64,000 nt of DNA from Pseudogemmatithrix spongiicola (lineage in GTDB: Bacteria; Gemmatimonadota; Gemmatimonadetes; Gemmatimonadales; Gemmatimonadaceae), in the NCBI RefSeq assembly GCF_030623445.1, contig NZ_CP130613.1, positions 620,001 through 684,000 of the forward strand. Reading direction: 5' to 3'. Within the stretch, counting starts at the first letter, position 1; each line of letters starts with the position of its first letter. Position numbers and translations under genes: made by a program. The notes under the pieces are model-generated. The model did not search any database and had not been told where the DNA came from. It saw only the letters and a list, made by a program, of their open reading frames with translations. This document shows, piece by piece, positions 1 through 64,000 of this stretch.

Positions 1-1
1 G

Positions 2-85
2 GGCACCTCCAAGGCACAGCTGCACCGGGCACGCGCCCGGCTACGTGATGAACTGGCGGACTTCGCCGGGGAGTGGGCGGTATGA
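2..85 (+). CDS. C-terminal end of an RNA polymerase sigma factor (partial)
   Basis: Only the last 27 codons are in the window; the gene begins upstream. The reading frame ends with the TSKAQLHRARARLRDEL pattern typical of the region 4.2 recognition helix and tail of ECF-type sigma-70 factors, in which a helix-turn-helix contacts the -35 element. The stop TGA (83-85) overlaps the ATG at 82 of the next gene, so the two are translationally coupled. That arrangement is usual for a sigma factor and its anti-sigma factor. The family call rests on a short segment and on the neighbour. Confidence 0.7.
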   Translation, partial: GTSKAQLHRARARLRDELADFAGEWAV

Positions 86-840
86 GCGAGCAACAGTTCG
101 AAGACTTCCTCAAGCGCAACGCGGGCGACTACAACGCCCCGCCGGCGCAGACGCCGCGCGACGAGATGTGGGCGTCCATCGCCAGGGCGCGCGCTCCCAA
201 GCGCATTGTCCGACCGACGCGCCGCTACGCGCCGTGGATCGGCATGGCCGCGACGCTGCTCGTCGGCATCGGCATTGGGCGCTTCATGCTCACCACGCCT
301 GCCGCGACGACGGTCGCGCAGGCCGACAGCGTGGGCGGCGCAGCCGTCAGCCCGACCGTCAGCGCGGTCAACGACGAACCGCGAGACTCGATCCTCACCC
401 TGGAAGCCACCGACAGCAGCGCCGGCGAACCGCTGCGGACCACGCCGTTGCTGCCACAGGCGCGTCTGGTGTCGGCACCTCGCCCGCTCCCGGCCGCCAC
501 GCGCGCCGAACCGAACACTGCCTTCACCCTCGCGTCGCGCGATCACCTTGAGCGCGCCGAGGCGCTGGTCTCGGTGATCGCGGCAACGCCCGCCGATGCG
601 ACGATGGACTCCCTCACCGGGAAGTGGGCCCGTGAGATGCTCACCAACACGCGCCTGCTCCTCGATTCACCCGCCGGGGACGATCCCGTGCGGCGCCGCC
701 TGCTGGAGGACCTCGAGACGGTCCTCGTGCAACTCATCCAGCGCTCGGGCACGGCCGTCGAGGAGCGCGAGCTCCTCGACCGCACGCTCGAACGCACGCA
801 ACTCCTGACACGGCTGCGCACCGGCGCGGCTGGCATCTGA
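82..840 (+). CDS. Single-pass membrane protein, probable anti-sigma factor
   Basis: 252 residues from the ATG at 82, which overlaps the sigma stop as ATGA; a GTG nine bases upstream is also in frame but less likely. A soluble N-terminal part of about 50 residues is followed by an Arg-rich segment and one hydrophobic helix (about residues 52-74, WIGMAATLLVGIGIGRFML). The rest is Ala/Thr/Pro-rich and would lie outside the membrane. I see no zinc-binding HxxxCxxC motif of ZAS-type anti-sigma factors, so the role is inferred from topology and from its place directly after a sigma gene. Two HEAT-repeat genes follow in the same direction. Confidence 0.55.
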   Translation: MSEQQFEDFLKRNAGDYNAPPAQTPRDEMWASIARARAPKRIVRPTRRYAPWIGMAATLLVGIGIGRFMLTTPAATTVAQADSVGGAAVSPTVSAVNDEPRDSILTLEATDSSAGEPLRTTPLLPQARLVSAPRPLPAATRAEPNTAFTLASRDHLERAEALVSVIAATPADATMDSLTGKWAREMLTNTRLLLDSPAGDDPVRRRLLEDLETVLVQLIQRSGTAVEERELLDRTLERTQLLTRLRTGAAGI

Positions 841-847
841 GGTAACC

Positions 848-2431
848 ATGAAGCTCCTGACCCTGTCGTTCCTCGCCCTCGTGGGCACCGGCGCCGCGCT
901 CGATCGGCCGGCCTCGCCCGATCCCATTCCCGCGGTGAGCTACGCGCCGGAAGACGCCGCGGACTCGCTGTGGCGCGCCGGTCGCGTGGCGATCGCCGAC
1001 GAAGACTGGCGCCGTGCCGCGCGGCTCTTTGAACAGCTCGTCAACGAGCATCCGACCTCGGCCTACGCGGGCGACGCGCTCTACTGGCAGGCCTTCGCGC
1101 TGCAGCGGACGGGCAGCTCGTCTGACCTGCGCCGCGCGGCGCGGGCGCTCGAGACGCAGCGGGAGAAGTACGCGACGAGCGCGACGTATACCTCTGGCGA
1201 GTCGGCGGCGCTGCTGACGCGCGTGAACGGCCGTCTGGCCCGAAGCGGCGACGCCGAGGCTGGTGCGGCCGTCGCGGCGGCTGCGGCGGAGATCGCCGCC
1301 AGCGTGGCACCGGCGGCCCTGGAGATGGCGGCGGCCGTCGCGCCGGCCGCGCTCGAAGCGGCCATCGCGTCGGGACACATGAGCTCCGCCGAAGCCGAGC
1401 GCGCCCGCGCCGAGATGGCGCGCGGCTTGGCGGAAGCGCGGGCCGAGATGGCCGGGGTTCGCGGCAGCGCCGTCGCGGCGGCCCGTGCGTCGTCGCGCGC
1501 CCGCAGCGGTCGTGGGAGCGACGAGATCCCGCCCGAGTGCGAAGGCGTCATCGGCGACGACCGCATCGAGGCGCTCAACGCCCTGATGCAGATGAACTCC
1601 GAGCAGGCGCTGCCCGTCCTGCGCCGCGTGCTCGAGCGCCGCGACCGCTGCTCCGAAGTGCTGCGCCGCAAGGCGGTGTTCATCGTCGCGCAGCGTCGCA
1701 ACGACGAGGCGGCGGACATCCTGGTCAACGTCGTGCGCAACGATCCCGACCGCACGACGCGCAGCGAGGCCGTGTTCTGGCTCTCGCAAGTGAACACGGA
1801 CCGCTCGGTCACGGTGCTCGAGGGGATCCTCAAGACCGAGACGGACGAGGACCTGCAGAAGCGTGCGATCTTCGCGCTCTCGCAGGCGAACGCCCCGCGC
1901 GCGGGCGAGATCCTGCGGGACTTCGCCGGCCGGCGCGACGCGAACACCGAGTTGCGCGCCGAGGCGATCTTCTGGATCGGCCAGCGCGGGCGCGGCGAGA
2001 ACTCCGCCTTCCTCCGCGAACTCTTCCCGCGGCTGGACAACGACGAGTTGCGCGACAAGGCGATCTTCGCCGTGGCGCAGCGCCGCTCGCCCGAGAACGC
2101 CGCGTGGTTGCTCGAACGCGCGAAGGATCGCCAGCTCTCGGCGCAGCTGCGGAAGTCGGCATTGTTCTGGGCGAGCCAGAGCGGTGGCGCGACCGTCGCC
2201 GACCTCGGGCAGATCTACGACACGAGCACGGAGGACCGCGAACTGCGCGGCCAGGTGATCTTCGCGCTGTCGCAGCGTCGCAACGATTCCGCGGCGGTGG
2301 ACCGGCTGCTGGCCATCGCGCGCACGGAGCAGGACGCCGAGCTGCGGCGACAGGCGCTGTTCTGGCTTGGGCAGAGTCGCGATCCGCGGGCCGCGGCGGC
2401 GCTGGAAGAAATCATCAACAAGCCACTCTGA
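848..2431 (+). CDS. Exported TPR/HEAT-repeat protein
   Basis: 527 residues. The N-terminus (MKLLTLSFLALVGTGAA) is a signal peptide. Residues about 35-110 look like one or two TPR units (SLWRAGRVAIADEDWRRAARLFEQ). A very Ala/Glu-rich helical stretch follows (about 130-220), then at least seven PBS-lyase-type HEAT repeats to the C-terminus, each marked by a core such as AVFWLSQ, AIFALSQ, AIFWIGQ or ALFWLGQ. Such repeats form an alpha-solenoid for protein-protein contacts; no catalytic site is visible. It is seven bases from the anti-sigma gene, with a GAGGT ribosome-binding site, and overlaps the next HEAT gene by one base. It probably belongs to the regulon or signalling chain of the sigma/anti-sigma pair. 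Confidence 0.75.
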   Translation: MKLLTLSFLALVGTGAALDRPASPDPIPAVSYAPEDAADSLWRAGRVAIADEDWRRAARLFEQLVNEHPTSAYAGDALYWQAFALQRTGSSSDLRRAARALETQREKYATSATYTSGESAALLTRVNGRLARSGDAEAGAAVAAAAAEIAASVAPAALEMAAAVAPAALEAAIASGHMSSAEAERARAEMARGLAEARAEMAGVRGSAVAAARASSRARSGRGSDEIPPECEGVIGDDRIEALNALMQMNSEQALPVLRRVLERRDRCSEVLRRKAVFIVAQRRNDEAADILVNVVRNDPDRTTRSEAVFWLSQVNTDRSVTVLEGILKTETDEDLQKRAIFALSQANAPRAGEILRDFAGRRDANTELRAEAIFWIGQRGRGENSAFLRELFPRLDNDELRDKAIFAVAQRRSPENAAWLLERAKDRQLSAQLRKSALFWASQSGGATVADLGQIYDTSTEDRELRGQVIFALSQRRNDSAAVDRLLAIARTEQDAELRRQALFWLGQSRDPRAAAALEEIINKPL

Positions 2432-3216
2432 TGCGCGCCCTCGCCTTGGCGTTCCTCGTGAGCGCGTCTGCGGGCGCGCAGGACCTCGCCGCGCGCGTCG
2501 CCGCAGTCGGGAGCGGGACCGTCCGCCTGCAGTTCGCCGCGGACAGCGGCGTCTGCGGCAACGGGCGCGGCAACATCAGCATCCGTCGCGGCGATGGTCG
2601 CGCGATAGTGAGCGGCGAGAACATCCACGTGAACGGCCGCCGGGCGGCGGAGTGGGAGGATGACTGCGAGCCCGGGCCGGTGCGCGTCGCGCTCGATGTG
2701 AGCGACCGGCGCGTCACGGCCGTGCGCAGTTATGTCGGCGGTCGTTGGCGCACAGCGGCGGACCTCGACCTGGGCGAGGTCTCGCCGACCGCGGCACGCG
2801 ACTATCTCATGCAGCTTGCCGCGACGGCGGAATCACGCGCGGCGAAAGACGCGATCTTCCCCGCGCTGATCGCCGACGGGCCGTCGCCGGACGCGCAGCT
2901 GCTGGCGGTCGCCAAGGACGACGCGCGTCCGCGTGACGTGCGCTCCAGTGCGACGTTCTGGCTCTCGCAGTCGGCCGGCGATCGCGCGACCGCCGGGTTG
3001 CAGGAGCTCATTGGCGATCCGGACCGCGAGATCCGCGAGCATGCGGTGTTCGCGCTCTCGCAGCGACCGAACGAGGAAAGCGTGCCGGCGCTCATCCGAC
3101 TCGCCCGCACGCATCAGGATCCCGCGGTGCGGCGCCGCGCGGTGTTCTGGCTGGGGCAGAAGCGCGATCCGCGGGCGCTGCAGTACTTCGAGGACGTGCT
3201 GCTATCCCAGCCGTAG
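2431..3216 (+). CDS. Exported HEAT-repeat protein, paralogue of the upstream gene
   Basis: 261 residues from the ATG at 2431, whose A is shared with the previous TGA. A short signal peptide ([17 protein letters not shown]) leads into a beta-rich, Cys-containing segment (about 20-120) not found in the upstream gene. Three or four HEAT repeats then reuse the same cores ([28 protein letters not shown]). The repeat DNA is closely similar to that of the neighbour (compare 2350-2395 with 3130-3180), suggesting duplication. The 3' end overlaps the convergent tdk gene by 15 bases. Function beyond a binding scaffold is unknown. Confidence 0.7.
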
Positions 3217-3816
3217 CTGGGCGTCGTCGGGCTTGCCGACCGCGTGGCAGGCCCGGCAGCGTGCCTCGTACGACTCCGCCGCGCCGACCATCACGACCGG
3301 CGAGTCGTACGGCGCGGGCTTGCCGCCGATGAGCCGCTGGTTGCGGCTCGCCGGCGCGCCGCAGAGCACGCAGATGGCGTGCAGCTTGTCGACCACCTCG
3401 GCCACGCACATCAGCGCCGCCATCGGGCCGAAGGGCTCGCCGCGGAAGTCGGTGTCGGTGCCGGCGAGGATGACGCGACGCCCGCGCAGCGCGAGATCGC
3501 AGGCGAGCTTCACGATGCCCTGGTCGAGGAACTGCACTTCGTCGACGGCGATCACCTGCGCCAGCGGATCGATGCGCAGCGCGATCTGCTGCGACGAGTC
3601 CACGGGAATCGCCTCGAGCGTGCGGCCGTCGTGCGAGCCGACGGCATACACGCCGCCCTCGTAGCGGTTATCCAGGTGCGACTTGAACACCTGGACGCGC
3701 TTCTTGGCGATGGTCGACCGGCGCACGCGGCGCATGAGCTCCTCGCTCTTGCCGCTGAACATCACGCCGGCGATGACCTCGATCCAGCCGCCGGTGAGCT
3801 GGAGCGCTCCGCTCAC
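3202..3816 (-). CDS. tdk: Thymidine kinase
   Basis: 204 residues, normal length for a bacterial type II thymidine kinase, which phosphorylates thymidine to dTMP in pyrimidine salvage. A P-loop sits at residues 17-24 (GVMFSGKS). The Walker B-like AVDEVQFLD follows, and the structural zinc is supported by CVLCG and CRACH near the C-terminus. The conserved lasso/substrate segment ([21 protein letters not shown]) is intact. It starts inside the last codons of the upstream gene at 3813 (4-base overlap), so it is translated with the helicase-like protein. Deoxynucleoside metabolism also appears at 36857 (thymidine phosphorylase). Confidence 0.95.
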
Positions 3817-5390
3817 CGGTCGCCCCTGGGCGGACGCGGGCCGCGCGGCTTGTCGTCACGCTTGAAGCCGCCGCTGCGCGGGCCGCCGTCACGCGGACCG
3901 CCGTCGCGCTTGAATCCGCCCGAGCGCGGCTTGTCGTCACGGGAGAACCCGCCGCTGCGCGGCTTGTCGTCGCGGGAATAGCTGCTGCGCGGCTTGCCGT
4001 CGCGATCCTTGCTGAACGAGCTGATGCGCGGCTTGCCTTCGCGCGGCGGGGCCTCGCGATCGTAGGTGCTGCGCGGCTTGCGCTCGCCCATCGGGCGGTC
4101 GCCGCCGCGGAAGCCACGCGGGCCCTCCACGCGCTCGCCGCCGCCACGAGGACCGGGGCGGGGGCCACGGTCGCCGCGGTCGCTGCGCTCGAACCGATCG
4201 CCACGCTCCGCGCGCTCGGCGGCTTCCTTCTCCTTCTGCGCCTCGCGCATCTGTGAGCGCGCTCGCTCCTCGGCGGCGCGCACCTGCTCGGTCTGCTCGG
4301 CGCGCGTGCGCTCCAGCAGGCGCAGCGCGGCGGCGGCGATCTCGAGCCCGTCGTTCTCGCGCAGCAGCGGCTCGAGGGCGAGCACTTCGCGCGCCGGAAT
4401 GCCTTCGGCGAGCTCGGCGCGCAGCTCGGCGCGACGGCGCGATTCCACGGCGCGGGCCCGCGAGAGGCTCGCGCGATCGCCGAGCGGACGCGGCGTGGCT
4501 TCGCCTGCGAGCAACCGCAGCGCTTCGAGATCACGCGGGGCGCAGATGGCGACCACCTGGGCGGGCGCCGCGGCGACGGCTTGGCCCCAGGCCGTTGCGG
4601 TGGGCACGCCGAGCGTGATCACCACCGACGTGTTGGCGGCGACGGGACCACGCGTGACCTGCGCGAGCGGGCCCTCGGTGTATCCGACGCTGGCGAGCAC
4701 CTGACGCGTCGCCTTCGCGGCGGCATCGCTGCCGACGAGCACGGCGGCGGACGGCGCGTCGAGCTCATCAAGCAGGGAAGGCAGTACGGCGAGCGGATCG
4801 CTGGTGACCGTCAGGTAGCGCACGTTCTGCACCTGCGCGGCGGGCACGTCGGCGACGACATCGTCCTGCACACGCCGCGCCTTGGAGAGGTAGCGCGTGA
4901 TGAGGGCGTCCACGGCATCGCTGGCGGCGAGGGCCGTGAGGATGCGCGCGGCGTCCTTGGGCACCTCGGCGAGCACGGCGGCGAGGGCGTCGGACTCGGC
5001 GTCCATCTCGTCGGCGGCGGCGAAGACGACGGTGCGCACACTGTCGAGCTTGATTGCGGAGGCGGCGAGGCCGGCGGCGATGGTCTCCGGCGAGCCGACG
5101 ACGACATCGGCGGGACCGATGCCGAGGAGGCGCTGCAACCGCGCCTGCGACGAGGCGGCGACGATGCGGCGGCCATCGGCCTGCGGGAGCTCGGCGAGGG
5201 CGCGGCTCAGGGCCACGGCGGCCTCCGAGTCGGGCACGAGGATCAGCAGTCTGAGGGACGCGCCGTCGGTCGCCGCGCGCTCGAGGGCGGGGGCGGCGCG
5301 CTGGGCGATGCGGGCCCAATCGGCGGGCATGAAATACGCCACGTGGGCGGAGCGGACGGCTCCGGCCGTCTCGCGGGAAGTAGCAGACAC
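3813..5390 (-). CDS. DEAD-box-helicase-like protein lacking ATPase motifs, with RGG-like tail
   Basis: 525 residues. Residues about 15-250 look like the two RecA folds of a DEAD-box RNA helicase: [18 protein letters not shown] (motif Ia region), [14 protein letters not shown] (Ib region) and [10 protein letters not shown] where DEAD should be. There is no AxxGxGKT P-loop and no SAT motif. Residues about 310-370 resemble the helical segment after the second RecA fold in DeaD-type helicases. From about 375 on, the chain is Arg/Gly/Ser/Asp-rich with repeated DDKPRSGGF units, an RNA-binding-like tail. Most likely a non-hydrolysing RNA-binding pseudo-helicase. It is the first gene of a two-gene operon with tdk. 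Confidence 0.55.
3820..4100. repeat. Degenerate tandem repeats encoding the DDKPRSGGF tail
   Basis: The minus-strand coding sequence holds imperfect repeats of about 27-30 bases, each built around codons for Asp-Lys-Pro-Arg-Ser-Gly-Gly-Phe. Copy number is hard to fix because units vary. Such arrays are prone to length change by slippage. Confidence 0.5.
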
Positions 5391-5449
5391 TGCGATCCTC
5401 GGTTTTCAATAATGGCGCACGCGGGGGCGCTGGGATAACGTTCGCGTCA

Positions 5450-6655
5450 ATGGAATATAACCCGATGCCCTTCCGTCCGTCGGCGAATATCGCCGAGTTG
5501 CGCGAGTCCGCGACCATCGCCGTTTCGCAACGCGCCAAGGCGCTGAAGGCGCAGGGGCGCGAGGTGATCGATCTCGGGGCTGGCGAGCCGGACTTCGGGA
5601 CCCCGGCGCCGATTCTCGAGGCTGCCAAGCGGGCGTTGGACGAGGGGGCGACGCGCTACACGGCGGTGGAGGGCATCCTCCCGCTGCGGCAGGCGATCGC
5701 GACGCAGGGCAACGCGTCGTTCAGGGGCACGGAGGCCATCGCAGCGACGGACGTGGTAGTGTCCTGCGGGTCCAAGCAATCGCTCTACAACGCCTGCGTG
5801 ACGCTGTTCGGCCCGGGCGACGAAGTGTTGGTGCCGACGCCGAGCTGGACGAGCTACTACGAGATGGTGCAGTTGGCGCGAGCGACGGCGGTGGAGGTAC
5901 ACGGCGATCCGGCGCGAGGCTTCAAGGTGGACGTGGAGCGCCTGGAGCGGCATGCGACGCCGCGTACGCGCGGCCTCATGCTGAACTCGCCGTCGAATCC
6001 GACCGGCGCGGTGTACGCGCCCGAGGAGCTGCGCGCGATCCTCGACCTCGCGGCGACGCGCGGCTGGTGGGTGATCAGCGACGAGATCTACCAGCGCATC
6101 GCCTACGACGCGCCGGCGCCGGGCGCGCTCGACGTCGCCCCGCGGCGTGACAACCTCATCGTGGTGAACGGCGTCGCGAAGGCCTGGGCGATGACCGGCT
6201 GGCGCGTGGGCTGGACGATCTCGCCGCCGGCGGTCGCCAAGGCGATGACGGCCCTGCAGTCGCACACGACGTCGAACACGGCGACGGTCGCGCAGTACGC
6301 GGCGCTCGCGGCGCTCACGCTGGGCGAGCCGGTGGACGCGACGGTGCGCGCGATGGTGGCCGAGTTCAAGGCGCGGCGTGACGCGGCGCTGCCGATCCTC
6401 CAGGCGTCGCGGGCGCTCACGGTGTTGCCGCCGGAAGGCGCGTTCTATTTCTACCTCAAGGTGCCGGGGGCCGGGCGCGTGCCGGATGCCGGCGGCGCGT
6501 TCTGCCAGGAACTGCTGGAGAAGGCTGGGGTGGCGATCGTGCCGGGGTCGGCGTTCCGCACGCCGGACTGGGTGCGGGTGTCCTACGCGGCCGACAAGGC
6601 GCAGGTGATCGAGGCCGCGCGTCGCATCGTCGCGACCGCGGACGCGATGGCATGA
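5450..6655 (+). CDS. Pyridoxal-phosphate aminotransferase, aspartate aminotransferase type (class I)
   Basis: 401 residues; a second in-frame ATG at 5465 gives the more usual N-terminus MPFRPSANIAEL. The fold-type I motifs are all visible: LGAGEPDFGTP near the start, SCGSKQSLYN for cofactor phosphate contact, NSPSNPTG, then VISDEIYQRI and the Schiff-base lysine in VNGVAKAWAMTGWRVGW. A C-terminal VRVSYA carries the substrate-carboxylate arginine. The enzyme would move an amino group between an L-amino acid (probably aspartate) and 2-oxoglutarate. It stands alone, divergent from the helicase-like gene. Substrate choice cannot be read from the sequence. Confidence 0.9.
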   Translation: MEYNPMPFRPSANIAELRESATIAVSQRAKALKAQGREVIDLGAGEPDFGTPAPILEAAKRALDEGATRYTAVEGILPLRQAIATQGNASFRGTEAIAATDVVVSCGSKQSLYNACVTLFGPGDEVLVPTPSWTSYYEMVQLARATAVEVHGDPARGFKVDVERLERHATPRTRGLMLNSPSNPTGAVYAPEELRAILDLAATRGWWVISDEIYQRIAYDAPAPGALDVAPRRDNLIVVNGVAKAWAMTGWRVGWTISPPAVAKAMTALQSHTTSNTATVAQYAALAALTLGEPVDATVRAMVAEFKARRDAALPILQASRALTVLPPEGAFYFYLKVPGAGRVPDAGGAFCQELLEKAGVAIVPGSAFRTPDWVRVSYAADKAQVIEAARRIVATADAMA

Positions 6656-6712
6656 TGCGCTTCCGGCCGTCGCGCATCGCTACGCTGCCCTCGACCTGAA
6701 CGGGGGACGACG

Positions 6713-7213
6713 ATGGCATTCGACGTGCGGCTGGAGCCACTGGACGCGAAGGACCTGCCACCCATCGAGTATCGCTGGGATGCCGACACGGACATCCTCG
6801 TGGCGATGCTGCGGCCGGCCGGCGTGTCGGAGGGCGTGAGCGGCTCGCTGGATTTCGAGGGCTCGGACGGCTCCTGGCTCACGTTCGAGCTCGTGGACGG
6901 TCGGCTGGCCGCGGTGGAGGTCGCCGTCTGGCCCGACGTGAAGAGCGTGGCGACGCTCCAGGCACCGGAACCCACGTTGGCCGCGCGGGTGCGCATCCCG
7001 CAGCAGGGGGACGACCTCCTCACCGCAATGGAAGTCGACACCGCCATCCGGGCGGTAGCCGATGCCCCCGAACGCACGATACACTTCCGTATCGGTCCGA
7101 CGCGTGCCTCACGGGCCGTGCATGTCGCCCGCGACCTGCTGCTCGAAGTCGATGCGAAGCAGCGCATCGCCGGCCTCTGGTTCCTCAACGTCCCGCCATT
7201 CCCCGCGCCATGA
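6713..7213 (+). CDS. Hypothetical protein with two DUF2283-like segments
   Basis: 166 residues, soluble, no signal peptide. It contains two similar blocks, about residues 18-75 (YRWDADTDILVAML followed by WLTFELVDGRLAAVEV) and 115-160 (a strand pattern ending LEVDAKQRIAGLWFLN). Such short beta blocks recall DUF2283 proteins, but the match is by eye only. A strong GGGGGAC ribosome-binding site precedes the ATG at 6713. The stop overlaps the following small gene by four bases. Function unknown. Confidence 0.6.
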   Translation: MAFDVRLEPLDAKDLPPIEYRWDADTDILVAMLRPAGVSEGVSGSLDFEGSDGSWLTFELVDGRLAAVEVAVWPDVKSVATLQAPEPTLAARVRIPQQGDDLLTAMEVDTAIRAVADAPERTIHFRIGPTRASRAVHVARDLLLEVDAKQRIAGLWFLNVPPFPAP

Positions 7214-7488
7214 TCACGACCATCGTCCTCATCCAGGCAGAGCCGAAGAGCATTCCCAAGACGGCGGCCGCGCTCGCCGGCATCGAGGGCGTGACCGATG
7301 TCTATTCCGTGTCGGGTGAATGGGATCTCATCGCGATGGTGAAGGTCGCGGAGTACGCGCAGATCGCCGAGATCGTGACGGAGAAGTTCCCGACGGTGCC
7401 GGGCTTGGTGCGCACCACCACGCTCACGGCATTCCGCGCTTACTCGAAGGCGGATCTCGAACAGGCCTGGGATCTCGGCGTCGACTGA
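7210..7488 (+). CDS. Stand-alone Lrp/AsnC ligand-binding (RAM) domain protein
   Basis: 92 residues, matching just the C-terminal effector-binding domain of Lrp/AsnC regulators (ACT-like fold): a TIVLIQAEP opening strand, GVTDVYSVSGEWDLIAMVKV, and a VRTTTLTAFRAYSK end. There is no DNA-binding helix-turn-helix. Such single-domain proteins assemble into octamer-like rings and are thought to bind small ligands such as amino acids. It overlaps the previous gene by ATGA, so the two are co-translated. Confidence 0.8.
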   Translation: MITTIVLIQAEPKSIPKTAAALAGIEGVTDVYSVSGEWDLIAMVKVAEYAQIAEIVTEKFPTVPGLVRTTTLTAFRAYSKADLEQAWDLGVD

Positions 7489-7494
7489 CGCCGA

Positions 7495-7521
7495 GCCGCC
7501 CCTTGGATCGCTTGGGGCGGC
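7495..7521. terminator. Hairpin between convergent genes, likely bidirectional terminator
   Basis: An 8-bp GC stem (GCCGCCCC / GGGGCGGC, 7495-7502 and 7514-7521) with an 11-base loop lies in the 40-base gap between two convergent genes. No T-run follows on either strand, so termination strength is uncertain. Confidence 0.45.
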
Positions 7522-7528
7522 AGTTCGC

Positions 7529-8470
7529 TCAGCGGCGCTGGTCCGTGCACCACTCGGCGCTGACGGTGAACGCGTCGGCCCAGCGGGTGCCGTTGTGCTT
7601 GAGCAGCACCAGCGACGGAATGGCGGCGTAGCGCCACTGCTCCATCAGGATCTCCGCCTTCCCGTCGCCATCGAGGTCGGCGTAGTTGATCACGCGCCGG
7701 AAATCGACGGAGCGCGCCTCGCCCACGCGCGCGTGCTGGTAGCTCGTGGTGAACGTGCCGGCCGAGTCCTCGGCGAGGAGCACGAGTACCGCGGTGCTTC
7801 CGGCCCCGGGCCCCAAGTCGCCCGCGTCGGGGTCGATGTAGCTGGCAAGCAGCGAGCGGCCATTGGCGCCGACCCCGGTGCGCAGCCAGCGCGCGTGGAA
7901 GTCGAGTCCGTTGAGGTCCTCGGCGCCGATATCGGCGGCCGCGGCGACGGCGCTGGCCAGCGTCAGGCCCTGGGCCTCTGGATTGGCGGGGAAGGGCCGC
8001 GAGTCGGTGGGCTGCGCGAGCGGCGTGGAGGAGGCGAGGAACTCCACCGTTTCCTCGAAGGCCGCAGGATCGGCGAAGCGCGCCAACGCCTGCGGGACGA
8101 CGCGGCTGCAGCCCGGCACCTCGTAGAGCGGCAGCGAGTCGGCCGGCCACATGCCGCGGACGATCTCGAGCTCCCCGATGGCGGCGCCGTTGCGGTACAT
8201 CGGCAGCTTGCGGCCCGCGGCGAAGTACACCGAGTCGAGTTCGCGCCACCCGGCGTCGTCAAGCGTCAGCGGCTTGAGGCCGGTCGTCGTGACGACGCCG
8301 ATCGGGGCAAGCTTCGGCGTCTCCCGGGGCCCGAACACCGTGAACAGGATCGTCGGCGACGTCGAGAGGTCGGTGAGGTCGCCCGCAGGGGTATTGCCGG
8401 GCGCCTGCGTCTGCTTGTCGCAGGCGACGGCGAGGACTAGGATGCTCGCGATGAGCGCGAATCGGCGCAT
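7529..8470 (-). CDS. Hypothetical lipoprotein
   Basis: 313 residues. The N-terminus MRRFALIASILVLAVAC is a lipoprotein signal with the cysteine at residue 17, so the mature protein should be lipid-anchored on the periplasmic side. The remainder is soluble and contains a calcium-loop-like DLDGDGKAEILMEQW near the C-terminus, as in VCBS/FG-GAP-type repeats. Its start codon lies head to head with the nurA-like gene: the two ATGs overlap on opposite strands, so one of the two starts may be further in. Function unknown. Confidence 0.65.
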   Translation of the reverse strand: MRRFALIASILVLAVACDKQTQAPGNTPAGDLTDLSTSPTILFTVFGPRETPKLAPIGVVTTTGLKPLTLDDAGWRELDSVYFAAGRKLPMYRNGAAIGELEIVRGMWPADSLPLYEVPGCSRVVPQALARFADPAAFEETVEFLASSTPLAQPTDSRPFPANPEAQGLTLASAVAAAADIGAEDLNGLDFHARWLRTGVGANGRSLLASYIDPDAGDLGPGAGSTAVLVLLAEDSAGTFTTSYQHARVGEARSVDFRRVINYADLDGDGKAEILMEQWRYAAIPSLVLLKHNGTRWADAFTVSAEWCTDQRR

Positions 8471-9458
8471 GGTCAGAAGCTACGACCCGCCCCCGGGGGC
8501 GGCAACCACGCGCGCCGTGCTTCTCGCACTTCGTGACGGCGGCGTCGCGACCCAGGCGTCGACGCTCTCGCTCGAGGCCCAGCGCGAAGTTGAGGCGCCG
8601 CCGCGCGTAGAGCGTGCCACGCCCGTCGAAGGGGTCGAGATGCAGGCCCGGACGGTACCGGGCTACCCAGTGGTCGGCATCGCCGCGTTCCTCGACGGCA
8701 TCCAGCGCTCGCACGTGCGGGCACACCTCCAGGGCGTGCCGGCCGTGCATGGCGCGGTCGCCGCGGCGGTGCGCATCCGGGCGGCTCGGCGCCTCTCGGC
8801 GTGGGTCCCGCCGATCCGGTCGCATGCCTTGTACCTGCCCCAGGCGTTGCTCGACGAGACGCTGTACGCGACGCTCGCGTCGCGCTGCACGGTCGTGGAT
8901 ACCTTGGCCGAGCACGACACGGCGCAGCCGCTGCCCCGGCATCCAGGTGACCTTTCGGCGCGCGCGTTGACCGCCGTGCAGCGTGACCGCGAGCGCGCCG
9001 AGCAGGCGCTGGCGTCCGCGTGGGTGCGTGAGCGACGAGACGCCCTGCTCATCGACGGCGGCATCGCCGGCACCGAGGAAGTCGCGCGCAGCCCGCAGGT
9101 GGTGGGCGTGGTCAAATCGCACCGCACGCTGTATGTGGCGGGCGATGCGATGGACACCGTGCTCCGCCTGCGCGAGGGTGAGCGCAGCACGGCGGTGGTC
9201 GTGGCGTCGCCGCGCCGCACGCCCATCGCGACCTGGTACCTGCGCTTGCGCGACGCCGGTGCCCGCGGCCCGTTCTTCGGGCTCGTCCGCGTCGAGATCG
9301 CCCTCGACGCGCCGGATGCGATCACGGCGCGCGCCGATCTGGTCTCGCGCTGGCTGCTCGCCGAGCGCGCGCCGGTCGCGCTCCCCGATGCACGCTGGGA
9401 CGTGATGGTCTACGGCATCCGCGAGTGCGAGCAGTACCTTACCAGCATCCTGCAATGA
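8469..9458 (+). CDS. nurA: NurA-type 5'-3' nuclease
   Basis: 329 residues from the ATG at 8469. The start is uncertain because it collides with the divergent lipoprotein start; a later start such as the ATG at about 8640 is possible. NurA nucleases have an RNase H-like core with Asp in a (V/L)DG motif, a second (L/I)DG motif and a following GxxK. Here these appear as FLDGIQ (Asp about 76), LLIDGG (Asp about 196) and VVGVVKSH. The call is strongly supported by the next three genes: herA, mre11/sbcD and rad50/sbcC. NurA works with the HerA hexamer to resect DNA ends. The stop overlaps the herA ATG (ATGA). Confidence 0.72.
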   Translation: MVRSYDPPPGAATTRAVLLALRDGGVATQASTLSLEAQREVEAPPRVERATPVEGVEMQARTVPGYPVVGIAAFLDGIQRSHVRAHLQGVPAVHGAVAAAVRIRAARRLSAWVPPIRSHALYLPQALLDETLYATLASRCTVVDTLAEHDTAQPLPRHPGDLSARALTAVQRDRERAEQALASAWVRERRDALLIDGGIAGTEEVARSPQVVGVVKSHRTLYVAGDAMDTVLRLREGERSTAVVVASPRRTPIATWYLRLRDAGARGPFFGLVRVEIALDAPDAITARADLVSRWLLAERAPVALPDARWDVMVYGIRECEQYLTSILQ

Positions 9459-11416
9459 CCGACTCTCCGATCCTCGGCCGCGTCGTCGCCACCGAGCGCA
9501 AGCCGAACACGCCGCACGAGTTCCACTTCTGGACCGCGCTCGATGCTCCCGTGGGCATCGGGACGATCGTGCGCGTGGAGTCGGAGCGGCCGATCGCCGG
9601 CGTGCTGCCGACGGTCTACGGCGTGGTGACCGAAGGCTTCGGCTACACCGACCTGCAAACACCGCTGCACGACGTGCTCGGCGCCGACGGCGTGCCGGCT
9701 GCGAGCGCGATCGCGCCGACCGAGCGCACGGAGATCCGCCTGTACACCGCGGCGGTGCTGCGGCATGTGCCCGAGGAGCCGCTGCAGCCGGTGCCGATGG
9801 GCACGGTGCATCTGGCCACCGAGCAAGACGTGCAGCTGGCGCTGCGCATGGACAGCTACCTGCAGCCGGGCGCCGAGCGCGGGATTCCGGTCGGGATGTA
9901 TCGCGCGGGCGGGACGCAGGCGGCGGTGCATCTGGACGCCGATTTCCTGCTCGGGCCCGAGGCCGCGCACCTGAGCATCAGCGGTGTGTCGGGCCTCGCG
10001 ACGAAGACCAGCGCGGTCGAGTGGCTGCTGGGCAGCATCTTTGCGCACTTCCCGCAGGACAAGGACGGCGTGGCAGCGGTGTGCTTCAACGTGAAGGGCC
10101 CCGACCTCTGCTTCCTCGACCAGCCGGCGTCGTCGCTGAGTGATGACGAACGCGCGATGTACGCGGCGCTCAAGGTGCCCGCCGAGCCGTTCAAGGACGT
10201 GCACTACTACGCGCCGTGGACGGCGAAGGGCTTCCAGCTCGCGACGCTGCGCAGCAACGAGGCACTGCAGGACAACGTGCAGCCGCTGACCTGGGGTCTG
10301 CGCGAGACGCTGCAGTACGCCGAGGTGTTGCTCAACAAGGATGACGTCGACGCCAAGGCCGATGCGTTGATCGACTTCATCAAGGAGCGCGTGCTGGACC
10401 AATCGTTCAGCGACGCGCTGTTCGACGCGCCCGTCGAGGTGCGGAGCTTCGCGGACCTCGAGAAGTGGTTCTCGACGCTGCTGCGCGCGATGGAGTCGCG
10501 CAACGCGGACGTGTGGCGCACGCACCACGTGGCCACCATCCGCAAGGTGCGAAACCGATTGACCAATATCTCCACGCGCTGCCGCGGTCTCGTCACCGAC
10601 GACGGCAGCGTCAGCGACCTGCCCTTCGGCGAGTTCCGTGACCGCGCCGTGTACGTGGTGGATGTGGCGAACCTCGAGGAGGATGCACAGGACCTCGTGT
10701 TCGCGCGCGTGGTCTCGCAGCTGCGCGAGTACCTCGAGAAGCGGCAGCTCGGCGTGTCGCAGGTCGTGGTGTTCGTGGATGAGCTGAACAAGTACGCGCC
10801 GGCCGACGGGCCGGACACGTACGTGCGCAAGATGCTGCTCGACATCGCCGAACGCGGCCGCTACCTGGGGCTCGTGCTGTTCGGCGCCCAGCAGTTCCGC
10901 TCGCAGGTGCATCGGCGCGTGGTGGGCAACAGCGGGACGGCGCTGTACGGACGCATGGACCCCGACGAGCTCGCGACACCGGGCTACCAGACCTTGGCGC
11001 CGGCCACGAAGGCGCGGCTGGCCACGCTGGAGAAGGGCCAGTTGATGGTGCGGCATCCGCACTTCGGGCAGCCGATCTTCGTGCGCTTCCCGCGGCCGGC
11101 AGTGCTCACCGGGCGCGAGGGCGTGGAGCGCTTCCCGCAGGCGGAAGAGCTGCCGCTCGATGCCGCCATCACCAAGGCGCTGCGCCGGCTGGACCCGAGC
11201 ATCACGCTGAGCTGGGTGCAGGACAGCATCGCGCTGGCCGGCGACAGCGAGGACGACATCCTCCGCGCCCGCAACCGCACGCTGCAGACCAAGCCCGACG
11301 ACGTGAAGGCGTTCTTCCGCGCGCAGCTGAAGAAGCGCGTGGCCGCCGAGCCGGCGCGGCGCGGCCCGGCACCGTTGCGGGCGGGGCCGCCGCTGGACGA
11401 TCCCTACGGCGCTTAA
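9455..11416 (+). CDS. herA: HerA-type hexameric DNA translocase/helicase (HerA/FtsK superfamily)
   Basis: 653 residues. Residues 1-90 resemble the N-terminal beta-barrel (HAS) domain of HerA. A Walker A-like segment near residue 175 reads GVSGLATKTS, so the last glycine of the usual GxGK(S/T) is Thr while Lys-Thr is kept. Walker B is VVVFVDELNKY (about residue 440), and a sensor/arginine-finger region with FGAQQFRSQV and ALYGRMD follows. HerA pumps duplex DNA to NurA during end resection. The gene overlaps nurA by four bases and lies 28 bases before sbcD, all one operon. Confidence 0.85.
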   Translation: MTDSPILGRVVATERKPNTPHEFHFWTALDAPVGIGTIVRVESERPIAGVLPTVYGVVTEGFGYTDLQTPLHDVLGADGVPAASAIAPTERTEIRLYTAAVLRHVPEEPLQPVPMGTVHLATEQDVQLALRMDSYLQPGAERGIPVGMYRAGGTQAAVHLDADFLLGPEAAHLSISGVSGLATKTSAVEWLLGSIFAHFPQDKDGVAAVCFNVKGPDLCFLDQPASSLSDDERAMYAALKVPAEPFKDVHYYAPWTAKGFQLATLRSNEALQDNVQPLTWGLRETLQYAEVLLNKDDVDAKADALIDFIKERVLDQSFSDALFDAPVEVRSFADLEKWFSTLLRAMESRNADVWRTHHVATIRKVRNRLTNISTRCRGLVTDDGSVSDLPFGEFRDRAVYVVDVANLEEDAQDLVFARVVSQLREYLEKRQLGVSQVVVFVDELNKYAPADGPDTYVRKMLLDIAERGRYLGLVLFGAQQFRSQVHRRVVGNSGTALYGRMDPDELATPGYQTLAPATKARLATLEKGQLMVRHPHFGQPIFVRFPRPAVLTGREGVERFPQAEELPLDAAITKALRRLDPSITLSWVQDSIALAGDSEDDILRARNRTLQTKPDDVKAFFRAQLKKRVAAEPARRGPAPLRAGPPLDDPYGA

Positions 11417-11444
11417 GGCAGCATCGCCGTAGATTCCCCTCTGC

Positions 11445-12644
11445 GTGCGTCTCGTCCACCTCTCCGACCTCCACCTCGGCTTCCGCCAGTTCCAGCGGTC
11501 CACTCCCGCTGGCATCAACCAGCGCGAAGCCGATGTCGCGGCGTCGTTCACGCGCGCCGTGGACCGCATCATCGCGCTCGCACCTGATGTGGTGCTGATC
11601 GGCGGCGACGTGTTCCATACCGTGCGGCCGACGAACACGGCGATCCTGCACGCCTTCAACCAGTTCGCGCGCCTCGTGCAAGCGCTGCCCGAGGCTAAGA
11701 TCGTCATCGCCGCCGGCAATCACGACATGCCGCGGTCCACGGAGACGATCTGCATCCTGCGCCTCTTCGCCGCGCCGCTCGGCATCTACGTCGCGGACCG
11801 CGAGGCGAAGCGCTTCACCTTCGAATCGCTCGACCTCGCGGTGCTCGCCGTGCCGGACCTGCCGCCGGGCTCCGTGGAGCTCGCGCCCGACCCGGCGTTC
11901 AAGTACAACGTGCTCGTCATGCACGGCGAAGTGCAGGGCGTGCTGCCGCAGGCCGAGCGCAGCGAGCATCCCGACCGCGCCGCGATGCGCATCCCCGTCG
12001 CCGACGTGAGCCGGCCAGGCTGGGACTACGTCGCGCTTGGCCATTACCACGTCTATGCGCGGGTCGCCGAGCACGCGTTTTACTCGGGCGCGCTGGACTA
12101 CACGAGCACGAATCCCTGGGGCGAGCTGGCCGCTGAACGCGCGGCCAAACTGCCGGGCAAGGGCATGATCGAGCGCGACCTCGCGACGGGGAAGCAGACC
12201 TTCCACCCGCTGCCGGTGACGCGGCCGTTCGTGGACCTGCCGCCGATTGCCGGCGCGGGGCTTGCCGCGGCGGAGATCGACGCCGCGATACAGGCCGCGG
12301 TGACGAAGCTGCCCGACGGCGTGGACGGCAAGGTCGTGCGCCTCGTGCTGAAGGACGTGCCGCGGCACGTGGCCCGCGAGCTCGACCACAAGGCCCTGCG
12401 CGACCTGCAGAAGCGGGCGCTGCACTTCCAGCTCGATGTGCGGAAGCCGGAGGCCGTGCGCGTGGACCGGAGCGGCGCCCCGGGGCGCAAGGCCTCGCTG
12501 GCCGATACCCTGCGCGAGTCGCTGCGCGCGCGGAACCTGCCGAACGACGTCGATCGCGACGCCTTTGTCGCACTGGGGCTGCGCTTCCTCGAACAGGCCG
12601 AGGAGAGCGAGCCGCAGCCGGCGCTGCCGGGGAGCGACGCGTGA
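11445..12644 (+). CDS. sbcD: Mre11/SbcD-type DNA double-strand-break nuclease subunit
   Basis: 399 residues from a GTG at 11445. The calcineurin-like phosphoesterase motifs are in order: HLSDLHLGF, IGGDVFH, AGNHD, VMHGE and ALGHYHVY. These bind the two Mn ions that drive exonuclease and hairpin endonuclease activity. The C-terminal third would form the capping domain and the Rad50-binding helices. The stop overlaps the sbcC start as GTGA. The product forms the Mre11-Rad50 complex with the next gene, and the upstream nurA-herA pair suggests joint end processing. Confidence 0.92.
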   Translation: MRLVHLSDLHLGFRQFQRSTPAGINQREADVAASFTRAVDRIIALAPDVVLIGGDVFHTVRPTNTAILHAFNQFARLVQALPEAKIVIAAGNHDMPRSTETICILRLFAAPLGIYVADREAKRFTFESLDLAVLAVPDLPPGSVELAPDPAFKYNVLVMHGEVQGVLPQAERSEHPDRAAMRIPVADVSRPGWDYVALGHYHVYARVAEHAFYSGALDYTSTNPWGELAAERAAKLPGKGMIERDLATGKQTFHPLPVTRPFVDLPPIAGAGLAAAEIDAAIQAAVTKLPDGVDGKVVRLVLKDVPRHVARELDHKALRDLQKRALHFQLDVRKPEAVRVDRSGAPGRKASLADTLRESLRARNLPNDVDRDAFVALGLRFLEQAEESEPQPALPGSDA

Positions 12645-15079
12645 GACTGACGCGACTCAAGCTCACCAACTTCCGTCAGCACGCGGACACCACGCTCGAG
12701 TTCGACTCGGGGCTGACGGGCATCATCGGGCCCAACGGCGCCGGCAAGTCGACGATCCTCGAAGCCATTGCCTGGGTGCTCTACGGAGGCGCCATCCTCC
12801 GCGGCACCAACGACTCGATCCGCTTCCAGCGGGCGCCGGCACGCTCGCCGGTGCGGGTGGAGCTGGACTTCGAGCTGGGCGGGCATCGCTACCGCGTGGT
12901 GCGCGGGCTGTCGATGGCCGAGCTCTACCTGGACGGCGCGGCCGAGCCCATCGCGAACTCGGTGACGGAAGTGGCGAGCCTCCTGCAGCGTCGCCTCGGC
13001 ATGACGCGCACGGAGTTCTTCAACACGTATTTCACCGGTCAGAAGGATCTGGCGGTGATGCAGGCGCTCTCGGCATCGGAACGCGCGCAGTTCCTCTCCC
13101 GCGTGCTCGGCTACGAGAAGCTGCGCGTGGCGCAGGACCTCTGCGCGGCGCGGCGGCGTGAGTTGACGAGCGAGGTCGCCGGTCTGCGGGCGGGCATGCC
13201 GGAGCGCGACGCGGTGCTGCGCGAACTGGCGCATGCGACCGAAACGCTGCGCGCGGCGACCAAGGCGACGGAGTCGGCGGAGCGCGCGGCGCGCGAGACG
13301 GAAGCGGCCTTCGCCGACATCGCGCCGCGCTGGCAGGCCGCGCAGACGGGGCGCGAGGAGCGGGAGCGGATCGAGCGCGAGCTCGCGGCACTCGCGGCGG
13401 AGGAGCAAGCCCTCGTCCGCAACCTCGAGAAGCTCGATCATGAGTTGGCCCAGGTGAACGAGGCCAGGACGCAGCTCGCCCCGATGCTCCCGGACCTCGA
13501 TGCGCTGCAGCGCGCCGACGATGCGCTGGAGGCCCAGCGGGCCCTGCAGGCCAGCGATGGCCGGCGGCGCGCGCTGGAGACCTCGCGCACGAACCTCGGC
13601 ACGGACTGCGCGGCGCTCGAGCAGGAGGTGGCGCGGCTGCGCGAGTCCGCCTCGCACGCCGAGGCGCTCGGCAAGGACGTGACGGACCGCCGTGCCGAGC
13701 TGGAGCGCGCACATGGCAAGCTCGAACTGCGGCGCACCGAGTGGGTGCGCGAGCGCGAGTCGGTGGAGAGCCGCCTGCGCACCCTCCGCGAGACCTATGC
13801 CGACCTCCGCGACCAGCGCGACGTGCTCTTGAATGCCGGCGAGGCGGGCAACTGCCCGACCTGCACGCGCCCGTTGGGTGAGCATTTCCGCGCGGTGCTG
13901 GAGACCGTCGAGCGCCAGTTGGAGACCGTCGAGGCGGACGGCAGCTACTTCCGCACGCGGCGCGACCAGCTCGAGGCGATGCCGGCGGACATCGAGCATC
14001 TCGACGAGCTGCGCAAGAAGCTCACCGCGGATGTCACGGCGCTGGAGCGGCGCCTGACGGAGGCGCAGCAGGACGCGCGTCGCCTGGTGGCGGAGGAGCA
14101 GGACCTCGCGGCAAAGCGCGCGCGACTGGCCACGGTGGCGGCGGAGCTGGCCTCGCTGCCGAGCGGCTACGATGCCGCGGTGCATCAGGCGCTCGACGCG
14201 GAGCGTGAGCGCTTGGTGGAGCGCACGACGATCGCGAACCGGCTCTCGCTGCGGATCGAGCGCGAGCCGGCGTTGCTGCGCGAGCGCGAGACGCTGCTGC
14301 GGCAGCGCGACGACCTGCAGGCGCGCCGTGAGGCCGCGGAGCAGCGGCGTGCGCGCCTGACCGTCCCCGATGGCGACTACGCCGAGCTGCGGCGCCTGCA
14401 TGATGGCGTGGCAGCGGCGCACGCCGAGGCCAGCCAGCGCGCCGCGGCGGCGAAGGCCGCGCGGGATGTGGCCGCGGCCGGCGCGGAGCGCGCCGCCCAG
14501 GCGAAGGCGGCGTACGAGGCCTTGGCGGCGAAGGTCGCGGCGCTGGAGTCCGACCGCCGCGTGCACGACGAGCTGCACCGTGCGTATTCGGAACTGCGCA
14601 ACGAGCTCAACTTCCAGCTGCGGCCGGAGATCGGCGAGATCGCGTCGGAGCTGCTGAAGACGATCACCGACGCGCGGTACACGGAGCTCGAGCTGGACGA
14701 CAAGTACCGCATCCAGGTGCTCGAGGACGGCGTGCCGAAGCCGGTGATCTCCGGCGGCGAGGAAGACGTCGCGCATCTCGTGCTGCGGCTGGCCATCTCG
14801 CAGATGATCGCCGATCGCGCGGGGCAGGCGTTCTCGCTGCTCATCCTCGACGAGGTCTTCGGCTCGCTCGACGACGTGCGGCGGGCGAACGTGGTGTCGT
14901 TGTTGCGGGGGCTGGAGGATCGCTTCGACCAGGTCATCGTCATCACGCACATCGAGGGCGTGCGCGACGGACTCGATCGCGTCATCCAGGTCGGCGTGGA
15001 CGAAGAGACCGGCGCGGCGAAGGTCACGCAGGTGGATACGGCGGTGGCGGCGCTGCAGGCCGCGGAGGCCGCGGCGTGA
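12641..15079 (+). CDS. sbcC: Rad50/SbcC-type SMC ATPase
   Basis: 812 residues from a GTG at 12641, shorter than E. coli SbcC and closer to archaeal Rad50. Walker A is at about residues 29-37 (GPNGAGKST) and a Q-loop TGQKDL lies near 130. Two long coiled-coil arms (Glu/Arg/Ala heptads) flank the zinc hook CPTC at about residue 405. The C-terminal lobe has the ABC signature SGGEEDVA, Walker B LLILDEVF and a His-switch THIE. It bridges DNA ends and gates the Mre11 nuclease. It is the fourth gene of the nurA operon. Confidence 0.92.
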   Translation: MRLTRLKLTNFRQHADTTLEFDSGLTGIIGPNGAGKSTILEAIAWVLYGGAILRGTNDSIRFQRAPARSPVRVELDFELGGHRYRVVRGLSMAELYLDGAAEPIANSVTEVASLLQRRLGMTRTEFFNTYFTGQKDLAVMQALSASERAQFLSRVLGYEKLRVAQDLCAARRRELTSEVAGLRAGMPERDAVLRELAHATETLRAATKATESAERAARETEAAFADIAPRWQAAQTGREERERIERELAALAAEEQALVRNLEKLDHELAQVNEARTQLAPMLPDLDALQRADDALEAQRALQASDGRRRALETSRTNLGTDCAALEQEVARLRESASHAEALGKDVTDRRAELERAHGKLELRRTEWVRERESVESRLRTLRETYADLRDQRDVLLNAGEAGNCPTCTRPLGEHFRAVLETVERQLETVEADGSYFRTRRDQLEAMPADIEHLDELRKKLTADVTALERRLTEAQQDARRLVAEEQDLAAKRARLATVAAELASLPSGYDAAVHQALDAERERLVERTTIANRLSLRIEREPALLRERETLLRQRDDLQARREAAEQRRARLTVPDGDYAELRRLHDGVAAAHAEASQRAAAAKAARDVAAAGAERAAQAKAAYEALAAKVAALESDRRVHDELHRAYSELRNELNFQLRPEIGEIASELLKTITDARYTELELDDKYRIQVLEDGVPKPVISGGEEDVAHLVLRLAISQMIADRAGQAFSLLILDEVFGSLDDVRRANVVSLLRGLEDRFDQVIVITHIEGVRDGLDRVIQVGVDEETGAAKVTQVDTAVAALQAAEAAA

Positions 15080-15092
15080 CCCGGAGCGGCGC

Positions 15093-16061
15093 GTGAGCGA
15101 GCCGCAGGCCCAGGTCTCCCGCGTGAGCGGGCCGTTCGCGGTACGCGTCGAGGACATCGCGCCGCTCAACGCGATCTTCAGCGATGCGTTCAGCGAGCGC
15201 TACCGTCGCGACGGGATGTCGGGCGTGCGCGTGCCACCGCTCAACCCCGCGATCTGGCGCTTTGCGATCGAGTCGGCGGGCGCCGGGGCGATGCTGTGGC
15301 GCGACGCGGCGGGGGACATCGCGGCGTTCAACTTCGCCCATGCGCTGGGCCGCGAGGGATGGATGGGGCCGCTGGCCGTGCGCGAGGACCTGCAGGCGCA
15401 CCGGCTGGGCCATCGCATCGTCGAGGCGGGCATCGCCCATCTCAAGCAGCAGGGCTGCACGACGATCGGCCTCGAGACGATGCCGCGCACGATGGACAAC
15501 ATCGGCTTCTACGCGTCGATGGGATTCGTGCCGGCGCCGCTGACGATTACCGTCACCATGGATGCGATTGGCGGCGTAGCGCCGCGCCTGCTCGGCCACG
15601 CCGGGAGCGGCGAGCGCGAGCGACTGCTAGGAGATTGCGCCGCGTTGCTCGCGCGCGTGCGCCCCGGGGCCGACTACACCCGCGAGCTGGCGCTCACGCT
15701 GCGGCACGGCCTCGGCGACGTCCTGCTGCACACCGCGGAGGACGGACAGCTGCGCGGCTTCGCGCTGTACCACGAGATCCCGCTGGTCGAAGGACGCAGC
15801 CGCGAGGAGCTGCGCGTGCTCAAGCTCGCGGTGGACGATGCGCGCGAACTCCCGGCGCTGATGCATCTCGTGCGGGTGCAGGCGCGGCGCAGCGGCACGA
15901 TGCGCGCCGCGCTGCGGGTGCAGGGCGAGTTCCCCGATGCCCTGCGGGTCCTCGTGGCACACGGGGCACGCGTGCGCTGGACGGACCTGCGGATGACGCT
16001 GACCGGCTACGGCGAAGTGCCGACGCCCGTCGGCATGGCGATCTCCAACTGGGAGATCTGA
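15093..16061 (+). CDS. GNAT-family N-acetyltransferase
   Basis: 322 residues from a GTG 13 bases after sbcC, so probably the last gene of that operon. Residues 10-150 form a GNAT domain: GPLAVREDLQAHRLGHRIVEAGI is the acetyl-CoA-binding motif A (loop R-x-x-R/G-x-G), followed by the NIGFYASMGF motif B. The C-terminal half looks like a second, weaker GNAT-like fold. The substrate is unknown; a link to repair is only positional. Confidence 0.8.
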   Translation: MSEPQAQVSRVSGPFAVRVEDIAPLNAIFSDAFSERYRRDGMSGVRVPPLNPAIWRFAIESAGAGAMLWRDAAGDIAAFNFAHALGREGWMGPLAVREDLQAHRLGHRIVEAGIAHLKQQGCTTIGLETMPRTMDNIGFYASMGFVPAPLTITVTMDAIGGVAPRLLGHAGSGERERLLGDCAALLARVRPGADYTRELALTLRHGLGDVLLHTAEDGQLRGFALYHEIPLVEGRSREELRVLKLAVDDARELPALMHLVRVQARRSGTMRAALRVQGEFPDALRVLVAHGARVRWTDLRMTLTGYGEVPTPVGMAISNWEI

Positions 16062-16065
16062 GGCG

Positions 16066-16242
16066 TCAGCGTCCGCGCTGCTCGCCTTTGCGGGCGCGCT
16101 CGGCCCGCTTCACGGCACCGAGCACGATGAACATCACGCCAAGCGTGAGGAACAGGTGGATGAAGCCCGGGCCCTCGAACACGAAGGTCCCGAGGATCCA
16201 CAGCCCGAGCATCGCGATGCCGCCGACGGTCAAGAGGTCCAT
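16066..16242 (-). CDS. Small two-helix membrane protein (58 residues)
   Basis: A 58-codon minus-strand frame starting ATG at 16242 and ending TGA at 16066. It begins MDLLTVGGIAMLGLWILG and has two hydrophobic helices (about 4-20 and 27-45) separated by an FEGPG turn, then a basic tail (KRAERARKGEQRGR). The pattern resembles small lmo0937/DUF5670-type membrane proteins, but the match is by eye. It lies convergent to the acetyltransferase with a 4-base gap, and its start is close to the divergent promoter at 16277. Function unknown. Confidence 0.6.
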   Translation of the reverse strand: MDLLTVGGIAMLGLWILGTFVFEGPGFIHLFLTLGVMFIVLGAVKRAERARKGEQRGR

Positions 16243-16276
16243 GCCGAAACGTAACGATTGCGGCGGCGTCGTGTGA

Positions 16277-16305
16277 TTGACGGGTTCGGGAGCGGCCCCT
16301 ACTAT
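16277..16305 (+). promoter_or_regulatory. Sigma-70-type promoter for the structured RNA
   Basis: TTGACG (16277-16282) and TACTAT (16300-16305) are separated by exactly 17 bases, a near-consensus housekeeping promoter and the clearest one in the window. The predicted start is near A16312. It points to the structured RNA and not directly to the PTPS gene, because a strong terminator intervenes. Confidence 0.65.
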
Positions 16306-16311
16306 TCCCCC

Positions 16312-16518
16312 ACGATTCGTTGGGACAGGGAGAATTACTTTTTGAGCCGATAAGTCCTCCGAGGCGGATCCGACATCTCTGCCGACGACACGCCCGGACG
16401 CCGGGAAGTCGGACGTAGGGTGAGGACCTTAGCGTTCGACAGGGCTTCAAAAAACCCTCTCTGCTCCCTCTCTTTGCTGACGCGCCGCCCGGCAAGCCGG
16501 GCGGCGCGTCGGTGTTTT
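16312..16518 (+). ncRNA. Stand-alone structured RNA, possibly 6S RNA
   Basis: A non-coding stretch with its own promoter and terminator. It can fold into one long rod. A closing stem pairs TTTTTGAGCC (16339-16348) with GGCTTCAAAAA (16443-16453). An asymmetric central bubble follows (GAT on the 5' side against about 12 bases on the 3' side). Next come AAGTCCTC (16352-16359) with GAGGACCTT (16422-16430), TCCGAC with GTCGGA (16369-16374 and 16408-16413), and an apical CCCGG/CCGGG hairpin (16393-16405). A rod with a large asymmetric central bubble is the hallmark of 6S RNA, which traps the housekeeping RNA polymerase. The segment GAGCCGATA also occurs in E. coli 6S. Family identity is not proven; a leader of the pterin operon is the main alternative. 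Confidence 0.5.
16479..16518 (+). terminator. Rho-independent terminator of the structured RNA
   Basis: A perfect 14-bp GC stem (GACGCGCCGCCCGG / CCGGGCGGCGCGTC, 16479-16492 and 16497-16510) with a CAAG loop is followed by GGTGTTTT. It ends the RNA before the PTPS gene. Confidence 0.8.
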
Positions 16519-16560
16519 CCCCTCGCGGAACATTCGATTCCGCTGCAGGATTACGTAGCC

Positions 16561-16974
16561 ATGCCACTCGTCACCGCCACCCGACTCGTCAAGTTCAACG
16601 CCGGCCACCGGGTCTACAATCCCGCGTGGAGCGACGAGCGCAACAGCGCGACCTTCGGGAAGTGCAGCAACCCGAACGGCCACGGTCATAACTACACGCT
16701 CGAGATCACGATCGAGGGTGAGGTGGATCCGGAGACGGGCTACGTCATGGACCTCGGCGAGCTCAAGCGCATCGCCGAGCGGGAACTTGTCCAGCATCTG
16801 GACCACAAGAATCTGAATCTCGACGTGCCCTTCATGGCGGGAACCATTCCCACTACGGAAAACCTTGTATTGGCATGCTGGCGCGTGCTCGCGCCCAAGG
16901 TTGCTCCTTCGCGCCTCGTGCGCCTCAAGTTGTGGGAGACGGAAAATCATTATGTCGAATACGATGGCCGCTGA
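16561..16974 (+). CDS. 6-pyruvoyltetrahydropterin synthase-type enzyme (PTPS/QueD family)
   Basis: 137 residues from the ATG at 16561. The zinc histidines are in AGHRVY and NGHGHNY, and the catalytic cysteine is in [26 protein letters not shown] segment and a TTENL and [10 protein letters not shown] end follow. These blocks resemble animal PTPS more than E. coli QueD (which has CGRLHGHS), so the product is more likely 6-pyruvoyltetrahydropterin than the queuosine precursor. A weak hairpin (16525-16543) precedes the start. The 3' end overlaps folE by 23 bases. With folE and the following reductase it could make tetrahydrobiopterin; QueD or PTPS-III activity remains possible. Confidence 0.8.
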
Positions 16975-17611
16975 CCGGATCCAGACCGACGTGCGCAACG
17001 GATCCGGCGCCGACGCCTTCGAGGCGGAGGCCGCCTCGAACGCGGCGCGGATGGTCGAGTTCGAGACGCTGGTGCGCCGCGAGCTCGAGCTGATCGGCGA
17101 GGACCCGAATCGGGAAGGCTTGCTGAAGACGCCGGAACGCGTGGCGAAGGCGATGAGCTGGCTGACGCGCGGCTACGACATGGACGTCGCCGAGGTCGTG
17201 GGCGACGCGGTGTTCGAGGAACAGCACGAATCGATGGTCATGGTGCGCGACATCGAGCTGTATTCGATGTGCGAGCATCACATGCTGCCGTTCTTCGGGA
17301 AGGCGCACATCGCCTACATCCCGCAGGGGCGCATCGTCGGCTTGAGCAAGCTGCCGCGCATCGTCGAGGTGTTCTCGCGGCGCCTGCAGGTGCAGGAGCG
17401 GCTTACGGAGCAGATCGCCCAGGCCATCCATGACGTCCTCAAGCCCGAGGGCGTGGGCGTCGTCATCGAGTGCGAGCACCTGTGCATGATGATGCGCGGC
17501 GTCGAGAAGCAGAACTCGCGGACGATCACCTCGGCGCTGAAGGGCTCGTTCCGGAACGAGCCGGCGACGCGCGACGAGTTCCTGCGGCTCGTGTACGGTT
17601 CGGGGCGGTGA
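16952..17611 (+). CDS. folE: GTP cyclohydrolase I
   Basis: 219 residues from the ATG at 16952, inside the PTPS gene. The enzyme converts GTP to 7,8-dihydroneopterin triphosphate, the PTPS substrate and first folate precursor. Zinc ligands are visible in MCEHHMLPF and [12 protein letters not shown], and the [29 protein letters not shown] and [10 protein letters not shown] blocks are canonical. The first 25 residues are a variable tail. It overlaps the SDR gene downstream by four bases (GTGA). Confidence 0.95.
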
Positions 17612-18327
17612 CGCTGCCGCTGGCCGGACGCACGGCGCTCGTGACGGGCGCCTCGCGGGGCATCGGGGCGGCAGTGGCGCGCGCGCTGGCATCGGCTGGC
17701 GCGCGCGTGGCGTTGGTCTCGCGCTCGCAGGCGGCGCTCGAGGCCGTGGCGGCGACGCTGCCGCACGCGCCGGTGGTCATCGCCGACGATCTCCTGCAGC
17801 CGATCGCCGCGACGACGGTCGCGGCCGCCGCCACCGAGGCGTTCGGGGCGACGCCGGACATCGTGGTGCTCGCGGCCGGGACATTCCCGCTGGGGCCGGT
17901 GGATGCCATCGCGGAGGACGAACTCGAGACCGCGTTCGGCCTGAATGCCATCGCGCCGCTGCGGCTCGTGCGCGCCTTCCTCCCGGCGATGCGCGCGCGC
18001 GACACGGGGCATGTGGTCTTCCTTGGCTCGCTGGCCGACCGCCACGTGTTTCCGTCGAACGCCGTCTATGCGGCGACCAAGCACGCGCTGCGCGCGACGG
18101 CCGAAGCCGTGCGGGCCGAGTCGCGGGGAAGCGGCGTGCGCTGCACGCTCGTGTCGCCGGCGGCCACCGACACGCCGATCTGGGACCCGCACGATCCGGA
18201 CGCGCAGGCTCACCTGCCGAATCGGGACGAGATGCTCCGGCCCGAGGACGTCGCCGACGCCGTGCTGTGGAGCGTCACCCGCCCGCCTGCCGTCAATCTC
18301 GACGAGATCCGGCTCTCGCGCAGTTAG
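17608..18327 (+). CDS. Short-chain dehydrogenase/reductase, candidate sepiapterin-reductase-like enzyme
   Basis: 239 residues from the GTG at 17608, overlapping the folE stop. The NAD(P)-binding TGASRGIG lies at residues 14-21, and the active site consists of Ser in VFLGSLAD and Tyr-x-x-x-Lys in YAATK. It is a classical SDR of normal length. SDR substrate cannot be read from motifs. Its place as third gene after PTPS and GTP cyclohydrolase I suggests reduction of 6-pyruvoyltetrahydropterin to tetrahydrobiopterin, the role of sepiapterin reductase. Confidence 0.85.
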
Positions 18328-18354
18328 CGGCGCGCGAGCTGGCGTGGGTGCCCG

Positions 18355-19488
18355 CTAGAGCGACGCCCCGCGCGAGAGCACGTCCTCCTCGAACTCCTCC
18401 GCGACCGAGCGCGCCACCTCGCTGAGCGAGTTGGTGGCCGCGTACACGGCGCGCTGACGCTCCGACGAGGTCGGGGCGCCCTCCGCGATGCCCCGCAGGT
18501 GCGCGGTGTGCCGCGACGTCCCGTCGAGATGGCCGTCGGCGACGAGCTCGTCGAGCGTGCGCGCGAGGTACTTCCGTGCCGGTGCGTGCGTGCCGTCATT
18601 CACGATGACGAGTTCGGCGTCCATGCCGTGCCGCGACGCACGCCACTTGTTCTCGCGCACGCGCCACATCGGCGGGAACGTGCGGCCCTGCCCGGCGGCG
18701 ACCCGCGCACCGGCGCGCTTCGCCAACGCCTGCGCCAGCGCCACGATGTCCGCGGTCTCGCGCAGCGTCGCGAGGCCGTCGCAGATGCGGATCTCGATCG
18801 TCCCGTAGCGCGGGCTCGGCCGGATGTCCCACCAGAGGTCCTTCAGCGACGTGATGGCCTCGGCCTTCGTCAGGGTCTCGACGAGCTCGCAGAACTCGTT
18901 CCAATCGTGGACCAGCTGCGGACTCCCACCGGTCGGCAGCGCCTCGAACACCGTGACGCGCGACGAGGCGAGGCCGGTGGGGTCGCCCTCCCAGAACGGC
19001 GAGCTGGTGGAAACCGCGAGCAGCAGCGCCAGGTCGTGCAGGAGCTCGTTCTGGATGGCGATGGCGACTTCCGGGTTCTCCATGCCGATGTGCACGTGGA
19101 GCCCGAAGATCTGCAGGCGGCGCGCGATCCACTGGTTGCGCGCGATCAGGCCGTGATAGCGGTCGGCCGGGAACAGCTTGCGCTCCGTGTAGCGCGCCGT
19201 CGGGTGCGTGCCCGTGGCGATGAAGCGCACGCCGAGGCCTTTGGCGATGGGCAGCAATCGCTCGGCTGTGGCGCGGAGGTCGGCCTCGGCGTGCGCCGCA
19301 TCGCGGCAGACGCCGGTGGAGAGCTCGATCATGCTCTGGAAGATCTCGGGCTGTACGGTCGCGGGCCCGGACCAGCGGTGCAGCAGTTGCGGAGCCTTGG
19401 GGGACAGCTCGTGGGTCTCGCGATCCACGATCTGCAGCTCCACCTCGACGCCGAGCGTGAACGGCTCGGACTTGGCGAATTCGAGCAT
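18355..19488 (-). CDS. ybdK: YbdK-type carboxylate-amine ligase (glutamate-cysteine ligase family 2)
   Basis: 377 residues. GEVELQIVD-type opening (TLGVEVELQIVDRET), GTHPTARY, the metal/ATP block FGLHVHIGM and the WWDIRPSPRYGTIEIRICD segment are those of the GCS2/YbdK group. Members condense glutamate with cysteine weakly or act on other amines; the true substrate is often unknown. It is a single gene, divergent from the next one; a TACAAT hexamer on the minus strand in the 90-base gap could be its -10 element. Confidence 0.88.
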   Translation of the reverse strand: MLEFAKSEPFTLGVEVELQIVDRETHELSPKAPQLLHRWSGPATVQPEIFQSMIELSTGVCRDAAHAEADLRATAERLLPIAKGLGVRFIATGTHPTARYTERKLFPADRYHGLIARNQWIARRLQIFGLHVHIGMENPEVAIAIQNELLHDLALLLAVSTSSPFWEGDPTGLASSRVTVFEALPTGGSPQLVHDWNEFCELVETLTKAEAITSLKDLWWDIRPSPRYGTIEIRICDGLATLRETADIVALAQALAKRAGARVAAGQGRTFPPMWRVRENKWRASRHGMDAELVIVNDGTHAPARKYLARTLDELVADGHLDGTSRHTAHLRGIAEGAPTSSERQRAVYAATNSLSEVARSVAEEFEEDVLSRGASL

Positions 19489-19580
19489 GGGAGTCGGGGT
19501 GGGAGGAGGGCGCGCGCAGGATGCAGCTACGCCACAGACAGACTGGATTGTACCCGTATCATAGGTGATTGTTCCTCTTG

Positions 19581-20219
19581 ATGCGACTGGAACTCGCCGA
19601 GCGCCTGGTGTGCCCCGCGCCGCACGTGCGCACGCCGTTGATCGTCATCGCGGAGGAGACGCGCGATCGCGATCTCGTGCGCGGCACCGCGGGGTGCATG
19701 CTGTGCCATCGCGAAGGGATCTTCAGCGACGGCTCGCTACGCTTCGGTCGCGAGGCGCGCGCGCGCGGCCTCGCGTCGCCCGACGCCTCTGCGGCTGGCG
19801 CCGTGGACGACGCGGCGCTGCTCCGGCTCGCGGCGCTCCTGGGCCTCGGTGAGGCGCGCCTGCCTGTCCTGCTCGCTGCCTCGTTCGCCGCCTTCGCCGA
19901 GCCGCTCGTCGTGCGGTATGACGCGCTCGTGGCGGTGTTCGGTGTCGATGGGCCGAGCCCGAGCGGCGTGGGGAACGTGAGCGGCTGCGGCGACGCACTG
20001 CCGTTCGCCGATGCCACTTTCGACGCGGCGGCGCTGGATGGCGCGATGAGCGCAGCGGTCATGGCCGAGGCCGTGCGCGGCGTGCGCACGGGCGGCCGCG
20101 TGATGGCGGCCGTGTCGCTTCCGCTGCCACAGGGCGTGCGCGAGCTCGCCCGCGACGAGCGGCACTGGGTCGGCGAGGTCCTGGCGCCGGCGATCGTCGT
20201 GCCGCTGCGCCGCGCATAG
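19581..20219 (+). CDS. Trm112-like zinc-ribbon plus degenerate methyltransferase-like protein
   Basis: 212 residues from the ATG at 19581; an in-frame TTG at 19569 is less likely. Residues 1-55 look like a Trm112-type domain (LVCPAPHVRTPL, then CMLCHREGIFSDG). The rest follows the strand order of a SAM-dependent methyltransferase late half, with GDALPFADATFDAAALDGAM and a GGRVMAAVSLPL strand, but the glycine-rich SAM loop is not evident. It may be an inactive or remodelled methyltransferase relative. Function unknown. Confidence 0.5.
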   Translation: MRLELAERLVCPAPHVRTPLIVIAEETRDRDLVRGTAGCMLCHREGIFSDGSLRFGREARARGLASPDASAAGAVDDAALLRLAALLGLGEARLPVLLAASFAAFAEPLVVRYDALVAVFGVDGPSPSGVGNVSGCGDALPFADATFDAAALDGAMSAAVMAEAVRGVRTGGRVMAAVSLPLPQGVRELARDERHWVGEVLAPAIVVPLRRA

Positions 20220-20273
20220 GCGGCCGACGCGCGGCGCAGCGCCGACGGCGCGCCAACGGCGCGCCAACGGCGT
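20220..20273. repeat. Short GC-rich repeats between convergent genes
   Basis: The gap holds two tandem copies of ACGGCGCGCCA plus related half-copies, made of self-complementary GGCGCGCC units. It can form small hairpins and may act as a weak bidirectional terminator. Confidence 0.35.
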
Positions 20274-20981
20274 TCAGCGCAGGCGCAGGGCGAGTCCGAG
20301 GTGCAGGCGCAGGTCGTGCTGCGGCGGCGTCTTCCGCGAGCTCAGCGGCGCGAATGGCGTGCCATCGGCGTTGTGAGGCGCCAAGGGGAAGGTCCAGATC
20401 ACGTCGTCGAGCGATGCCTGGACGCCGACCCGGTCGTTGAGCCAGTGACGGCCGCGGACGCCAAGCAGGACGCCGATGGTCGTGTTGCTGCTCGGGAAGT
20501 TGTGAAACACGGTCTCGGTCGAGAATGCGTCGCCGGTCATGACGATGACGGTCGGCGCGAGGACGGCGGAGAGCGCCGTCCACTCCCGGTCGACGACGCG
20601 GTACGACGGCCCGGCCCACAGCGTCGTCAGCGCGCCCTTGTAGCGATTCGTGATGAGGAACGGCCCCGACTCGTCGCCGAGCCCGGTGGCGGAGATGGCG
20701 CGCTCGACGCCGTGGTGCATGACGCCGAGTTCGGCAAAGACATGGCCGCGGATGGCGAAGGTGGCGGCGGCGCCGATCGCGGGACCGGCGCTGCGCTCGC
20801 CGCGCTGCCGGACGTACAGTGGCGGCCCGAGGTTGCTGCCGCGCAGCACGCGATCGAATTCCACGCCGGGGCTGTGGACGATGCCCCCGAGGATGCTGAT
20901 TTCGCCGCGCTGCGCGGCGAGGCTGCGCGGCGCGCCCACCGCCGCCGCGCAGAGGATGCCGAGGAGCAACCTGCGGATCAA
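20274..20981 (-). CDS. Exported outer-membrane beta-barrel-like protein
   Basis: 235 residues from a TTG that overlaps the upstream acyl-CoA ligase stop (TTGA). A signal peptide (about residues 1-23, cleaving after SLAAQ) precedes alternating hydrophobic strands with Gly/aromatic residues (GHVFAELGVMHHGVE, GVLLGVRGRHWLNDRVGV) and a final LRLHLGLALRLR strand. The pattern fits a small beta-barrel of OmpA/OMP_b-brl type. No catalytic motif is seen. Confidence 0.55.
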   Translation of the reverse strand: MIRRLLLGILCAAAVGAPRSLAAQRGEISILGGIVHSPGVEFDRVLRGSNLGPPLYVRQRGERSAGPAIGAAATFAIRGHVFAELGVMHHGVERAISATGLGDESGPFLITNRYKGALTTLWAGPSYRVVDREWTALSAVLAPTVIVMTGDAFSTETVFHNFPSSNTTIGVLLGVRGRHWLNDRVGVQASLDDVIWTFPLAPHNADGTPFAPLSSRKTPPQHDLRLHLGLALRLR

Positions 20982-22795
20982 TCCGCCCCCTCGTACAGGC
21001 TGTCGATCAACGCCCTGTACTGCGTGTCGATCACCTTGCGCTTGACGCTGAGCTTGGGCGTGAGCTCGCCCCGCTCAATCGAGAAATCGTGCTCGAGCAG
21101 GCCGATCTTCTTCGGCGACTCGAAGCTGGCGAGGCCCTCGATGGTCTTGCGCACTTCCTTGTCCATCTTCGCCTGGATCGTCGGCATCTCGAGCAGCTGC
21201 TTGCGGTCGGTCCAGATGATGTTCTTGAGCGCCGCCCACTTCTCGAGGTTGTCCCAGTTGGGGACGATGAGCACGATCGGGAACTTGCGCTTGTCGCCGA
21301 TCATCACCGCCTGCGAGACGTACTTGTTGGTCTTGATGCGGTTCTCGATCGGCTGCGGCGCGATGTTCTTGCCGCCCGCGGTGACGATGATGTCCTTCTT
21401 GCGGTCGGTGATGCGGAGGAAGCCATCCTCGAGCACGCCGACGTCTCCGGTGTGGAACCAGCCCTCGCTGTCGATGGCCTCGGCCGTGGCGTCGGGCCGG
21501 TTGTAGTAGCCCTTCATGACATGCGGGCCGCGCGTCAGGATCTCGCCGTCGGCGGCGATCTTCACCTCGACGCCGGCCACCGGCTTGCCCACCGAGCCGA
21601 TGCGGAAGGCGTCGTCGGCGTTGACGGCGATCACGGGCGAGGTTTCGGTGAGGCCGTATCCCTCGAGGATCTTGAGGCCGGCCGCGTAGAAGAACTTGTT
21701 GATCGTCGGGTTGAGCGGGGCGCCGCCCGACACGAAGTAGCGGAGCCGGCCGCCGGTGCGCTCCTTGAGCTTGCTGAACACGAGCTTCTGCGCGATGCCG
21801 TACTTCCACGCGAGGAAGCCGCCGGGCTCGCGGCCGGCCAGCTTCTCGTTGGCCCAGGCATCGGCCACGCCGACGGCCCAGCGGAAGATCTTCGCCTTCA
21901 CCGCGCCGCCACTCACGGCGTTCTCGAGCACGCGGGCGTACATCTTCTCGAAGAGGCGCGGCACCGACATGCAGAAGTGCGGCTTCACCTCGGAGAGGTT
22001 GAGCGGCACGGTGTCGATGCTCTCCGCGTACGCGATGCTCACGCCGCAGCAGAAGAACAGGTAATCGCCCATGCGCTCGAAGATGTGCGAGAGCGGCAGG
22101 AAGCTCAGCGCGACCTCGCCCGCGCGCACCGGCACCTTCTTCTCGGACGCCTTCACGTTCGAGTAGATGTTGTCGTGCGTCAGCATCACGCCCTTGGGGA
22201 GGCCGGTGGTGCCCGAGGTGTAGATCAGGGTGGCGAGGTCGTCCGGCTGCACCGACAGGGCGCCGGCCTTGAACGCCGCGGCCTTCTCCGGCGAGTCCAT
22301 CGTCGCGCCCTTCGCCTCGATCTCGGCCAGCGTGAAATCGACGCCGTCGGGCTTGCTGTCGACGAACGAGATGATGTGGCGCAGGGTCTTGAACTCGCCG
22401 CGCACGGACTTGGCCTTCGCCGCTTGCTCCGGCGTGCTGACGAACAGCGCCACGGCGCCGGAGTCGTTCAGCGGGTGCACGATCTGCTCGGCGGGCAGCG
22501 TCGGATACACGGGCACGTCCGTCATGCCGCTGCAGAGGCAGGCCCAGTCGGCGAGCGCCCACTCGGGGCGGTTCTCCGACATGATGCCGACGCGGTCCCC
22601 GCGCTTCACGCCGAGGGATTCGAGGCCGAGCGTGATGTGGCGCACGCGCCGCAGCACGTCCTTGTGCGAGATCGGCTGGTAGCGACCGTCCTTCTTGAAC
22701 TGGTAGGCCGCGGGCAGGTCGTGGGACTCGACAGATTGGAAGAAGATCTGTGTCAGTGTGCCCGGCGCGGGGCGCGGGCCTCCAGTGGCGATCAT
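20978..22795 (-). CDS. fadD: Long-chain fatty-acid-CoA ligase (AMP-forming)
   Basis: 605 residues, the usual length. The adenylate-forming motifs are in order: P-loop LIYTSGTTGLPKGVMLTHDN, EGYGLTETSPV, FHTGDVG, and ITDRKKDIIVTAGGKNIAP with the hinge/lysine region. The enzyme activates fatty acids to acyl-CoA with ATP for degradation or lipid synthesis. It shares a transcript with the barrel-like gene after it (4-base overlap), which could be linked to uptake, though that is only positional. A crotonase occurs at 48295. Confidence 0.93.
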   Translation of the reverse strand: MIATGGPRPAPGTLTQIFFQSVESHDLPAAYQFKKDGRYQPISHKDVLRRVRHITLGLESLGVKRGDRVGIMSENRPEWALADWACLCSGMTDVPVYPTLPAEQIVHPLNDSGAVALFVSTPEQAAKAKSVRGEFKTLRHIISFVDSKPDGVDFTLAEIEAKGATMDSPEKAAAFKAGALSVQPDDLATLIYTSGTTGLPKGVMLTHDNIYSNVKASEKKVPVRAGEVALSFLPLSHIFERMGDYLFFCCGVSIAYAESIDTVPLNLSEVKPHFCMSVPRLFEKMYARVLENAVSGGAVKAKIFRWAVGVADAWANEKLAGREPGGFLAWKYGIAQKLVFSKLKERTGGRLRYFVSGGAPLNPTINKFFYAAGLKILEGYGLTETSPVIAVNADDAFRIGSVGKPVAGVEVKIAADGEILTRGPHVMKGYYNRPDATAEAIDSEGWFHTGDVGVLEDGFLRITDRKKDIIVTAGGKNIAPQPIENRIKTNKYVSQAVMIGDKRKFPIVLIVPNWDNLEKWAALKNIIWTDRKQLLEMPTIQAKMDKEVRKTIEGLASFESPKKIGLLEHDFSIERGELTPKLSVKRKVIDTQYRALIDSLYEGAD

Positions 22796-22853
22796 CGGCT
22801 GGTCTCTCGCGTGAGGGTCGGCGACGGACTGCTACAGAGCGAACGAAGGGTTC

Positions 22854-23645
22854 CTAGATGCTGGGCGGACGGATATGCACGACATAGCGCAGCGGACTCC
22901 CCGGCACGGGCATCCCGCGGGCGCGCAGCTCCGCGATGACGATGAAGCTGTCCGGCTGCACGGGCAGCAGGTTGGCGTACACGCGCAGGCGGCGCGAGAC
23001 CGTGCCGTCCGCACGCGTGGTATCGAGCAGCCCGTGACGCGAGGCGGCGGCGGGCCAGAGCGCGACCTTCGACGTGTCCGTCGGGGCCAGGGTGTCCCCC
23101 TGGTGCACGATGCGCCAGCGGACGATCCAACCCGCCACGCCGGGGCTTCCCCCGCCGACGGTATCCCGGCTCTGCAGGGTGAGCGACAGGGCCGGGCTGA
23201 CGCTCGGCGGGCTGTCCGGGATGTTGTAGGTGAAGGTGATGTCGGTGGCGCCGCTGCGCACCGTGTCGGGGCGCGGCGTCACCTGTACCGTGCGGCGCTG
23301 CGACTGCAGGCCGTTCACGCTGGCGACGAGCCGCACGGGGCCGCTGCGGCGCGCGGCGGTGAGGAATCCGTTGGCATCGATCGTCACGCCCGTATCGAGC
23401 GCGAAGAACTCCACTGGCGCATCGGCGATCACGCCGCCGCGGCCATCGTATACCGTCGCGGCCAGCGGCGTTGCGACACCGCTGCCGTCGCGCAGCGTAT
23501 CCCCGCTCACGACGGCCGGGAAGGCGATGCCGTCGAAGTCCAGCGCCGCCACCGCATCGGGATCGGTGACCACGTCATCGCAGGCGAGGAGGCCCGCCGC
23601 GAGAAGGGCGAGCGGGGCGGCAATCCGCCCCCAGGACCGCATCAT
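22854..23645 (-). CDS. Lipoprotein with Ig-like (Big) domains
   Basis: 263 residues. The signal MMRSWGRIAAPLALLAAGLLAC ends in a lipobox with Cys at 22. The mature part has one or two immunoglobulin-like beta units (TLRDGSGVATPLAATVYDGRG, then APVEFFALDTGVTIDANGFLTAARRSG), which resemble Big-type domains of secreted proteins. The start overlaps the parA stop. No enzyme motif. It resembles other lipoproteins at 42756-44578. Confidence 0.6.
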   Translation of the reverse strand: MMRSWGRIAAPLALLAAGLLACDDVVTDPDAVAALDFDGIAFPAVVSGDTLRDGSGVATPLAATVYDGRGGVIADAPVEFFALDTGVTIDANGFLTAARRSGPVRLVASVNGLQSQRRTVQVTPRPDTVRSGATDITFTYNIPDSPPSVSPALSLTLQSRDTVGGGSPGVAGWIVRWRIVHQGDTLAPTDTSKVALWPAAASRHGLLDTTRADGTVSRRLRVYANLLPVQPDSFIVIAELRARGMPVPGSPLRYVVHIRPPSI

Positions 23646-24412
23646 CCCGCCGCGCGCTCCGCGAGCTTGGTCGCGAGGTTCACGTAGGCCTGCGAGGCGG
23701 CATCCGCCGGCGACCGCACCACCGCCGGCTGTCCCGCGGCGAACGCCTCGGCCAGCGCCGGGCTGCGCGGGATCACGACGTCCAGCATCAGATGCGATGG
23801 GACCTTCTCGCGGATGTACTGCACCGTGCTCTCGCAGGCTGGGTTGCCGGCCTCGTACATCGTGAGCAGGATGCCGTCGAAGACGAGGTGCTCGTGGGTC
23901 GTCACGATATCCTGTACCCCACGCAGGATCTGGGGTGTCGTCTGGAGGGCCAGCGGTTCCGCCTGCAGCGGGATCAGCACGCGATCGGCCGAGGCCAGCG
24001 TGCGTCGCGTCACGGGGCCCAGGCCCGGCGGCGTGTCCACCACGACGATATCGCAGCGTTCCTTGGCGGCGGCGAGCATGCGCGGCAACTGCTCGCCGCT
24101 GGCGATCTGTTCTTGGTAGTTCGTGTGATCCGCGAGGTCGGTGACCGAGCCGGCGAGCATCACGCGCAGCCAGGGCAGCGTCGTCGGCAGCAGCACATCG
24201 CGCAGCGTGCGTTCGCCGGAGAGGTAATCGGCGAAGCCATAGGTCGGGTGATCCTTGCGGAGGCCGGCGCCAAAGCGCACGGAGCCCTGGGGGTCGACGT
24301 CGACGAGCAACGTCTTCATGCCGCGCCGCGCGAAGGCGGCGGCGAGATTCACGGCGGTGGTCGTCTTGCCGACGCCGCCCTTTTGACTGACGATCGCGAG
24401 GACCTTGCCCAA
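23642..24412 (-). CDS. ParA/MinD-family ATPase
   Basis: 256 residues from a TTG two bases after the TPR gene. The deviant Walker A KGGVGKTT (residues 11-18) carries the signature lysine, switch I/II are DVDPQGS and VVDTPPGLGP, and the C-terminal PRSPALAEAF is the ParA/Soj fingerprint. Such proteins form ATP-dependent dimers on DNA or membranes to segregate or position cargo. No parB or parS was seen beside it, so it may position something other than the chromosome. Confidence 0.88.
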   Translation of the reverse strand: MGKVLAIVSQKGGVGKTTTAVNLAAAFARRGMKTLLVDVDPQGSVRFGAGLRKDHPTYGFADYLSGERTLRDVLLPTTLPWLRVMLAGSVTDLADHTNYQEQIASGEQLPRMLAAAKERCDIVVVDTPPGLGPVTRRTLASADRVLIPLQAEPLALQTTPQILRGVQDIVTTHEHLVFDGILLTMYEAGNPACESTVQYIREKVPSHLMLDVVIPRSPALAEAFAAGQPAVVRSPADAASQAYVNLATKLAERAAG

Positions 24413-24414
24413 CG

Positions 24415-24867
24415 TCAGGTACCGGCCGAAGGTGAGGAGCTGTCGGTGGCGATCAGCTGGTCGAGCGTGGCCTGCGCATGCGCGACCCAGCGTTCGGTCT
24501 CGGGACCGGCGGGCGCTTGCGCGAGGAAGGCCTTGAGATGCTTCACGGCGAAGTGTCCGTCGCCGCGCTTGATGAGCAGGAAGGCGAGCCCGTAGTGCGC
24601 ACCCGAGAGCGAGGGGTCGATCTCCAGGGCCTTCCGGTACGCGCGGATCGCTTCCTCGACGCGGCCGATCTTCGACAGCGCGATGGCGAGGTTCTGCAGG
24701 ACCTTGAGGTCGTCCGGCCGCTCCCGCAGCGCGAGGCGGTACGAGGTCACCGCCGCGTCGTAGTCGCCCTGACGTTCCAAGACCAGCGCCTCGCTGAGAT
24801 AGTCGAGGCGCTGCCGGTCCTGCGCGTTCTCGGAACGGCCGCCGAAGAGGCGGTCCCAGAAGGACAT
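24415..24867 (-). CDS. TPR-repeat protein
   Basis: 150 residues from the ATG at 24867 (MSFWDRLFGGRS). The longer upstream frame runs through the divergent promoter region and lacks support. About three TPR units follow from residue 25: EALVLERQGDYDAAVTSYRLAL, NLAIALSKIGRVEEAIRAYRKAL and AHYGLAFLLIKRGDGHFAVKHLKAF. It probably acts as an adaptor. It precedes parA by two bases, so the two products likely work together. Confidence 0.78.
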   Translation of the reverse strand: MSFWDRLFGGRSENAQDRQRLDYLSEALVLERQGDYDAAVTSYRLALRERPDDLKVLQNLAIALSKIGRVEEAIRAYRKALEIDPSLSGAHYGLAFLLIKRGDGHFAVKHLKAFLAQAPAGPETERWVAHAQATLDQLIATDSSSPSAGT

Positions 24868-24976
24868 AGGGCGTCTGGATGGGGGACGGGCAAAAGCTAT
24901 AGATACGCCCCGACCGGGGGAAGCTGTGACGCTGCTGCCCTTACTGCGCGCGGGTCCCGCGAGATAGGTTGCAACC

Positions 24977-25489
24977 ATGCCCGCGCGCCGCACCGCCCCC
25001 AAGGAGACCTTCCACGTCGACTGGCCGCTCTTCGGCGAGCTCTCGCGCGCCCTCGCGCTCAAGGTGTCGAAGAGTTTCGATCCCGATCTGGTTGTCGGCA
25101 TCGCGACGGCCGGCGTCGTCCCGGGCGCGGTGGTCGCGGCGATGCTCGACCGCCCCTTCCACTCGATGATCGTCTCGCGGCGCTACTCGGCCAAGACGGT
25201 GCGCGAGACGCCGGCCGTGCTCTCCGCGGCGCCGGCGGATGTGATCGGGAAGCGGGCGCTCATCGTCGACGAGACCTGCGACGGCGGCGATACGATGCGG
25301 CTCGCGATCGCTGCGCTCGTCAATGCCGGCGCGAAGGAAGTGCGCACGGCGGTGAGTTTCCGCACGGGAACGTACGAGCCGGACTTTGCGGCCCTCGAGA
25401 CGGAAGCGCGCATCGTGCTCCCCTGGGACCGGGAGCAGATCGTGAACGGCGTGCTCGTGCCGAATCCCAAGTACGACGGGATGCTCTGA
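24977..25489 (+). CDS. Type I phosphoribosyltransferase, purine type
   Basis: 170 residues. The PRPP-binding motif is ALIVDETCDGGDTM (two acidic residues then G-G-D-T), and VVGIATAGVVPGAVVA is the pyrophosphate loop. It resembles archaeal/bacterial xanthine or hypoxanthine-guanine phosphoribosyltransferases of the short type. Base specificity cannot be assigned. It starts 109 bases from the divergent TPR gene. Confidence 0.82.
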   Translation: MPARRTAPKETFHVDWPLFGELSRALALKVSKSFDPDLVVGIATAGVVPGAVVAAMLDRPFHSMIVSRRYSAKTVRETPAVLSAAPADVIGKRALIVDETCDGGDTMRLAIAALVNAGAKEVRTAVSFRTGTYEPDFAALETEARIVLPWDREQIVNGVLVPNPKYDGML

Positions 25490-25491
25490 CG

Positions 25492-25842
25492 CTAGACGCG
25501 CGCGCCGAGCCCCTCGCGGCTCCCCGCCAGCGCGGCGCGCACGCGCTCGGGCGCCACGCCCCGATGCGACGCATGCCAAGTCACTGCGCCCTCATCGATG
25601 ATCAATATCTGCGGCGACTCGTGCCGCACGCCGAAGTGTTGCTCGATTTCGCGCGAAAGGGGCCGCTCAGCGAGCACGTCCACCAGCTCCAGCGTGACCC
25701 CGTCCTCACGGGCCATGCGGCCGAGGACGTGTTCGCTCCAGCCGCAGAGCGAGCAGGTGGGCGAGTGCTTGTAGACGATCGTGCGGCCGGGGCGCGAGGT
25801 GAGCTCGGCTGCCGAAGAAAATGTGTGTGGAACGATAGACAT
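25492..25842 (-). CDS. YtxJ/BrxC-like thioredoxin-fold protein
   Basis: 116 residues with a thioredoxin fold. The active-site stretch YKHSPTCSLCGWSEHV has a CSLC pair, and ESPQILIIDEGAVTW is the cis-Pro strand. It resembles YtxJ (BrxC), the monothiol bacilliredoxin acting on bacillithiol-mixed disulfides, in organisms that use that thiol. The second cysteine could allow dithiol chemistry. Bacillithiol use here is inferred. It ends three bases from the convergent phosphoribosyltransferase. Confidence 0.68.
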   Translation of the reverse strand: MSIVPHTFSSAAELTSRPGRTIVYKHSPTCSLCGWSEHVLGRMAREDGVTLELVDVLAERPLSREIEQHFGVRHESPQILIIDEGAVTWHASHRGVAPERVRAALAGSREGLGARV

Positions 25843-25851
25843 CGCTGAAAC

Positions 25852-28674
25852 CTAGACGCGGAACACCTTCATCACCTCGTCCCCAAGGTGATTGATGACC
25901 TTGACCGCGATGCGCCCCGACTTCGGCCGCGGGAACGCCCGGCTGGTCGCCGAGTTGAGCGTCGCCCAAGCCTCGGCGTCCACTTCGGCCTTGAGCGTGG
26001 TCTTGAGCGCCTTGTAGGGATCGTTCTGGCCGAGGAAGTAGGCGTGGCGCACGAAGAAGCTCTCTTCGTTGTAGTCGGTATCCACGAACCAGCAGGCGAT
26101 GCCGTCCACGTCGTCGGAGCGGACCTCGCCCGTGCTGGGGTCGAAGACGTCCACGCCCTGCACGGTGACGCGCAGGCGGTCACCCTCCACCGGCTCGATG
26201 GCGATGTCTGGCTCGCCGAATACGACGAAGAGGTTGGCCTTGTCCGTGGTCTTCAGGTCGGCGGCCATATGGAGATCGGCGTTCATCCGCGCCTTGAGCA
26301 CCGGCATGTTGGCCAGTTTCTCGAACTCCGTGGTATGCGCCTCGAAGTTGAAGGCGCAGGCCACGAGCACCTCGAAGCCGGCCTCCTTGGCTTCGCGAGC
26401 GGCACCCACCAAGTCCGGACGCGTGACGGTGCCGAACTCCGGGCCGATGAAGATGGCCGCCCGCTTCGCCTTCTTGCCCTCTTGGTACATGCCTTCGGCG
26501 CAAACGAAGTCACCCGGCCAGGGGACGAGCGAATCGAAGGTGATGCGGTCCGCCTTGGCGGCCTGCTGGACGCCCGCGACCTTGAGGTTTGCGAGGATGC
26601 GCTCGGGGAAGCTCTGGCCAGCCGCGGCGTAGCCCGTCTTTTTCTCGAGCACCGTGGCCGCCGGTGTCGAGGCGCCGTCTTCGTCGGCGACGATCATCCG
26701 GTGCGGCGAGAGCGACTCCACCGTGAACGGGCCGGCCACGCGCACCCGCTTCTTGTCTTCGTAGGGGCGGTCGTAGAGGTACTCGTACTCGGCCTTGGCG
26801 GCGATGGAGGCGTCAATCTCCTTCTGCCGATTGATACGCGCCTCCCACCACGCGGTGTGGAGTGCCTTGGCCTTCTCGGACCACTTCGCGTCCGCGTCGC
26901 GGGGAATCTCCCACTCTTCCCACTGCTGCTTGAGTGCCGCGTTCAGGTCGCGGCGCAGCGGTTCGAGCGTCTGCTGCCAATTCTCGTAGATGACGTCGAT
27001 TTCGGCGTTATTGGCGATTGACTTCAGCGTGATGTGCGGGACGCGCTCATAGACGAAGCCGAGGCGCAGGTCTCCGTGCACGGGCTGGGTGCTGGGGACG
27101 CTGCGCGTGATTTCGGCTTCCTTCAGTTGGCCTTCGCGGGAGTCGGCGAGGAGGTAGGCGGCGTAGCGTGCACCCATGATGCGGGAGCGTGCGAGGGCGA
27201 GTGCGACGCGGGAGGTGTCGATGGTGATCCAACGGCGGCCCCATTGCTCGGCGACCGCAGCGGTGGTGCCTGAGCCGCAGGTGGGGTCGAGGACGAGGTC
27301 GCCGGGGTCGGTGGCGAGAAGCAAGCAGCGCTCGACAATCTTAGTGCTCGTCTGTACGACGTAGACCTTATCTGTCGCTCCGGCCAAATCAGTCCAGATA
27401 TTGGTGAGGACCTGTACCGGAAAGTCGCGAAAACGTCGGGCATATCGAATCGAGTCCTTCTGCGCGATCACACGATTCGAACGAACAAGGCGACCCATGC
27501 CATCCTCGTTCGTCTTCCAGCGGCTCTGCATCGTCGGACGGAACGTCTTTCCCTCCAGCTCAACCGGGAACCAACTTGCGGCACCTTCGCCCTTGTCGCG
27601 CCCTGCCGATGCCGACTGCAGTGGGTCCGGTGCGACGAGCTCGCCATCAGCTGGCGCAGATGTCACAACTGATGCAGAAAAGCGCGTGCCGTCCGCGCGC
27701 TCGAACAACGAGAAGCGCCCTCGGTCCTCGTCCGTCAGACCGCGGTCAGAGTAGAGACTCCTGTACTTGAGAGACGTCCTCTCTCGTGCGTACCAAAGCA
27801 CGAAATCCGCAACGCCGCCAAGGTACTCAGCGAAGGTCGATCCTGCCTTTTGGACCGTGATGATCGCGACCAGGTTCTCGTCTCCAAAGACCTCATCCAT
27901 CACTGTCCTTACCCGGTGCACATTCTCATCCCCAATCTGCACGAAGATGCTCCCACTCTCCGTCAGCAGATCCCGCGCCACCGTCAACCGGTCGCGCAGG
28001 TACGTGAGATAGGAGTGAATCCCATCCCGCCACGTATCGCGAAATGCTTTCACCTGCTCTGGCTCGCGCGTGATGTGCGCCGCGTTTCCGTCCTTCACGT
28101 CGCGGCTCGTCGTGCTCCACTGGAAATTCGAATTGAACTTGATCCCATACGGCGGATCGAAGTAGATGCACTGCACCTTCCCGCGCAGCCCCTCGCGCTC
28201 GGCCAGTGACGCCATCACCTGCAGGGAGTCGCCAAGGATCATCCGGTTCGTCCAGTTCTGCTCGTGCTGGTAGAACTCGGTCTTGTCCACGCCCTTCGGA
28301 ATGCCGTTGAAGTCGGCGAACAGATCCGCCATCAACTCGCCGCTCTCGTGCTGCTGTTCGCGCGTTTGCCGCAGCAGGTCGTCGATCAGCGCCTTGGGGT
28401 GCACCTTCTCCTGGATGTAGAGCGGCGGCGCCGGCACCACGAGGTCGCTCCAGTCTTGCTCATCCTTGCCGCGCCACACCAACTGCGGGTCCAAGTCACG
28501 GTTGCGGCGCTCGTAGGCCACGCGCAGCGTGTCGTCCCCCTTGCCGTGCAGGGCCGAGTACTCGGCGGTAGGGATGTTCTTGCGCTTGGCCTCGTCGTGC
28601 GTGATGGCTTCGACGGACTTCGCGGTCGCTTTTGCGCTCAACTTCGTGCCTGACTTAGGTGACTTCGCCATCAT
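25852..28674 (-). CDS. mod: Type III-like (beta-class) DNA methyltransferase, Mod subunit
   Basis: 940 residues. Motif IV, IYFDPPYGI, comes before the SAM motif I, VLDPTCGSGTTA, the order of beta-class N6-adenine or N4-cytosine methyltransferases such as type III Mod. A large target-recognition region lies between the two motifs, and about 400 C-terminal residues, unusual for classical Mod, may hold extra domains. It lies downstream of res and the AlbA-like gene with a 206-base AT-rich gap, so it may have its own promoter. It would protect host DNA from the Res nuclease. Two ATGs in tandem (28674, 28671) are possible starts. Confidence 0.88.
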   Translation of the reverse strand: MMAKSPKSGTKLSAKATAKSVEAITHDEAKRKNIPTAEYSALHGKGDDTLRVAYERRNRDLDPQLVWRGKDEQDWSDLVVPAPPLYIQEKVHPKALIDDLLRQTREQQHESGELMADLFADFNGIPKGVDKTEFYQHEQNWTNRMILGDSLQVMASLAEREGLRGKVQCIYFDPPYGIKFNSNFQWSTTSRDVKDGNAAHITREPEQVKAFRDTWRDGIHSYLTYLRDRLTVARDLLTESGSIFVQIGDENVHRVRTVMDEVFGDENLVAIITVQKAGSTFAEYLGGVADFVLWYARERTSLKYRSLYSDRGLTDEDRGRFSLFERADGTRFSASVVTSAPADGELVAPDPLQSASAGRDKGEGAASWFPVELEGKTFRPTMQSRWKTNEDGMGRLVRSNRVIAQKDSIRYARRFRDFPVQVLTNIWTDLAGATDKVYVVQTSTKIVERCLLLATDPGDLVLDPTCGSGTTAAVAEQWGRRWITIDTSRVALALARSRIMGARYAAYLLADSREGQLKEAEITRSVPSTQPVHGDLRLGFVYERVPHITLKSIANNAEIDVIYENWQQTLEPLRRDLNAALKQQWEEWEIPRDADAKWSEKAKALHTAWWEARINRQKEIDASIAAKAEYEYLYDRPYEDKKRVRVAGPFTVESLSPHRMIVADEDGASTPAATVLEKKTGYAAAGQSFPERILANLKVAGVQQAAKADRITFDSLVPWPGDFVCAEGMYQEGKKAKRAAIFIGPEFGTVTRPDLVGAAREAKEAGFEVLVACAFNFEAHTTEFEKLANMPVLKARMNADLHMAADLKTTDKANLFVVFGEPDIAIEPVEGDRLRVTVQGVDVFDPSTGEVRSDDVDGIACWFVDTDYNEESFFVRHAYFLGQNDPYKALKTTLKAEVDAEAWATLNSATSRAFPRPKSGRIAVKVINHLGDEVMKVFRV

Positions 28675-28880
28675 TACCCTCGGCAGCGGAAATACTGAAA
28701 GAATTCGCGATTTTCTTTACACGTTTCGGCGAAACGTAAAGAAAACTTCGGATTGTTTATCGATATTGAACCGACAAGTCGTCGTTTCAAAATGACATAT
28801 AAGTTATTGTCCTATAATGACTTGCAATTCTATAGCAGAATCCTATGTGAGTTCTGCGACCTCTAACTTTGACATAGCGC
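28675..28880. promoter_or_regulatory. AT-rich control region with a dyad before mod
   Basis: This 206-base gap is far AT-richer than its surroundings. A strong dyad pairs TTTTCTTTAC (28711-28720) with GTAAAGAAAA (28736-28745), with an inner GTTTC/GAAAC pair. It lies 37-71 bases upstream of the mod ATG. Read on the minus strand, a TTGAAA, 17 bases, AATATC arrangement upstream of the dyad could be the mod promoter, which would make the dyad an operator or a leader hairpin. Confidence 0.5.
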
Positions 28881-30509
28881 CTAGGCGTCCTCACTTATGG
28901 CGGCCCATCGAGCCCAGCGCCGACTCCCCAGCATCCGGACGGTGCCAGCGGAGAGCATCCGCGCGAGTGAGGCACGGATCTGGCTCCTCGAGTGACCCGG
29001 GAGCACCTGTTCCAGCTCAGAAATGGCCACCCCCTCGCGTCCAACGCTGCGCAGATGCGTGAGCAGGAGGGCTTCTGCAGCGCCTGAATCGAGCCCACGA
29101 CGGCGCGTGTATGATCCACGCTGGCCAATCTGGTTCGAGAGGCGGCGGCTAAGAAAATATCGAACGGCCCGGCCGCGCCCGACGCTTTCCACAAGGCCGC
29201 GTTCACGAAGTGGTAGGAGTCGCTGGCTGAGTTCCGCAGAGATGCTCTCGCCGCGCGAGAGGCGGTCCAAGACGATGAAGTCCTCCGTGCGGAAGCTGAG
29301 CAGGTCTTCCTGCCCGATGCGTTCGATGGCCCGCAGCAACGCCACATTCGACACCATACAATCGAGCACCAGCTTGACGTGATGTCGGTCTGATCCCGAA
29401 AAGCTCGGCGCTCGCTTCCCCTGCTGCGCAGAGCGCTCAAACATCAGGTTCACCCCTTGGCCGGCACGTTCCACAAGTCCGATGCGGGCGAGTGTCTCAG
29501 CAAGCCGTCTGTTTCGGGGCACCTGTTGGTGCAGGATGGTGTCCTCCGTGACGCCGTTCGGGAAACCGCCGGGGCTCGTCACTTCCAGCCGCCGCAGGTG
29601 CTGCGTCACGAACACAGACGGCGCTAAACGGTAGTCACGGTGCGCCACTGCGTTGAGAATGGCCTCGCGGACGACCCCTTCGTCGAAGGTGGCCACCTCC
29701 TGGCGGAACAGCCCGTCCTGGATGCTCTGTCGATCATTGCGGGCGTTGACGGCAGCCCAGAGCTGTTCCAGCGACAGGAGGAGCGCCTGCCGAAGCTCCT
29801 TGCGGTCCTGCGCCGGCCCAGCGGCCTCCGTAGCGCGGTACTCATACACGAGCTCGGCCTGAGGCAAGAATCGCGTCAGGGCGGCGTGGGATCCGAGCAG
29901 GAGCAGCGCCGCATTGGTGAGGCGACCGTCCCCCGTGAGCAGTCCAGCGTCGCGCAACAGCTCATCGGGACGTAGGCCGTCAATGCGTAGCTGCGGGCGC
30001 TGGCGCGCCCAGCGTTGCCGAAACTCGGCGACGGCGACCTCGTCGAGGTCAGAAACGTCGGCTCCGACACATTCCTCCGCCGAGAAGTCGGATTCGACCT
30101 CGGCGTGGATTGCACGCAGCACCGCATCGGGCATCGGGAGTAACTCCTCGCCGACGCGATACCAGTACTTGCCTCTGTCGGCGATGGCGGTCCCGGGCGG
30201 ACGCGCGGGAATCGTCACCGACAGCACGCGCTGACCGTCGAGTGCGTGCTCGTCGATACGCACCGAATGCGCGAGAGCGCGTTGCAGGGAGGCGACGGTC
30301 TTGCCGGGCTCCGGGAAGGCCTTGGTGCCCACCACGCGACGGGGCCTGGCATCCGAGATGCCGATGGCAATCACGCCGCCGCCAGAGTTCGCAATGCCCG
30401 CTACGTACTTGCAGAGTTCGTCGAAGTCCCCTTTGTTCCCGAACTGCTTGCACTCGAGGTGCTCCCCCTCGGGCGCAGCAAGCAGCCGAACAAGCGCATC
30501 GGTCTCCAC
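28881..30509 (-). CDS. AlbA_2/Schlafen-type regulator with ATP-binding domain, embedded in the restriction locus
   Basis: 542 residues from a GTG whose G is shared with the TAG stop of res (1-base overlap, coupled). The N-terminal AlbA_2 (divergent AAA-4/Schlafen-like) domain shows EGEHLECKQFG and NSGGGVIAIGISD. Residues about 270-380 resemble HATPase_c_4 (VREAILNAVAHRDYRL, ending RIGLVERAGQGVNLMF). The C-terminus is helical, winged-helix-like (SELEQVLPGHSRSQIRASLARML). Such proteins are often annotated as RecG-like transcription regulators. Its position between res and mod suggests control of restriction or a direct role in it. Confidence 0.8.
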   Translation of the reverse strand: METDALVRLLAAPEGEHLECKQFGNKGDFDELCKYVAGIANSGGGVIAIGISDARPRRVVGTKAFPEPGKTVASLQRALAHSVRIDEHALDGQRVLSVTIPARPPGTAIADRGKYWYRVGEELLPMPDAVLRAIHAEVESDFSAEECVGADVSDLDEVAVAEFRQRWARQRPQLRIDGLRPDELLRDAGLLTGDGRLTNAALLLLGSHAALTRFLPQAELVYEYRATEAAGPAQDRKELRQALLLSLEQLWAAVNARNDRQSIQDGLFRQEVATFDEGVVREAILNAVAHRDYRLAPSVFVTQHLRRLEVTSPGGFPNGVTEDTILHQQVPRNRRLAETLARIGLVERAGQGVNLMFERSAQQGKRAPSFSGSDRHHVKLVLDCMVSNVALLRAIERIGQEDLLSFRTEDFIVLDRLSRGESISAELSQRLLPLRERGLVESVGRGRAVRYFLSRRLSNQIGQRGSYTRRRGLDSGAAEALLLTHLRSVGREGVAISELEQVLPGHSRSQIRASLARMLSAGTVRMLGSRRWARWAAISEDA

Positions 30510-33500
30510 TAGGCGTGCGCTCCCACTACCGGCGCGACCTCATCGACCAATCGCGTCAGCTCGCGCTCAATCACGGCAGCCAAGTCGGACTCCATCTCGA
30601 ATGGATCCGTGAACTCCGCCGCCGCCCAGCGCCCGTAGCCCCCGTGATTGTTGACGGCGGGAATCCAGCGTTCGCGCAGCACGCGGGCCTTTTCCTTGTC
30701 GTCCTCACCGCGCTGGCCCTTGATTTCCACGACGAGGTGCAGGGCATCCTCGTGGCCATCGTCGACGAGCAGGATGAAGTCGGGTCGGTAGCGCCGCGCG
30801 GCGCCGCCATATCGATAGGGGACTTCAAAGCCCAGCGCGTGGTTCTTCACGTAGGCCCGCACCCGCGGATGCCGCTCGACCACGCGGCAGAACTCCTGTT
30901 CCCAGGTGCTGTCGCAGATGATCCAGTTGAGATGGCAGCGGTCGGGGTTCGGATCCCAGCGCAGCGCCTTCGACGTATTGAAGTGCACGTGGCGCGTGGA
31001 GCCGGTGGGATTGTACGGGTCGAGCAGCGCCTCGATGTTGCTGCTGTCGGCCACGCGGCTGACGATGCCCGCGGTGATCTTCTCGCAGGCCATGTCCGCG
31101 AGCTCCTTGTGCAGGAGCTGCGCCGGGTAGGTGCCGCCCTTGCAGACGAGGTATCCGTCCATCCATTCGCGGGCGAGTCGCTTGAGCTGGCCGAAGAGGT
31201 GCAGTTTGGGCGCGCCGTTGGGATCGCGCCAATGCGTGAGCAGCAGGTGCTGCGCGAGATGGAACAGCACGGTGTTCTGCCGCGTCTCGCCGAGATGTTC
31301 GACGGTGAGGTTCACGCCTTCGCCGATGAGGCCTTCGTTGCGGACGATGGTCGGGCCGATGAGGTCCGGCGTGAGCGTCAGCGTGCTGTCCGGCCCGAAG
31401 GTGGCTTCGAGTCGCTCGTCCGGCAGCGCGACGCGGTAGCCCTCGACGCGCGGGAAGCGGATCTCCAGGTGATCGCGGTCCGGCGAGACGGCCTTCACCG
31501 TGACCGTCGGCTTCACCGGGCTTGGCACGGCTTCCACCGGCTCGGCCGTGAAGTCGAACGGAATGCCGAGCACGTCGGCGTACTCGACGTCGAAGAGCCC
31601 TTCCTCGTTCAGTTCATACGACTGGCGCCGCAGTGCGCGGCCGATGACCTGCTCGCAGAGCAGTTGCGTGCCGAAGGCGCGCACGCCGAGCACGTGGGTG
31701 ACGGTGCTGGCATCCCAGCCCTCGGTGAGCATCGAGACGGAGACGACGCAGCGGATGCCCTCGCCGAGCCGGCCCTTCTTGCCCACGGTGTTCATCACCT
31801 CGCGCAGCAGTTCCGCGTCGGAGATGTCGTCGGCCTTGATCTGCTGGCCCGAGCGCTGCGTCTGCTCGCGCCGGAAGTACTCGATCTCCGCCGCCGCGAC
31901 CTTGCGGAAGTTGTCGTCGAGGCCCTCGCCGGATTCCAGCTGCGCGCTGTCGATGAGCAGCGTGCGGGGGCGCGCCAGGGCGCGGCCGTCGGCGTCGTGG
32001 TTCTGGAAGAGCTTGAACTTGCCCGGGACCTGCTGCGTCGAGCCATCCTCGAGCGTGCGCTCAAAACCGCTGATGTAGTCGAAGACCAGCTTGGACGCCG
32101 TCGTGTTGTTGCAGACCACGATGAAGCACGGCGGCACCTCCACGCCCGGCGTCGCCTGCCAGCGCTCGAAGGTCTTCTCGTAATGTCCGTACAGCGCTTC
32201 GAGCGCGGTCTGCAACGGCGTCGGCAGCAACTGCGGGTCGGCGTCGCCCCCGCTGCGGCGGCCCGCCTTGGGCATCTTGGTGCGGATGTGCTCCCAGAGG
32301 TTGCGGTACACCGGCACTTCCGCGCCCGGGATGTTGTCGGCCACGGGCACGCGCGGCAGCTTCACGATGCCGCACTCGATGGCGTCCATCAGCGAGAAGT
32401 CGCTGAGCGTCCAGGGGAAGAGCGTCCCCTCGGCGTAGCCCGAGCCGCGCAGGAAGAACGGCGTGGCCGAGAGGTCGATCACGCGCTGGAGGCCGAGCTT
32501 GCGCTGCACGGCCTCGAGGCCGGAGATCCAGAGCCGTGCCGCCTCGGCGTTCTCTTCCGCTTCCTTGCGGTCGTCACCCTTCAGCTCCACGTCCTCGTCG
32601 GCGACGGCCTTCTCGCGATAGCAGTGATGCGCCTCGTCGTTGATTGCGATGATGTGCTTGAAGCCCATCAGCTCCGGCATCACGCGCTGCAGCATCTGGC
32701 CTTCGGATTCCGTGGTGCTCAGCGCCGGTCCGTGGCCCTGCAGCAGGGCGCGGCCACCCTTCGAAATCTCCCAGCGCTCGCGCAGCTTGAACGCGTGATA
32801 GTTGGTGATGACGATCTTCGCGTGCTGCACTTCGCGCAGCAGGTCCGTCGGCACCAGCTCGCGCTGCTGGTAGTACGCGTCGGGATCGTTGGGCTGCAGG
32901 ACGCGCAGGCGGTCCTTGATGGTGATGCCCGGCGTCACCACGAGGAAACCGCGCGTGAAGCGCTTGGATCCGGGGTGACGCACCGCGTTGATCGTCTGCC
33001 AGGCGATGAGCATCGCCATCACGGTCGTCTTGCCGGCGCCCGTCGCGAGCTTGAGCGCGAGGCGGAAGAGTCCCGGGTTCGCCTCGGCGTTCACCGCATC
33101 CAGGTGCGCGAGGAATCGCTGGCCGTCCTTGCCGAGCTGCGGCGCGACCTCGGTAAGCCAGATGGCCGTCTCGACGGCTTCGACCTGGCAGAAGAACGGC
33201 CGCACGCCGTTGAACTTGAAGTGCCGCCAGTGGTGCAGCAGGCGCGCGGTCTCGGGCGTGACCATCCACGTGGACGGGTCGGGCAGCGCCCGCCAGCGAT
33301 CCACCTGCGTGCGCAGGTCGTTGATCAGACTGCGGTGGTAGCCCTGCTGCTCGGTGGAGAGCCCAGCGCCTTCATCCAGCACGAGCGCCGTCTGCGCCTT
33401 CGAATGCTTCTTGGGCTTCGGAATCGGCGTGATGAACGAGACGGAGCGCCTCGATTCAAGGATTGCGCCTGTGGGCTGGCCACTCGCGTCGAGCTCCCAA

Positions 33501-33571
33501 TGCCGCGCGGGATACTCGTATGGCGAGTTGAGGATGGGCTTGGTGAAGAAGGCGGTCCGCACACTGCACAA
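30509..33571 (-). CDS. res: Type III-like restriction endonuclease, Res subunit (BPTD_3080-type)
   Basis: 1020 residues from a TTG at 33571; a GTG at 33562 (MRTAFFTKP) is an alternative. Superfamily 2 helicase motifs: Walker A ATGAGKTTV (about residue 180), DEAH-type NDEAHHCY, LSATPFF, and a second RecA fold with TEGWDASTVTHV and QVIGRALRR. The C-terminus has a PD-(D/E)xK-like nuclease site: RPDFILLVDDG followed by LVVEIKG. It cuts DNA lacking Mod methylation. First gene of the res - regulator - mod locus. Confidence 0.9.
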   Translation of the reverse strand: MCSVRTAFFTKPILNSPYEYPARHWELDASGQPTGAILESRRSVSFITPIPKPKKHSKAQTALVLDEGAGLSTEQQGYHRSLINDLRTQVDRWRALPDPSTWMVTPETARLLHHWRHFKFNGVRPFFCQVEAVETAIWLTEVAPQLGKDGQRFLAHLDAVNAEANPGLFRLALKLATGAGKTTVMAMLIAWQTINAVRHPGSKRFTRGFLVVTPGITIKDRLRVLQPNDPDAYYQQRELVPTDLLREVQHAKIVITNYHAFKLRERWEISKGGRALLQGHGPALSTTESEGQMLQRVMPELMGFKHIIAINDEAHHCYREKAVADEDVELKGDDRKEAEENAEAARLWISGLEAVQRKLGLQRVIDLSATPFFLRGSGYAEGTLFPWTLSDFSLMDAIECGIVKLPRVPVADNIPGAEVPVYRNLWEHIRTKMPKAGRRSGGDADPQLLPTPLQTALEALYGHYEKTFERWQATPGVEVPPCFIVVCNNTTASKLVFDYISGFERTLEDGSTQQVPGKFKLFQNHDADGRALARPRTLLIDSAQLESGEGLDDNFRKVAAAEIEYFRREQTQRSGQQIKADDISDAELLREVMNTVGKKGRLGEGIRCVVSVSMLTEGWDASTVTHVLGVRAFGTQLLCEQVIGRALRRQSYELNEEGLFDVEYADVLGIPFDFTAEPVEAVPSPVKPTVTVKAVSPDRDHLEIRFPRVEGYRVALPDERLEATFGPDSTLTLTPDLIGPTIVRNEGLIGEGVNLTVEHLGETRQNTVLFHLAQHLLLTHWRDPNGAPKLHLFGQLKRLAREWMDGYLVCKGGTYPAQLLHKELADMACEKITAGIVSRVADSSNIEALLDPYNPTGSTRHVHFNTSKALRWDPNPDRCHLNWIICDSTWEQEFCRVVERHPRVRAYVKNHALGFEVPYRYGGAARRYRPDFILLVDDGHEDALHLVVEIKGQRGEDDKEKARVLRERWIPAVNNHGGYGRWAAAEFTDPFEMESDLAAVIERELTRLVDEVAPVVGAHA

Positions 33572-33621
33572 GCTACGGCGCGGTCACCACCTGCGCACTG
33601 GGGCGCGGGCCGTTCGAAATC

Positions 33622-34179
33622 CTAGGCCAACTCCGCCAAAGCGTCCGTGTACCCCACGCCTTCCGTCAGCCGCTGGTACACGTGCGCGACGACCGCGGGG
33701 CTCGCCAGCAAGAAGCGACAGCGCGCCGCGCCGTTCGAGCGGCACTCGACTTCAAGGCATCCCAGCGCCTCACCCGCCACGCGCCCGAACACATCGGCGA
33801 GCATGCCCGCCGAGAAGTAGCAGCTGGGGTAGGGCATCGCCGCCGCCGGATCGGACTCGGCCCAATCGGCGGAATCAAAAGCCACCGCCGTGTCGCCGAG
33901 CGGCTCGAGCGTGACCGTGCCCCAGCCCGTTTCGGTGAAGAACCGCGCCGCGGCCTGCTGGAACTGCGCGTAGGGCAGGGACTCCGGCGCCGCGAGGCCG
34001 TTGGCCGCGCACCACTGCTGCATCGCGGCGAGCACGCTCTCGCCGCCCGCGTAGCCTGCTTCCTGCAGCACCGCCGCGAAGCCGTCGCCGAGATCGCGCA
34101 CCAGCGAGGCGCGCAGCGTGGTCAGCGAGCTGCGGGGAATGGCGGAGAGCGCCGAGGCGCCGAGCGTGAAGGGAGTCAT
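33622..34179 (-). CDS. V4R (4-vinyl reductase) domain protein
   Basis: 185 residues. The C-terminal half fits the V4R domain, a small-molecule-binding fold: YPSCYFSAGMLADVFGRVAGE followed by LEVECRSNGAARCRFLLAS with conserved Cys/Gly positions. The N-terminal half is helical. The ligand is unknown; V4R domains occur in chlorophyll-synthesis BchJ and in regulators. It lies 19 bases after ligA on the same strand, so it may be co-transcribed. Confidence 0.72.
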   Translation of the reverse strand: MTPFTLGASALSAIPRSSLTTLRASLVRDLGDGFAAVLQEAGYAGGESVLAAMQQWCAANGLAAPESLPYAQFQQAAARFFTETGWGTVTLEPLGDTAVAFDSADWAESDPAAAMPYPSCYFSAGMLADVFGRVAGEALGCLEVECRSNGAARCRFLLASPAVVAHVYQRLTEGVGYTDALAELA

Positions 34180-34198
34180 CGTCAGCCCTAAGAAAGGG

Positions 34199-36820
<2,622 letters not shown>

Positions 36821-36829
36821 TCAATCTAA

Positions 36830-36847
36830 CGTCCGCCCCGGCGGACG
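36830..36847. promoter_or_regulatory. Short inverted repeat in the ferritin/deoA divergent gap
   Basis: CGTCCGCC and GGCGGACG form an 8-base inverted repeat, ending ten bases before the deoA start. It could be an operator or simply a hairpin in the deoA leader. Confidence 0.3.
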
Positions 36848-36856
36848 AGGGACCGG

Positions 36857-38203
<1,347 letters not shown>

Positions 38204-38209
38204 GGCACC

Positions 38210-38443
38210 ATGGAAAACTTCGAGAAGCTGGGCGCCCTCGGGGCGAAGGGAGTCGCCGGCGGCGCCGTGGCCGCTTGGCTCGGGTTTGCGTTCCTGACGC
38301 GTCCGATGTCGTCCGGCGGCGTGGACCCGGTGACGCACATGGCCATCATGGCCTCGACGTTCATGGTGTTCGGCATGTTGGCGCTCTCGCACTTCTGGTT
38401 CGGCCAGCAGCTCACGAAGGGCAAGGACTCGATCCTCGGCTGA
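38210..38443 (+). CDS. Small two-helix membrane protein
   Basis: 77 residues, seven bases after deoA. Two hydrophobic helices (about residues 8-29 and 43-63) flank a Pro/Ser/Gly loop. The tail is QQLTKGKDSILG. No family recognised. Confidence 0.6.
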   Translation: MENFEKLGALGAKGVAGGAVAAWLGFAFLTRPMSSGGVDPVTHMAIMASTFMVFGMLALSHFWFGQQLTKGKDSILG

Positions 38444-38492
38444 CACCAACGTGGGCGGACGCGCGTATTGGACGCGAACCCCTCCGCCCATC

Positions 38493-41400
38493 GTGTTTCG
38501 CCAGTGCTCCCTGCGTCGCGCCTTCGCGCACGCGGCTGTCGTCGCTACAGCCCTACTCTTCGCTGCCTCGACGCCGCAAGCCCAACAGCTTGAGGTGAGC
38601 GGGACGCTGCACAGCGTCTGGCGCGATCCTGTGCGCCCGGGAGAGACCCCGACCCGGCTCTTCGGTGTCGTCGACGATTCCGGGCGCGTCGCGCCGGTTC
38701 AGCTGACCGCGGAGCAGGCCGAGCGCTACGGTGGCTTCGATGCCATCCGACTGCGGCGCGTGCGCCTGAGCGTGTCGGCTGGGCAGGCGGCCACGATCCA
38801 GGAAATCCAAGCGCAGACGCCGGCGAGCCTCGCGCTGATGGCTGCCGAGGGGCCGCGCGTGATGCGGTACGTCACGTTGCTGTGCCGCTTTCCGGATTTC
38901 GACTGGGTCAATCCGGGCACGTTGGCCGACGCGGAGGCGATGTTCGGTCAGGCGTTCCCCGGCGTCGGTCACTAGTGGGACGAAGTGTCGAACGGCCAGC
39001 TGTCCTTGGAAGGCAGCATCGTGCGCGGGTGGTACGTGATGCCACAGCCCCGCGACGTGTACGTCCCCGGGGACTTCGCCAACCTCAACGGTCTCGCGCG
39101 CGATTGTGCGGCCGCCGCCGATGCCGATGTGGACTTCTCACAGTTTCAGGGCGTCAACTTCGTCTTCAATACGAATCTCGACTGCTGCAGCTACGGTGGC
39201 ACGGGTTCGCTGACGCTCGATGGCGGCACGCGTGGCTACGCGATGACGTGGCTGGCGAGTAACGTCTTCAACGCCCTTGGTACGATCGCGCATGAAGTCG
39301 GACACTCGTTGGGGCTCTCGCATTCGAGTGGCTCATACGGGCTGGTGTATGACTCGCGCTGGGACGTGATGAGCGCGAGTGCCTGGCATCCGGTGCCCGG
39401 TACCGTGCAGTCCGTCGGGTCGCACATCAACGCCTACGGCAAGCGGCAGTTGGGGTTCATCCCGGCGGCGCGCGACTTCCTGGCCTCCCCGGGCACGCAC
39501 GAGATCATCCTCGAGAAGACGGCGCGTCCGGCGGCGAACGGCCACTATCTCATCGCGCGCATCCCCACGCCGCGGTTCGGGCCGAACCAGTACTACACGC
39601 TCGAGGTCCGGGGCATCGGCGGGTACCATGCGGGTCTCGTCGGCGCGGGCGTGGTGGTGCATCGCATCGGTGGCGGTGGCGTGACGCCGTCCAACGTCAT
39701 CGACCCCAACGACGACGGTGCACTGCTCGTCCCCGGCGAGCAGTTCATCGACGGGGTGAACGGCATCACCATCCGCGTGCTCGAGCGCGTGGGCGATGCG
39801 TTTCGCCTGCGGCTGGACGTCGCCGCAACCCCACAGGTCGTCGTGGAGTCGCCACTGCGACTCTATGTCGTCACGGCGGGGGCCGACAGCGTGATCACGG
39901 ACAGCGCGCGCGTGACCTTGGTGGGCATGCCGGAGGGGACGGCGTGGACGGCCGGCAAGCAGATGAGCGGGCCGCTCTCGGTGCTCACCGCCGGCGGCAC
40001 CGGAACGGCGATGCTGCGGTGGTCGGTGCGGACGAGCGGGCTCGCGGCCGGGCAATACGACCAGAGCATCCGCGTGGACGCCGGCGCGTTCGGTTGGGTC
40101 TCCGTGCAGGTGCGCGTGCGGGTGCTGGCGCCGTCGTCGCTGACGCTCGGGGTCTCGGGACCGGTGCGTCGCGATTCCATCATCGCGGGCGGGCAGCGGA
40201 ACACCTTCAACTCGGTCGTCATCGGCGGCCCGGGAGCGGACACGACGTCATGGACCCTGACGACGTCCGCGCCGTGGATCACGATGGTGCAAGGTGCCGG
40301 TGTCGGCGCGGCCTCGGTCCAGTATGTCCGCAATACCGCTGGGTTGAATCCGGGGATGTACGTGGCCGAGCTCACACTGCGCGCCCCGGGCACCACGCTG
40401 CCGCCGCTTTCGCTCCTCGACTCGCTCGAGGTCCTGGAGCCCGTCAGCTGGCAGGTGACGCATCGGGGCGCGACGCGCACGACGCTCGGCCAGGGCGCCT
40501 TGCCGGCGCTGGATTCGATCCGCGTCGAGCTCAGCGGGCGCTACGGGACATCAGCGCAGTGGTACGCGGTGCAGGGCATCGGCTCGTACTACGTTCGTCC
40601 GGAGTTTCCGGGGCCGGTCGGGAGCGGATGGGTGCGCTTCCGGCGCGCGCCGGCCGACCTTACCCCGGGTGCGCATCCCGCGACGATCCGCCTCTACCTC
40701 GCGGCGGACCCGACGCAGGAGTACGACCTCGCCGACACGCTGATCGTCACGGCTGCCCCGGTGGGCATCACGTTGTCGACGCGGGTCACGCGCGACACTG
40801 TCCGTGGCCTCTCCTCCCTCAGCGAGGACTCCGTATTCGTGCAGCCCACGGGCCCGGGCAGTTCGTCCCGCGCCTGGCGCGCCATGAATGCGCGTGCGCT
40901 GCTGGCGTTTCCGTTGAGCGGAAGCATGCTTCCCAGCCAGCGCACGGGGCCGAACTGGATTCGCTTCATCCGCAACATCGCGGACCGCGCGCCGGGCTGG
41001 CACGTCGACACGCTCGACTTCCTCGAGGCCAACGGCTCGGTCGTGTTGGCGAAGCTCATCGACAGCCTCTACGTCGCAGCCGGCCCTGTCCCCACGACGC
41101 TGGCGATGTCGGTGCCCTCACGGCGCGCGGAACTGCGGGCAGGCAGTGCGGTGACCCTCGACGACAGCGTGCGCGTCATCGCCACCGGCGACGAGGCCGC
41201 GGGCATCGCGTGGACGGCATCGGCGACGGCCGCGTGGATCACGCTGCGGGCCACCGCGGGCACGGGCACGTCGCCGCTGCGCTGGACGCGAAGCGCCGCT
41301 GCATTGGCACCGGGCTGGTACGTGGACACGATCCGCGTGAAGGCGCCGAGTTTCGGTGCGCGCGCCAGCGTCATCGACTCGCTGCGCGTGTATGCGGCGC

Positions 41401-41873
41401 CGGTCATTGCGGGCGACGCAGCGCGGCCACCGGCGACGATGGGCGCCGCATACTCCGACACCCTGCGCCTCGTCGGCGGTCCCACGGGGACGGCGCAGTG
41501 GTCGCTGGCGAGCGGCGCGCTGCCCGCCGGGCTCACGCTTGAAGCCGCATCGGGCCGTGTCCACGGCATCGCCGAATCGAGCGGTGCGTTCGTCGCGACG
41601 GCGCGCGCCGTCATTGGTGCAGATACGGCGCTGCGCGAGCTGCGGCTCAGCGTACAGGAGCCGGTGCTCGCCCCCACTGCGGTCATCGCGCAACTGCTCG
41701 GCGGCGCGTCGTTGAACGCCGACGCGCTCCGGTATCTCGATTTGCAGGGCAACCGGAACGGTCGCCTGGATGTCGGCGACGTGCGCGCGTGGCGCCGGCG
41801 GCAGGCGCCGGCGCTGACGGCGGCGCAGCGCGCGGCGCTCGACACCGTCCTCGGTGCCGGAGGGACACCATGA
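38493..41873 (+). pseudogene. Secreted HExxH metalloprotease with BACON/Ig domains and dockerin-like tail, split by one in-frame TAG
   Basis: The frame runs from about GTG 38493 (signal peptide ending TPQAQQ) to the TGA at 41873, broken only by a TAG at 38973-38975. The codons around it read Val-Gly-His-stop-Trp-Asp-Glu-Val; relatives of this protease type usually have Tyr here (HYW), one base from TAG. After the stop come the zinc site TIAHEVGHSLGLSH, a MSAS Met-turn-like segment, repeated BACON-like units (APWITMVQGAGVGAASVQY), a putative-Ig unit (GLTLEAASGRVHGI) and a dockerin-like LDLQGNRNGRLDVGDVRAW. Recent nonsense mutation, suppression or sequencing error are all possible. An internal GTG at 38985 would give a protein without signal peptide. 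Confidence 0.75.
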
Positions 41874-42286
41874 TCGGCTCGCGATGGAGACGGGGGCTGG
41901 CCCTCGGCGCTGCGGTCGCGCTGATCGGCTCCTGCGCCGAGCCCACCGCGCCGCAACGGCCCGTGGCCGGCGCGCTGCAGGTCACCTGGACGACGCCGCA
42001 CGTGGATGATCGTTCGGCGCTGTTGCGCGTCGTGCTGCCGTCCGGGCTCTCGGCCACCGGGCTCGACGGCGCCACGCCCGGCATCGAGGTGTTTCACCGC
42101 CAAAGCGGCGATACGCTGTTCATCGCGGCGTTCGGCGAACTCGCCAGCGGGGCGCTCCTGCGCTTCGAGGTGCCGGATGTGCGGCAGGCGTCGCGGATTG
42201 CGGCGACGATCGTCGAGGTCGGCGCCGCCGACGATGCGCTGCGGACGACGACGGATGGCTACGCCGTCCGGGTCCAGCAGCCGTAG
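41870..42286 (+). CDS. Small lipoprotein, possibly cohesin-like
   Basis: 138 residues from the ATG at 41870, overlapping the protease stop (ATGA). The signal ends in a lipobox (LIGSC, Cys about 22). The mature 115 residues form a beta-sandwich-like pattern: ALLRVVLPSGL, IEVFHRQSGDTLFIAAF, SGALLRFEVPDV. That strand order and the late small-residue/Phe-Glu-Val strand recall cohesin modules. Because the upstream protease ends in a dockerin-like segment, a surface anchoring pair is conceivable; this is inference only. Confidence 0.5.
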   Translation: MIGSRWRRGLALGAAVALIGSCAEPTAPQRPVAGALQVTWTTPHVDDRSALLRVVLPSGLSATGLDGATPGIEVFHRQSGDTLFIAAFGELASGALLRFEVPDVRQASRIAATIVEVGAADDALRTTTDGYAVRVQQP

Positions 42287-42318
42287 ATTCTCCCCAACTT
42301 CAGCAGGAGTGCAGCATC

Positions 42319-42744
42319 GTGTTCGAGACCGTGAAACGCTACCGCCGTGGGATTGCCGTGCTCGTCGCGACCGTGGTCTGGTCCGCTGCGGCCGGCGCAC
42401 AGTCGACGCGGCCCGCGCCCGCCGGCCCCGATCTGCAGGGTCTTTGGGATTTCACGATGCGCGCGGGTGATCGCATGTCGCCCGGCTTCTTCGCGCTGGG
42501 TCCCGTCGGGCAGAACTGGGCCGGCTCGATCACGATGTACCTGACGAATACGCTCGCGATCCCCGTGCTCACCGTCAGCGGCGACTCCGTGCGCATGGTC
42601 GTGGCGTCGCGCGAGGGCGATGTCGTGTTCCGCGCCCGGTTGAGCCAGGACGGGCAGTCCATGGAAGGCATCGTCGACTACCACGGCGGCGCGCGCCTGC
42701 CGATGGTAGCGACACGTCGCGCCCAACCAGTCGTTCCGCGCTGA
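42319..42744 (+). CDS. Exported protein of unknown function
   Basis: 141 residues. The signal peptide (about 1-28, ending AAAGAQ) has an Arg pair before the hydrophobic core. The mature domain has a lipocalin/META-like strand pattern: LQGLWDFTM, VGQNWAGSITMYLT, DVVFRARLSQDGQSMEGIVDY. Similar domains bind small ligands or are of unknown role. A CAGGAG ribosome-binding site precedes it. It is convergent with the next gene. Confidence 0.55.
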   Translation: MFETVKRYRRGIAVLVATVVWSAAAGAQSTRPAPAGPDLQGLWDFTMRAGDRMSPGFFALGPVGQNWAGSITMYLTNTLAIPVLTVSGDSVRMVVASREGDVVFRARLSQDGQSMEGIVDYHGGARLPMVATRRAQPVVPR

Positions 42745-42755
42745 GTTCGCGCCGA

Positions 42756-43865
42756 CTACGGACAGATCGTCTCGGAGACGCAGGCAATCACGCGGATCCG
42801 GTAACTGACGTCGCTGAGGGAGCTGGCCTCGACGACGTAGTCACCGGCGGCCCAGAAGGAGGGCAGCACGCCAAGGAACCCGCCGCGCCGGAACACCTGC
42901 AGCGACGGGTTGTTCGGCGTCGAGGTCGGTTCGATGGCGACGCGATACAAGCCGTCGCGTGGCAGCGTGATGCGCCACCACTCCTGGGCGAACCCGAATG
43001 CGGCGTGGCAGTCCGATGCATCGAGGCTGCCGTCCGCGGCGGAGCCCAACGTGAGCGGACGGATGGTGGCCGTCGAGTCCGAGCACAACGCCACCTCGCG
43101 AGTCTCCAGCCTGATGGACGCGTTGAGGTGGTCGGGCTCACCGGCGACCCAGAGCACGTAGCTCCCGGGCGCGAGCATCCGCGCCACGAATGCGCGCCCC
43201 CAGGGATTGCGTCGCATCGTGACGCTCCAATCGGTGGACTCCATGATGGCGAGCAGCGGCATCACCTCCGCGGAGGACGCATCGATGCGCACGAGGGTGC
43301 TGTCGGTGAGCACGAGCCGTCGCCCCTCGGCGCGCAGGGTCGGATACCGCGGGCCGAGGGAGTCCTGCGGCCATTCCCCGAAGCCCGGGTGATAGCCGAG
43401 CGCGCAATCGTCGGCGGTGAGGGTGACAAGGGAATCGCTGCCGACGACGAGTGGCGCGGAGACGGCGCCGCGCTGGCAGAGCGTTTGCACGACCTCGTAG
43501 TCGCGCCGGAGGGTCCGGCCATGCGCCTGCACCGCCAGGCGCACCAAGCCGACGCGTCGCGGACGCAGCACACCGCCGGAGGCGTCGCCGGTGACCGTCG
43601 CGATGCTGGTATCGCTCACCGCCCAAACGGCGCCGACGGCATCCATGACGGGAATCGCGAGCGTGTCCCCCACCTGCACCGCGCGTTCGCTCGACGAGAA
43701 GCTGAACAACGCGCCGGGCGCGATGGGCGGGGGACCTCCACCGGACCTCGGGTCGAAATCGAGACTGACCGGAATGCCGAACTCGCAGGCGCTGCCGAGC
43801 GTCAGCACGGCCGCCAGGGCAATCGCGTGCCGGCGATGCGCGCGGCGGAGGGTCGCGATGGACAT
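42756..43865 (-). CDS. Lipoprotein with Big2-like domain
   Basis: 369 residues from the ATG at 43865; a GTG at 43868 is directly upstream. A long Arg-rich N-terminus and signal end at the lipobox LGSAC. Residues about 55-115 look like a Big2 unit (VQVGDTLAIPVMDAVGAVWAVSDTSIATV). The rest is beta-rich with scattered Cys. It is the second gene after the similar 43871 gene, five bases apart, so one operon. Function unknown, presumably cell-surface or periplasmic. Confidence 0.6.
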   Translation of the reverse strand: MSIATLRRAHRRHAIALAAVLTLGSACEFGIPVSLDFDPRSGGGPPPIAPGALFSFSSSERAVQVGDTLAIPVMDAVGAVWAVSDTSIATVTGDASGGVLRPRRVGLVRLAVQAHGRTLRRDYEVVQTLCQRGAVSAPLVVGSDSLVTLTADDCALGYHPGFGEWPQDSLGPRYPTLRAEGRRLVLTDSTLVRIDASSAEVMPLLAIMESTDWSVTMRRNPWGRAFVARMLAPGSYVLWVAGEPDHLNASIRLETREVALCSDSTATIRPLTLGSAADGSLDASDCHAAFGFAQEWWRITLPRDGLYRVAIEPTSTPNNPSLQVFRRGGFLGVLPSFWAAGDYVVEASSLSDVSYRIRVIACVSETICP

Positions 43866-43870
43866 CACGA

Positions 43871-44578
43871 CTACGGCACCGCCGTCGTGCGCAGCACCAC
43901 GCGCAGGCTGGCGGTGTCGAACATGCCGCGCGTCGCAATCCAGATGCGATACCGCCCGGCCCCGAGTGTGGTCGGCTGAAGGCGTGCGCTGCTATCGCTG
44001 CCGTGCACCCACTCGAGCGCACGGCCGCCCACATCGAGCAACGCGATCGTCGGGCGCGTGCCGCTCGCGTCGGCTTCGATCTCCACGATGCGTGGCCCGG
44101 CCAGATGGAGTCGCCAGCCGTCCGCGCGGTTCGCGACTGCCGGTTGCCCGCTGGCCGTTCGTGGCAGCCAGCTCCAGGCGGCGAACGACGGCATGCCGCA
44201 GGACGACGCATCGAAGCCAATGGTGAGCACCGTGTCTCCGACCAGCGTGTCCTGCGGCGGCGTGGCGAAGCAACTGCTCGCGTACACGCCCAGCTGCACG
44301 GAGTCGCGGAATCCCGGCTGTGCGTATTCGATGTACGCGCTGCCGATGCGCCTCCCATGCACGCGGCCGTCGGCGGCGACCGTGACGACCGCGCTGTCCG
44401 ATGAGCGCCACGTGCCACCGGAGGCGTAGAGGAGGCCAACCGTCGCGGTGGCGCCCAGTATCACGATCTCGGGTGAGATCATTGACGGCGTCGAGCCGAA
44501 CGGGTCGTCGATGTTCCCGCCGCAGGCGACCGTGCCCTGCGTGAATGCGACCAGTGCAACGAGTGCGAGCGCGCGCAT
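43871..44578 (-). CDS. Lipoprotein with Big2-like domain
   Basis: 235 residues from the ATG at 44578, chosen because MRALALVALVAFTQGTVAC is a clean lipoprotein signal; a longer frame from 44626 adds a poor N-terminus. The next part is Big2-like (ISPEIVILGATATVGLLYASGGTWRSSDSAVVTVAADG), followed by beta-rich sequence with paired cysteines. Paralogous in layout to 42756-43865, with which it forms an operon. Confidence 0.6.
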   Translation of the reverse strand: MRALALVALVAFTQGTVACGGNIDDPFGSTPSMISPEIVILGATATVGLLYASGGTWRSSDSAVVTVAADGRVHGRRIGSAYIEYAQPGFRDSVQLGVYASSCFATPPQDTLVGDTVLTIGFDASSCGMPSFAAWSWLPRTASGQPAVANRADGWRLHLAGPRIVEIEADASGTRPTIALLDVGGRALEWVHGSDSSARLQPTTLGAGRYRIWIATRGMFDTASLRVVLRTTAVP

Positions 44579-44613
44579 GCCAGCCTCCGGTGCCCACAGC
44601 ATGCGGGAAATCA

Positions 44614-44665
44614 TTCGGCCCCACAACCCTCAGGACCGCGCGTGTCCTAGGCTTGTGGGGCCGAA
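44614..44665. terminator. Long hairpin downstream of gyrB
   Basis: TTCGGCCCCACAA (44614-44626) pairs perfectly with TTGTGGGGCCGAA (44653-44665), and the loop holds an inner AGGAC/GTCCT stem. It lies about 40 bases after the gyrB stop and before the lipoprotein operon on the same strand. There is no clear T-run, so it may be a processing or partial terminator hairpin. Confidence 0.5.
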
Positions 44666-44705
44666 CGATGGCGCGATGCCCTAGGCATCCCGCGATCGGC
44701 GCAGC

Positions 44706-46784
<2,079 letters not shown>

Positions 46785-47147
46785 TTAGGGAGCGCGTCCC
46801 GGACCCGGCTCCTGCAGCAGTTCCCAGCGGATCTTCTTCACGCCAGTGTCGCCCGTCGCGGCGTTCAGTTTCGCCACCAACGACCGCTCCATCATCGCCA
46901 GTTCCTGCATCCAAGCATGCGTCTTCACGCCCACGACCATCGTGCCGTCCTCGGCGATCAACCGCGCCTGCGTGACCTTCGCGATCTGCGTACCGACGAG
47001 GCGCGGCCAGAGCTCGAGGACCTGGGCACGATGCACGTCGTCGTCGAGTCCGCTCTCGCGCAGCGCCTCGGCCAACATCTCGGCGATCGGGCGCGGCGCG
47101 TTGCGTCCGCTGCGGCCGCCCGCGCGGGAGTCGTCGTAGTACGTCAC
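46785..47147 (-). CDS. dciA: DciA-like helicase-loading protein (DUF721)
   Basis: 120 residues from a GTG. The DUF721 core is visible: VLELWPRLVGTQIAKVTQARLI, then LVVGVKTHAWMQELAMM and the KKIRW strand, forming a KH-like fold. DciA loads the replicative helicase in bacteria lacking DnaC/DnaI. It sits seven bases after recF and before gyrB, a common arrangement. The N-terminal part is short and Arg/Gly-rich. Confidence 0.85.
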   Translation of the reverse strand: MTYYDDSRAGGRSGRNAPRPIAEMLAEALRESGLDDDVHRAQVLELWPRLVGTQIAKVTQARLIAEDGTMVVGVKTHAWMQELAMMERSLVAKLNAATGDTGVKKIRWELLQEPGPGRAP

Positions 47148-47154
47148 GCCGCGC

Positions 47155-48276
47155 TCACCGCGTGAACGTCCCCGCGCGCACGCTCCAGCGCTGCAGCCGC
47201 GTGAACTGCGACGGGATCTCGTCCTCGCGCGGCACGCAGAGCACGCACTGCCCCACGCCCTCTTCCTCGAGCAGCGCGAGGATGCGTGCCGTGCGCCGGC
47301 GATCCAGCTCGGCGAAGGGATCGTCGAGCAGCAGCGCGGGAATCACGCCTGTCGCCTCCCGATGCGTGGCACTCTCGAGCATGCGCAGCACGATGGCCGC
47401 CGTGCGCTGCTGGCCGGCGCTGCCGACCTGCCGCAGGTCGTGCGCGTCGAGCCGCAGCACGAGATCGTCGCGATGCGGGCCGGCATGCGTGAGACAGCGG
47501 CGCAGATCCTGCTCGCGCTGCCGCTCGAGCTGCGCCAGCAACTCCGCCTGTGGATCGTCCGCGTCGGCGGCGCTGCCGGCGTACTCGAGGGCGGCGGGCT
47601 GCGTCTCGCCGATGGCCGCCGAGAGTGCGGTGAAGCGCGCGGCATGCGCGGCCGCCCACGCACGGCGCGCGCGCACGAGGATCGCCCCCTGCTCGGCGAG
47701 CGCCGGTTCCCACGCCGCGACGGCGGCGACGAGCGTGCGCGCGGCGCCCTTGCGCGTGGCATCGCGCAGCGCGGCGTTGCGCCGCAGCAGCGCGCCGCGG
47801 TAGCGCCGCAGCGCGTGGAGATACGCCGGCGACGTGAGTGCGAGTGTGATGTCGAGGTAGCGCCGCCGCTCGGCGGGCGCGCCCGCGATGAGGTCGACGT
47901 CGCGCGGCGAGAATGACACGCTGGGCAGCGCGTCGAGCGCGTCCGTGAGCTTCTCGGGCTCCGCACCGTCGAGCGTCACCTTCTTGCGGCCCGCGCGGTC
48001 AGCGCCGATGGTGGCGCGCATCGCCGGAAGGTTGCCGAGCTCCGCCGCGATGTGGAACGCCGGGGCGCCGTGCCGGATCAGGTCGCGGTCGCGCGCGCCA
48101 CGCATCGAGCGCAGCATGCGGAGGTACGCGATGGCCTCGATCGCATTCGTCTTGCCCTGGCCGTTCTCGCCGACCAGGGCGATGCCCTCGGGCGGCAACT
48201 CGAGCCGCGCGGCCGCGATGTTGCGAAAGTCATGCAGCGCGAGCGCACGGAGCTGCGCGGACCGAGGCGACGACAT
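47155..48276 (-). CDS. recF: RecF DNA repair ATPase
   Basis: 373 residues. Walker A GENGQGKTN follows a DFRNIAAARLELP opening. The SFSPRDVDLIAGAP and RRYLDITLALTSPAYLHALRRYRGAL blocks are typical, and the signature/Walker B region is VGSAGQQRTAAIVLRMLE and LLLDDPFAELD. RecF, with RecO and RecR, loads RecA at gaps. Its usual partner dnaN is not adjacent; a crotonase gene precedes it instead. Confidence 0.95.
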   Translation of the reverse strand: MSSPRSAQLRALALHDFRNIAAARLELPPEGIALVGENGQGKTNAIEAIAYLRMLRSMRGARDRDLIRHGAPAFHIAAELGNLPAMRATIGADRAGRKKVTLDGAEPEKLTDALDALPSVSFSPRDVDLIAGAPAERRRYLDITLALTSPAYLHALRRYRGALLRRNAALRDATRKGAARTLVAAVAAWEPALAEQGAILVRARRAWAAAHAARFTALSAAIGETQPAALEYAGSAADADDPQAELLAQLERQREQDLRRCLTHAGPHRDDLVLRLDAHDLRQVGSAGQQRTAAIVLRMLESATHREATGVIPALLLDDPFAELDRRRTARILALLEEEGVGQCVLCVPREDEIPSQFTRLQRWSVRAGTFTR

Positions 48277-48294
48277 GGCGCGCGCCGCCTGCGC

Positions 48295-49086
48295 CTACGC
48301 GCCCTTGAACGCCGCGGGTCGCTTCTCGAGGAACGCCGTCGTGCCCTCGCGCATGTCCGCCGTCCGCCCCAGCACGCCGAAGTGCCGGCTTTCCAGCGCC
48401 AAGGCATCATCCATCGACATCCCGGCGCCCTTCGCGACCACCTCGATCGCATGCGCGAGTGCCAACGGCCCGTTGGCGATCATCTCCTTGGCCATCGAGC
48501 GCGTCACGTCCAACAGCACCTCGGCGGGATACACCGCGTTCACAAGGCCGTAGCTCGCCGCCGTGTTCGCGTCGATCATGCCGCCCGTGAGGATCATCTG
48601 CATCGCGCGACCCGTGCCGATGAGGCGCGGGAGCCGCTGCGTGCCGCCGTAGCCGGGAATCAGCCCGAGCTTGGCTTCGGGCAGGCCGAACTTGGCGCCC
48701 TCGCTGGCGACGCGCACATGGCAGGCGAGCGCCAACTCCAGGCCCCCACCAAGCGCGAAACCGTTGATCGCGGCGACGACCGGCTTGTTGAGCCGCTCGA
48801 TCTTCGTGAACACGCGCGAGCCCACCTGCGACAGCGATTCCAGCCCGGCCGGGCTGTCGGCGCCCTCGGCAATCTCGGCGATGTCGGCCCCCGCGACGAA
48901 CGCGCGGCCGGCGCCCGTGAGGATGATCGCGCGGACCTGTTCGCGCTGCGACAGCTCGGTGAACGCCTTGTCGAGCTCGGCGATCACCGTCGCGTTGAGC
49001 GCGTTGAGCTTGTCGGGGCGGTTGACCGTGACGATCGCCAACGCATCGGCGATCTCGAGCGTGAGGAAGGTGAATGGCGTCGTCAT
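48295..49086 (-). CDS. Enoyl-CoA hydratase/isomerase (crotonase family)
   Basis: 263 residues. The oxyanion-hole segments are GRAFVAGADIAEIAEG and GFALGGGLELALACH, and the catalytic glutamates lie in the GLPEAKLGLIPGYGGTQRL block. It would hydrate enoyl-CoA in beta-oxidation. It is 18 bases before recF and may share its transcript, which is an unusual partner. A fatty-acid CoA ligase is encoded at 20978. Confidence 0.92.
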   Translation of the reverse strand: MTTPFTFLTLEIADALAIVTVNRPDKLNALNATVIAELDKAFTELSQREQVRAIILTGAGRAFVAGADIAEIAEGADSPAGLESLSQVGSRVFTKIERLNKPVVAAINGFALGGGLELALACHVRVASEGAKFGLPEAKLGLIPGYGGTQRLPRLIGTGRAMQMILTGGMIDANTAASYGLVNAVYPAEVLLDVTRSMAKEMIANGPLALAHAIEVVAKGAGMSMDDALALESRHFGVLGRTADMREGTTAFLEKRPAAFKGA

Positions 49087-49109
49087 GCCTACAATCTATA
49101 TCTTGCAGC

Positions 49110-50177
49110 GTGCCCACACCTCCCGTGCAGACCGTCGCGTGGGCCCCGAGCGGGGCGCTGCGCATCGTGGACCAGCGGCGACTGCCCGCCGAGCTGGTGA
49201 TGCGGGACCTCGCGAGCCTCGAGGACGTGGCCGAGGCGATCCGCACGCTGGCCGTCCGCGGCGCACCGGCGATCGGCGTCGCGGCGGCGATGGGGCTCGC
49301 GGCCGCTGCCGCGGCTGAACTCGAGCGCGGCGCACTCGCGGACGCCGCGCGCGCGCGGCTCTTCATTGAAGCGGGCGCGGCGACGCTGCGCGGCACGCGT
49401 CCCACGGCGGTGAACCTGATGTGGTCCTTGGACCGCATGCTCGCGGCCTTGCAGCAGGCCTCGGGCGCACCCGCGGCGCTGGTCGCCGCGATGCGCGAAG
49501 AGGCCGAACGCATTCGCGCCGATGACGTGGCGATGTGCGAGGCGCTGGGGCGTCATGGTCGCACGCTGCTCAAGGACGGCATGCGCGTGCTCACGCACTG
49601 CAACGCGGGGGCGCTGGCGACAGCGGGCATGGGCACCGCGTTGGCGCCACTGTATGTGGCGAAGGCCGAAGGCCTCGACATCGAGGTGTTCGCCGACGAA
49701 ACGCGGCCGTTGCTGCAGGGCGCGCGGCTGACGGCCTGGGAGCTTTCGCAGGCCGGCATCCCCGTGACGCTGGTGACGGATGGCATGGCGGGGTCGCTGA
49801 TGGCCGCGGGAAAGGTGGACATGGTCATCGTGGGTGCCGATCGCATTGCCGCCAACGGCGACGCGGCGAACAAGATCGGGACGTACTCGCTGGCTGTGCT
49901 GGCCAAGCATCACAAGATCCCGTTCATCGTCATCGCGCCGTCGAGCACCGTGGACCGCGCCATCCCGACGGGCGAGATGATTCCCATCGAGGAGCGTGCG
50001 GCGGAGGAGATCACGCAGGTCGCCGGCACGCGCGTGGCCGCCGAGGGCGCGCGCGTGTTCAACCCGGCCTTCGACGTGACACCCGCGGCGCTGATCTCCC
50101 ACATCGTCACCGAAGACGGTGTGCTCTGCGCGCCCTATCACTTCGACCGCGCCACGCTACCGCTGCCGCCGGCGTAA
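49110..50177 (+). CDS. mtnA: Methylthioribose-1-phosphate isomerase
   Basis: 355 residues from the GTG at 49110; the earlier frame start would overlap the divergent crotonase start. Motifs of the eIF2B-like/MtnA fold: RGAPAIGVAAAMG, HCNAGALATAGMGTALAP with the catalytic Cys, and VGADRIAANGDAANKIGTY with the catalytic Asp. The enzyme isomerises 5-methylthioribose-1-phosphate to the ribulose form in methionine salvage. No other mtn gene is in the window. Confidence 0.93.
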   Translation: MPTPPVQTVAWAPSGALRIVDQRRLPAELVMRDLASLEDVAEAIRTLAVRGAPAIGVAAAMGLAAAAAAELERGALADAARARLFIEAGAATLRGTRPTAVNLMWSLDRMLAALQQASGAPAALVAAMREEAERIRADDVAMCEALGRHGRTLLKDGMRVLTHCNAGALATAGMGTALAPLYVAKAEGLDIEVFADETRPLLQGARLTAWELSQAGIPVTLVTDGMAGSLMAAGKVDMVIVGADRIAANGDAANKIGTYSLAVLAKHHKIPFIVIAPSSTVDRAIPTGEMIPIEERAAEEITQVAGTRVAAEGARVFNPAFDVTPAALISHIVTEDGVLCAPYHFDRATLPLPPA

Positions 50178-50186
50178 GGAGACATC

Positions 50187-51668
50187 GTGCGTCACGTCCT
50201 CGCACTCGATGAAGGCACGACCGGCACGACGGCGCTCGTGATCGCCGAGGATGGGCGCGTGGTGGGGCGCGGGTACCGCGAGATCACGCAGCACTTTCCG
50301 CAGCCGGGCTGGGTGGAGCATGATGCCGAGGAGATTTTCGCGCGCACGGTCGACGCGGCGCGCGAGGCGCTGGCGCAGGCCAAGGTCACGCCCGATGCCC
50401 TGGGCATCACGAACCAGCGCGAGACGATCGTGCTGTGGGACCGGAGGACCGGGAAGCCCGTCGACAAGGCGATCGTCTGGCAGGATCGCCGCACGACGCG
50501 GCGCTGTGCGGCGCTGCGCGAGGCCGGGCAGGCCCCGGCGATCTACGCCGCGACGGGACTGGTCACGGATCCGTACTTCTCGGCGACCAAGCTCGAGTGG
50601 CTGCTCAAGGAGCGGACGCGCGGCATGGCGCCCGACACCCTGGCCGCGGGGACGATCGACACCTGGCTCATCTGGAAGCTGACGAACGGTGCCGTGCATG
50701 CGACCGATCCGACGAACGCGTCGCGCACGATGCTCTACGACATCAACACGATGGAGTGGAGCGATCAGCTCTGCGCGCTGTTCGGCGTGCCGCGGGAGAT
50801 CCTGCCCGAGGTCCGGCCGTCGTCGGGGTCGTTCGGGGAGAGCGCCCGGGAGCATCTCGGCGTGGCGCTGCCGATCCTCGGCGTGGCGGGCGATCAGCAG
50901 AGCGCGATGTTCGGTCAGGGCTGCTGGAATCCGGGACAGAGCAAGAACACGTACGGCACCGGCGCCTTCCTGCTGTTCAACACCGGCGCGACGCGGCCAC
51001 CGGGCGGACAGGGGATGCTGACGACACTCACCTGCGACGCGGCGGGAAGGCCCGTGTATGCACTCGAGGCCAGCATCTTCGTCGCCGGGGCGGCCGTGCA
51101 ATGGCTGCGCGATGGCTTGGGGATCGTCGAGAAGGCCCATGAGACCGAGGCGATGGCGCGGTCGCTCGAGCGGAACGATGGCGTGTACTTCGTGCCGGCG
51201 CTCACCGGACTCGGCGCGCCGCATTGGGAGCCCGAAGCCCGCGGGACGATCGTCGGCCTCACGCGCGGCACCTCGCGCGAGCACCTCGTCCGCGCGGCGC
51301 TCGAGGCGATGGCCTACGGAACGACGGACGTGCTCGAGGCGATGCGCGGCGCGAGCGGCGCACCGCTCGACGTGCTGCGCGTCGACGGCGGCGCCGCGCA
51401 GAATGACTGGCTGATGCAGTTCCAGGCCGACGTCCTCGGCGTGCCGGTCGAGCGTCCCGATCTCGTGGAGACGACCGCCCTGGGAGCGGCGGGCCTCGCG
51501 GGCATCGCCGGCGGCGTGTGGCCCGATGCCAAGGCGTTCCACGCCTCGCGGACGTTCACGCGTTTCGCGCCGACGGCTGGTGTGAACGTAGCACGGCAGG
51601 GATTGGGCGGCTGGCGGCGCGCGACGCGCGCCGCGGTGAGTTGGGCCCGCGACCGCGACGACGGATGA
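50187..51668 (+). CDS. glpK: Glycerol kinase
   Basis: 493 residues from a GTG, nine bases after mtnA. FGGY-kinase motifs: an N-terminal phosphate loop DEGTTGTTALV (with Glu where DQGTT is usual), TNASRTMLYDINTMEW, the GCWNPGQSKNTYGTGAF loop and GAPHWEPEARGTIVGLTRG. It makes sn-glycerol-3-phosphate. No glpF or glpD is adjacent. The following YfiM-like gene overlaps its stop. Confidence 0.95.
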   Translation: MRHVLALDEGTTGTTALVIAEDGRVVGRGYREITQHFPQPGWVEHDAEEIFARTVDAAREALAQAKVTPDALGITNQRETIVLWDRRTGKPVDKAIVWQDRRTTRRCAALREAGQAPAIYAATGLVTDPYFSATKLEWLLKERTRGMAPDTLAAGTIDTWLIWKLTNGAVHATDPTNASRTMLYDINTMEWSDQLCALFGVPREILPEVRPSSGSFGESAREHLGVALPILGVAGDQQSAMFGQGCWNPGQSKNTYGTGAFLLFNTGATRPPGGQGMLTTLTCDAAGRPVYALEASIFVAGAAVQWLRDGLGIVEKAHETEAMARSLERNDGVYFVPALTGLGAPHWEPEARGTIVGLTRGTSREHLVRAALEAMAYGTTDVLEAMRGASGAPLDVLRVDGGAAQNDWLMQFQADVLGVPVERPDLVETTALGAAGLAGIAGGVWPDAKAFHASRTFTRFAPTAGVNVARQGLGGWRRATRAAVSWARDRDDG

Positions 51669-51994
51669 AGTTCGCGCTGGTGTTCGTCCTGTTCTCGGGG
51701 ACGTTCGGCGCGCCGCCCGAGCGGCCGCCGGAGGATCCGTGGTTCGGGCGCGACAAGCTGTACCACTTCGTGGGCTCCGCCGTGCTGCAGGGTGCGGGGC
51801 ACGCAATCGGGCGCAGTGCAGGACTCGATTATCGCGAGGCCGCGTGGACGGCGGCGGGGCTGACGCTCACGGCGGGAATCGCGAAGGAGCTGTATGACCG
51901 CGCCGATGGCCGGTTCTTCTCCTGGCGCGATCTGACGGCAGATGTCGCCGGCGGCGGGAGCGGCGCGATTCTCGTACGACAGCTGGACAGATAG
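51665..51994 (+). CDS. YfiM-like (DUF2279) exported protein; insertion site of the island
   Basis: 109 residues from the ATG at 51665, overlapping the glpK stop (ATGA). A short signal (MKFALVFVLFSGTFGA) precedes the family blocks DKLYHFVGSAVL and IAKELYDRADGRFFSWRDLTADVAGG. The family occurs in periplasm or outer membrane; function is poorly known. The last 14 codons and stop lie in a 46-bp sequence repeated at 58210-58255, so foreign DNA entered at the 3' end while the gene stayed intact. Confidence 0.8.
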   Translation: MKFALVFVLFSGTFGAPPERPPEDPWFGRDKLYHFVGSAVLQGAGHAIGRSAGLDYREAAWTAAGLTLTAGIAKELYDRADGRFFSWRDLTADVAGGGSGAILVRQLDR

Positions 51995-51996
51995 CG
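51951..51996 (+). repeat. Left copy of the 46-bp direct repeat (attL-like)
   Basis: Matches 58210-58255 at 44 of 46 positions; the last 38 bases (AGCGGCGCGATTCTC onward to TAGCG) are identical. It covers the 3' end of the YfiM-like gene. Length, gene-end location and flanking of lower-GC DNA fit a site-specific integration duplication. Confidence 0.85.
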
Positions 51997-52000
51997 AGAA

Positions 52001-53638
52001 TCAGGTGCGATAAAGGCTGGCGGCCGAGGCGGATACTCGGTTTAGTGATGCTCGAATCTCGTACAGCAGATCGTTTGCCGGGAGGTCCGGGTCAGCCTTC
52101 ACCGTCTCGTGCCCGAGCGCGATAGCGTACTCGGAGAAGGCCACCTCGTACGCGAGCCGCCGGAACAGAACGTTCTCCGTGTCTCCATCGCCGAGCGCGG
52201 CTTCCACGGCTGGATGCAAGAGATTGATGAAGATTGTCAGCGAGGAGGAATCGTAAACGGACCTCGGTTCCTCTTTTCCGAGTTCCTCGAACCTAACCTG
52301 AAAGCCGCCAGTTGCACGCTTACGGTTTCCGGTACCACCCGCAGGATCTACCGACCTTGATCCGGAATCGCTCAAGTCACCGAGCCTTGGCAGGTCGGGT
52401 GCCTTGCGCCCTCTTGGATTGTCCGTTCTCTGCGGCGGCTCAGAAGCGAGTTCCCCTGGTTCACTCGCCCCTTCGATCCACGAAGACTGATCATCGCCCC
52501 CAAGTTCGGATCGAGCAGAACGACCGTGTGCGGGGCCGCTGCCGGAGGCAGAACGGATGTGAAAGAGCCGTCCCTGAACCTGTGCAAAATCCTTGTTAAG
52601 CACCTCCGCGATCTTGTCAGCTGCCTCTGCTAGCTTGCGGGCCTGCTCGGTCTTTCGGTGTTCTCTTGCATCGGAGACGAGCTCAAGTCTCGCTTTCTCG
52701 AGGCTGGCGCCGATGAAAGCAATAAGCGCGGCAGAGACGGGATGGAGCGGGTTCAGCGAGAGTGATCGGCTCGCATCAAAAGGCTGAATCGGGGATTCGT
52801 GGCGCTCGAGCGCCGGGACGTCGACATTGCCGAATAGGAACGCCCCGTATTCCTTGCGGTCGACTCCTCCCTTCTCGATCGCGACAAGGTTACCCGGGCC
52901 ACAGGTTACCTGCACCCCTTGATCGAGCTCGCCCAGTAACGATCGCGCCACACGGACCACTAGAACGACATCTCCGAGCAAGGTCCGCTGGGCAGGAGAT
53001 GGTTCAAACTTGAGCTCTCGCGACACGACGGGCTCTCGGGCAGAGCAAACGTGGTCGTTGACCGCAACCTCGGGAGAGAGTCCTCTGAATGCGCTGAGAT
53101 GGCGTTCGATGTACTCGATCACCCGCGACGCCTCGATCCGAGGGAGAACGATGTCGTCAATTGTGACCACGGTGCCGTTTGCACCGGTCGTCGACTCATT
53201 TCGGACACGCCATTCAATCGGAATATCGCTGCCATTGGACGCATCAATAGCCGCGCGCGACAGATGCACAACGTTGCGCAATCCATTCCGGCGCGTGTCG
53301 ACAGTGAGACTTGTGCCAATTCCGAACGCCGCAGACTTCCCTGTGCCGAACTTCCCTCGCCCTGGTCGGCCCGCAGCGCGATCACGGTTCTCTCCGTGCA
53401 TTTGGAAGTAATGCTGCAGGTCGGACGCAGTCATACCGCGACCATTGTCGCTAATGAGAATTCGCCGTGCGCGCGGAGCGATTTCCACCTGCACGCTCGG
53501 TGTTAGACCGCGCTCAACATACTGAAGGCTATTTACTACATACTCCCAAACAACAGCCGCTTCATGCTTAAATGATGCGGCTGCTGCCAGCAGGTCGCGG
53601 CCCACATGAGATGTGACCTTGATGTCAGAGGCCTTCAT
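52001..53638 (-). CDS. GHKL (MORC/Hsp90/MutL-type) ATPase of the island
   Basis: 545 residues. A complete Bergerat ATP site: N-box WEYVVNSLQYVE with Glu and Asn, G1 box ISDNGRGMT, and a G2 lid GRGKFGTGKSAAFGIG. There is no histidine-kinase H-box. Residues about 190-400 form a transducer-like region, then a Ser/Gly/Arg-rich linker (about 370-430), then a conserved C-terminal block (LTIFINLLHPAVEAALGD). This layout resembles MORC-type ATPases, which clamp on DNA, more than signalling kinases. The gene overlaps the winged-helix gene upstream by 14 bases. Its stop is only five bases from the left repeat. Confidence 0.75.
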   Translation of the reverse strand: MKASDIKVTSHVGRDLLAAAASFKHEAAVVWEYVVNSLQYVERGLTPSVQVEIAPRARRILISDNGRGMTASDLQHYFQMHGENRDRAAGRPGRGKFGTGKSAAFGIGTSLTVDTRRNGLRNVVHLSRAAIDASNGSDIPIEWRVRNESTTGANGTVVTIDDIVLPRIEASRVIEYIERHLSAFRGLSPEVAVNDHVCSAREPVVSRELKFEPSPAQRTLLGDVVLVVRVARSLLGELDQGVQVTCGPGNLVAIEKGGVDRKEYGAFLFGNVDVPALERHESPIQPFDASRSLSLNPLHPVSAALIAFIGASLEKARLELVSDAREHRKTEQARKLAEAADKIAEVLNKDFAQVQGRLFHIRSASGSGPAHGRSARSELGGDDQSSWIEGASEPGELASEPPQRTDNPRGRKAPDLPRLGDLSDSGSRSVDPAGGTGNRKRATGGFQVRFEELGKEEPRSVYDSSSLTIFINLLHPAVEAALGDGDTENVLFRRLAYEVAFSEYAIALGHETVKADPDLPANDLLYEIRASLNRVSASAASLYRT

Positions 53639-54218
53639 GGCGTTCTCCGGGCTGAATAGCGTCCGCGGCCGCTTGGACGAACTCCAAGAGATCCGGTTCT
53701 TGCGCGAATAGCTCCAAGAGGCGAGTGATCTTGAGGTCTCGCATCTGCGCGTTCACATATGAGTCGATGCGGAAGACCACCATTGCTTCCGCACTCGTGG
53801 GCGGCCTCCTGCTCTCGATCCAGGCGCGCGCGGCTGGAAGAGATCGCAGTCGAAGCTCTTCGCGCCTCCAGCGGCGCTCGTCCGGGGACGCGGACCTCCG
53901 ATCACGCCGGGCACGACTAGAGAACTCGGTGCTGCGCATCCGATGCTCGTTTTCCTTCACCCACTTGAGTCCCTTGGGTGTCAGGCTCCATCCATCCTTG
54001 CCAGTGCCGGCGAGCCAGCCATGCGACTTCTTCTTCGCGTCGGAGAGAAAGACGCGCACCAGCTCCAGATTCACTTGGTCCGGATACTTGGTCCAAGCGA
54101 AGCGAGAAGGAGCAATCGCGTGAGACTCGATTGCGATGTCCTCAGTGTCAACCACTTTCGAGGCGCCCCCGAGGGCAAAAACCGCGAAGGTGACGATTTC
54201 AACGTTGGACACTGGCAC
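53625..54218 (-). CDS. Winged-helix-like protein, partner of the GHKL ATPase
   Basis: 197 residues from a GTG. Residues 1-95 look like a winged-helix fold: VEIVTFAVFALGG, LELVRVFLSDAKKK, then WSLTPKGLKWVKEN, a wing followed by a charged helix. The middle is Arg/Glu-rich helix (RRDRRSASPDERRWRREELRL), and the C-terminus is helical (LKITRLLELFAQEPDLLEFV). It could be a DNA-binding adaptor or autoregulator. It is the first gene of a two-gene operon and overlaps the ATPase by 14 bases. No named family recognised. Confidence 0.65.
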   Translation of the reverse strand: MPVSNVEIVTFAVFALGGASKVVDTEDIAIESHAIAPSRFAWTKYPDQVNLELVRVFLSDAKKKSHGWLAGTGKDGWSLTPKGLKWVKENEHRMRSTEFSSRARRDRRSASPDERRWRREELRLRSLPAARAWIESRRPPTSAEAMVVFRIDSYVNAQMRDLKITRLLELFAQEPDLLEFVQAAADAIQPGERHEGL

Positions 54219-54234
54219 TAATCAATACCGAAAA

Positions 54235-54263
54235 TGTTAATTGTGGGATTGACAAAGTATATT
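54235..54263 (+). promoter_or_regulatory. AT-rich divergent control region of the island
   Basis: The 43-100-base gap between the minus-strand operon and the large plus-strand gene is AT-rich. TATATT (54258-54263) is a good -10 match, with only a weak -35 (TGTTAA, 54235-54240). A TTGACA at 54249 overlaps this stretch but has no -10 at the right distance. Confidence 0.35.
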
Positions 54264-54318
54264 GTGTGCGTCATCGTTCCGCAACTCACACATCGATAGC
54301 ATCCCTCACCAGGTTCGA

Positions 54319-56454
54319 ATGCTTCCTCGCTGGGGAATGGCCGGGGCTCCTTTGCTACCTCGAGCGCTCCGCGACGCGTGGGCTCACGAGGAGCTTCCTG
54401 CCTGGTTGCAGGCCGAGCTCTCCGAAACTGGTGCTCGCACCTACTCCGACCTCTCAGTGTCGGCGATTGCTCCTGGCAAGTCGTTTAGCGAGCGCGGAAA
54501 GGCGCTCTTGGTTTGGCTCGTTAAGAGCCGACTCGCCGAGATTCAGGACTTGCCGGCGGTATCTGACCTGAATCTTCAGGTGTCGGTCGACTTCATCCCT
54601 TGGACAACTCGGACCCGTAACGCGGTCAGAAGCGCGGTATGGCAGCGTCAGTTGCCAGCCTCGCCGTTCGACTGGAGTTTGCTGCGCATCCGGGACATCA
54701 TGGCCATCCCGAACCTCGGTCCAGGTTCATATTTGGATTTCGCGTGTACTCTTGAGGCGGGTGCTGTGGCTGACCTCCACAGTCAGTCCGAGGCGGACGC
54801 TGAGACTCCTGATTCGACCGAAGGGGAAGGGATTGAGGTCGAGCCCTGGATGAGGTTCGTCAGCCACTCAGATCCCAGATTCCGCGAGCACCTACCGCTT
54901 GGAGGCGAGACGCTCGCGGAGTTGGTTGAGAGCTTTGTCTCGGAGGTTGGTGGGGACGCGCAAGAGAAGGGTGCTCAGCTGCGTGAAGCTGTCATTCGGT
55001 CTCGCTTCACCGCCGAGAAGGTGAGCGCGTTGTCTCTCGAGGGGGCTATCGAGGACTACGTTGGTCGACTCACCGGACTCAAGGGAGACCGGCTTGCGAG
55101 AATACTCGACCGACTTCAGATGTCCGGTCAGTCTCGAGCATATACGCTGGAAGAAGTCGCTAGCCGCCTTGGCATCACCCGAGAGCGAGCGAGACAGCTG
55201 CAACTCAAATTTGACTCACGAATTTCACGGCACCCGGTCTATCTCCCACAGCTCGATGCCGCGCTGGAAATCTTAGAGTCCGAGGCGCCAATTGATGCTG
55301 AGACAGCTAGTCGCGTACTGAGAGATCGAGGCATCTCGGACGGTCCGTTTCATCCTCAGAGCCTCTTGAGCACAGCCGCAAGGCTCGGTCGACGTGTGTC
55401 TCTGATTCTCCAGGAGATTGCTGGTCAGTTAATCGTTGTGATTGAGGCAAGGGCACGTCTGAACATCGAAGTCGAGCGTGAGTCATCGCGCCTTGCATTT
55501 CAGGGAGGGGTGTTCCGGCCCGATTCAGTTGTGAGCGCACTGAGGCTTCGAGGCACGACTGCCGGACCAGAGGAAGTGAAGGCAGTGCTCAACCAGCTTT
55601 CGGAGTACGAGGAGTTAGCAGGAGGGTGGTATTGGCACCGCGGCCAACTGGGCAGCTATGTGGAGGTCACCGCGGCAGGGATGCTTGGTTTTGTCTCGGA
55701 GATCGACGTCGGCAGCATCCGAGAGGGGCTCGGAAAGGGGCTTAGGTGGCGGACAACTTCAGGTCGGATGAGCGCGCCGTGGATTCCGGTACCCCCTCCC
55801 CGCGAGGCGCTCGCGTCCTTCTTCCAGGCTCACCCTAGTTTCGTTCAGGTAGGCTCATCAGTGCGGTTGGCACCAGGAGCGCGTGTGTCCACTCGCGTCA
55901 CACCGACGGAGTCGAAACTCGCAGATCTATTCAGGGAGTCTCCCACTGGGATTCTTGACCGAGCGAGGGTCATCGACCTCGCTGCGCGGCAGGACGTCAG
56001 TCCTTCTTCCACGGCACTGGCAATGACCTACAGCCCCTACCTCGAGAATCTCGGTGGCGGTATCTGGACTCTCCGCGGCCTGAAGCCGGACCCGGTCGCG
56101 ATCGCGGAGTTGCGACGACAACTCGCAACTCGTGCCCCCGTTAAGCGCATCACAGATTTCGGCTGGCGAGATGATGGTCGACTCCACTTCTCATGCGTGC
56201 TTCCAAAGTACACGGAGGGGTTGGTTCTCTCTGCCCCTGCGACGATTGTGCGATATATCGCGGCGCGTACTTTCGCTTTTCCTCAGGACGATACCGATTT
56301 GCGAGTAGACGACAGCGGTATCGTGGGCGGATACAAGAGATGGCTCCGTCAGGTAGGGGCGGACGAAGGCGATGTCGCAACCTTCGTGTTCGATCTGATT
56401 GGCGGCTCAGCCGTTGTGGAGCTTATTCCTCGAGGATACCAAGAAGAAGACTGA
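54319..56454 (+). CDS. Large protein with alpha-CTD-like HhH and sigma-region-4-like HTH
   Basis: 711 residues from the ATG at 54319; a TTG at 54262 adds 19 residues. Residues about 90-150 (PWTTRTRNAVRSAVW, ending MAIPNLGPGSYLDFACTLE) resemble the helix-hairpin-helix of the RNA polymerase alpha C-terminal domain. Residues about 275-297 (LEEVASRLGITRERARQLQ) match the sigma-70 region 4.2 helix-turn-helix. The rest repeats winged-helix-like units (FRPDSVVSALRLRG, LDRARVIDLAARQDVSPSS), as in RNA-polymerase-linked or HARE-HTH proteins. No enzyme site found. It is divergent from the GHKL operon. Function unknown; a DNA- or RNA-polymerase-targeting role is plausible. Confidence 0.65.
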   Translation: MLPRWGMAGAPLLPRALRDAWAHEELPAWLQAELSETGARTYSDLSVSAIAPGKSFSERGKALLVWLVKSRLAEIQDLPAVSDLNLQVSVDFIPWTTRTRNAVRSAVWQRQLPASPFDWSLLRIRDIMAIPNLGPGSYLDFACTLEAGAVADLHSQSEADAETPDSTEGEGIEVEPWMRFVSHSDPRFREHLPLGGETLAELVESFVSEVGGDAQEKGAQLREAVIRSRFTAEKVSALSLEGAIEDYVGRLTGLKGDRLARILDRLQMSGQSRAYTLEEVASRLGITRERARQLQLKFDSRISRHPVYLPQLDAALEILESEAPIDAETASRVLRDRGISDGPFHPQSLLSTAARLGRRVSLILQEIAGQLIVVIEARARLNIEVERESSRLAFQGGVFRPDSVVSALRLRGTTAGPEEVKAVLNQLSEYEELAGGWYWHRGQLGSYVEVTAAGMLGFVSEIDVGSIREGLGKGLRWRTTSGRMSAPWIPVPPPREALASFFQAHPSFVQVGSSVRLAPGARVSTRVTPTESKLADLFRESPTGILDRARVIDLAARQDVSPSSTALAMTYSPYLENLGGGIWTLRGLKPDPVAIAELRRQLATRAPVKRITDFGWRDDGRLHFSCVLPKYTEGLVLSAPATIVRYIAARTFAFPQDDTDLRVDDSGIVGGYKRWLRQVGADEGDVATFVFDLIGGSAVVELIPRGYQEED

Positions 56455-56566
56455 GGCACGGCGGGCGCGACGGTGTCTCTCCGATAGGACGGTCGTGCTG
56501 CATGCAGCCACAACCGCAGAGCTGCCAGCTGAGCCAGTGGGACCTAGATGTCGGTTCTAAAGAGGT
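56455..56566. other. Island spacer without recognised gene
   Basis: 112 bases between the large island gene and the IS481 remnant. I see no gene, promoter or terminator of note; the sequence is GC-richer than the gene before it. Confidence 0.5.
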
Positions 56567-56639
56567 TGTTCACTGAGGCATAACTGAGGAAGCTGGAGGT
56601 GCGAGCCACCCAACCTTCAGCCAGAGGCCTCAGTGAACA
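56567..56639. repeat. 13-bp inverted repeat before the IS481-like gene
   Basis: TGTTCACTGAGGC (56567-56579) and its exact complement GCCTCAGTGAACA (56627-56639) flank 47 bases, and the second arm contains the transposase start. One arm may be the left terminal repeat of the IS481-like element and the other an operator or structure controlling the transposase. Confidence 0.55.
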
Positions 56640-56826
56640 TCCACAACAATGCGCGATTGACCGCCTGGGGGCGAGCCGAGCTCGTCCGCCGGGTGGTCCT
56701 CGACGGCGAGCCGGTGCGCGCCGTCGCCGCGGCCCTCCACATCAGCCCGAGCACGGCTTACAAGTGGCTGCGCCGCTTCGCGGCCGGGGGCTGGGCGGCG
56801 CTGGCCGACCGCTCCTCGCGCCCGCG
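56633..56826 (+). pseudogene. IS481-family transposase, N-terminal fragment
   Basis: About 65 codons from a GTG. NIHNNARLTAWGRAELVRRV, an HTH (VAAALHISPSTAYKWLRRF) and ALADRSSRP are the N-terminal signature of IS481 transposases. The DDE catalytic domain is missing: the gene is cut at the left terminal repeat of the IS3-family element at 56827, and reading continues 11 codons into it before stopping. Confidence 0.85.
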
Positions 56827-56887
56827 TCAGCTTCCCCCTGAGGTAGACAGTCGGAGTTAGACTTGGGACGGTGCCTATGGAGGAGCC

Positions 56888-57154
56888 ATGCGCCGTTCGA
56901 AGTTCACCGAGTCCCAGATCGTGGCCGCCCTGCAGGAAGTCGAAGGCGGGGTGCCCATCGCCGAGGTGATCCGGAAGCACGGGATCAGCCGGGCGACCTT
57001 CTTCACTTGGAAGTCGAAGTACGGCGGGGCGACCGTCGCCGAGCTCAAGCGGCTGCGGGAACTCGAGGCCGAGAACGTGAAGCTCAAGCGGATGTACGCG
57101 GAGCTCGCGCTCGAGAATGCGGCCATCAAGGACGTCCTCAGTCGCAAGCTGTAG
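56888..57154 (+). CDS. IS3-family transposase OrfA
   Basis: 88 residues. It has a helix-turn-helix (SQIVAALQEVEGG, ISRATFFTWKSKYGG) and a leucine-zipper-like tail (LRELEAENVKLKRMYAELALENAAIKDVL). The pattern matches the IS407-type subgroup. It binds the terminal repeats and is normally fused to OrfB by -1 frameshifting. Confidence 0.93.
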   Translation: MRRSKFTESQIVAALQEVEGGVPIAEVIRKHGISRATFFTWKSKYGGATVAELKRLRELEAENVKLKRMYAELALENAAIKDVLSRKL

Positions 57155-57174
57155 CGCCGCCCGCGAAGCGGCAG

Positions 57175-58008
57175 GTGATCGCGATCTTGGTGGAGGAGCA
57201 CGGGCTGTCCGTGCGGCATGCCTGCCAGGTCGTGTCCCTCTCGCGGGCGGCGTACTACCGACCGCCGCCGGACCGGCTGGACCGCGACGCCGACGTGATC
57301 GCGGCGCTCACCGCGCTCGTGACCGAGACGCCGCAGTGGGGCTTCTGGATGTGCTTCGATGCGCTGCGCCTCGCCGGGCATCGCTGGAACTGGAAGCGCG
57401 TGTATCGCGTGTACTGCGCGCTGAAGCTCAACCTCAAGCGACGGACGAAACGCCGGATCCCGCCGCGCGAGCGGCAGCCGCTCGACGCGCCCGCGGTCCT
57501 CAACGGGATGTGGGCCGTCGACTTCATGAGCGACATGCTCTACAGCGGGACGCGTTTCCGCACGCTGAACGTGCTCGACGAAGGCAATCGGGAGGCCCTC
57601 GCGGTCGAGGTGGCGCTGTCGCTGCCGGCCGCGCGGGTGACGCAGGTGCTCGACCAGCTCGTCGCGCTGCACGGGGCGCCGAGCGCGCTCCGCTGTGACA
57701 ATGGGCCCGAGTTCGTCTCGGTCGAACTCACCACGTGGTGCCGGCGCCATGGCGTGCGGCTGCTGCACATCCAACCGGGCAAGCCCAACCAGAACGCCTA
57801 CATCGAACGCTTCAACGGGAGCTACCGCAAGGAAGTCCTCGACGCGTACCTTTTCGGCTCCCTTGACGACGTCCGCGCCGAGACCGAACGCTGGCTCACG
57901 ATCTACAACACGCGGCGGCCGCACGACAGCCTCGGCCGGGTCCCGCCGCTCACCTTCCTGCCGAGGTCACCCGCGCCGCTCCAGTCTAGTTACGAACGGT
58001 CTGCCTGA
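57175..58008 (+). CDS. IS3-family transposase OrfB (DDE integrase core)
   Basis: Frame -1 relative to orfA; the open frame extends upstream of the GTG at 57175, so an OrfAB fusion by ribosomal frameshift is possible, though no A6G slippery run is seen. HTH_21 segment VRHACQVVSLSRAAYYR, then the DDE residues in WAVDFMSDML, LRCDNGPEF and NAYIERFNGSYRKEVLD. The catalytic core looks intact, so the element may be active. Confidence 0.92.
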   Translation: MIAILVEEHGLSVRHACQVVSLSRAAYYRPPPDRLDRDADVIAALTALVTETPQWGFWMCFDALRLAGHRWNWKRVYRVYCALKLNLKRRTKRRIPPRERQPLDAPAVLNGMWAVDFMSDMLYSGTRFRTLNVLDEGNREALAVEVALSLPAARVTQVLDQLVALHGAPSALRCDNGPEFVSVELTTWCRRHGVRLLHIQPGKPNQNAYIERFNGSYRKEVLDAYLFGSLDDVRAETERWLTIYNTRRPHDSLGRVPPLTFLPRSPAPLQSSYERSA

Positions 58009-58020
58009 CGGGGAAGCTGA

Positions 58021-58209
58021 CGGAAGGGGCGGGAGGACGTGGAGTATGCGACGCTGGAATGGGTGGCCTGGTACAACAGCCAGCGCCTGATGCAGCCGCT
58101 CGGGGACATCCCCCCGGCGGAGTACGAAGCGCAGTATTATCACACCCAGGCCGCGTCCGCGGCCGTGGGACTCAACTAACCGAGTCTCCGGAAATCCCGG
58201 GCCGATTCA
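58021..58209 (+). pseudogene. Right-end remnant of a second IS3-family element
   Basis: 52 codons to TAA at 58177-58179 give an IS3-type OrfB C-terminus: VEYATLEWVAWYNSQRLMQPLGDIPPAEYE. After the stop, CGAGTCTCCGGAAATCCCGG ending in GATTCA at 58209 resembles the right terminal repeat of IS3-group elements (complement TGAATCGG...). The rest of this element was lost or displaced by the IS at 56827. Its end directly abuts the right copy of the 46-bp repeat. Confidence 0.82.
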
Positions 58210-58255
58210 GCGGTGGAAGCGGCGCGATTCTCGTACGACAGCTGGACAGATAGCG
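58210..58255 (+). repeat. Right copy of the 46-bp direct repeat (attR-like)
   Basis: Same orientation as 51951-51996, with mismatches only at its 5th and 8th positions. It encodes in frame the last residues of the YfiM-like protein (GSGAILVRQLDR and stop) but has no gene body before it, so it is the orphan copy. Chromosomal high-GC sequence resumes after it. Confidence 0.85.
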
Positions 58256-58328
58256 GACCACGTGGACGGGACCCTTTGCCCACCGCCGCGACTATATTGA
58301 AGCGTACGCGAATCCTGGGAGCCCCCTG

Positions 58329-58811
58329 ATGCACCCCCGCACCAAGTTCCTCCTCGGCGGAGCCGTCGTCCTCGGCGCCGCAGGCGTCCTGATGGCCGGC
58401 GCCATCAAGGACACCGGCATCTACTTCCTGATGCCCGCCGAGCTGGAAGCCAAAGTGGCCGAAGACCCGTCGATGGTCGGGACCGGCGTGAAGGTCGGCG
58501 CGAAGGTCGTGCCGGGGACGGTCGTACGCGACTCGTCCGGCCGCATGGTCACGTTCCAGATGACCGACGGCAAGGCGACGTATCCGGTCGTGTACCGCGG
58601 GATCATCCCCGACACCTTCTCCGATTCCGTGGAAGTGGTCGTCGAAGGCCGTCTCGATGCGACGGGCACCTTCCAGGCGACGACGCTGCTCGCCAAGTGC
58701 GCCTCGCGCTACGAAGCCACGCCGGAGAGCTACGAGGCGATGCGCAAGGCGATGGAGAGCGGCGCCCCGATGCCGGCGGGCCACGACAGCGCCGCGACGA
58801 AGTCGTACTGA
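58329..58811 (+). CDS. ccmE: Cytochrome c maturation haem chaperone CcmE, CxxxY type
   Basis: 160 residues. An N-terminal anchor helix (about 8-24, FLLGGAVVLGAAGVLM) is followed by the OB-fold: GTVVRDSSGRMVTFQMTD and YRGIIPDTF. At the haem-attachment site the usual HxxxY is CASRY, so Cys replaces the covalent haem-binding His, as known from archaeal and some bacterial CcmE. It carries haem to CcmF across the membrane. The operon ccmE-ccmF-ccmH-CcmI-like starts here, 73 bases after the island's right repeat; a TATATT at 58293 may be its -10. Confidence 0.9.
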   Translation: MHPRTKFLLGGAVVLGAAGVLMAGAIKDTGIYFLMPAELEAKVAEDPSMVGTGVKVGAKVVPGTVVRDSSGRMVTFQMTDGKATYPVVYRGIIPDTFSDSVEVVVEGRLDATGTFQATTLLAKCASRYEATPESYEAMRKAMESGAPMPAGHDSAATKSY

Positions 58812-58814
58812 GTC

Positions 58815-60836
58815 GTGGTTCTCGTCGGCGAGCTGTCCCTGTGGATCGCCCTCCTGATGGGCGTCTGGGCCGTCACGTTGAGTTTCGCGGGCGGCTACCT
58901 CAAGCGTGAAGACCTGATCGTCAGCGGCGAGCGCGGCCTCTATGCCACCACGGGCTTCGTGGTGCTGGCCTCGCTCGGACTCTGGACCGCGCTGCTGACC
59001 AGTGATTTTTCCGTGCGCTACGTGGCATCGTTCACGAGCGCCAACCTGCCGATCGTCTACAAGTTCTCGGCGTTCTGGGGCGGCCAGGCGGGCTCGATGC
59101 TCTTCTGGTGCCTTGTGCTTGCCGGCTATGCGGCCGCGGCGACGTTCACCAACCGAAGCAAGAACCGCGCGCTGATGCCGTGGGTGACGGGCACGAACGC
59201 CGCGGTGCTGCTCTTCTTCGTGATGGCGACGACGATTGCGTCGAACCCGTTCGAACGACTCGAGTGGATTCCGCCCGATGGCCGCGGCCTGAACCCGCAG
59301 CTGCAGAACCCGGCGATGGCCATCCATCCGCCGCTGCTCTACCTGGGCTACGTCGCGACGGCGATTCCCTTCGGCTTCGCGATCGCCGCGCTGGTCACGC
59401 GCCGCTTGGACGCCGAGTGGTTGGGCGCGGTGCGGAAGTGGAGCATCATCTCCTGGGTGTTCCTCACGCTGGGCATCCTGCTCGGGATGTGGTGGGCGTA
59501 CGTGGAGCTGGGTTGGGGCGGCTACTGGATGTGGGACCCGGTGGAGAACGCCTCGCTGCTCCCCTGGCTGACGGGTACGGCGTTCCTGCACTCGATCATG
59601 ATCCAGGAAAAGCGCGGCATGCTGCGCAAGTGGAACGTGATCCTGGTCGTCGGCACGTTCCTGCTCAGCATCCTCGGCACGTTCATCACGCGCTCGGGGA
59701 TCATCCAGAGCGTGCACTCGTTCGCGCAGAGCAACATCGGCATGTGGTTCGCCGTGTTCATGGTGCTCATGCTCGTGGTGACCTCGTGGCTGGTCTCGGT
59801 CCGCCTCAAGGACCTGGAGGCAAAGGCCGAGTTGGAGGCGATGATCTCGCGCGAGGCGGCGTTCCTGTACAACAACCTCGTGCTGGTGGGCATCGCGTTC
59901 TCGGTGCTCTGGGGGACGCTGTTCCCGATTCTCTCCGAGGCGGTGCGCGGCTCGAAGATCACGGTGGGCGAGAGCTTCTTCAACACGGTGAACGTCCCGC
60001 TGGGCCTGCTGCTGCTGGCGTTGACCGGCATCGGCCCGCTGATCGCCTGGCGTCGCGCCTCGGTGCAGAACATCCAACGGCAGTTCGCGGGCCCGGCGTT
60101 CTTCGGCGTCGTGGCCGCTGCCGTGCTCTGGGTGCTCGGCGCGCGCGAACTCTACCCGCTGATGGCCTGGGGCCTCGGCGCCTTCGTGGCCGGCACGATC
60201 ATCCAGGAGTTCTACAAGGGTGCGATGGCGCGCATGAAGATGCATGGCGAGAACATCTTCACCGCGCTCGTGAACCTCGTGACGCGCAATCGCCGCCGCT
60301 ACGGCGGCTACATCGTGCACGCGGGCATCGTCATCCTGTTCTCGGCGTTCGCCGGCATGGCGTTCCGTCAGGAGTACGACGTGACGCTGCGCGAAGGCGA
60401 GAGCTTCACGACCAAGGATCCGTTCGGCAAGGAATGGACCTTCACCAGCGACGGCATCTCGCAGTTCAAGGCGCTGAACCGCGACGTCGTCACGGTCGCG
60501 CTGATGCCGGTCATGGAAGGCAAGGCCTTCCCGGTGCTCACCAGCGAGAAGCGGCAGCACTTCGATACGCGCGGCAACCCGACGTTCCAGCCGAGCACGG
60601 AAGTGGGCATCCTGCAGATGCAGCGGCAGGACGTGTACCTCGTGCTTGCCGGCACAATCGGCGACCGCGCGGAGATCCGCATCAACTTCAATCCGCTCGT
60701 CGTGTGGGTGTGGCACGGCGGCATCCTGATGGCACTGGGCGGCTTGATTGTGATGTGGCCGCAGAGCGAGCGGAAGCGGCAGGGCGGCTACGTGACGGAA
60801 CTCGCGCCGCAGCACGCCGAGACGGCGGGCGTCTGA
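58815..60836 (+). CDS. ccmF: Cytochrome c haem lyase subunit CcmF
   Basis: 673 residues from a GTG three bases after ccmE. It has about 14 membrane helices and the WWD haem-handling motif WGGYWMWDPVENASLLPW, with flanking conserved histidines (FLHSIMIQEKRG). The large periplasmic segment is at the C-terminal third, and the final helix (VWVWHGGILMALGGLIVMW) is typical. CcmF reduces and ligates haem to apocytochrome c in System I. It overlaps ccmH by one base. CcmABCD and CcmG are not in this window. Confidence 0.95.
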   Translation: MVLVGELSLWIALLMGVWAVTLSFAGGYLKREDLIVSGERGLYATTGFVVLASLGLWTALLTSDFSVRYVASFTSANLPIVYKFSAFWGGQAGSMLFWCLVLAGYAAAATFTNRSKNRALMPWVTGTNAAVLLFFVMATTIASNPFERLEWIPPDGRGLNPQLQNPAMAIHPPLLYLGYVATAIPFGFAIAALVTRRLDAEWLGAVRKWSIISWVFLTLGILLGMWWAYVELGWGGYWMWDPVENASLLPWLTGTAFLHSIMIQEKRGMLRKWNVILVVGTFLLSILGTFITRSGIIQSVHSFAQSNIGMWFAVFMVLMLVVTSWLVSVRLKDLEAKAELEAMISREAAFLYNNLVLVGIAFSVLWGTLFPILSEAVRGSKITVGESFFNTVNVPLGLLLLALTGIGPLIAWRRASVQNIQRQFAGPAFFGVVAAAVLWVLGARELYPLMAWGLGAFVAGTIIQEFYKGAMARMKMHGENIFTALVNLVTRNRRRYGGYIVHAGIVILFSAFAGMAFRQEYDVTLREGESFTTKDPFGKEWTFTSDGISQFKALNRDVVTVALMPVMEGKAFPVLTSEKRQHFDTRGNPTFQPSTEVGILQMQRQDVYLVLAGTIGDRAEIRINFNPLVVWVWHGGILMALGGLIVMWPQSERKRQGGYVTELAPQHAETAGV

Positions 60837-61441
60837 TGCTGACGCGTCGGGAGTGGTTCGTCGCGGCGGCTGGCGCGGGCGCGGTACTGACGAGCCGCGT
60901 GCTGAGTGGCCAAGGCCAGCCGACGTTCACGCCGATGGACCAGGGCGCGTACCGGCCCGTGCTGCGGGAGCCCAAGCCGGGTGCGCAGCCGTCGATGACG
61001 CCGCTCGAGCGCGACCAACTCGAGCGTACGCTCAAGTGCCAGTGCACCTGCATCCTCGATGTCTACACCTGCCGCACGACGGACTTCACCTGTAGTGTGT
61101 CGCCGGCGATGCACCGCGACGTGATGCGGCTGGTGGAAGGCGGCTTCACCGCGCAGGAGATCAAGGATGCCTTCGTCGCGACGTACGGCGAGGTCGCGCT
61201 GACGGCGCCCGTGAAGCAGGGCTTCAATTGGGCGGGGTACTTCGCCCCCGCCGTGGTGATGACGACGGGCGGCATCATCCTCACGATGATGATCAAGCGC
61301 TGGACGGCGCGGGCCGCGGCCAACGCGCCGGTGGTGGCCGCCGGTTCGGCGAGCGCTGCGGTGGTCGCGCCGCGCATTGATGCCAGCGCCGACGAGATGG
61401 CGCGCCTCGAGAAGGCGCTGCGCGAGGAAGACTTCGAGTGA
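60836..61441 (+). CDS. ccmH: CcmH-like thiol-reducing protein with atypical cysteine cluster
   Basis: 201 residues from the ATG at 60836, sharing its A with the ccmF stop. A twin-arginine-like signal (LTRREWFVAAAGAGAVL) opens it. The LRCxxC of normal CcmH is replaced by LKCQCTC followed by further cysteines (VYTC, DFTC). The helical FTAQEIKDAFVATYGEVAL block and a following membrane helix (GYFAPAVVMTTGGIILTMMI) fit CcmH/NrfF. It should reduce the CxxCH thiols of apocytochrome c or pass them to CcmF. Overlaps the next gene by GTGA. Confidence 0.82.
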   Translation: MLTRREWFVAAAGAGAVLTSRVLSGQGQPTFTPMDQGAYRPVLREPKPGAQPSMTPLERDQLERTLKCQCTCILDVYTCRTTDFTCSVSPAMHRDVMRLVEGGFTAQEIKDAFVATYGEVALTAPVKQGFNWAGYFAPAVVMTTGGIILTMMIKRWTARAAANAPVVAAGSASAAVVAPRIDASADEMARLEKALREEDFE

Positions 61442-61950
61442 TCGCCCTGCTGCTCGGCTCGGTGCTGGCCGTCGCTGCGCTTGCCTTCGTGATGTGGCCG
61501 CTGCTGAAGGGCGGCCTGCGGAACACGCCGATCGTCCTCGCGCCGGAGCAGGCGCCGGAAGCGAGCGCCCTCGAGGCACTTCGCGAAATCGAGTTCGACC
61601 AAGCCACCGGGAAGCTCTCGCCGGAGGACTACGCCACGCTCAAGGCGACGTACACGCCGCGCGCGTTGGCGGAGTTGCGGGCGCGCGAGGCGGGGGACGT
61701 CGCTGCGGCGACACCGGCCGCCGCAGCCGCACGCACGGCGGCCGATGACGCGGCCGAGGCGCTGATTGCCCGCGTGAAGCGGGGTGGACGCAGCTGCCCG
61801 AGTTGCGGTCCGCGGCCGGAGAGCGACGCGCTGTTCTGCTCCGATTGCGGGCGGATGCTGGGCGCCGGCTGCCCGTCGTGCGGTGCGGCGGTCGCAGCCG
61901 ACGCGAAGTTCTGCGTGGAGTGCGGGGCGTCCGTCGCCGCGGTCAGCTAA
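61438..61950 (+). CDS. CcmI-like membrane protein with double zinc ribbon
   Basis: 170 residues from a GTG overlapping ccmH. An N-terminal helix (MIALLLGSVLAVAALAFVMW) and ALEALREIEFDQATGKLSPEDYATLK, the membrane-proximal signature of CcmI, come first. Instead of TPR repeats the C-terminus has two CxxC...CxxC zinc ribbons (CPSC, CSDC, CPSC, CVEC). CcmI chaperones apocytochrome c. Here the ribbon may replace that function or sense something else. Last gene of the ccm operon. Confidence 0.72.
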   Translation: MIALLLGSVLAVAALAFVMWPLLKGGLRNTPIVLAPEQAPEASALEALREIEFDQATGKLSPEDYATLKATYTPRALAELRAREAGDVAAATPAAAAARTAADDAAEALIARVKRGGRSCPSCGPRPESDALFCSDCGRMLGAGCPSCGAAVAADAKFCVECGASVAAVS

Positions 61951-63100
61951 GCGCGGCGGCTCGGCGTAGGATTTCCGGCTGCTCCTGCAGCACGTCCCGT
62001 ACCGCCCGCTTCGCCGGTAGCATCCGCAGCACCGGCATCAGCACGCGATCGCGCAGCCACCGTGCGCGCGGTGCTGTCGCATCCGCCAGCGCACCGAGCC
62101 GCGACGATGTCGTCGCGACTCGGGTGACCGCCGGCCTCCGCCGCTTCTCATAGGCTACCAGCGCCGCAGGCACGTTCTGGAACGACCGCAACGCATCCAC
62201 CAGGATGGCGGCGTCCACCATCGCGCTGTTCGCCCCTTGGCCGAGGTTCGGTGCCATCGCGTGTGCGGCATCGCCGAGCAGCGTCACGCGGCCGACAGAC
62301 CAGCGCGCGCAGTGCACTTGCACCACGCGGTGCAGCAGGAGGTCGTCCCAGCGTGCGAGTGCGGCGAGCAACGGTTGTGCCGCGGGGTAGGCGCTGCTCC
62401 ATGCTTGGCGGAAGGCGTCGAGATCTCGTGCCGCGACGGCTGCTTGCAGCGCCGGGGTGCCGGCCGAGGCGTAGAGATACGTGGCCGCATCGACCGCGAA
62501 GCTGCCGAAGATTCCGGCGGACGTCCACGCCTCCTCCTCTCGCGCCAGGCCAGCTGGCACAAGCGCCCGAACGTATGCGATGCCCTCCGACACGCGCGCG
62601 CCGAAATCGAGCGACTCGCGCACGACCGAGTGCGCACCGTCGGCCGCGATGATCAAGTCGGCCTGCAGCTCCGTCTCGCCCTGCGCGTGTCGGACGCGAA
62701 CCCGGCCCTCGGGATGCACGGCGAGGACTTCCGACCCGAAGCGTGCCTCGATGCGCGGCTCGGCGGCGATCGCATCGAGCAGCACCGCGGCCAGCGTCGC
62801 GCGCCGCAGCATGCGCACCGGCGGCATCGCCGTCATCGGTTCGAGGAGGGCGCGGCCGTTGCCGTCCACGATGCGGCCGTTCCGCACCAAGGGGGCATCC
62901 GCCAACGCGGGTCCGAGTCCGAGGCCCTCAAGCACGGCCATGCCATTGGCCGCGATCGCAATCCCCGCACCGACGGCGCGCGGGTGGGCAATGCGCTCGA
63001 GCAGCGTGACGTGGGCGCCGGCCTTGGCCAGCAAGAGCGCCGTGGTGCTGCCGCCGATGGCGCCGCCGACGACGATGACACGAAGCGAATCCAGCTGCAT
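61943..63100 (-). CDS. FAD-dependent monooxygenase
   Basis: 385 residues from the ATG at 63100; the tandem ATG at 63103 is too near the GGAGG ribosome-binding site. A Rossmann FAD motif VVGGAIGGSTTALLLAKAG starts at about residue 8, the DG motif is ADLIIAADGAHSVVRE, and the GD motif is VTLLGDAAHAMAPNLGQGAN. These define the para-hydroxybenzoate hydroxylase-type class A flavoprotein monooxygenases. Substrate unknown. It overlaps the 3' end of the CcmI-like gene by eight bases and is divergent from the regulator next door, which may control it. Confidence 0.88.
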   Translation of the reverse strand: MQLDSLRVIVVGGAIGGSTTALLLAKAGAHVTLLERIAHPRAVGAGIAIAANGMAVLEGLGLGPALADAPLVRNGRIVDGNGRALLEPMTAMPPVRMLRRATLAAVLLDAIAAEPRIEARFGSEVLAVHPEGRVRVRHAQGETELQADLIIAADGAHSVVRESLDFGARVSEGIAYVRALVPAGLAREEEAWTSAGIFGSFAVDAATYLYASAGTPALQAAVAARDLDAFRQAWSSAYPAAQPLLAALARWDDLLLHRVVQVHCARWSVGRVTLLGDAAHAMAPNLGQGANSAMVDAAILVDALRSFQNVPAALVAYEKRRRPAVTRVATTSSRLGALADATAPRARWLRDRVLMPVLRMLPAKRAVRDVLQEQPEILRRAAALS

Positions 63101-63178
63101 CATTCCTCCAGTAGGGTGTGCGAACCGTACGGCAGCCCCATCCTCCGCTCGTTGACCGATTCCGCCAACGCATTGACC

Positions 63179-64000
63179 GTGCCCGCCACCCCACGCGCCG
63201 TCTCCGAGCATGACACCATCCTGGCCAGCGTTCCCGCCGGCGTGCTGGCGGTCGCGGTGTCGCTGGGCGCCGACCGCGATGCACTCCTGCACGCGGCCGG
63301 CCTTCGCGAGTCCGAGCTCGCGGATCCCGACGCCCGTGTGCCCGTGTCCTGCGACCTGCGGCTGTGGGAAGCATTGGCTTCGCAGCGCATGGGCCTCGAG
63401 ATCGGCCAGCGCCTGGGACTGGGGGCCGCGGGCATCGTCGGCCACGTGATGCGTCACGGGAGCACCGTGGCCGAGGCGCTCGAGCTCATGCAGCGCTTCG
63501 CGGCCGTGGTGCATCCCGAGCTGATGCCGCGGACCGAACGTCGGATGACACCCGCGGGGGAGCGCATCGTCTTCGTGCGTCCACCGACGCCAGCTTTCGC
63601 CCGACTACGTGAGCCCGTGTACGCGCAGGCGGCGAGCACGGTGAGCGTGATGGAGGCGCTGCTCGGACGCCGCGTGCGGGCGGCGTGGGTGACCTACCCG
63701 CTGTCGCGTCCTGACGATGCGGCGCGGCACGAACAGTTCTTTGCCGCTCCGGTGGCATGGAACGGCCGCGTGTTCGAAGTCGCGTTCGATGCCGCGGTGC
63801 TTGCGCAGGTGCTGCCGCGCGCCGATGCGCTCGTCCTGCCGTACCTCACGCGGCACGCCGAGGCCATGCACGCCGCACTCGAGCGAGAGGGGGACATCGT
63901 GGCGAGCGTCCGGCGCGAGATCGGCATCGCGCTCGCCCACGGCGAGCCACGCAGCGGCGACATCGCCCGGCGACTCGCCATGTCGGCACGGACGCTGTCT
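63179..64000 (+). CDS. AraC-family transcription regulator (3' end outside window)
   Basis: 274 codons from the GTG at 63179 to the window edge, open throughout; an in-frame TTG at 63173 is an alternative start. The N-terminal 170 residues match the arabinose-binding-like domain of OruR/GadX-type AraC regulators (GLEIGQRLGLGAAGIVGHVM, AEALELMQRF). A linker and the first helix-turn-helix follow (SGDIARRLAMSARTL), and the second is cut off. It is 78 bases from and divergent to the FAD monooxygenase, a likely target. Confidence 0.85.
   Translation, partial: MPATPRAVSEHDTILASVPAGVLAVAVSLGADRDALLHAAGLRESELADPDARVPVSCDLRLWEALASQRMGLEIGQRLGLGAAGIVGHVMRHGSTVAEALELMQRFAAVVHPELMPRTERRMTPAGERIVFVRPPTPAFARLREPVYAQAASTVSVMEALLGRRVRAAWVTYPLSRPDDAARHEQFFAAPVAWNGRVFEVAFDAAVLAQVLPRADALVLPYLTRHAEAMHAALEREGDIVASVRREIGIALAHGEPRSGDIARRLAMSARTLS

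What the first reader, a model, noticed from the sequence alone, without database searches (positions are those of the whole stretch)
52001..56454. Candidate undescribed three-gene system: GHKL ATPase, winged-helix protein, and sigma/alpha-CTD-like protein
Seen: an overlapping minus-strand pair (winged-helix protein, then a full Bergerat-fold ATPase with E/N, DxGxG and GxxG boxes) and a divergent ~711-residue protein with an RNA-polymerase-alpha-CTD-like HhH and a sigma-region-4-like HTH, alone inside a direct-repeat-bounded lower-GC island. Known: GHKL ATPases of MORC/MutL type act as DNA clamps and occur in phage-defence loci; restriction genes in this genome show an active defence context. 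Inference: the three genes form one cargo module that senses or blocks foreign transcription. I recall no named system with this set.
Basis: partly seen in the sequence, partly recalled or inferred. Interest (0 to 1): 0.8.

Follow-up and report, generated by a model that had tools for sequence, protein, structure and literature searches.

The report
Mobile three-gene promoter-reading defence candidate
Three neighbouring genes form a unit that has jumped between very different bacteria, usually next to known anti-virus genes, and one of its proteins carries the two parts with which RNA polymerase recognises promoters, so it may be an undescribed defence that finds foreign DNA by its promoters.

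Summary
Window 52001-56454 encodes an intact GHKL ATPase and an overlapping winged-helix protein on the minus strand, and a divergent protein with an RNA-polymerase-alpha-CTD-like domain, a sigma-region-4 helix, tandem winged helices and (new here) a C-terminal B3-like fold. The unit lies between 46-bp direct repeats at the 3' end of a yfiM-like gene; a close congener has the empty site. A second, divergent copy (GHKL 56% identical) sits 1.7 Mb away in a 6.8-kb interval of a chromosomal integron with 51 attC sites. Thirteen further loci in six named phyla, found with the GHKL protein alone, all hold the same three genes (in one the third is cut by the contig end), in three gene orders; divergences of the three proteins are correlated (rho 0.83-0.85). 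Most loci lie beside defence genes (R-M, Type ISP, PARIS-like, Lamassu, HepT). Apart from a generic HATPase domain, nothing passes a Pfam or NCBIfam cut-off. So it is a real, mobile, uncatalogued three-gene module, probably defence. That it reads promoters and loads a GHKL clamp to silence them is inference from conserved DNA-contact residues. MZA and paraMORC systems are the nearest known kinds; MZA membership tests fail.

The parts
51951..51996 (.). left copy of a 46-bp direct repeat, the 3' end of the yfiM-like gene (att-like)
   Evidence: 44 of 46 identical to the right copy; only two places in the genome
52001..53638 (-). GHKL (MutL/MORC-type) ATPase, 545 aa, catalytic boxes intact; uncharacterised C-terminal domain (about residues 440-545)
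53625..54218 (-). winged-helix protein, 197 aa (winged helix residues 1-98, helical C-terminal part); overlaps the GHKL gene by 14 bp
54319..56454 (+). alpha-CTD/sigma-4/winged-helix/B3 protein, 711 aa from ATG 54319 (730 aa from TTG 54262)
54595..54771 (+). alpha-CTD-like helix-hairpin-helix part of that protein
55030..55236 (+). sigma-70 region 4, with recognition helix TRERxRQ
55246..56073 (+). tandem winged-helix repeats (SelB-like and Fur-like)
56167..56436 (+). B3-like DNA-binding domain
   Evidence: VAL1, VRN1 and ARF1 B3 domains; LlaJI.R1 N-terminal domain
56569..56824 (+). remnant that looks like an IS481-type transposase N-terminus (read by eye)
   Evidence: not profile-tested
56825..58022 (+). 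IS3-family insertion sequence, identical (1198 of 1198) to one beside the second copy
58210..58255 (.). right copy of the 46-bp direct repeat

Best explanation
It is a horizontally mobile three-gene defence module. The large protein is the targeting subunit. It carries on one chain the two upstream-promoter readers of RNA polymerase holoenzyme (alpha-CTD for the UP element, sigma region 4 for the -35 element), plus winged helices and a B3-like domain, but not the rest of a sigma factor, so it could bind promoter-like DNA or compete with sigma but could not itself start transcription. The winged-helix protein, always encoded directly upstream of the ATPase, is its partner or adaptor. The GHKL ATPase closes on DNA in an ATP-dependent way, as MutL and MORC do, and so silences, compacts or marks for destruction the promoter-bearing foreign DNA. 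Shown: the genes, domains, linkage, mobility and defence-gene neighbourhoods. Inferred: defence function (about 0.75), promoter recognition by the large protein (about 0.5), and a clamp or silencing output (about 0.35).
For: Linkage: 13 of 13 relatives found by the GHKL alone also hold the WH gene just upstream on the same strand and the third gene. Order varies: divergent in the window, copy 2 and eight loci; same strand upstream in L050, L051 and L056; same strand downstream in L055 and L058. So the third gene is more than a divergent autoregulator. Identities correlate, rho 0.83-0.85, at most 1 of 5000 permutations. Mobility: 46-bp repeats and empty site; integron copy; a tmRNA-derived repeat pair around the L058 module; tRNA genes beside L052 and L053. 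Defence neighbours: type II MTase (L049 5e-125, L050 5e-99 in the same operon), Type ISP enzyme (L054 4e-106), AriAB/PARIS-like (L048 2e-50), LmuB (L055 4e-105), PDC-S11 (L052 9e-132), HEC-09 (L046 5e-43), HepT (L053), C5 MTase plus HNH in the cassette next to copy 2. Mechanism hints: GHKL core residues invariant; (T/S)RERxRQ of the -35 recognition helix in all 13; alpha-CTD Arg in 9 of 9 and Asn in 7 of 9, aligned to RpoA svRsyNcL; B3-like fold. Precedent: GHKL-Shedu VcSduA loses defence on E27A (PMC12137116).
Against: No function was tested. The neighbour survey was hand-picked; in a control of 123 ORFs from 10 random stretches of the same genomes a few also matched PADLOC at 1e-30 (mad3 in 3, ShosA, RtcR, PsyrA), although no R-M, Lamassu, PARIS or PDC family did. 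L056, L058 and the window island show no recognised defence neighbour. The alpha-CTD part is missing in L050, L054, L055 and L058, so UP-element reading cannot be essential. No effector nuclease or toxin domain is recognised, and the GHKL C-terminal domain is uncharacterised. The B3 call rests on a predicted model (Foldseek prob 0.99 but E 0.04; VIA Z 7.0-7.4, in a range the tool calls common).
Confidence: 0.42

Rival explanations
1. Accessory regulator of restriction or defence islands: the three proteins control transcription of the neighbouring defence genes (promoter binding by the third protein, switched by the ATPase) rather than attacking invaders.
For: Adjacent MTase genes and a Type ISP enzyme; promoter-reading domains.
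Against: Neighbours differ from locus to locus, and the module also stands alone in the window island, in the integron interval and between tmRNA repeats.
Confidence: 0.2
2. A restriction-type system in which the GHKL ATPase or its C-terminal domain cuts DNA directed by the B3/sigma-4 protein, like the BbrUII/HgiDII restriction enzymes.
For: All 13 GHKL proteins match NF050001, BbrUII/HgiDII family restriction enzyme (best 1.1e-18); a REase_II model matches 8 of 13; the LlaJI.R1 restriction enzyme domain matches the B3-like part; an MTase lies in the same operon in L050.
Against: In the window protein only the ATPase domain matches (residues 5-170); no PD-(D/E)XK or HNH motif is evident among the conserved C-terminal residues; most loci have no cognate MTase, so self-protection is unexplained.
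Confidence: 0.17
3. A reduced MZA system (MzaA plus MzaB homologues).
For: Weak MzaA and MzaB profile matches.
Against: The MzaA profile matches ordinary sigma factors of this genome far better (251, 212 and 193 bits) than this protein (21 bits; cut-off 800), so the match is shared sigma region 4 only. The window unit has no Z1, DUF4420 or AIPR gene.
Confidence: 0.05
4. Machinery or an addiction module of the mobile element itself, not host defence.
For: Repeat-bounded in the window and in L058, with no integrase inside.
Against: The carriers differ (yfiM 3'-end island, integron, tmRNA island) and the other seven loci tested show no flanking repeats of 18 bp or more; no recombinase domain.
Confidence: 0.1

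Closest known systems
MZA system (MzaABCDE; PADLOC and NCBIfam NF041931, NF041932)
   Same: A GHKL (MutL-like) ATPase together with a protein that contains sigma region 4; defence context.
   Different: The MzaA profile matches true sigma factors over its C-terminal third; the protein here has region 4 only, plus alpha-CTD-like, winged-helix and B3-like parts. No Z1, DUF4420 or AIPR gene in the window unit. Scores far below cut-offs.
MORC and paraMORC GHKL ATPases of restriction-modification loci (Iyer et al. 2008, PMC2292703)
   Same: GHKL ATPase with a following domain, patchy across phyla, beside R-M genes; B3 (VP1/RAV) proteins are reported in some of those loci.
   Different: The 2008 operons centre on SF2 helicases and endonucleases; the winged-helix plus alpha-CTD/sigma-4/B3 pair is not mentioned in the parts read.
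BbrUII/HgiDII family restriction enzymes (NF050001)
   Same: Closest curated relative of the GHKL protein (13 of 13 match, best 1.1e-18).
   Different: For the window protein the match is confined to the ATPase domain, 40 bits against a cut-off of 550.
GHKL-Shedu (VcSduA, paraMORC3-like; PMC12137116)
   Same: A GHKL ATPase domain needed for phage defence.
   Different: Single protein with a C-terminal DUF4263 nuclease; no such domain found here.
Integron-borne defence cassettes (reviewed in PMC12409362)
   Same: Copy 2 lies among attC sites of a chromosomal integron, beside an R-M cassette.
   Different: Integron defence systems are reported as small, with systems of more than two genes notably absent; this interval is 6.8 kb and holds a three-gene unit.

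Membership tests
GHKL ATPase superfamily | Bergerat-fold boxes: N box with Glu and Asn, DxGxG, GxxG, GT | tested here: met
   Pfam HATPase_c_3 57 bits, cut-off 25; core residues invariant in 13 homologues
MZA system | MzaA and MzaB above curated cut-offs | tested here: not met
   MzaA 19 bits (cut-off 800), MzaB 18 bits (cut-off 850)
MZA system | Z1, DUF4420 and AIPR genes in the operon | tested here: not met
   Window island and copy-2 interval hold only the three genes plus IS and DUF2971 genes; other loci only sampled
sigma-70 factor | region 4 (-35 recognition) | tested here: met
   Pfam Sigma70_r4 in 13 of 13, best 4e-14; profile E 3.6e-18
sigma-70 factor | region 2 (-10 recognition, melting, core binding) | tested here: not met
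   No region 2 match by Pfam or NCBIfam; matches stop at region 4
RNA polymerase alpha C-terminal domain | alpha-CTD HhH fold with DNA-contact Arg and Asn | tested here: met
   E 1.4e-5 against RpoA; Arg in 9 of 9, Asn in 7 of 9; part absent in L050, L054, L055, L058
B3 DNA-binding domain | B3 pseudobarrel fold | tested here: inconclusive
   Foldseek prob 0.99 (E 0.04) to VAL1 B3; VIA Z 7.4 (rmsd 2.6, 88 residues) to VRN1 B3, 7.0 to LlaJI.R1, on a predicted model
MORC / paraMORC R-M systems | GHKL plus S5 domain beside SF2 helicase, MTase or endonuclease genes | tested here: inconclusive
   MTase in the operon or adjacent in L049, L050/L051; Type ISP in L054; others lack them. S5 domain not tested
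anti-phage defence system | reduces phage infection | not testable with these tools
   needs plaque assays
integron cassette (copy 2) | flanked by attC sites in an array with an integron integrase | tested here: met
   IntI 412 bits, cut-off 265; attC on both sides and none inside

The most novel reading that the evidence does not exclude
A defence system that recognises invaders by their promoters: one protein copies the upstream promoter-reading surface of RNA polymerase holoenzyme (alpha-CTD plus sigma region 4) and, through a winged-helix partner, loads a MORC-like GHKL clamp that shuts off or marks the foreign DNA.
Probability: 0.3. Interest if true: 0.88.

Novelty: new variant of a known kind. 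Interest (0 to 1): 0.68.

Why it matters
If it works as proposed it would be an immune system that reads foreign DNA by its promoters, a signal that phages and plasmids cannot easily give up, and it would resemble in logic the MORC-mediated silencing of eukaryotes. Even without that, it is an uncatalogued three-gene unit found in distant bacterial phyla and carried by three kinds of mobile context, including an integron interval that runs against the reported absence of multi-gene defence systems from integrons. It comes as self-contained cassettes of about 4.5 kb that can be tested directly.

Tried and rejected
MZA membership was rejected: the MzaA match is generic sigma region 4. The window island as an integron cassette was rejected: no attC by pattern or by covariance model with filters off (best window match E 0.008, outside the island). 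Another attC inside the copy-2 interval was not found by either. A general repeat-bounded element was rejected: exact flanking repeats of 18 bp or more were found only for the window, L003 (attC) and L058. Phage carriage: no match in the phage collection with the GHKL or the copy-2 third protein, and none in IMG/VR with the GHKL. Plasmids: only one distant GHKL on a Rhizobium replicon, without the two partners. The first genome-contig scan, with the third protein alone, found nothing, probably because that protein diverges fastest; the GHKL alignment found 13 loci. Transposase_32, the only weak Pfam match of the WH protein, is below its cut-off and was dismissed. Paper searches for MzaA/MzaB returned mostly unrelated texts; the original MZA paper was not held. 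ORFs were called with a simple script, so gene starts elsewhere are approximate.
Full report
What is there. The minus strand of 52001-54218 encodes a 545-aa GHKL ATPase and, overlapping it by 14 bp, a 197-aa protein; the plus strand of 54262-56454 encodes a 730-aa frame whose homologues start near ATG 54319, giving 711 aa. The unit has GC 0.59 against 0.69 in its flanks. It lies between 46-bp direct repeats (51951-51996 and 58210-58255, 44 of 46 identical) that contain the 3' end of a yfiM-like gene and occur nowhere else in the 3.26-Mb genome. Behind the third gene the island also holds an IS3-family element (56825-58022) and, read by eye, IS remnants.

Empty site. In the closest congener available (CcmE 98% identical) the order GlpK, YfiM, CcmE is uninterrupted, with about 120 bp between YfiM and CcmE, where the window has the 6.2-kb island. 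The GHKL was found in no other genome of the genus among those searched. The island carries no integrase; the IS debris at its right end may have replaced one (inference).

Domains. Core GHKL residues are invariant in all 13 aligned homologues. The small protein has a winged helix at residues 1-98 (model pLDDT 91; VIA Z 9.9 to SSV1 F-93 and 9.2 to Rio2); a sequence search with its profile found nothing in the PDB. The large protein was modelled at mean pLDDT 85.7. Its N-terminal family profile matches RNA polymerase alpha-CTD (E 1.4e-5). Its middle matches sigma region 4 (E 3.6e-18). Winged-helix repeats follow (SelB and Fur matches). Its last 90 residues match B3 domains (Foldseek prob 0.99 to VAL1 although E is only 0.04; VIA Z 7.4 to VRN1, 7.1 to ARF1 and 7.0 to the LlaJI.R1 N-terminal domain). 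The B3 call is therefore probable, not proven. There is no sigma region 2.

Contact residues. (T/S)RERxRQ of the -35 recognition helix is present in all 13 aligned third proteins; the Arg and Asn that align with the RpoA motif svRsyNcL are present in 9 of 9 and 7 of 9. That these residues touch -35 and UP-element DNA is from my own knowledge of sigma70 and alpha-CTD. Four loci (L050, L054, L055, L058) lack the alpha-CTD part; L049 appears to have it twice and L054 has two sigma-4-like genes.

A second copy. The same genome holds a divergent copy at about 2377410-2381885 (GHKL 56%, WH 44%, third protein 34-36% identical). It lies 44 kb downstream of an integron integrase (412 bits, cut-off 265) in an array of 51 attC sites over 79 kb. 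The interval is 6824 bp against a median of 756 bp and holds the three genes, a DUF2971 gene and the same IS3 element; no further attC lies inside it, by pattern or by covariance model. The interval before it holds a C5 DNA methyltransferase and an HNH endonuclease. A review states that systems of more than two genes are notably absent from integrons (PMC12409362), so this interval is unusual; that it moves as one cassette is inferred, not shown.

Distribution. A scan of one genome per species with a two-sequence GHKL alignment gave 13 loci: Acidobacteriota, Bacteroidota, Gammaproteobacteria (three), a further Proteobacteria bin, Actinobacteria (three, one Arthrobacter), Chloroflexi (two near-identical), Poribacteria and a Pelagibacteraceae cell. 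All 13 have the WH gene directly upstream. Twelve have the third gene by tblastn; the thirteenth, L056, is cut by the contig end, and its leftover frame matches the third protein's profile at E 9e-6. Gene order varies, but all three are kept. Pairwise identities of the three proteins correlate (rho 0.83-0.85; at most 1 of 5000 permutations). In the window's own phylum only 3 of 395 genomes hold the GHKL, the other two as a contig-end piece and a remnant. Two short peptide patterns drove the scan, so 13 is a lower bound; and because the loci were found through the GHKL, the co-occurrence is conditional on this GHKL subfamily (a distant GHKL on a Rhizobium plasmid lacks the partners).

Mobility. 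Three kinds of carrier are seen: the yfiM 3'-end island, the integron, and in the Pelagibacteraceae cell a stretch between two 29-bp repeats of the tmRNA end, the tmRNA itself lying 0.7 kb further on. Two other modules lie next to tRNA genes.

Defence neighbourhoods. Adjacent or nearby genes: type II methyltransferases (L049 5e-125; L050 5e-99, in one operon with a REase_II match of 9e-11), AriAB/PARIS-like (L048 2e-50), PDC-S11 (L052 9e-132), LmuB (L055 4e-105), HEC-09 (L046 5e-43); a Type ISP enzyme (L054), a nucleotidyltransferase plus HepT (L053) and the C5 MTase plus HNH next to copy 2. L056, L058 and the window island show none. Neighbours were chosen by eye, so I ran a control: 123 ORFs from 10 random 20-kb stretches of the same genomes gave, at E 1e-30, mad3 in three and ShosA, RtcR and PsyrA in one each, families that I judge to have housekeeping look-alikes, and no R-M, Lamassu, PARIS or PDC family. 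The comparison is not blind.

What it is not. PADLOC and NCBIfam give only weak MzaA, MzaB, BbrUII and REase_II matches. The MzaA match is generic: real sigma factors of this genome score 193-251 bits, the window protein 21, the cut-off is 800. The nearest known settings are the MORC/paraMORC ATPases of restriction loci (PMC2292703) and the GHKL-Shedu VcSduA, whose GHKL Glu is needed for defence (PMC12137116).

Mechanism. I commit to a promoter-reading targeting subunit, a winged-helix partner and a GHKL clamp that silences or marks foreign DNA. The module and its mobility are shown; defence (about 0.75), promoter recognition (about 0.5) and clamp output (about 0.35) are inferred.

Noticed in passing
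G000:C1:2333039-2413377 (L041-L045): A 79-kb chromosomal integron with 51 attC sites whose integrase gene lies on the same strand as the attC array, unlike the usual divergent layout (that the usual layout is divergent is from my own knowledge).
   Followed up: partly
L003:3396-5077: C5 DNA methyltransferase plus HNH endonuclease in one integron interval, directly before the interval with the second module.
   Followed up: partly
window 56825-58022 and L003 5260-6457: Identical (1198 of 1198) IS3-family elements beside both copies of the module, with no target duplication seen.
   Followed up: partly
L058:8386-14617: Five repeats of the end of a permuted tmRNA gene space out single genes and the three-gene module, like a tandem row of small islands at tmRNA.
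   Followed up: partly
L054:6815-9332: Two tandem sigma-4-like genes in place of one next to the GHKL/WH pair, beside a 1620-aa Type ISP restriction enzyme.
   Followed up: no
L049:6702-9494: Third protein with its N-terminal alpha-CTD-like module apparently duplicated.
   Followed up: no
L003:6481-7326: DUF2971 gene in the same integron interval as the second module.
   Followed up: no
G000:C1:2359918-2372654 and 2385208-2396038: Two further unusually long stretches (12.7 and 10.8 kb) between attC sites in the integron.
   Followed up: no
L111:7884-9485: Distant GHKL homologue (E 1.7e-50) on a Rhizobium plasmid without the WH and third-protein partners.
   Followed up: partly
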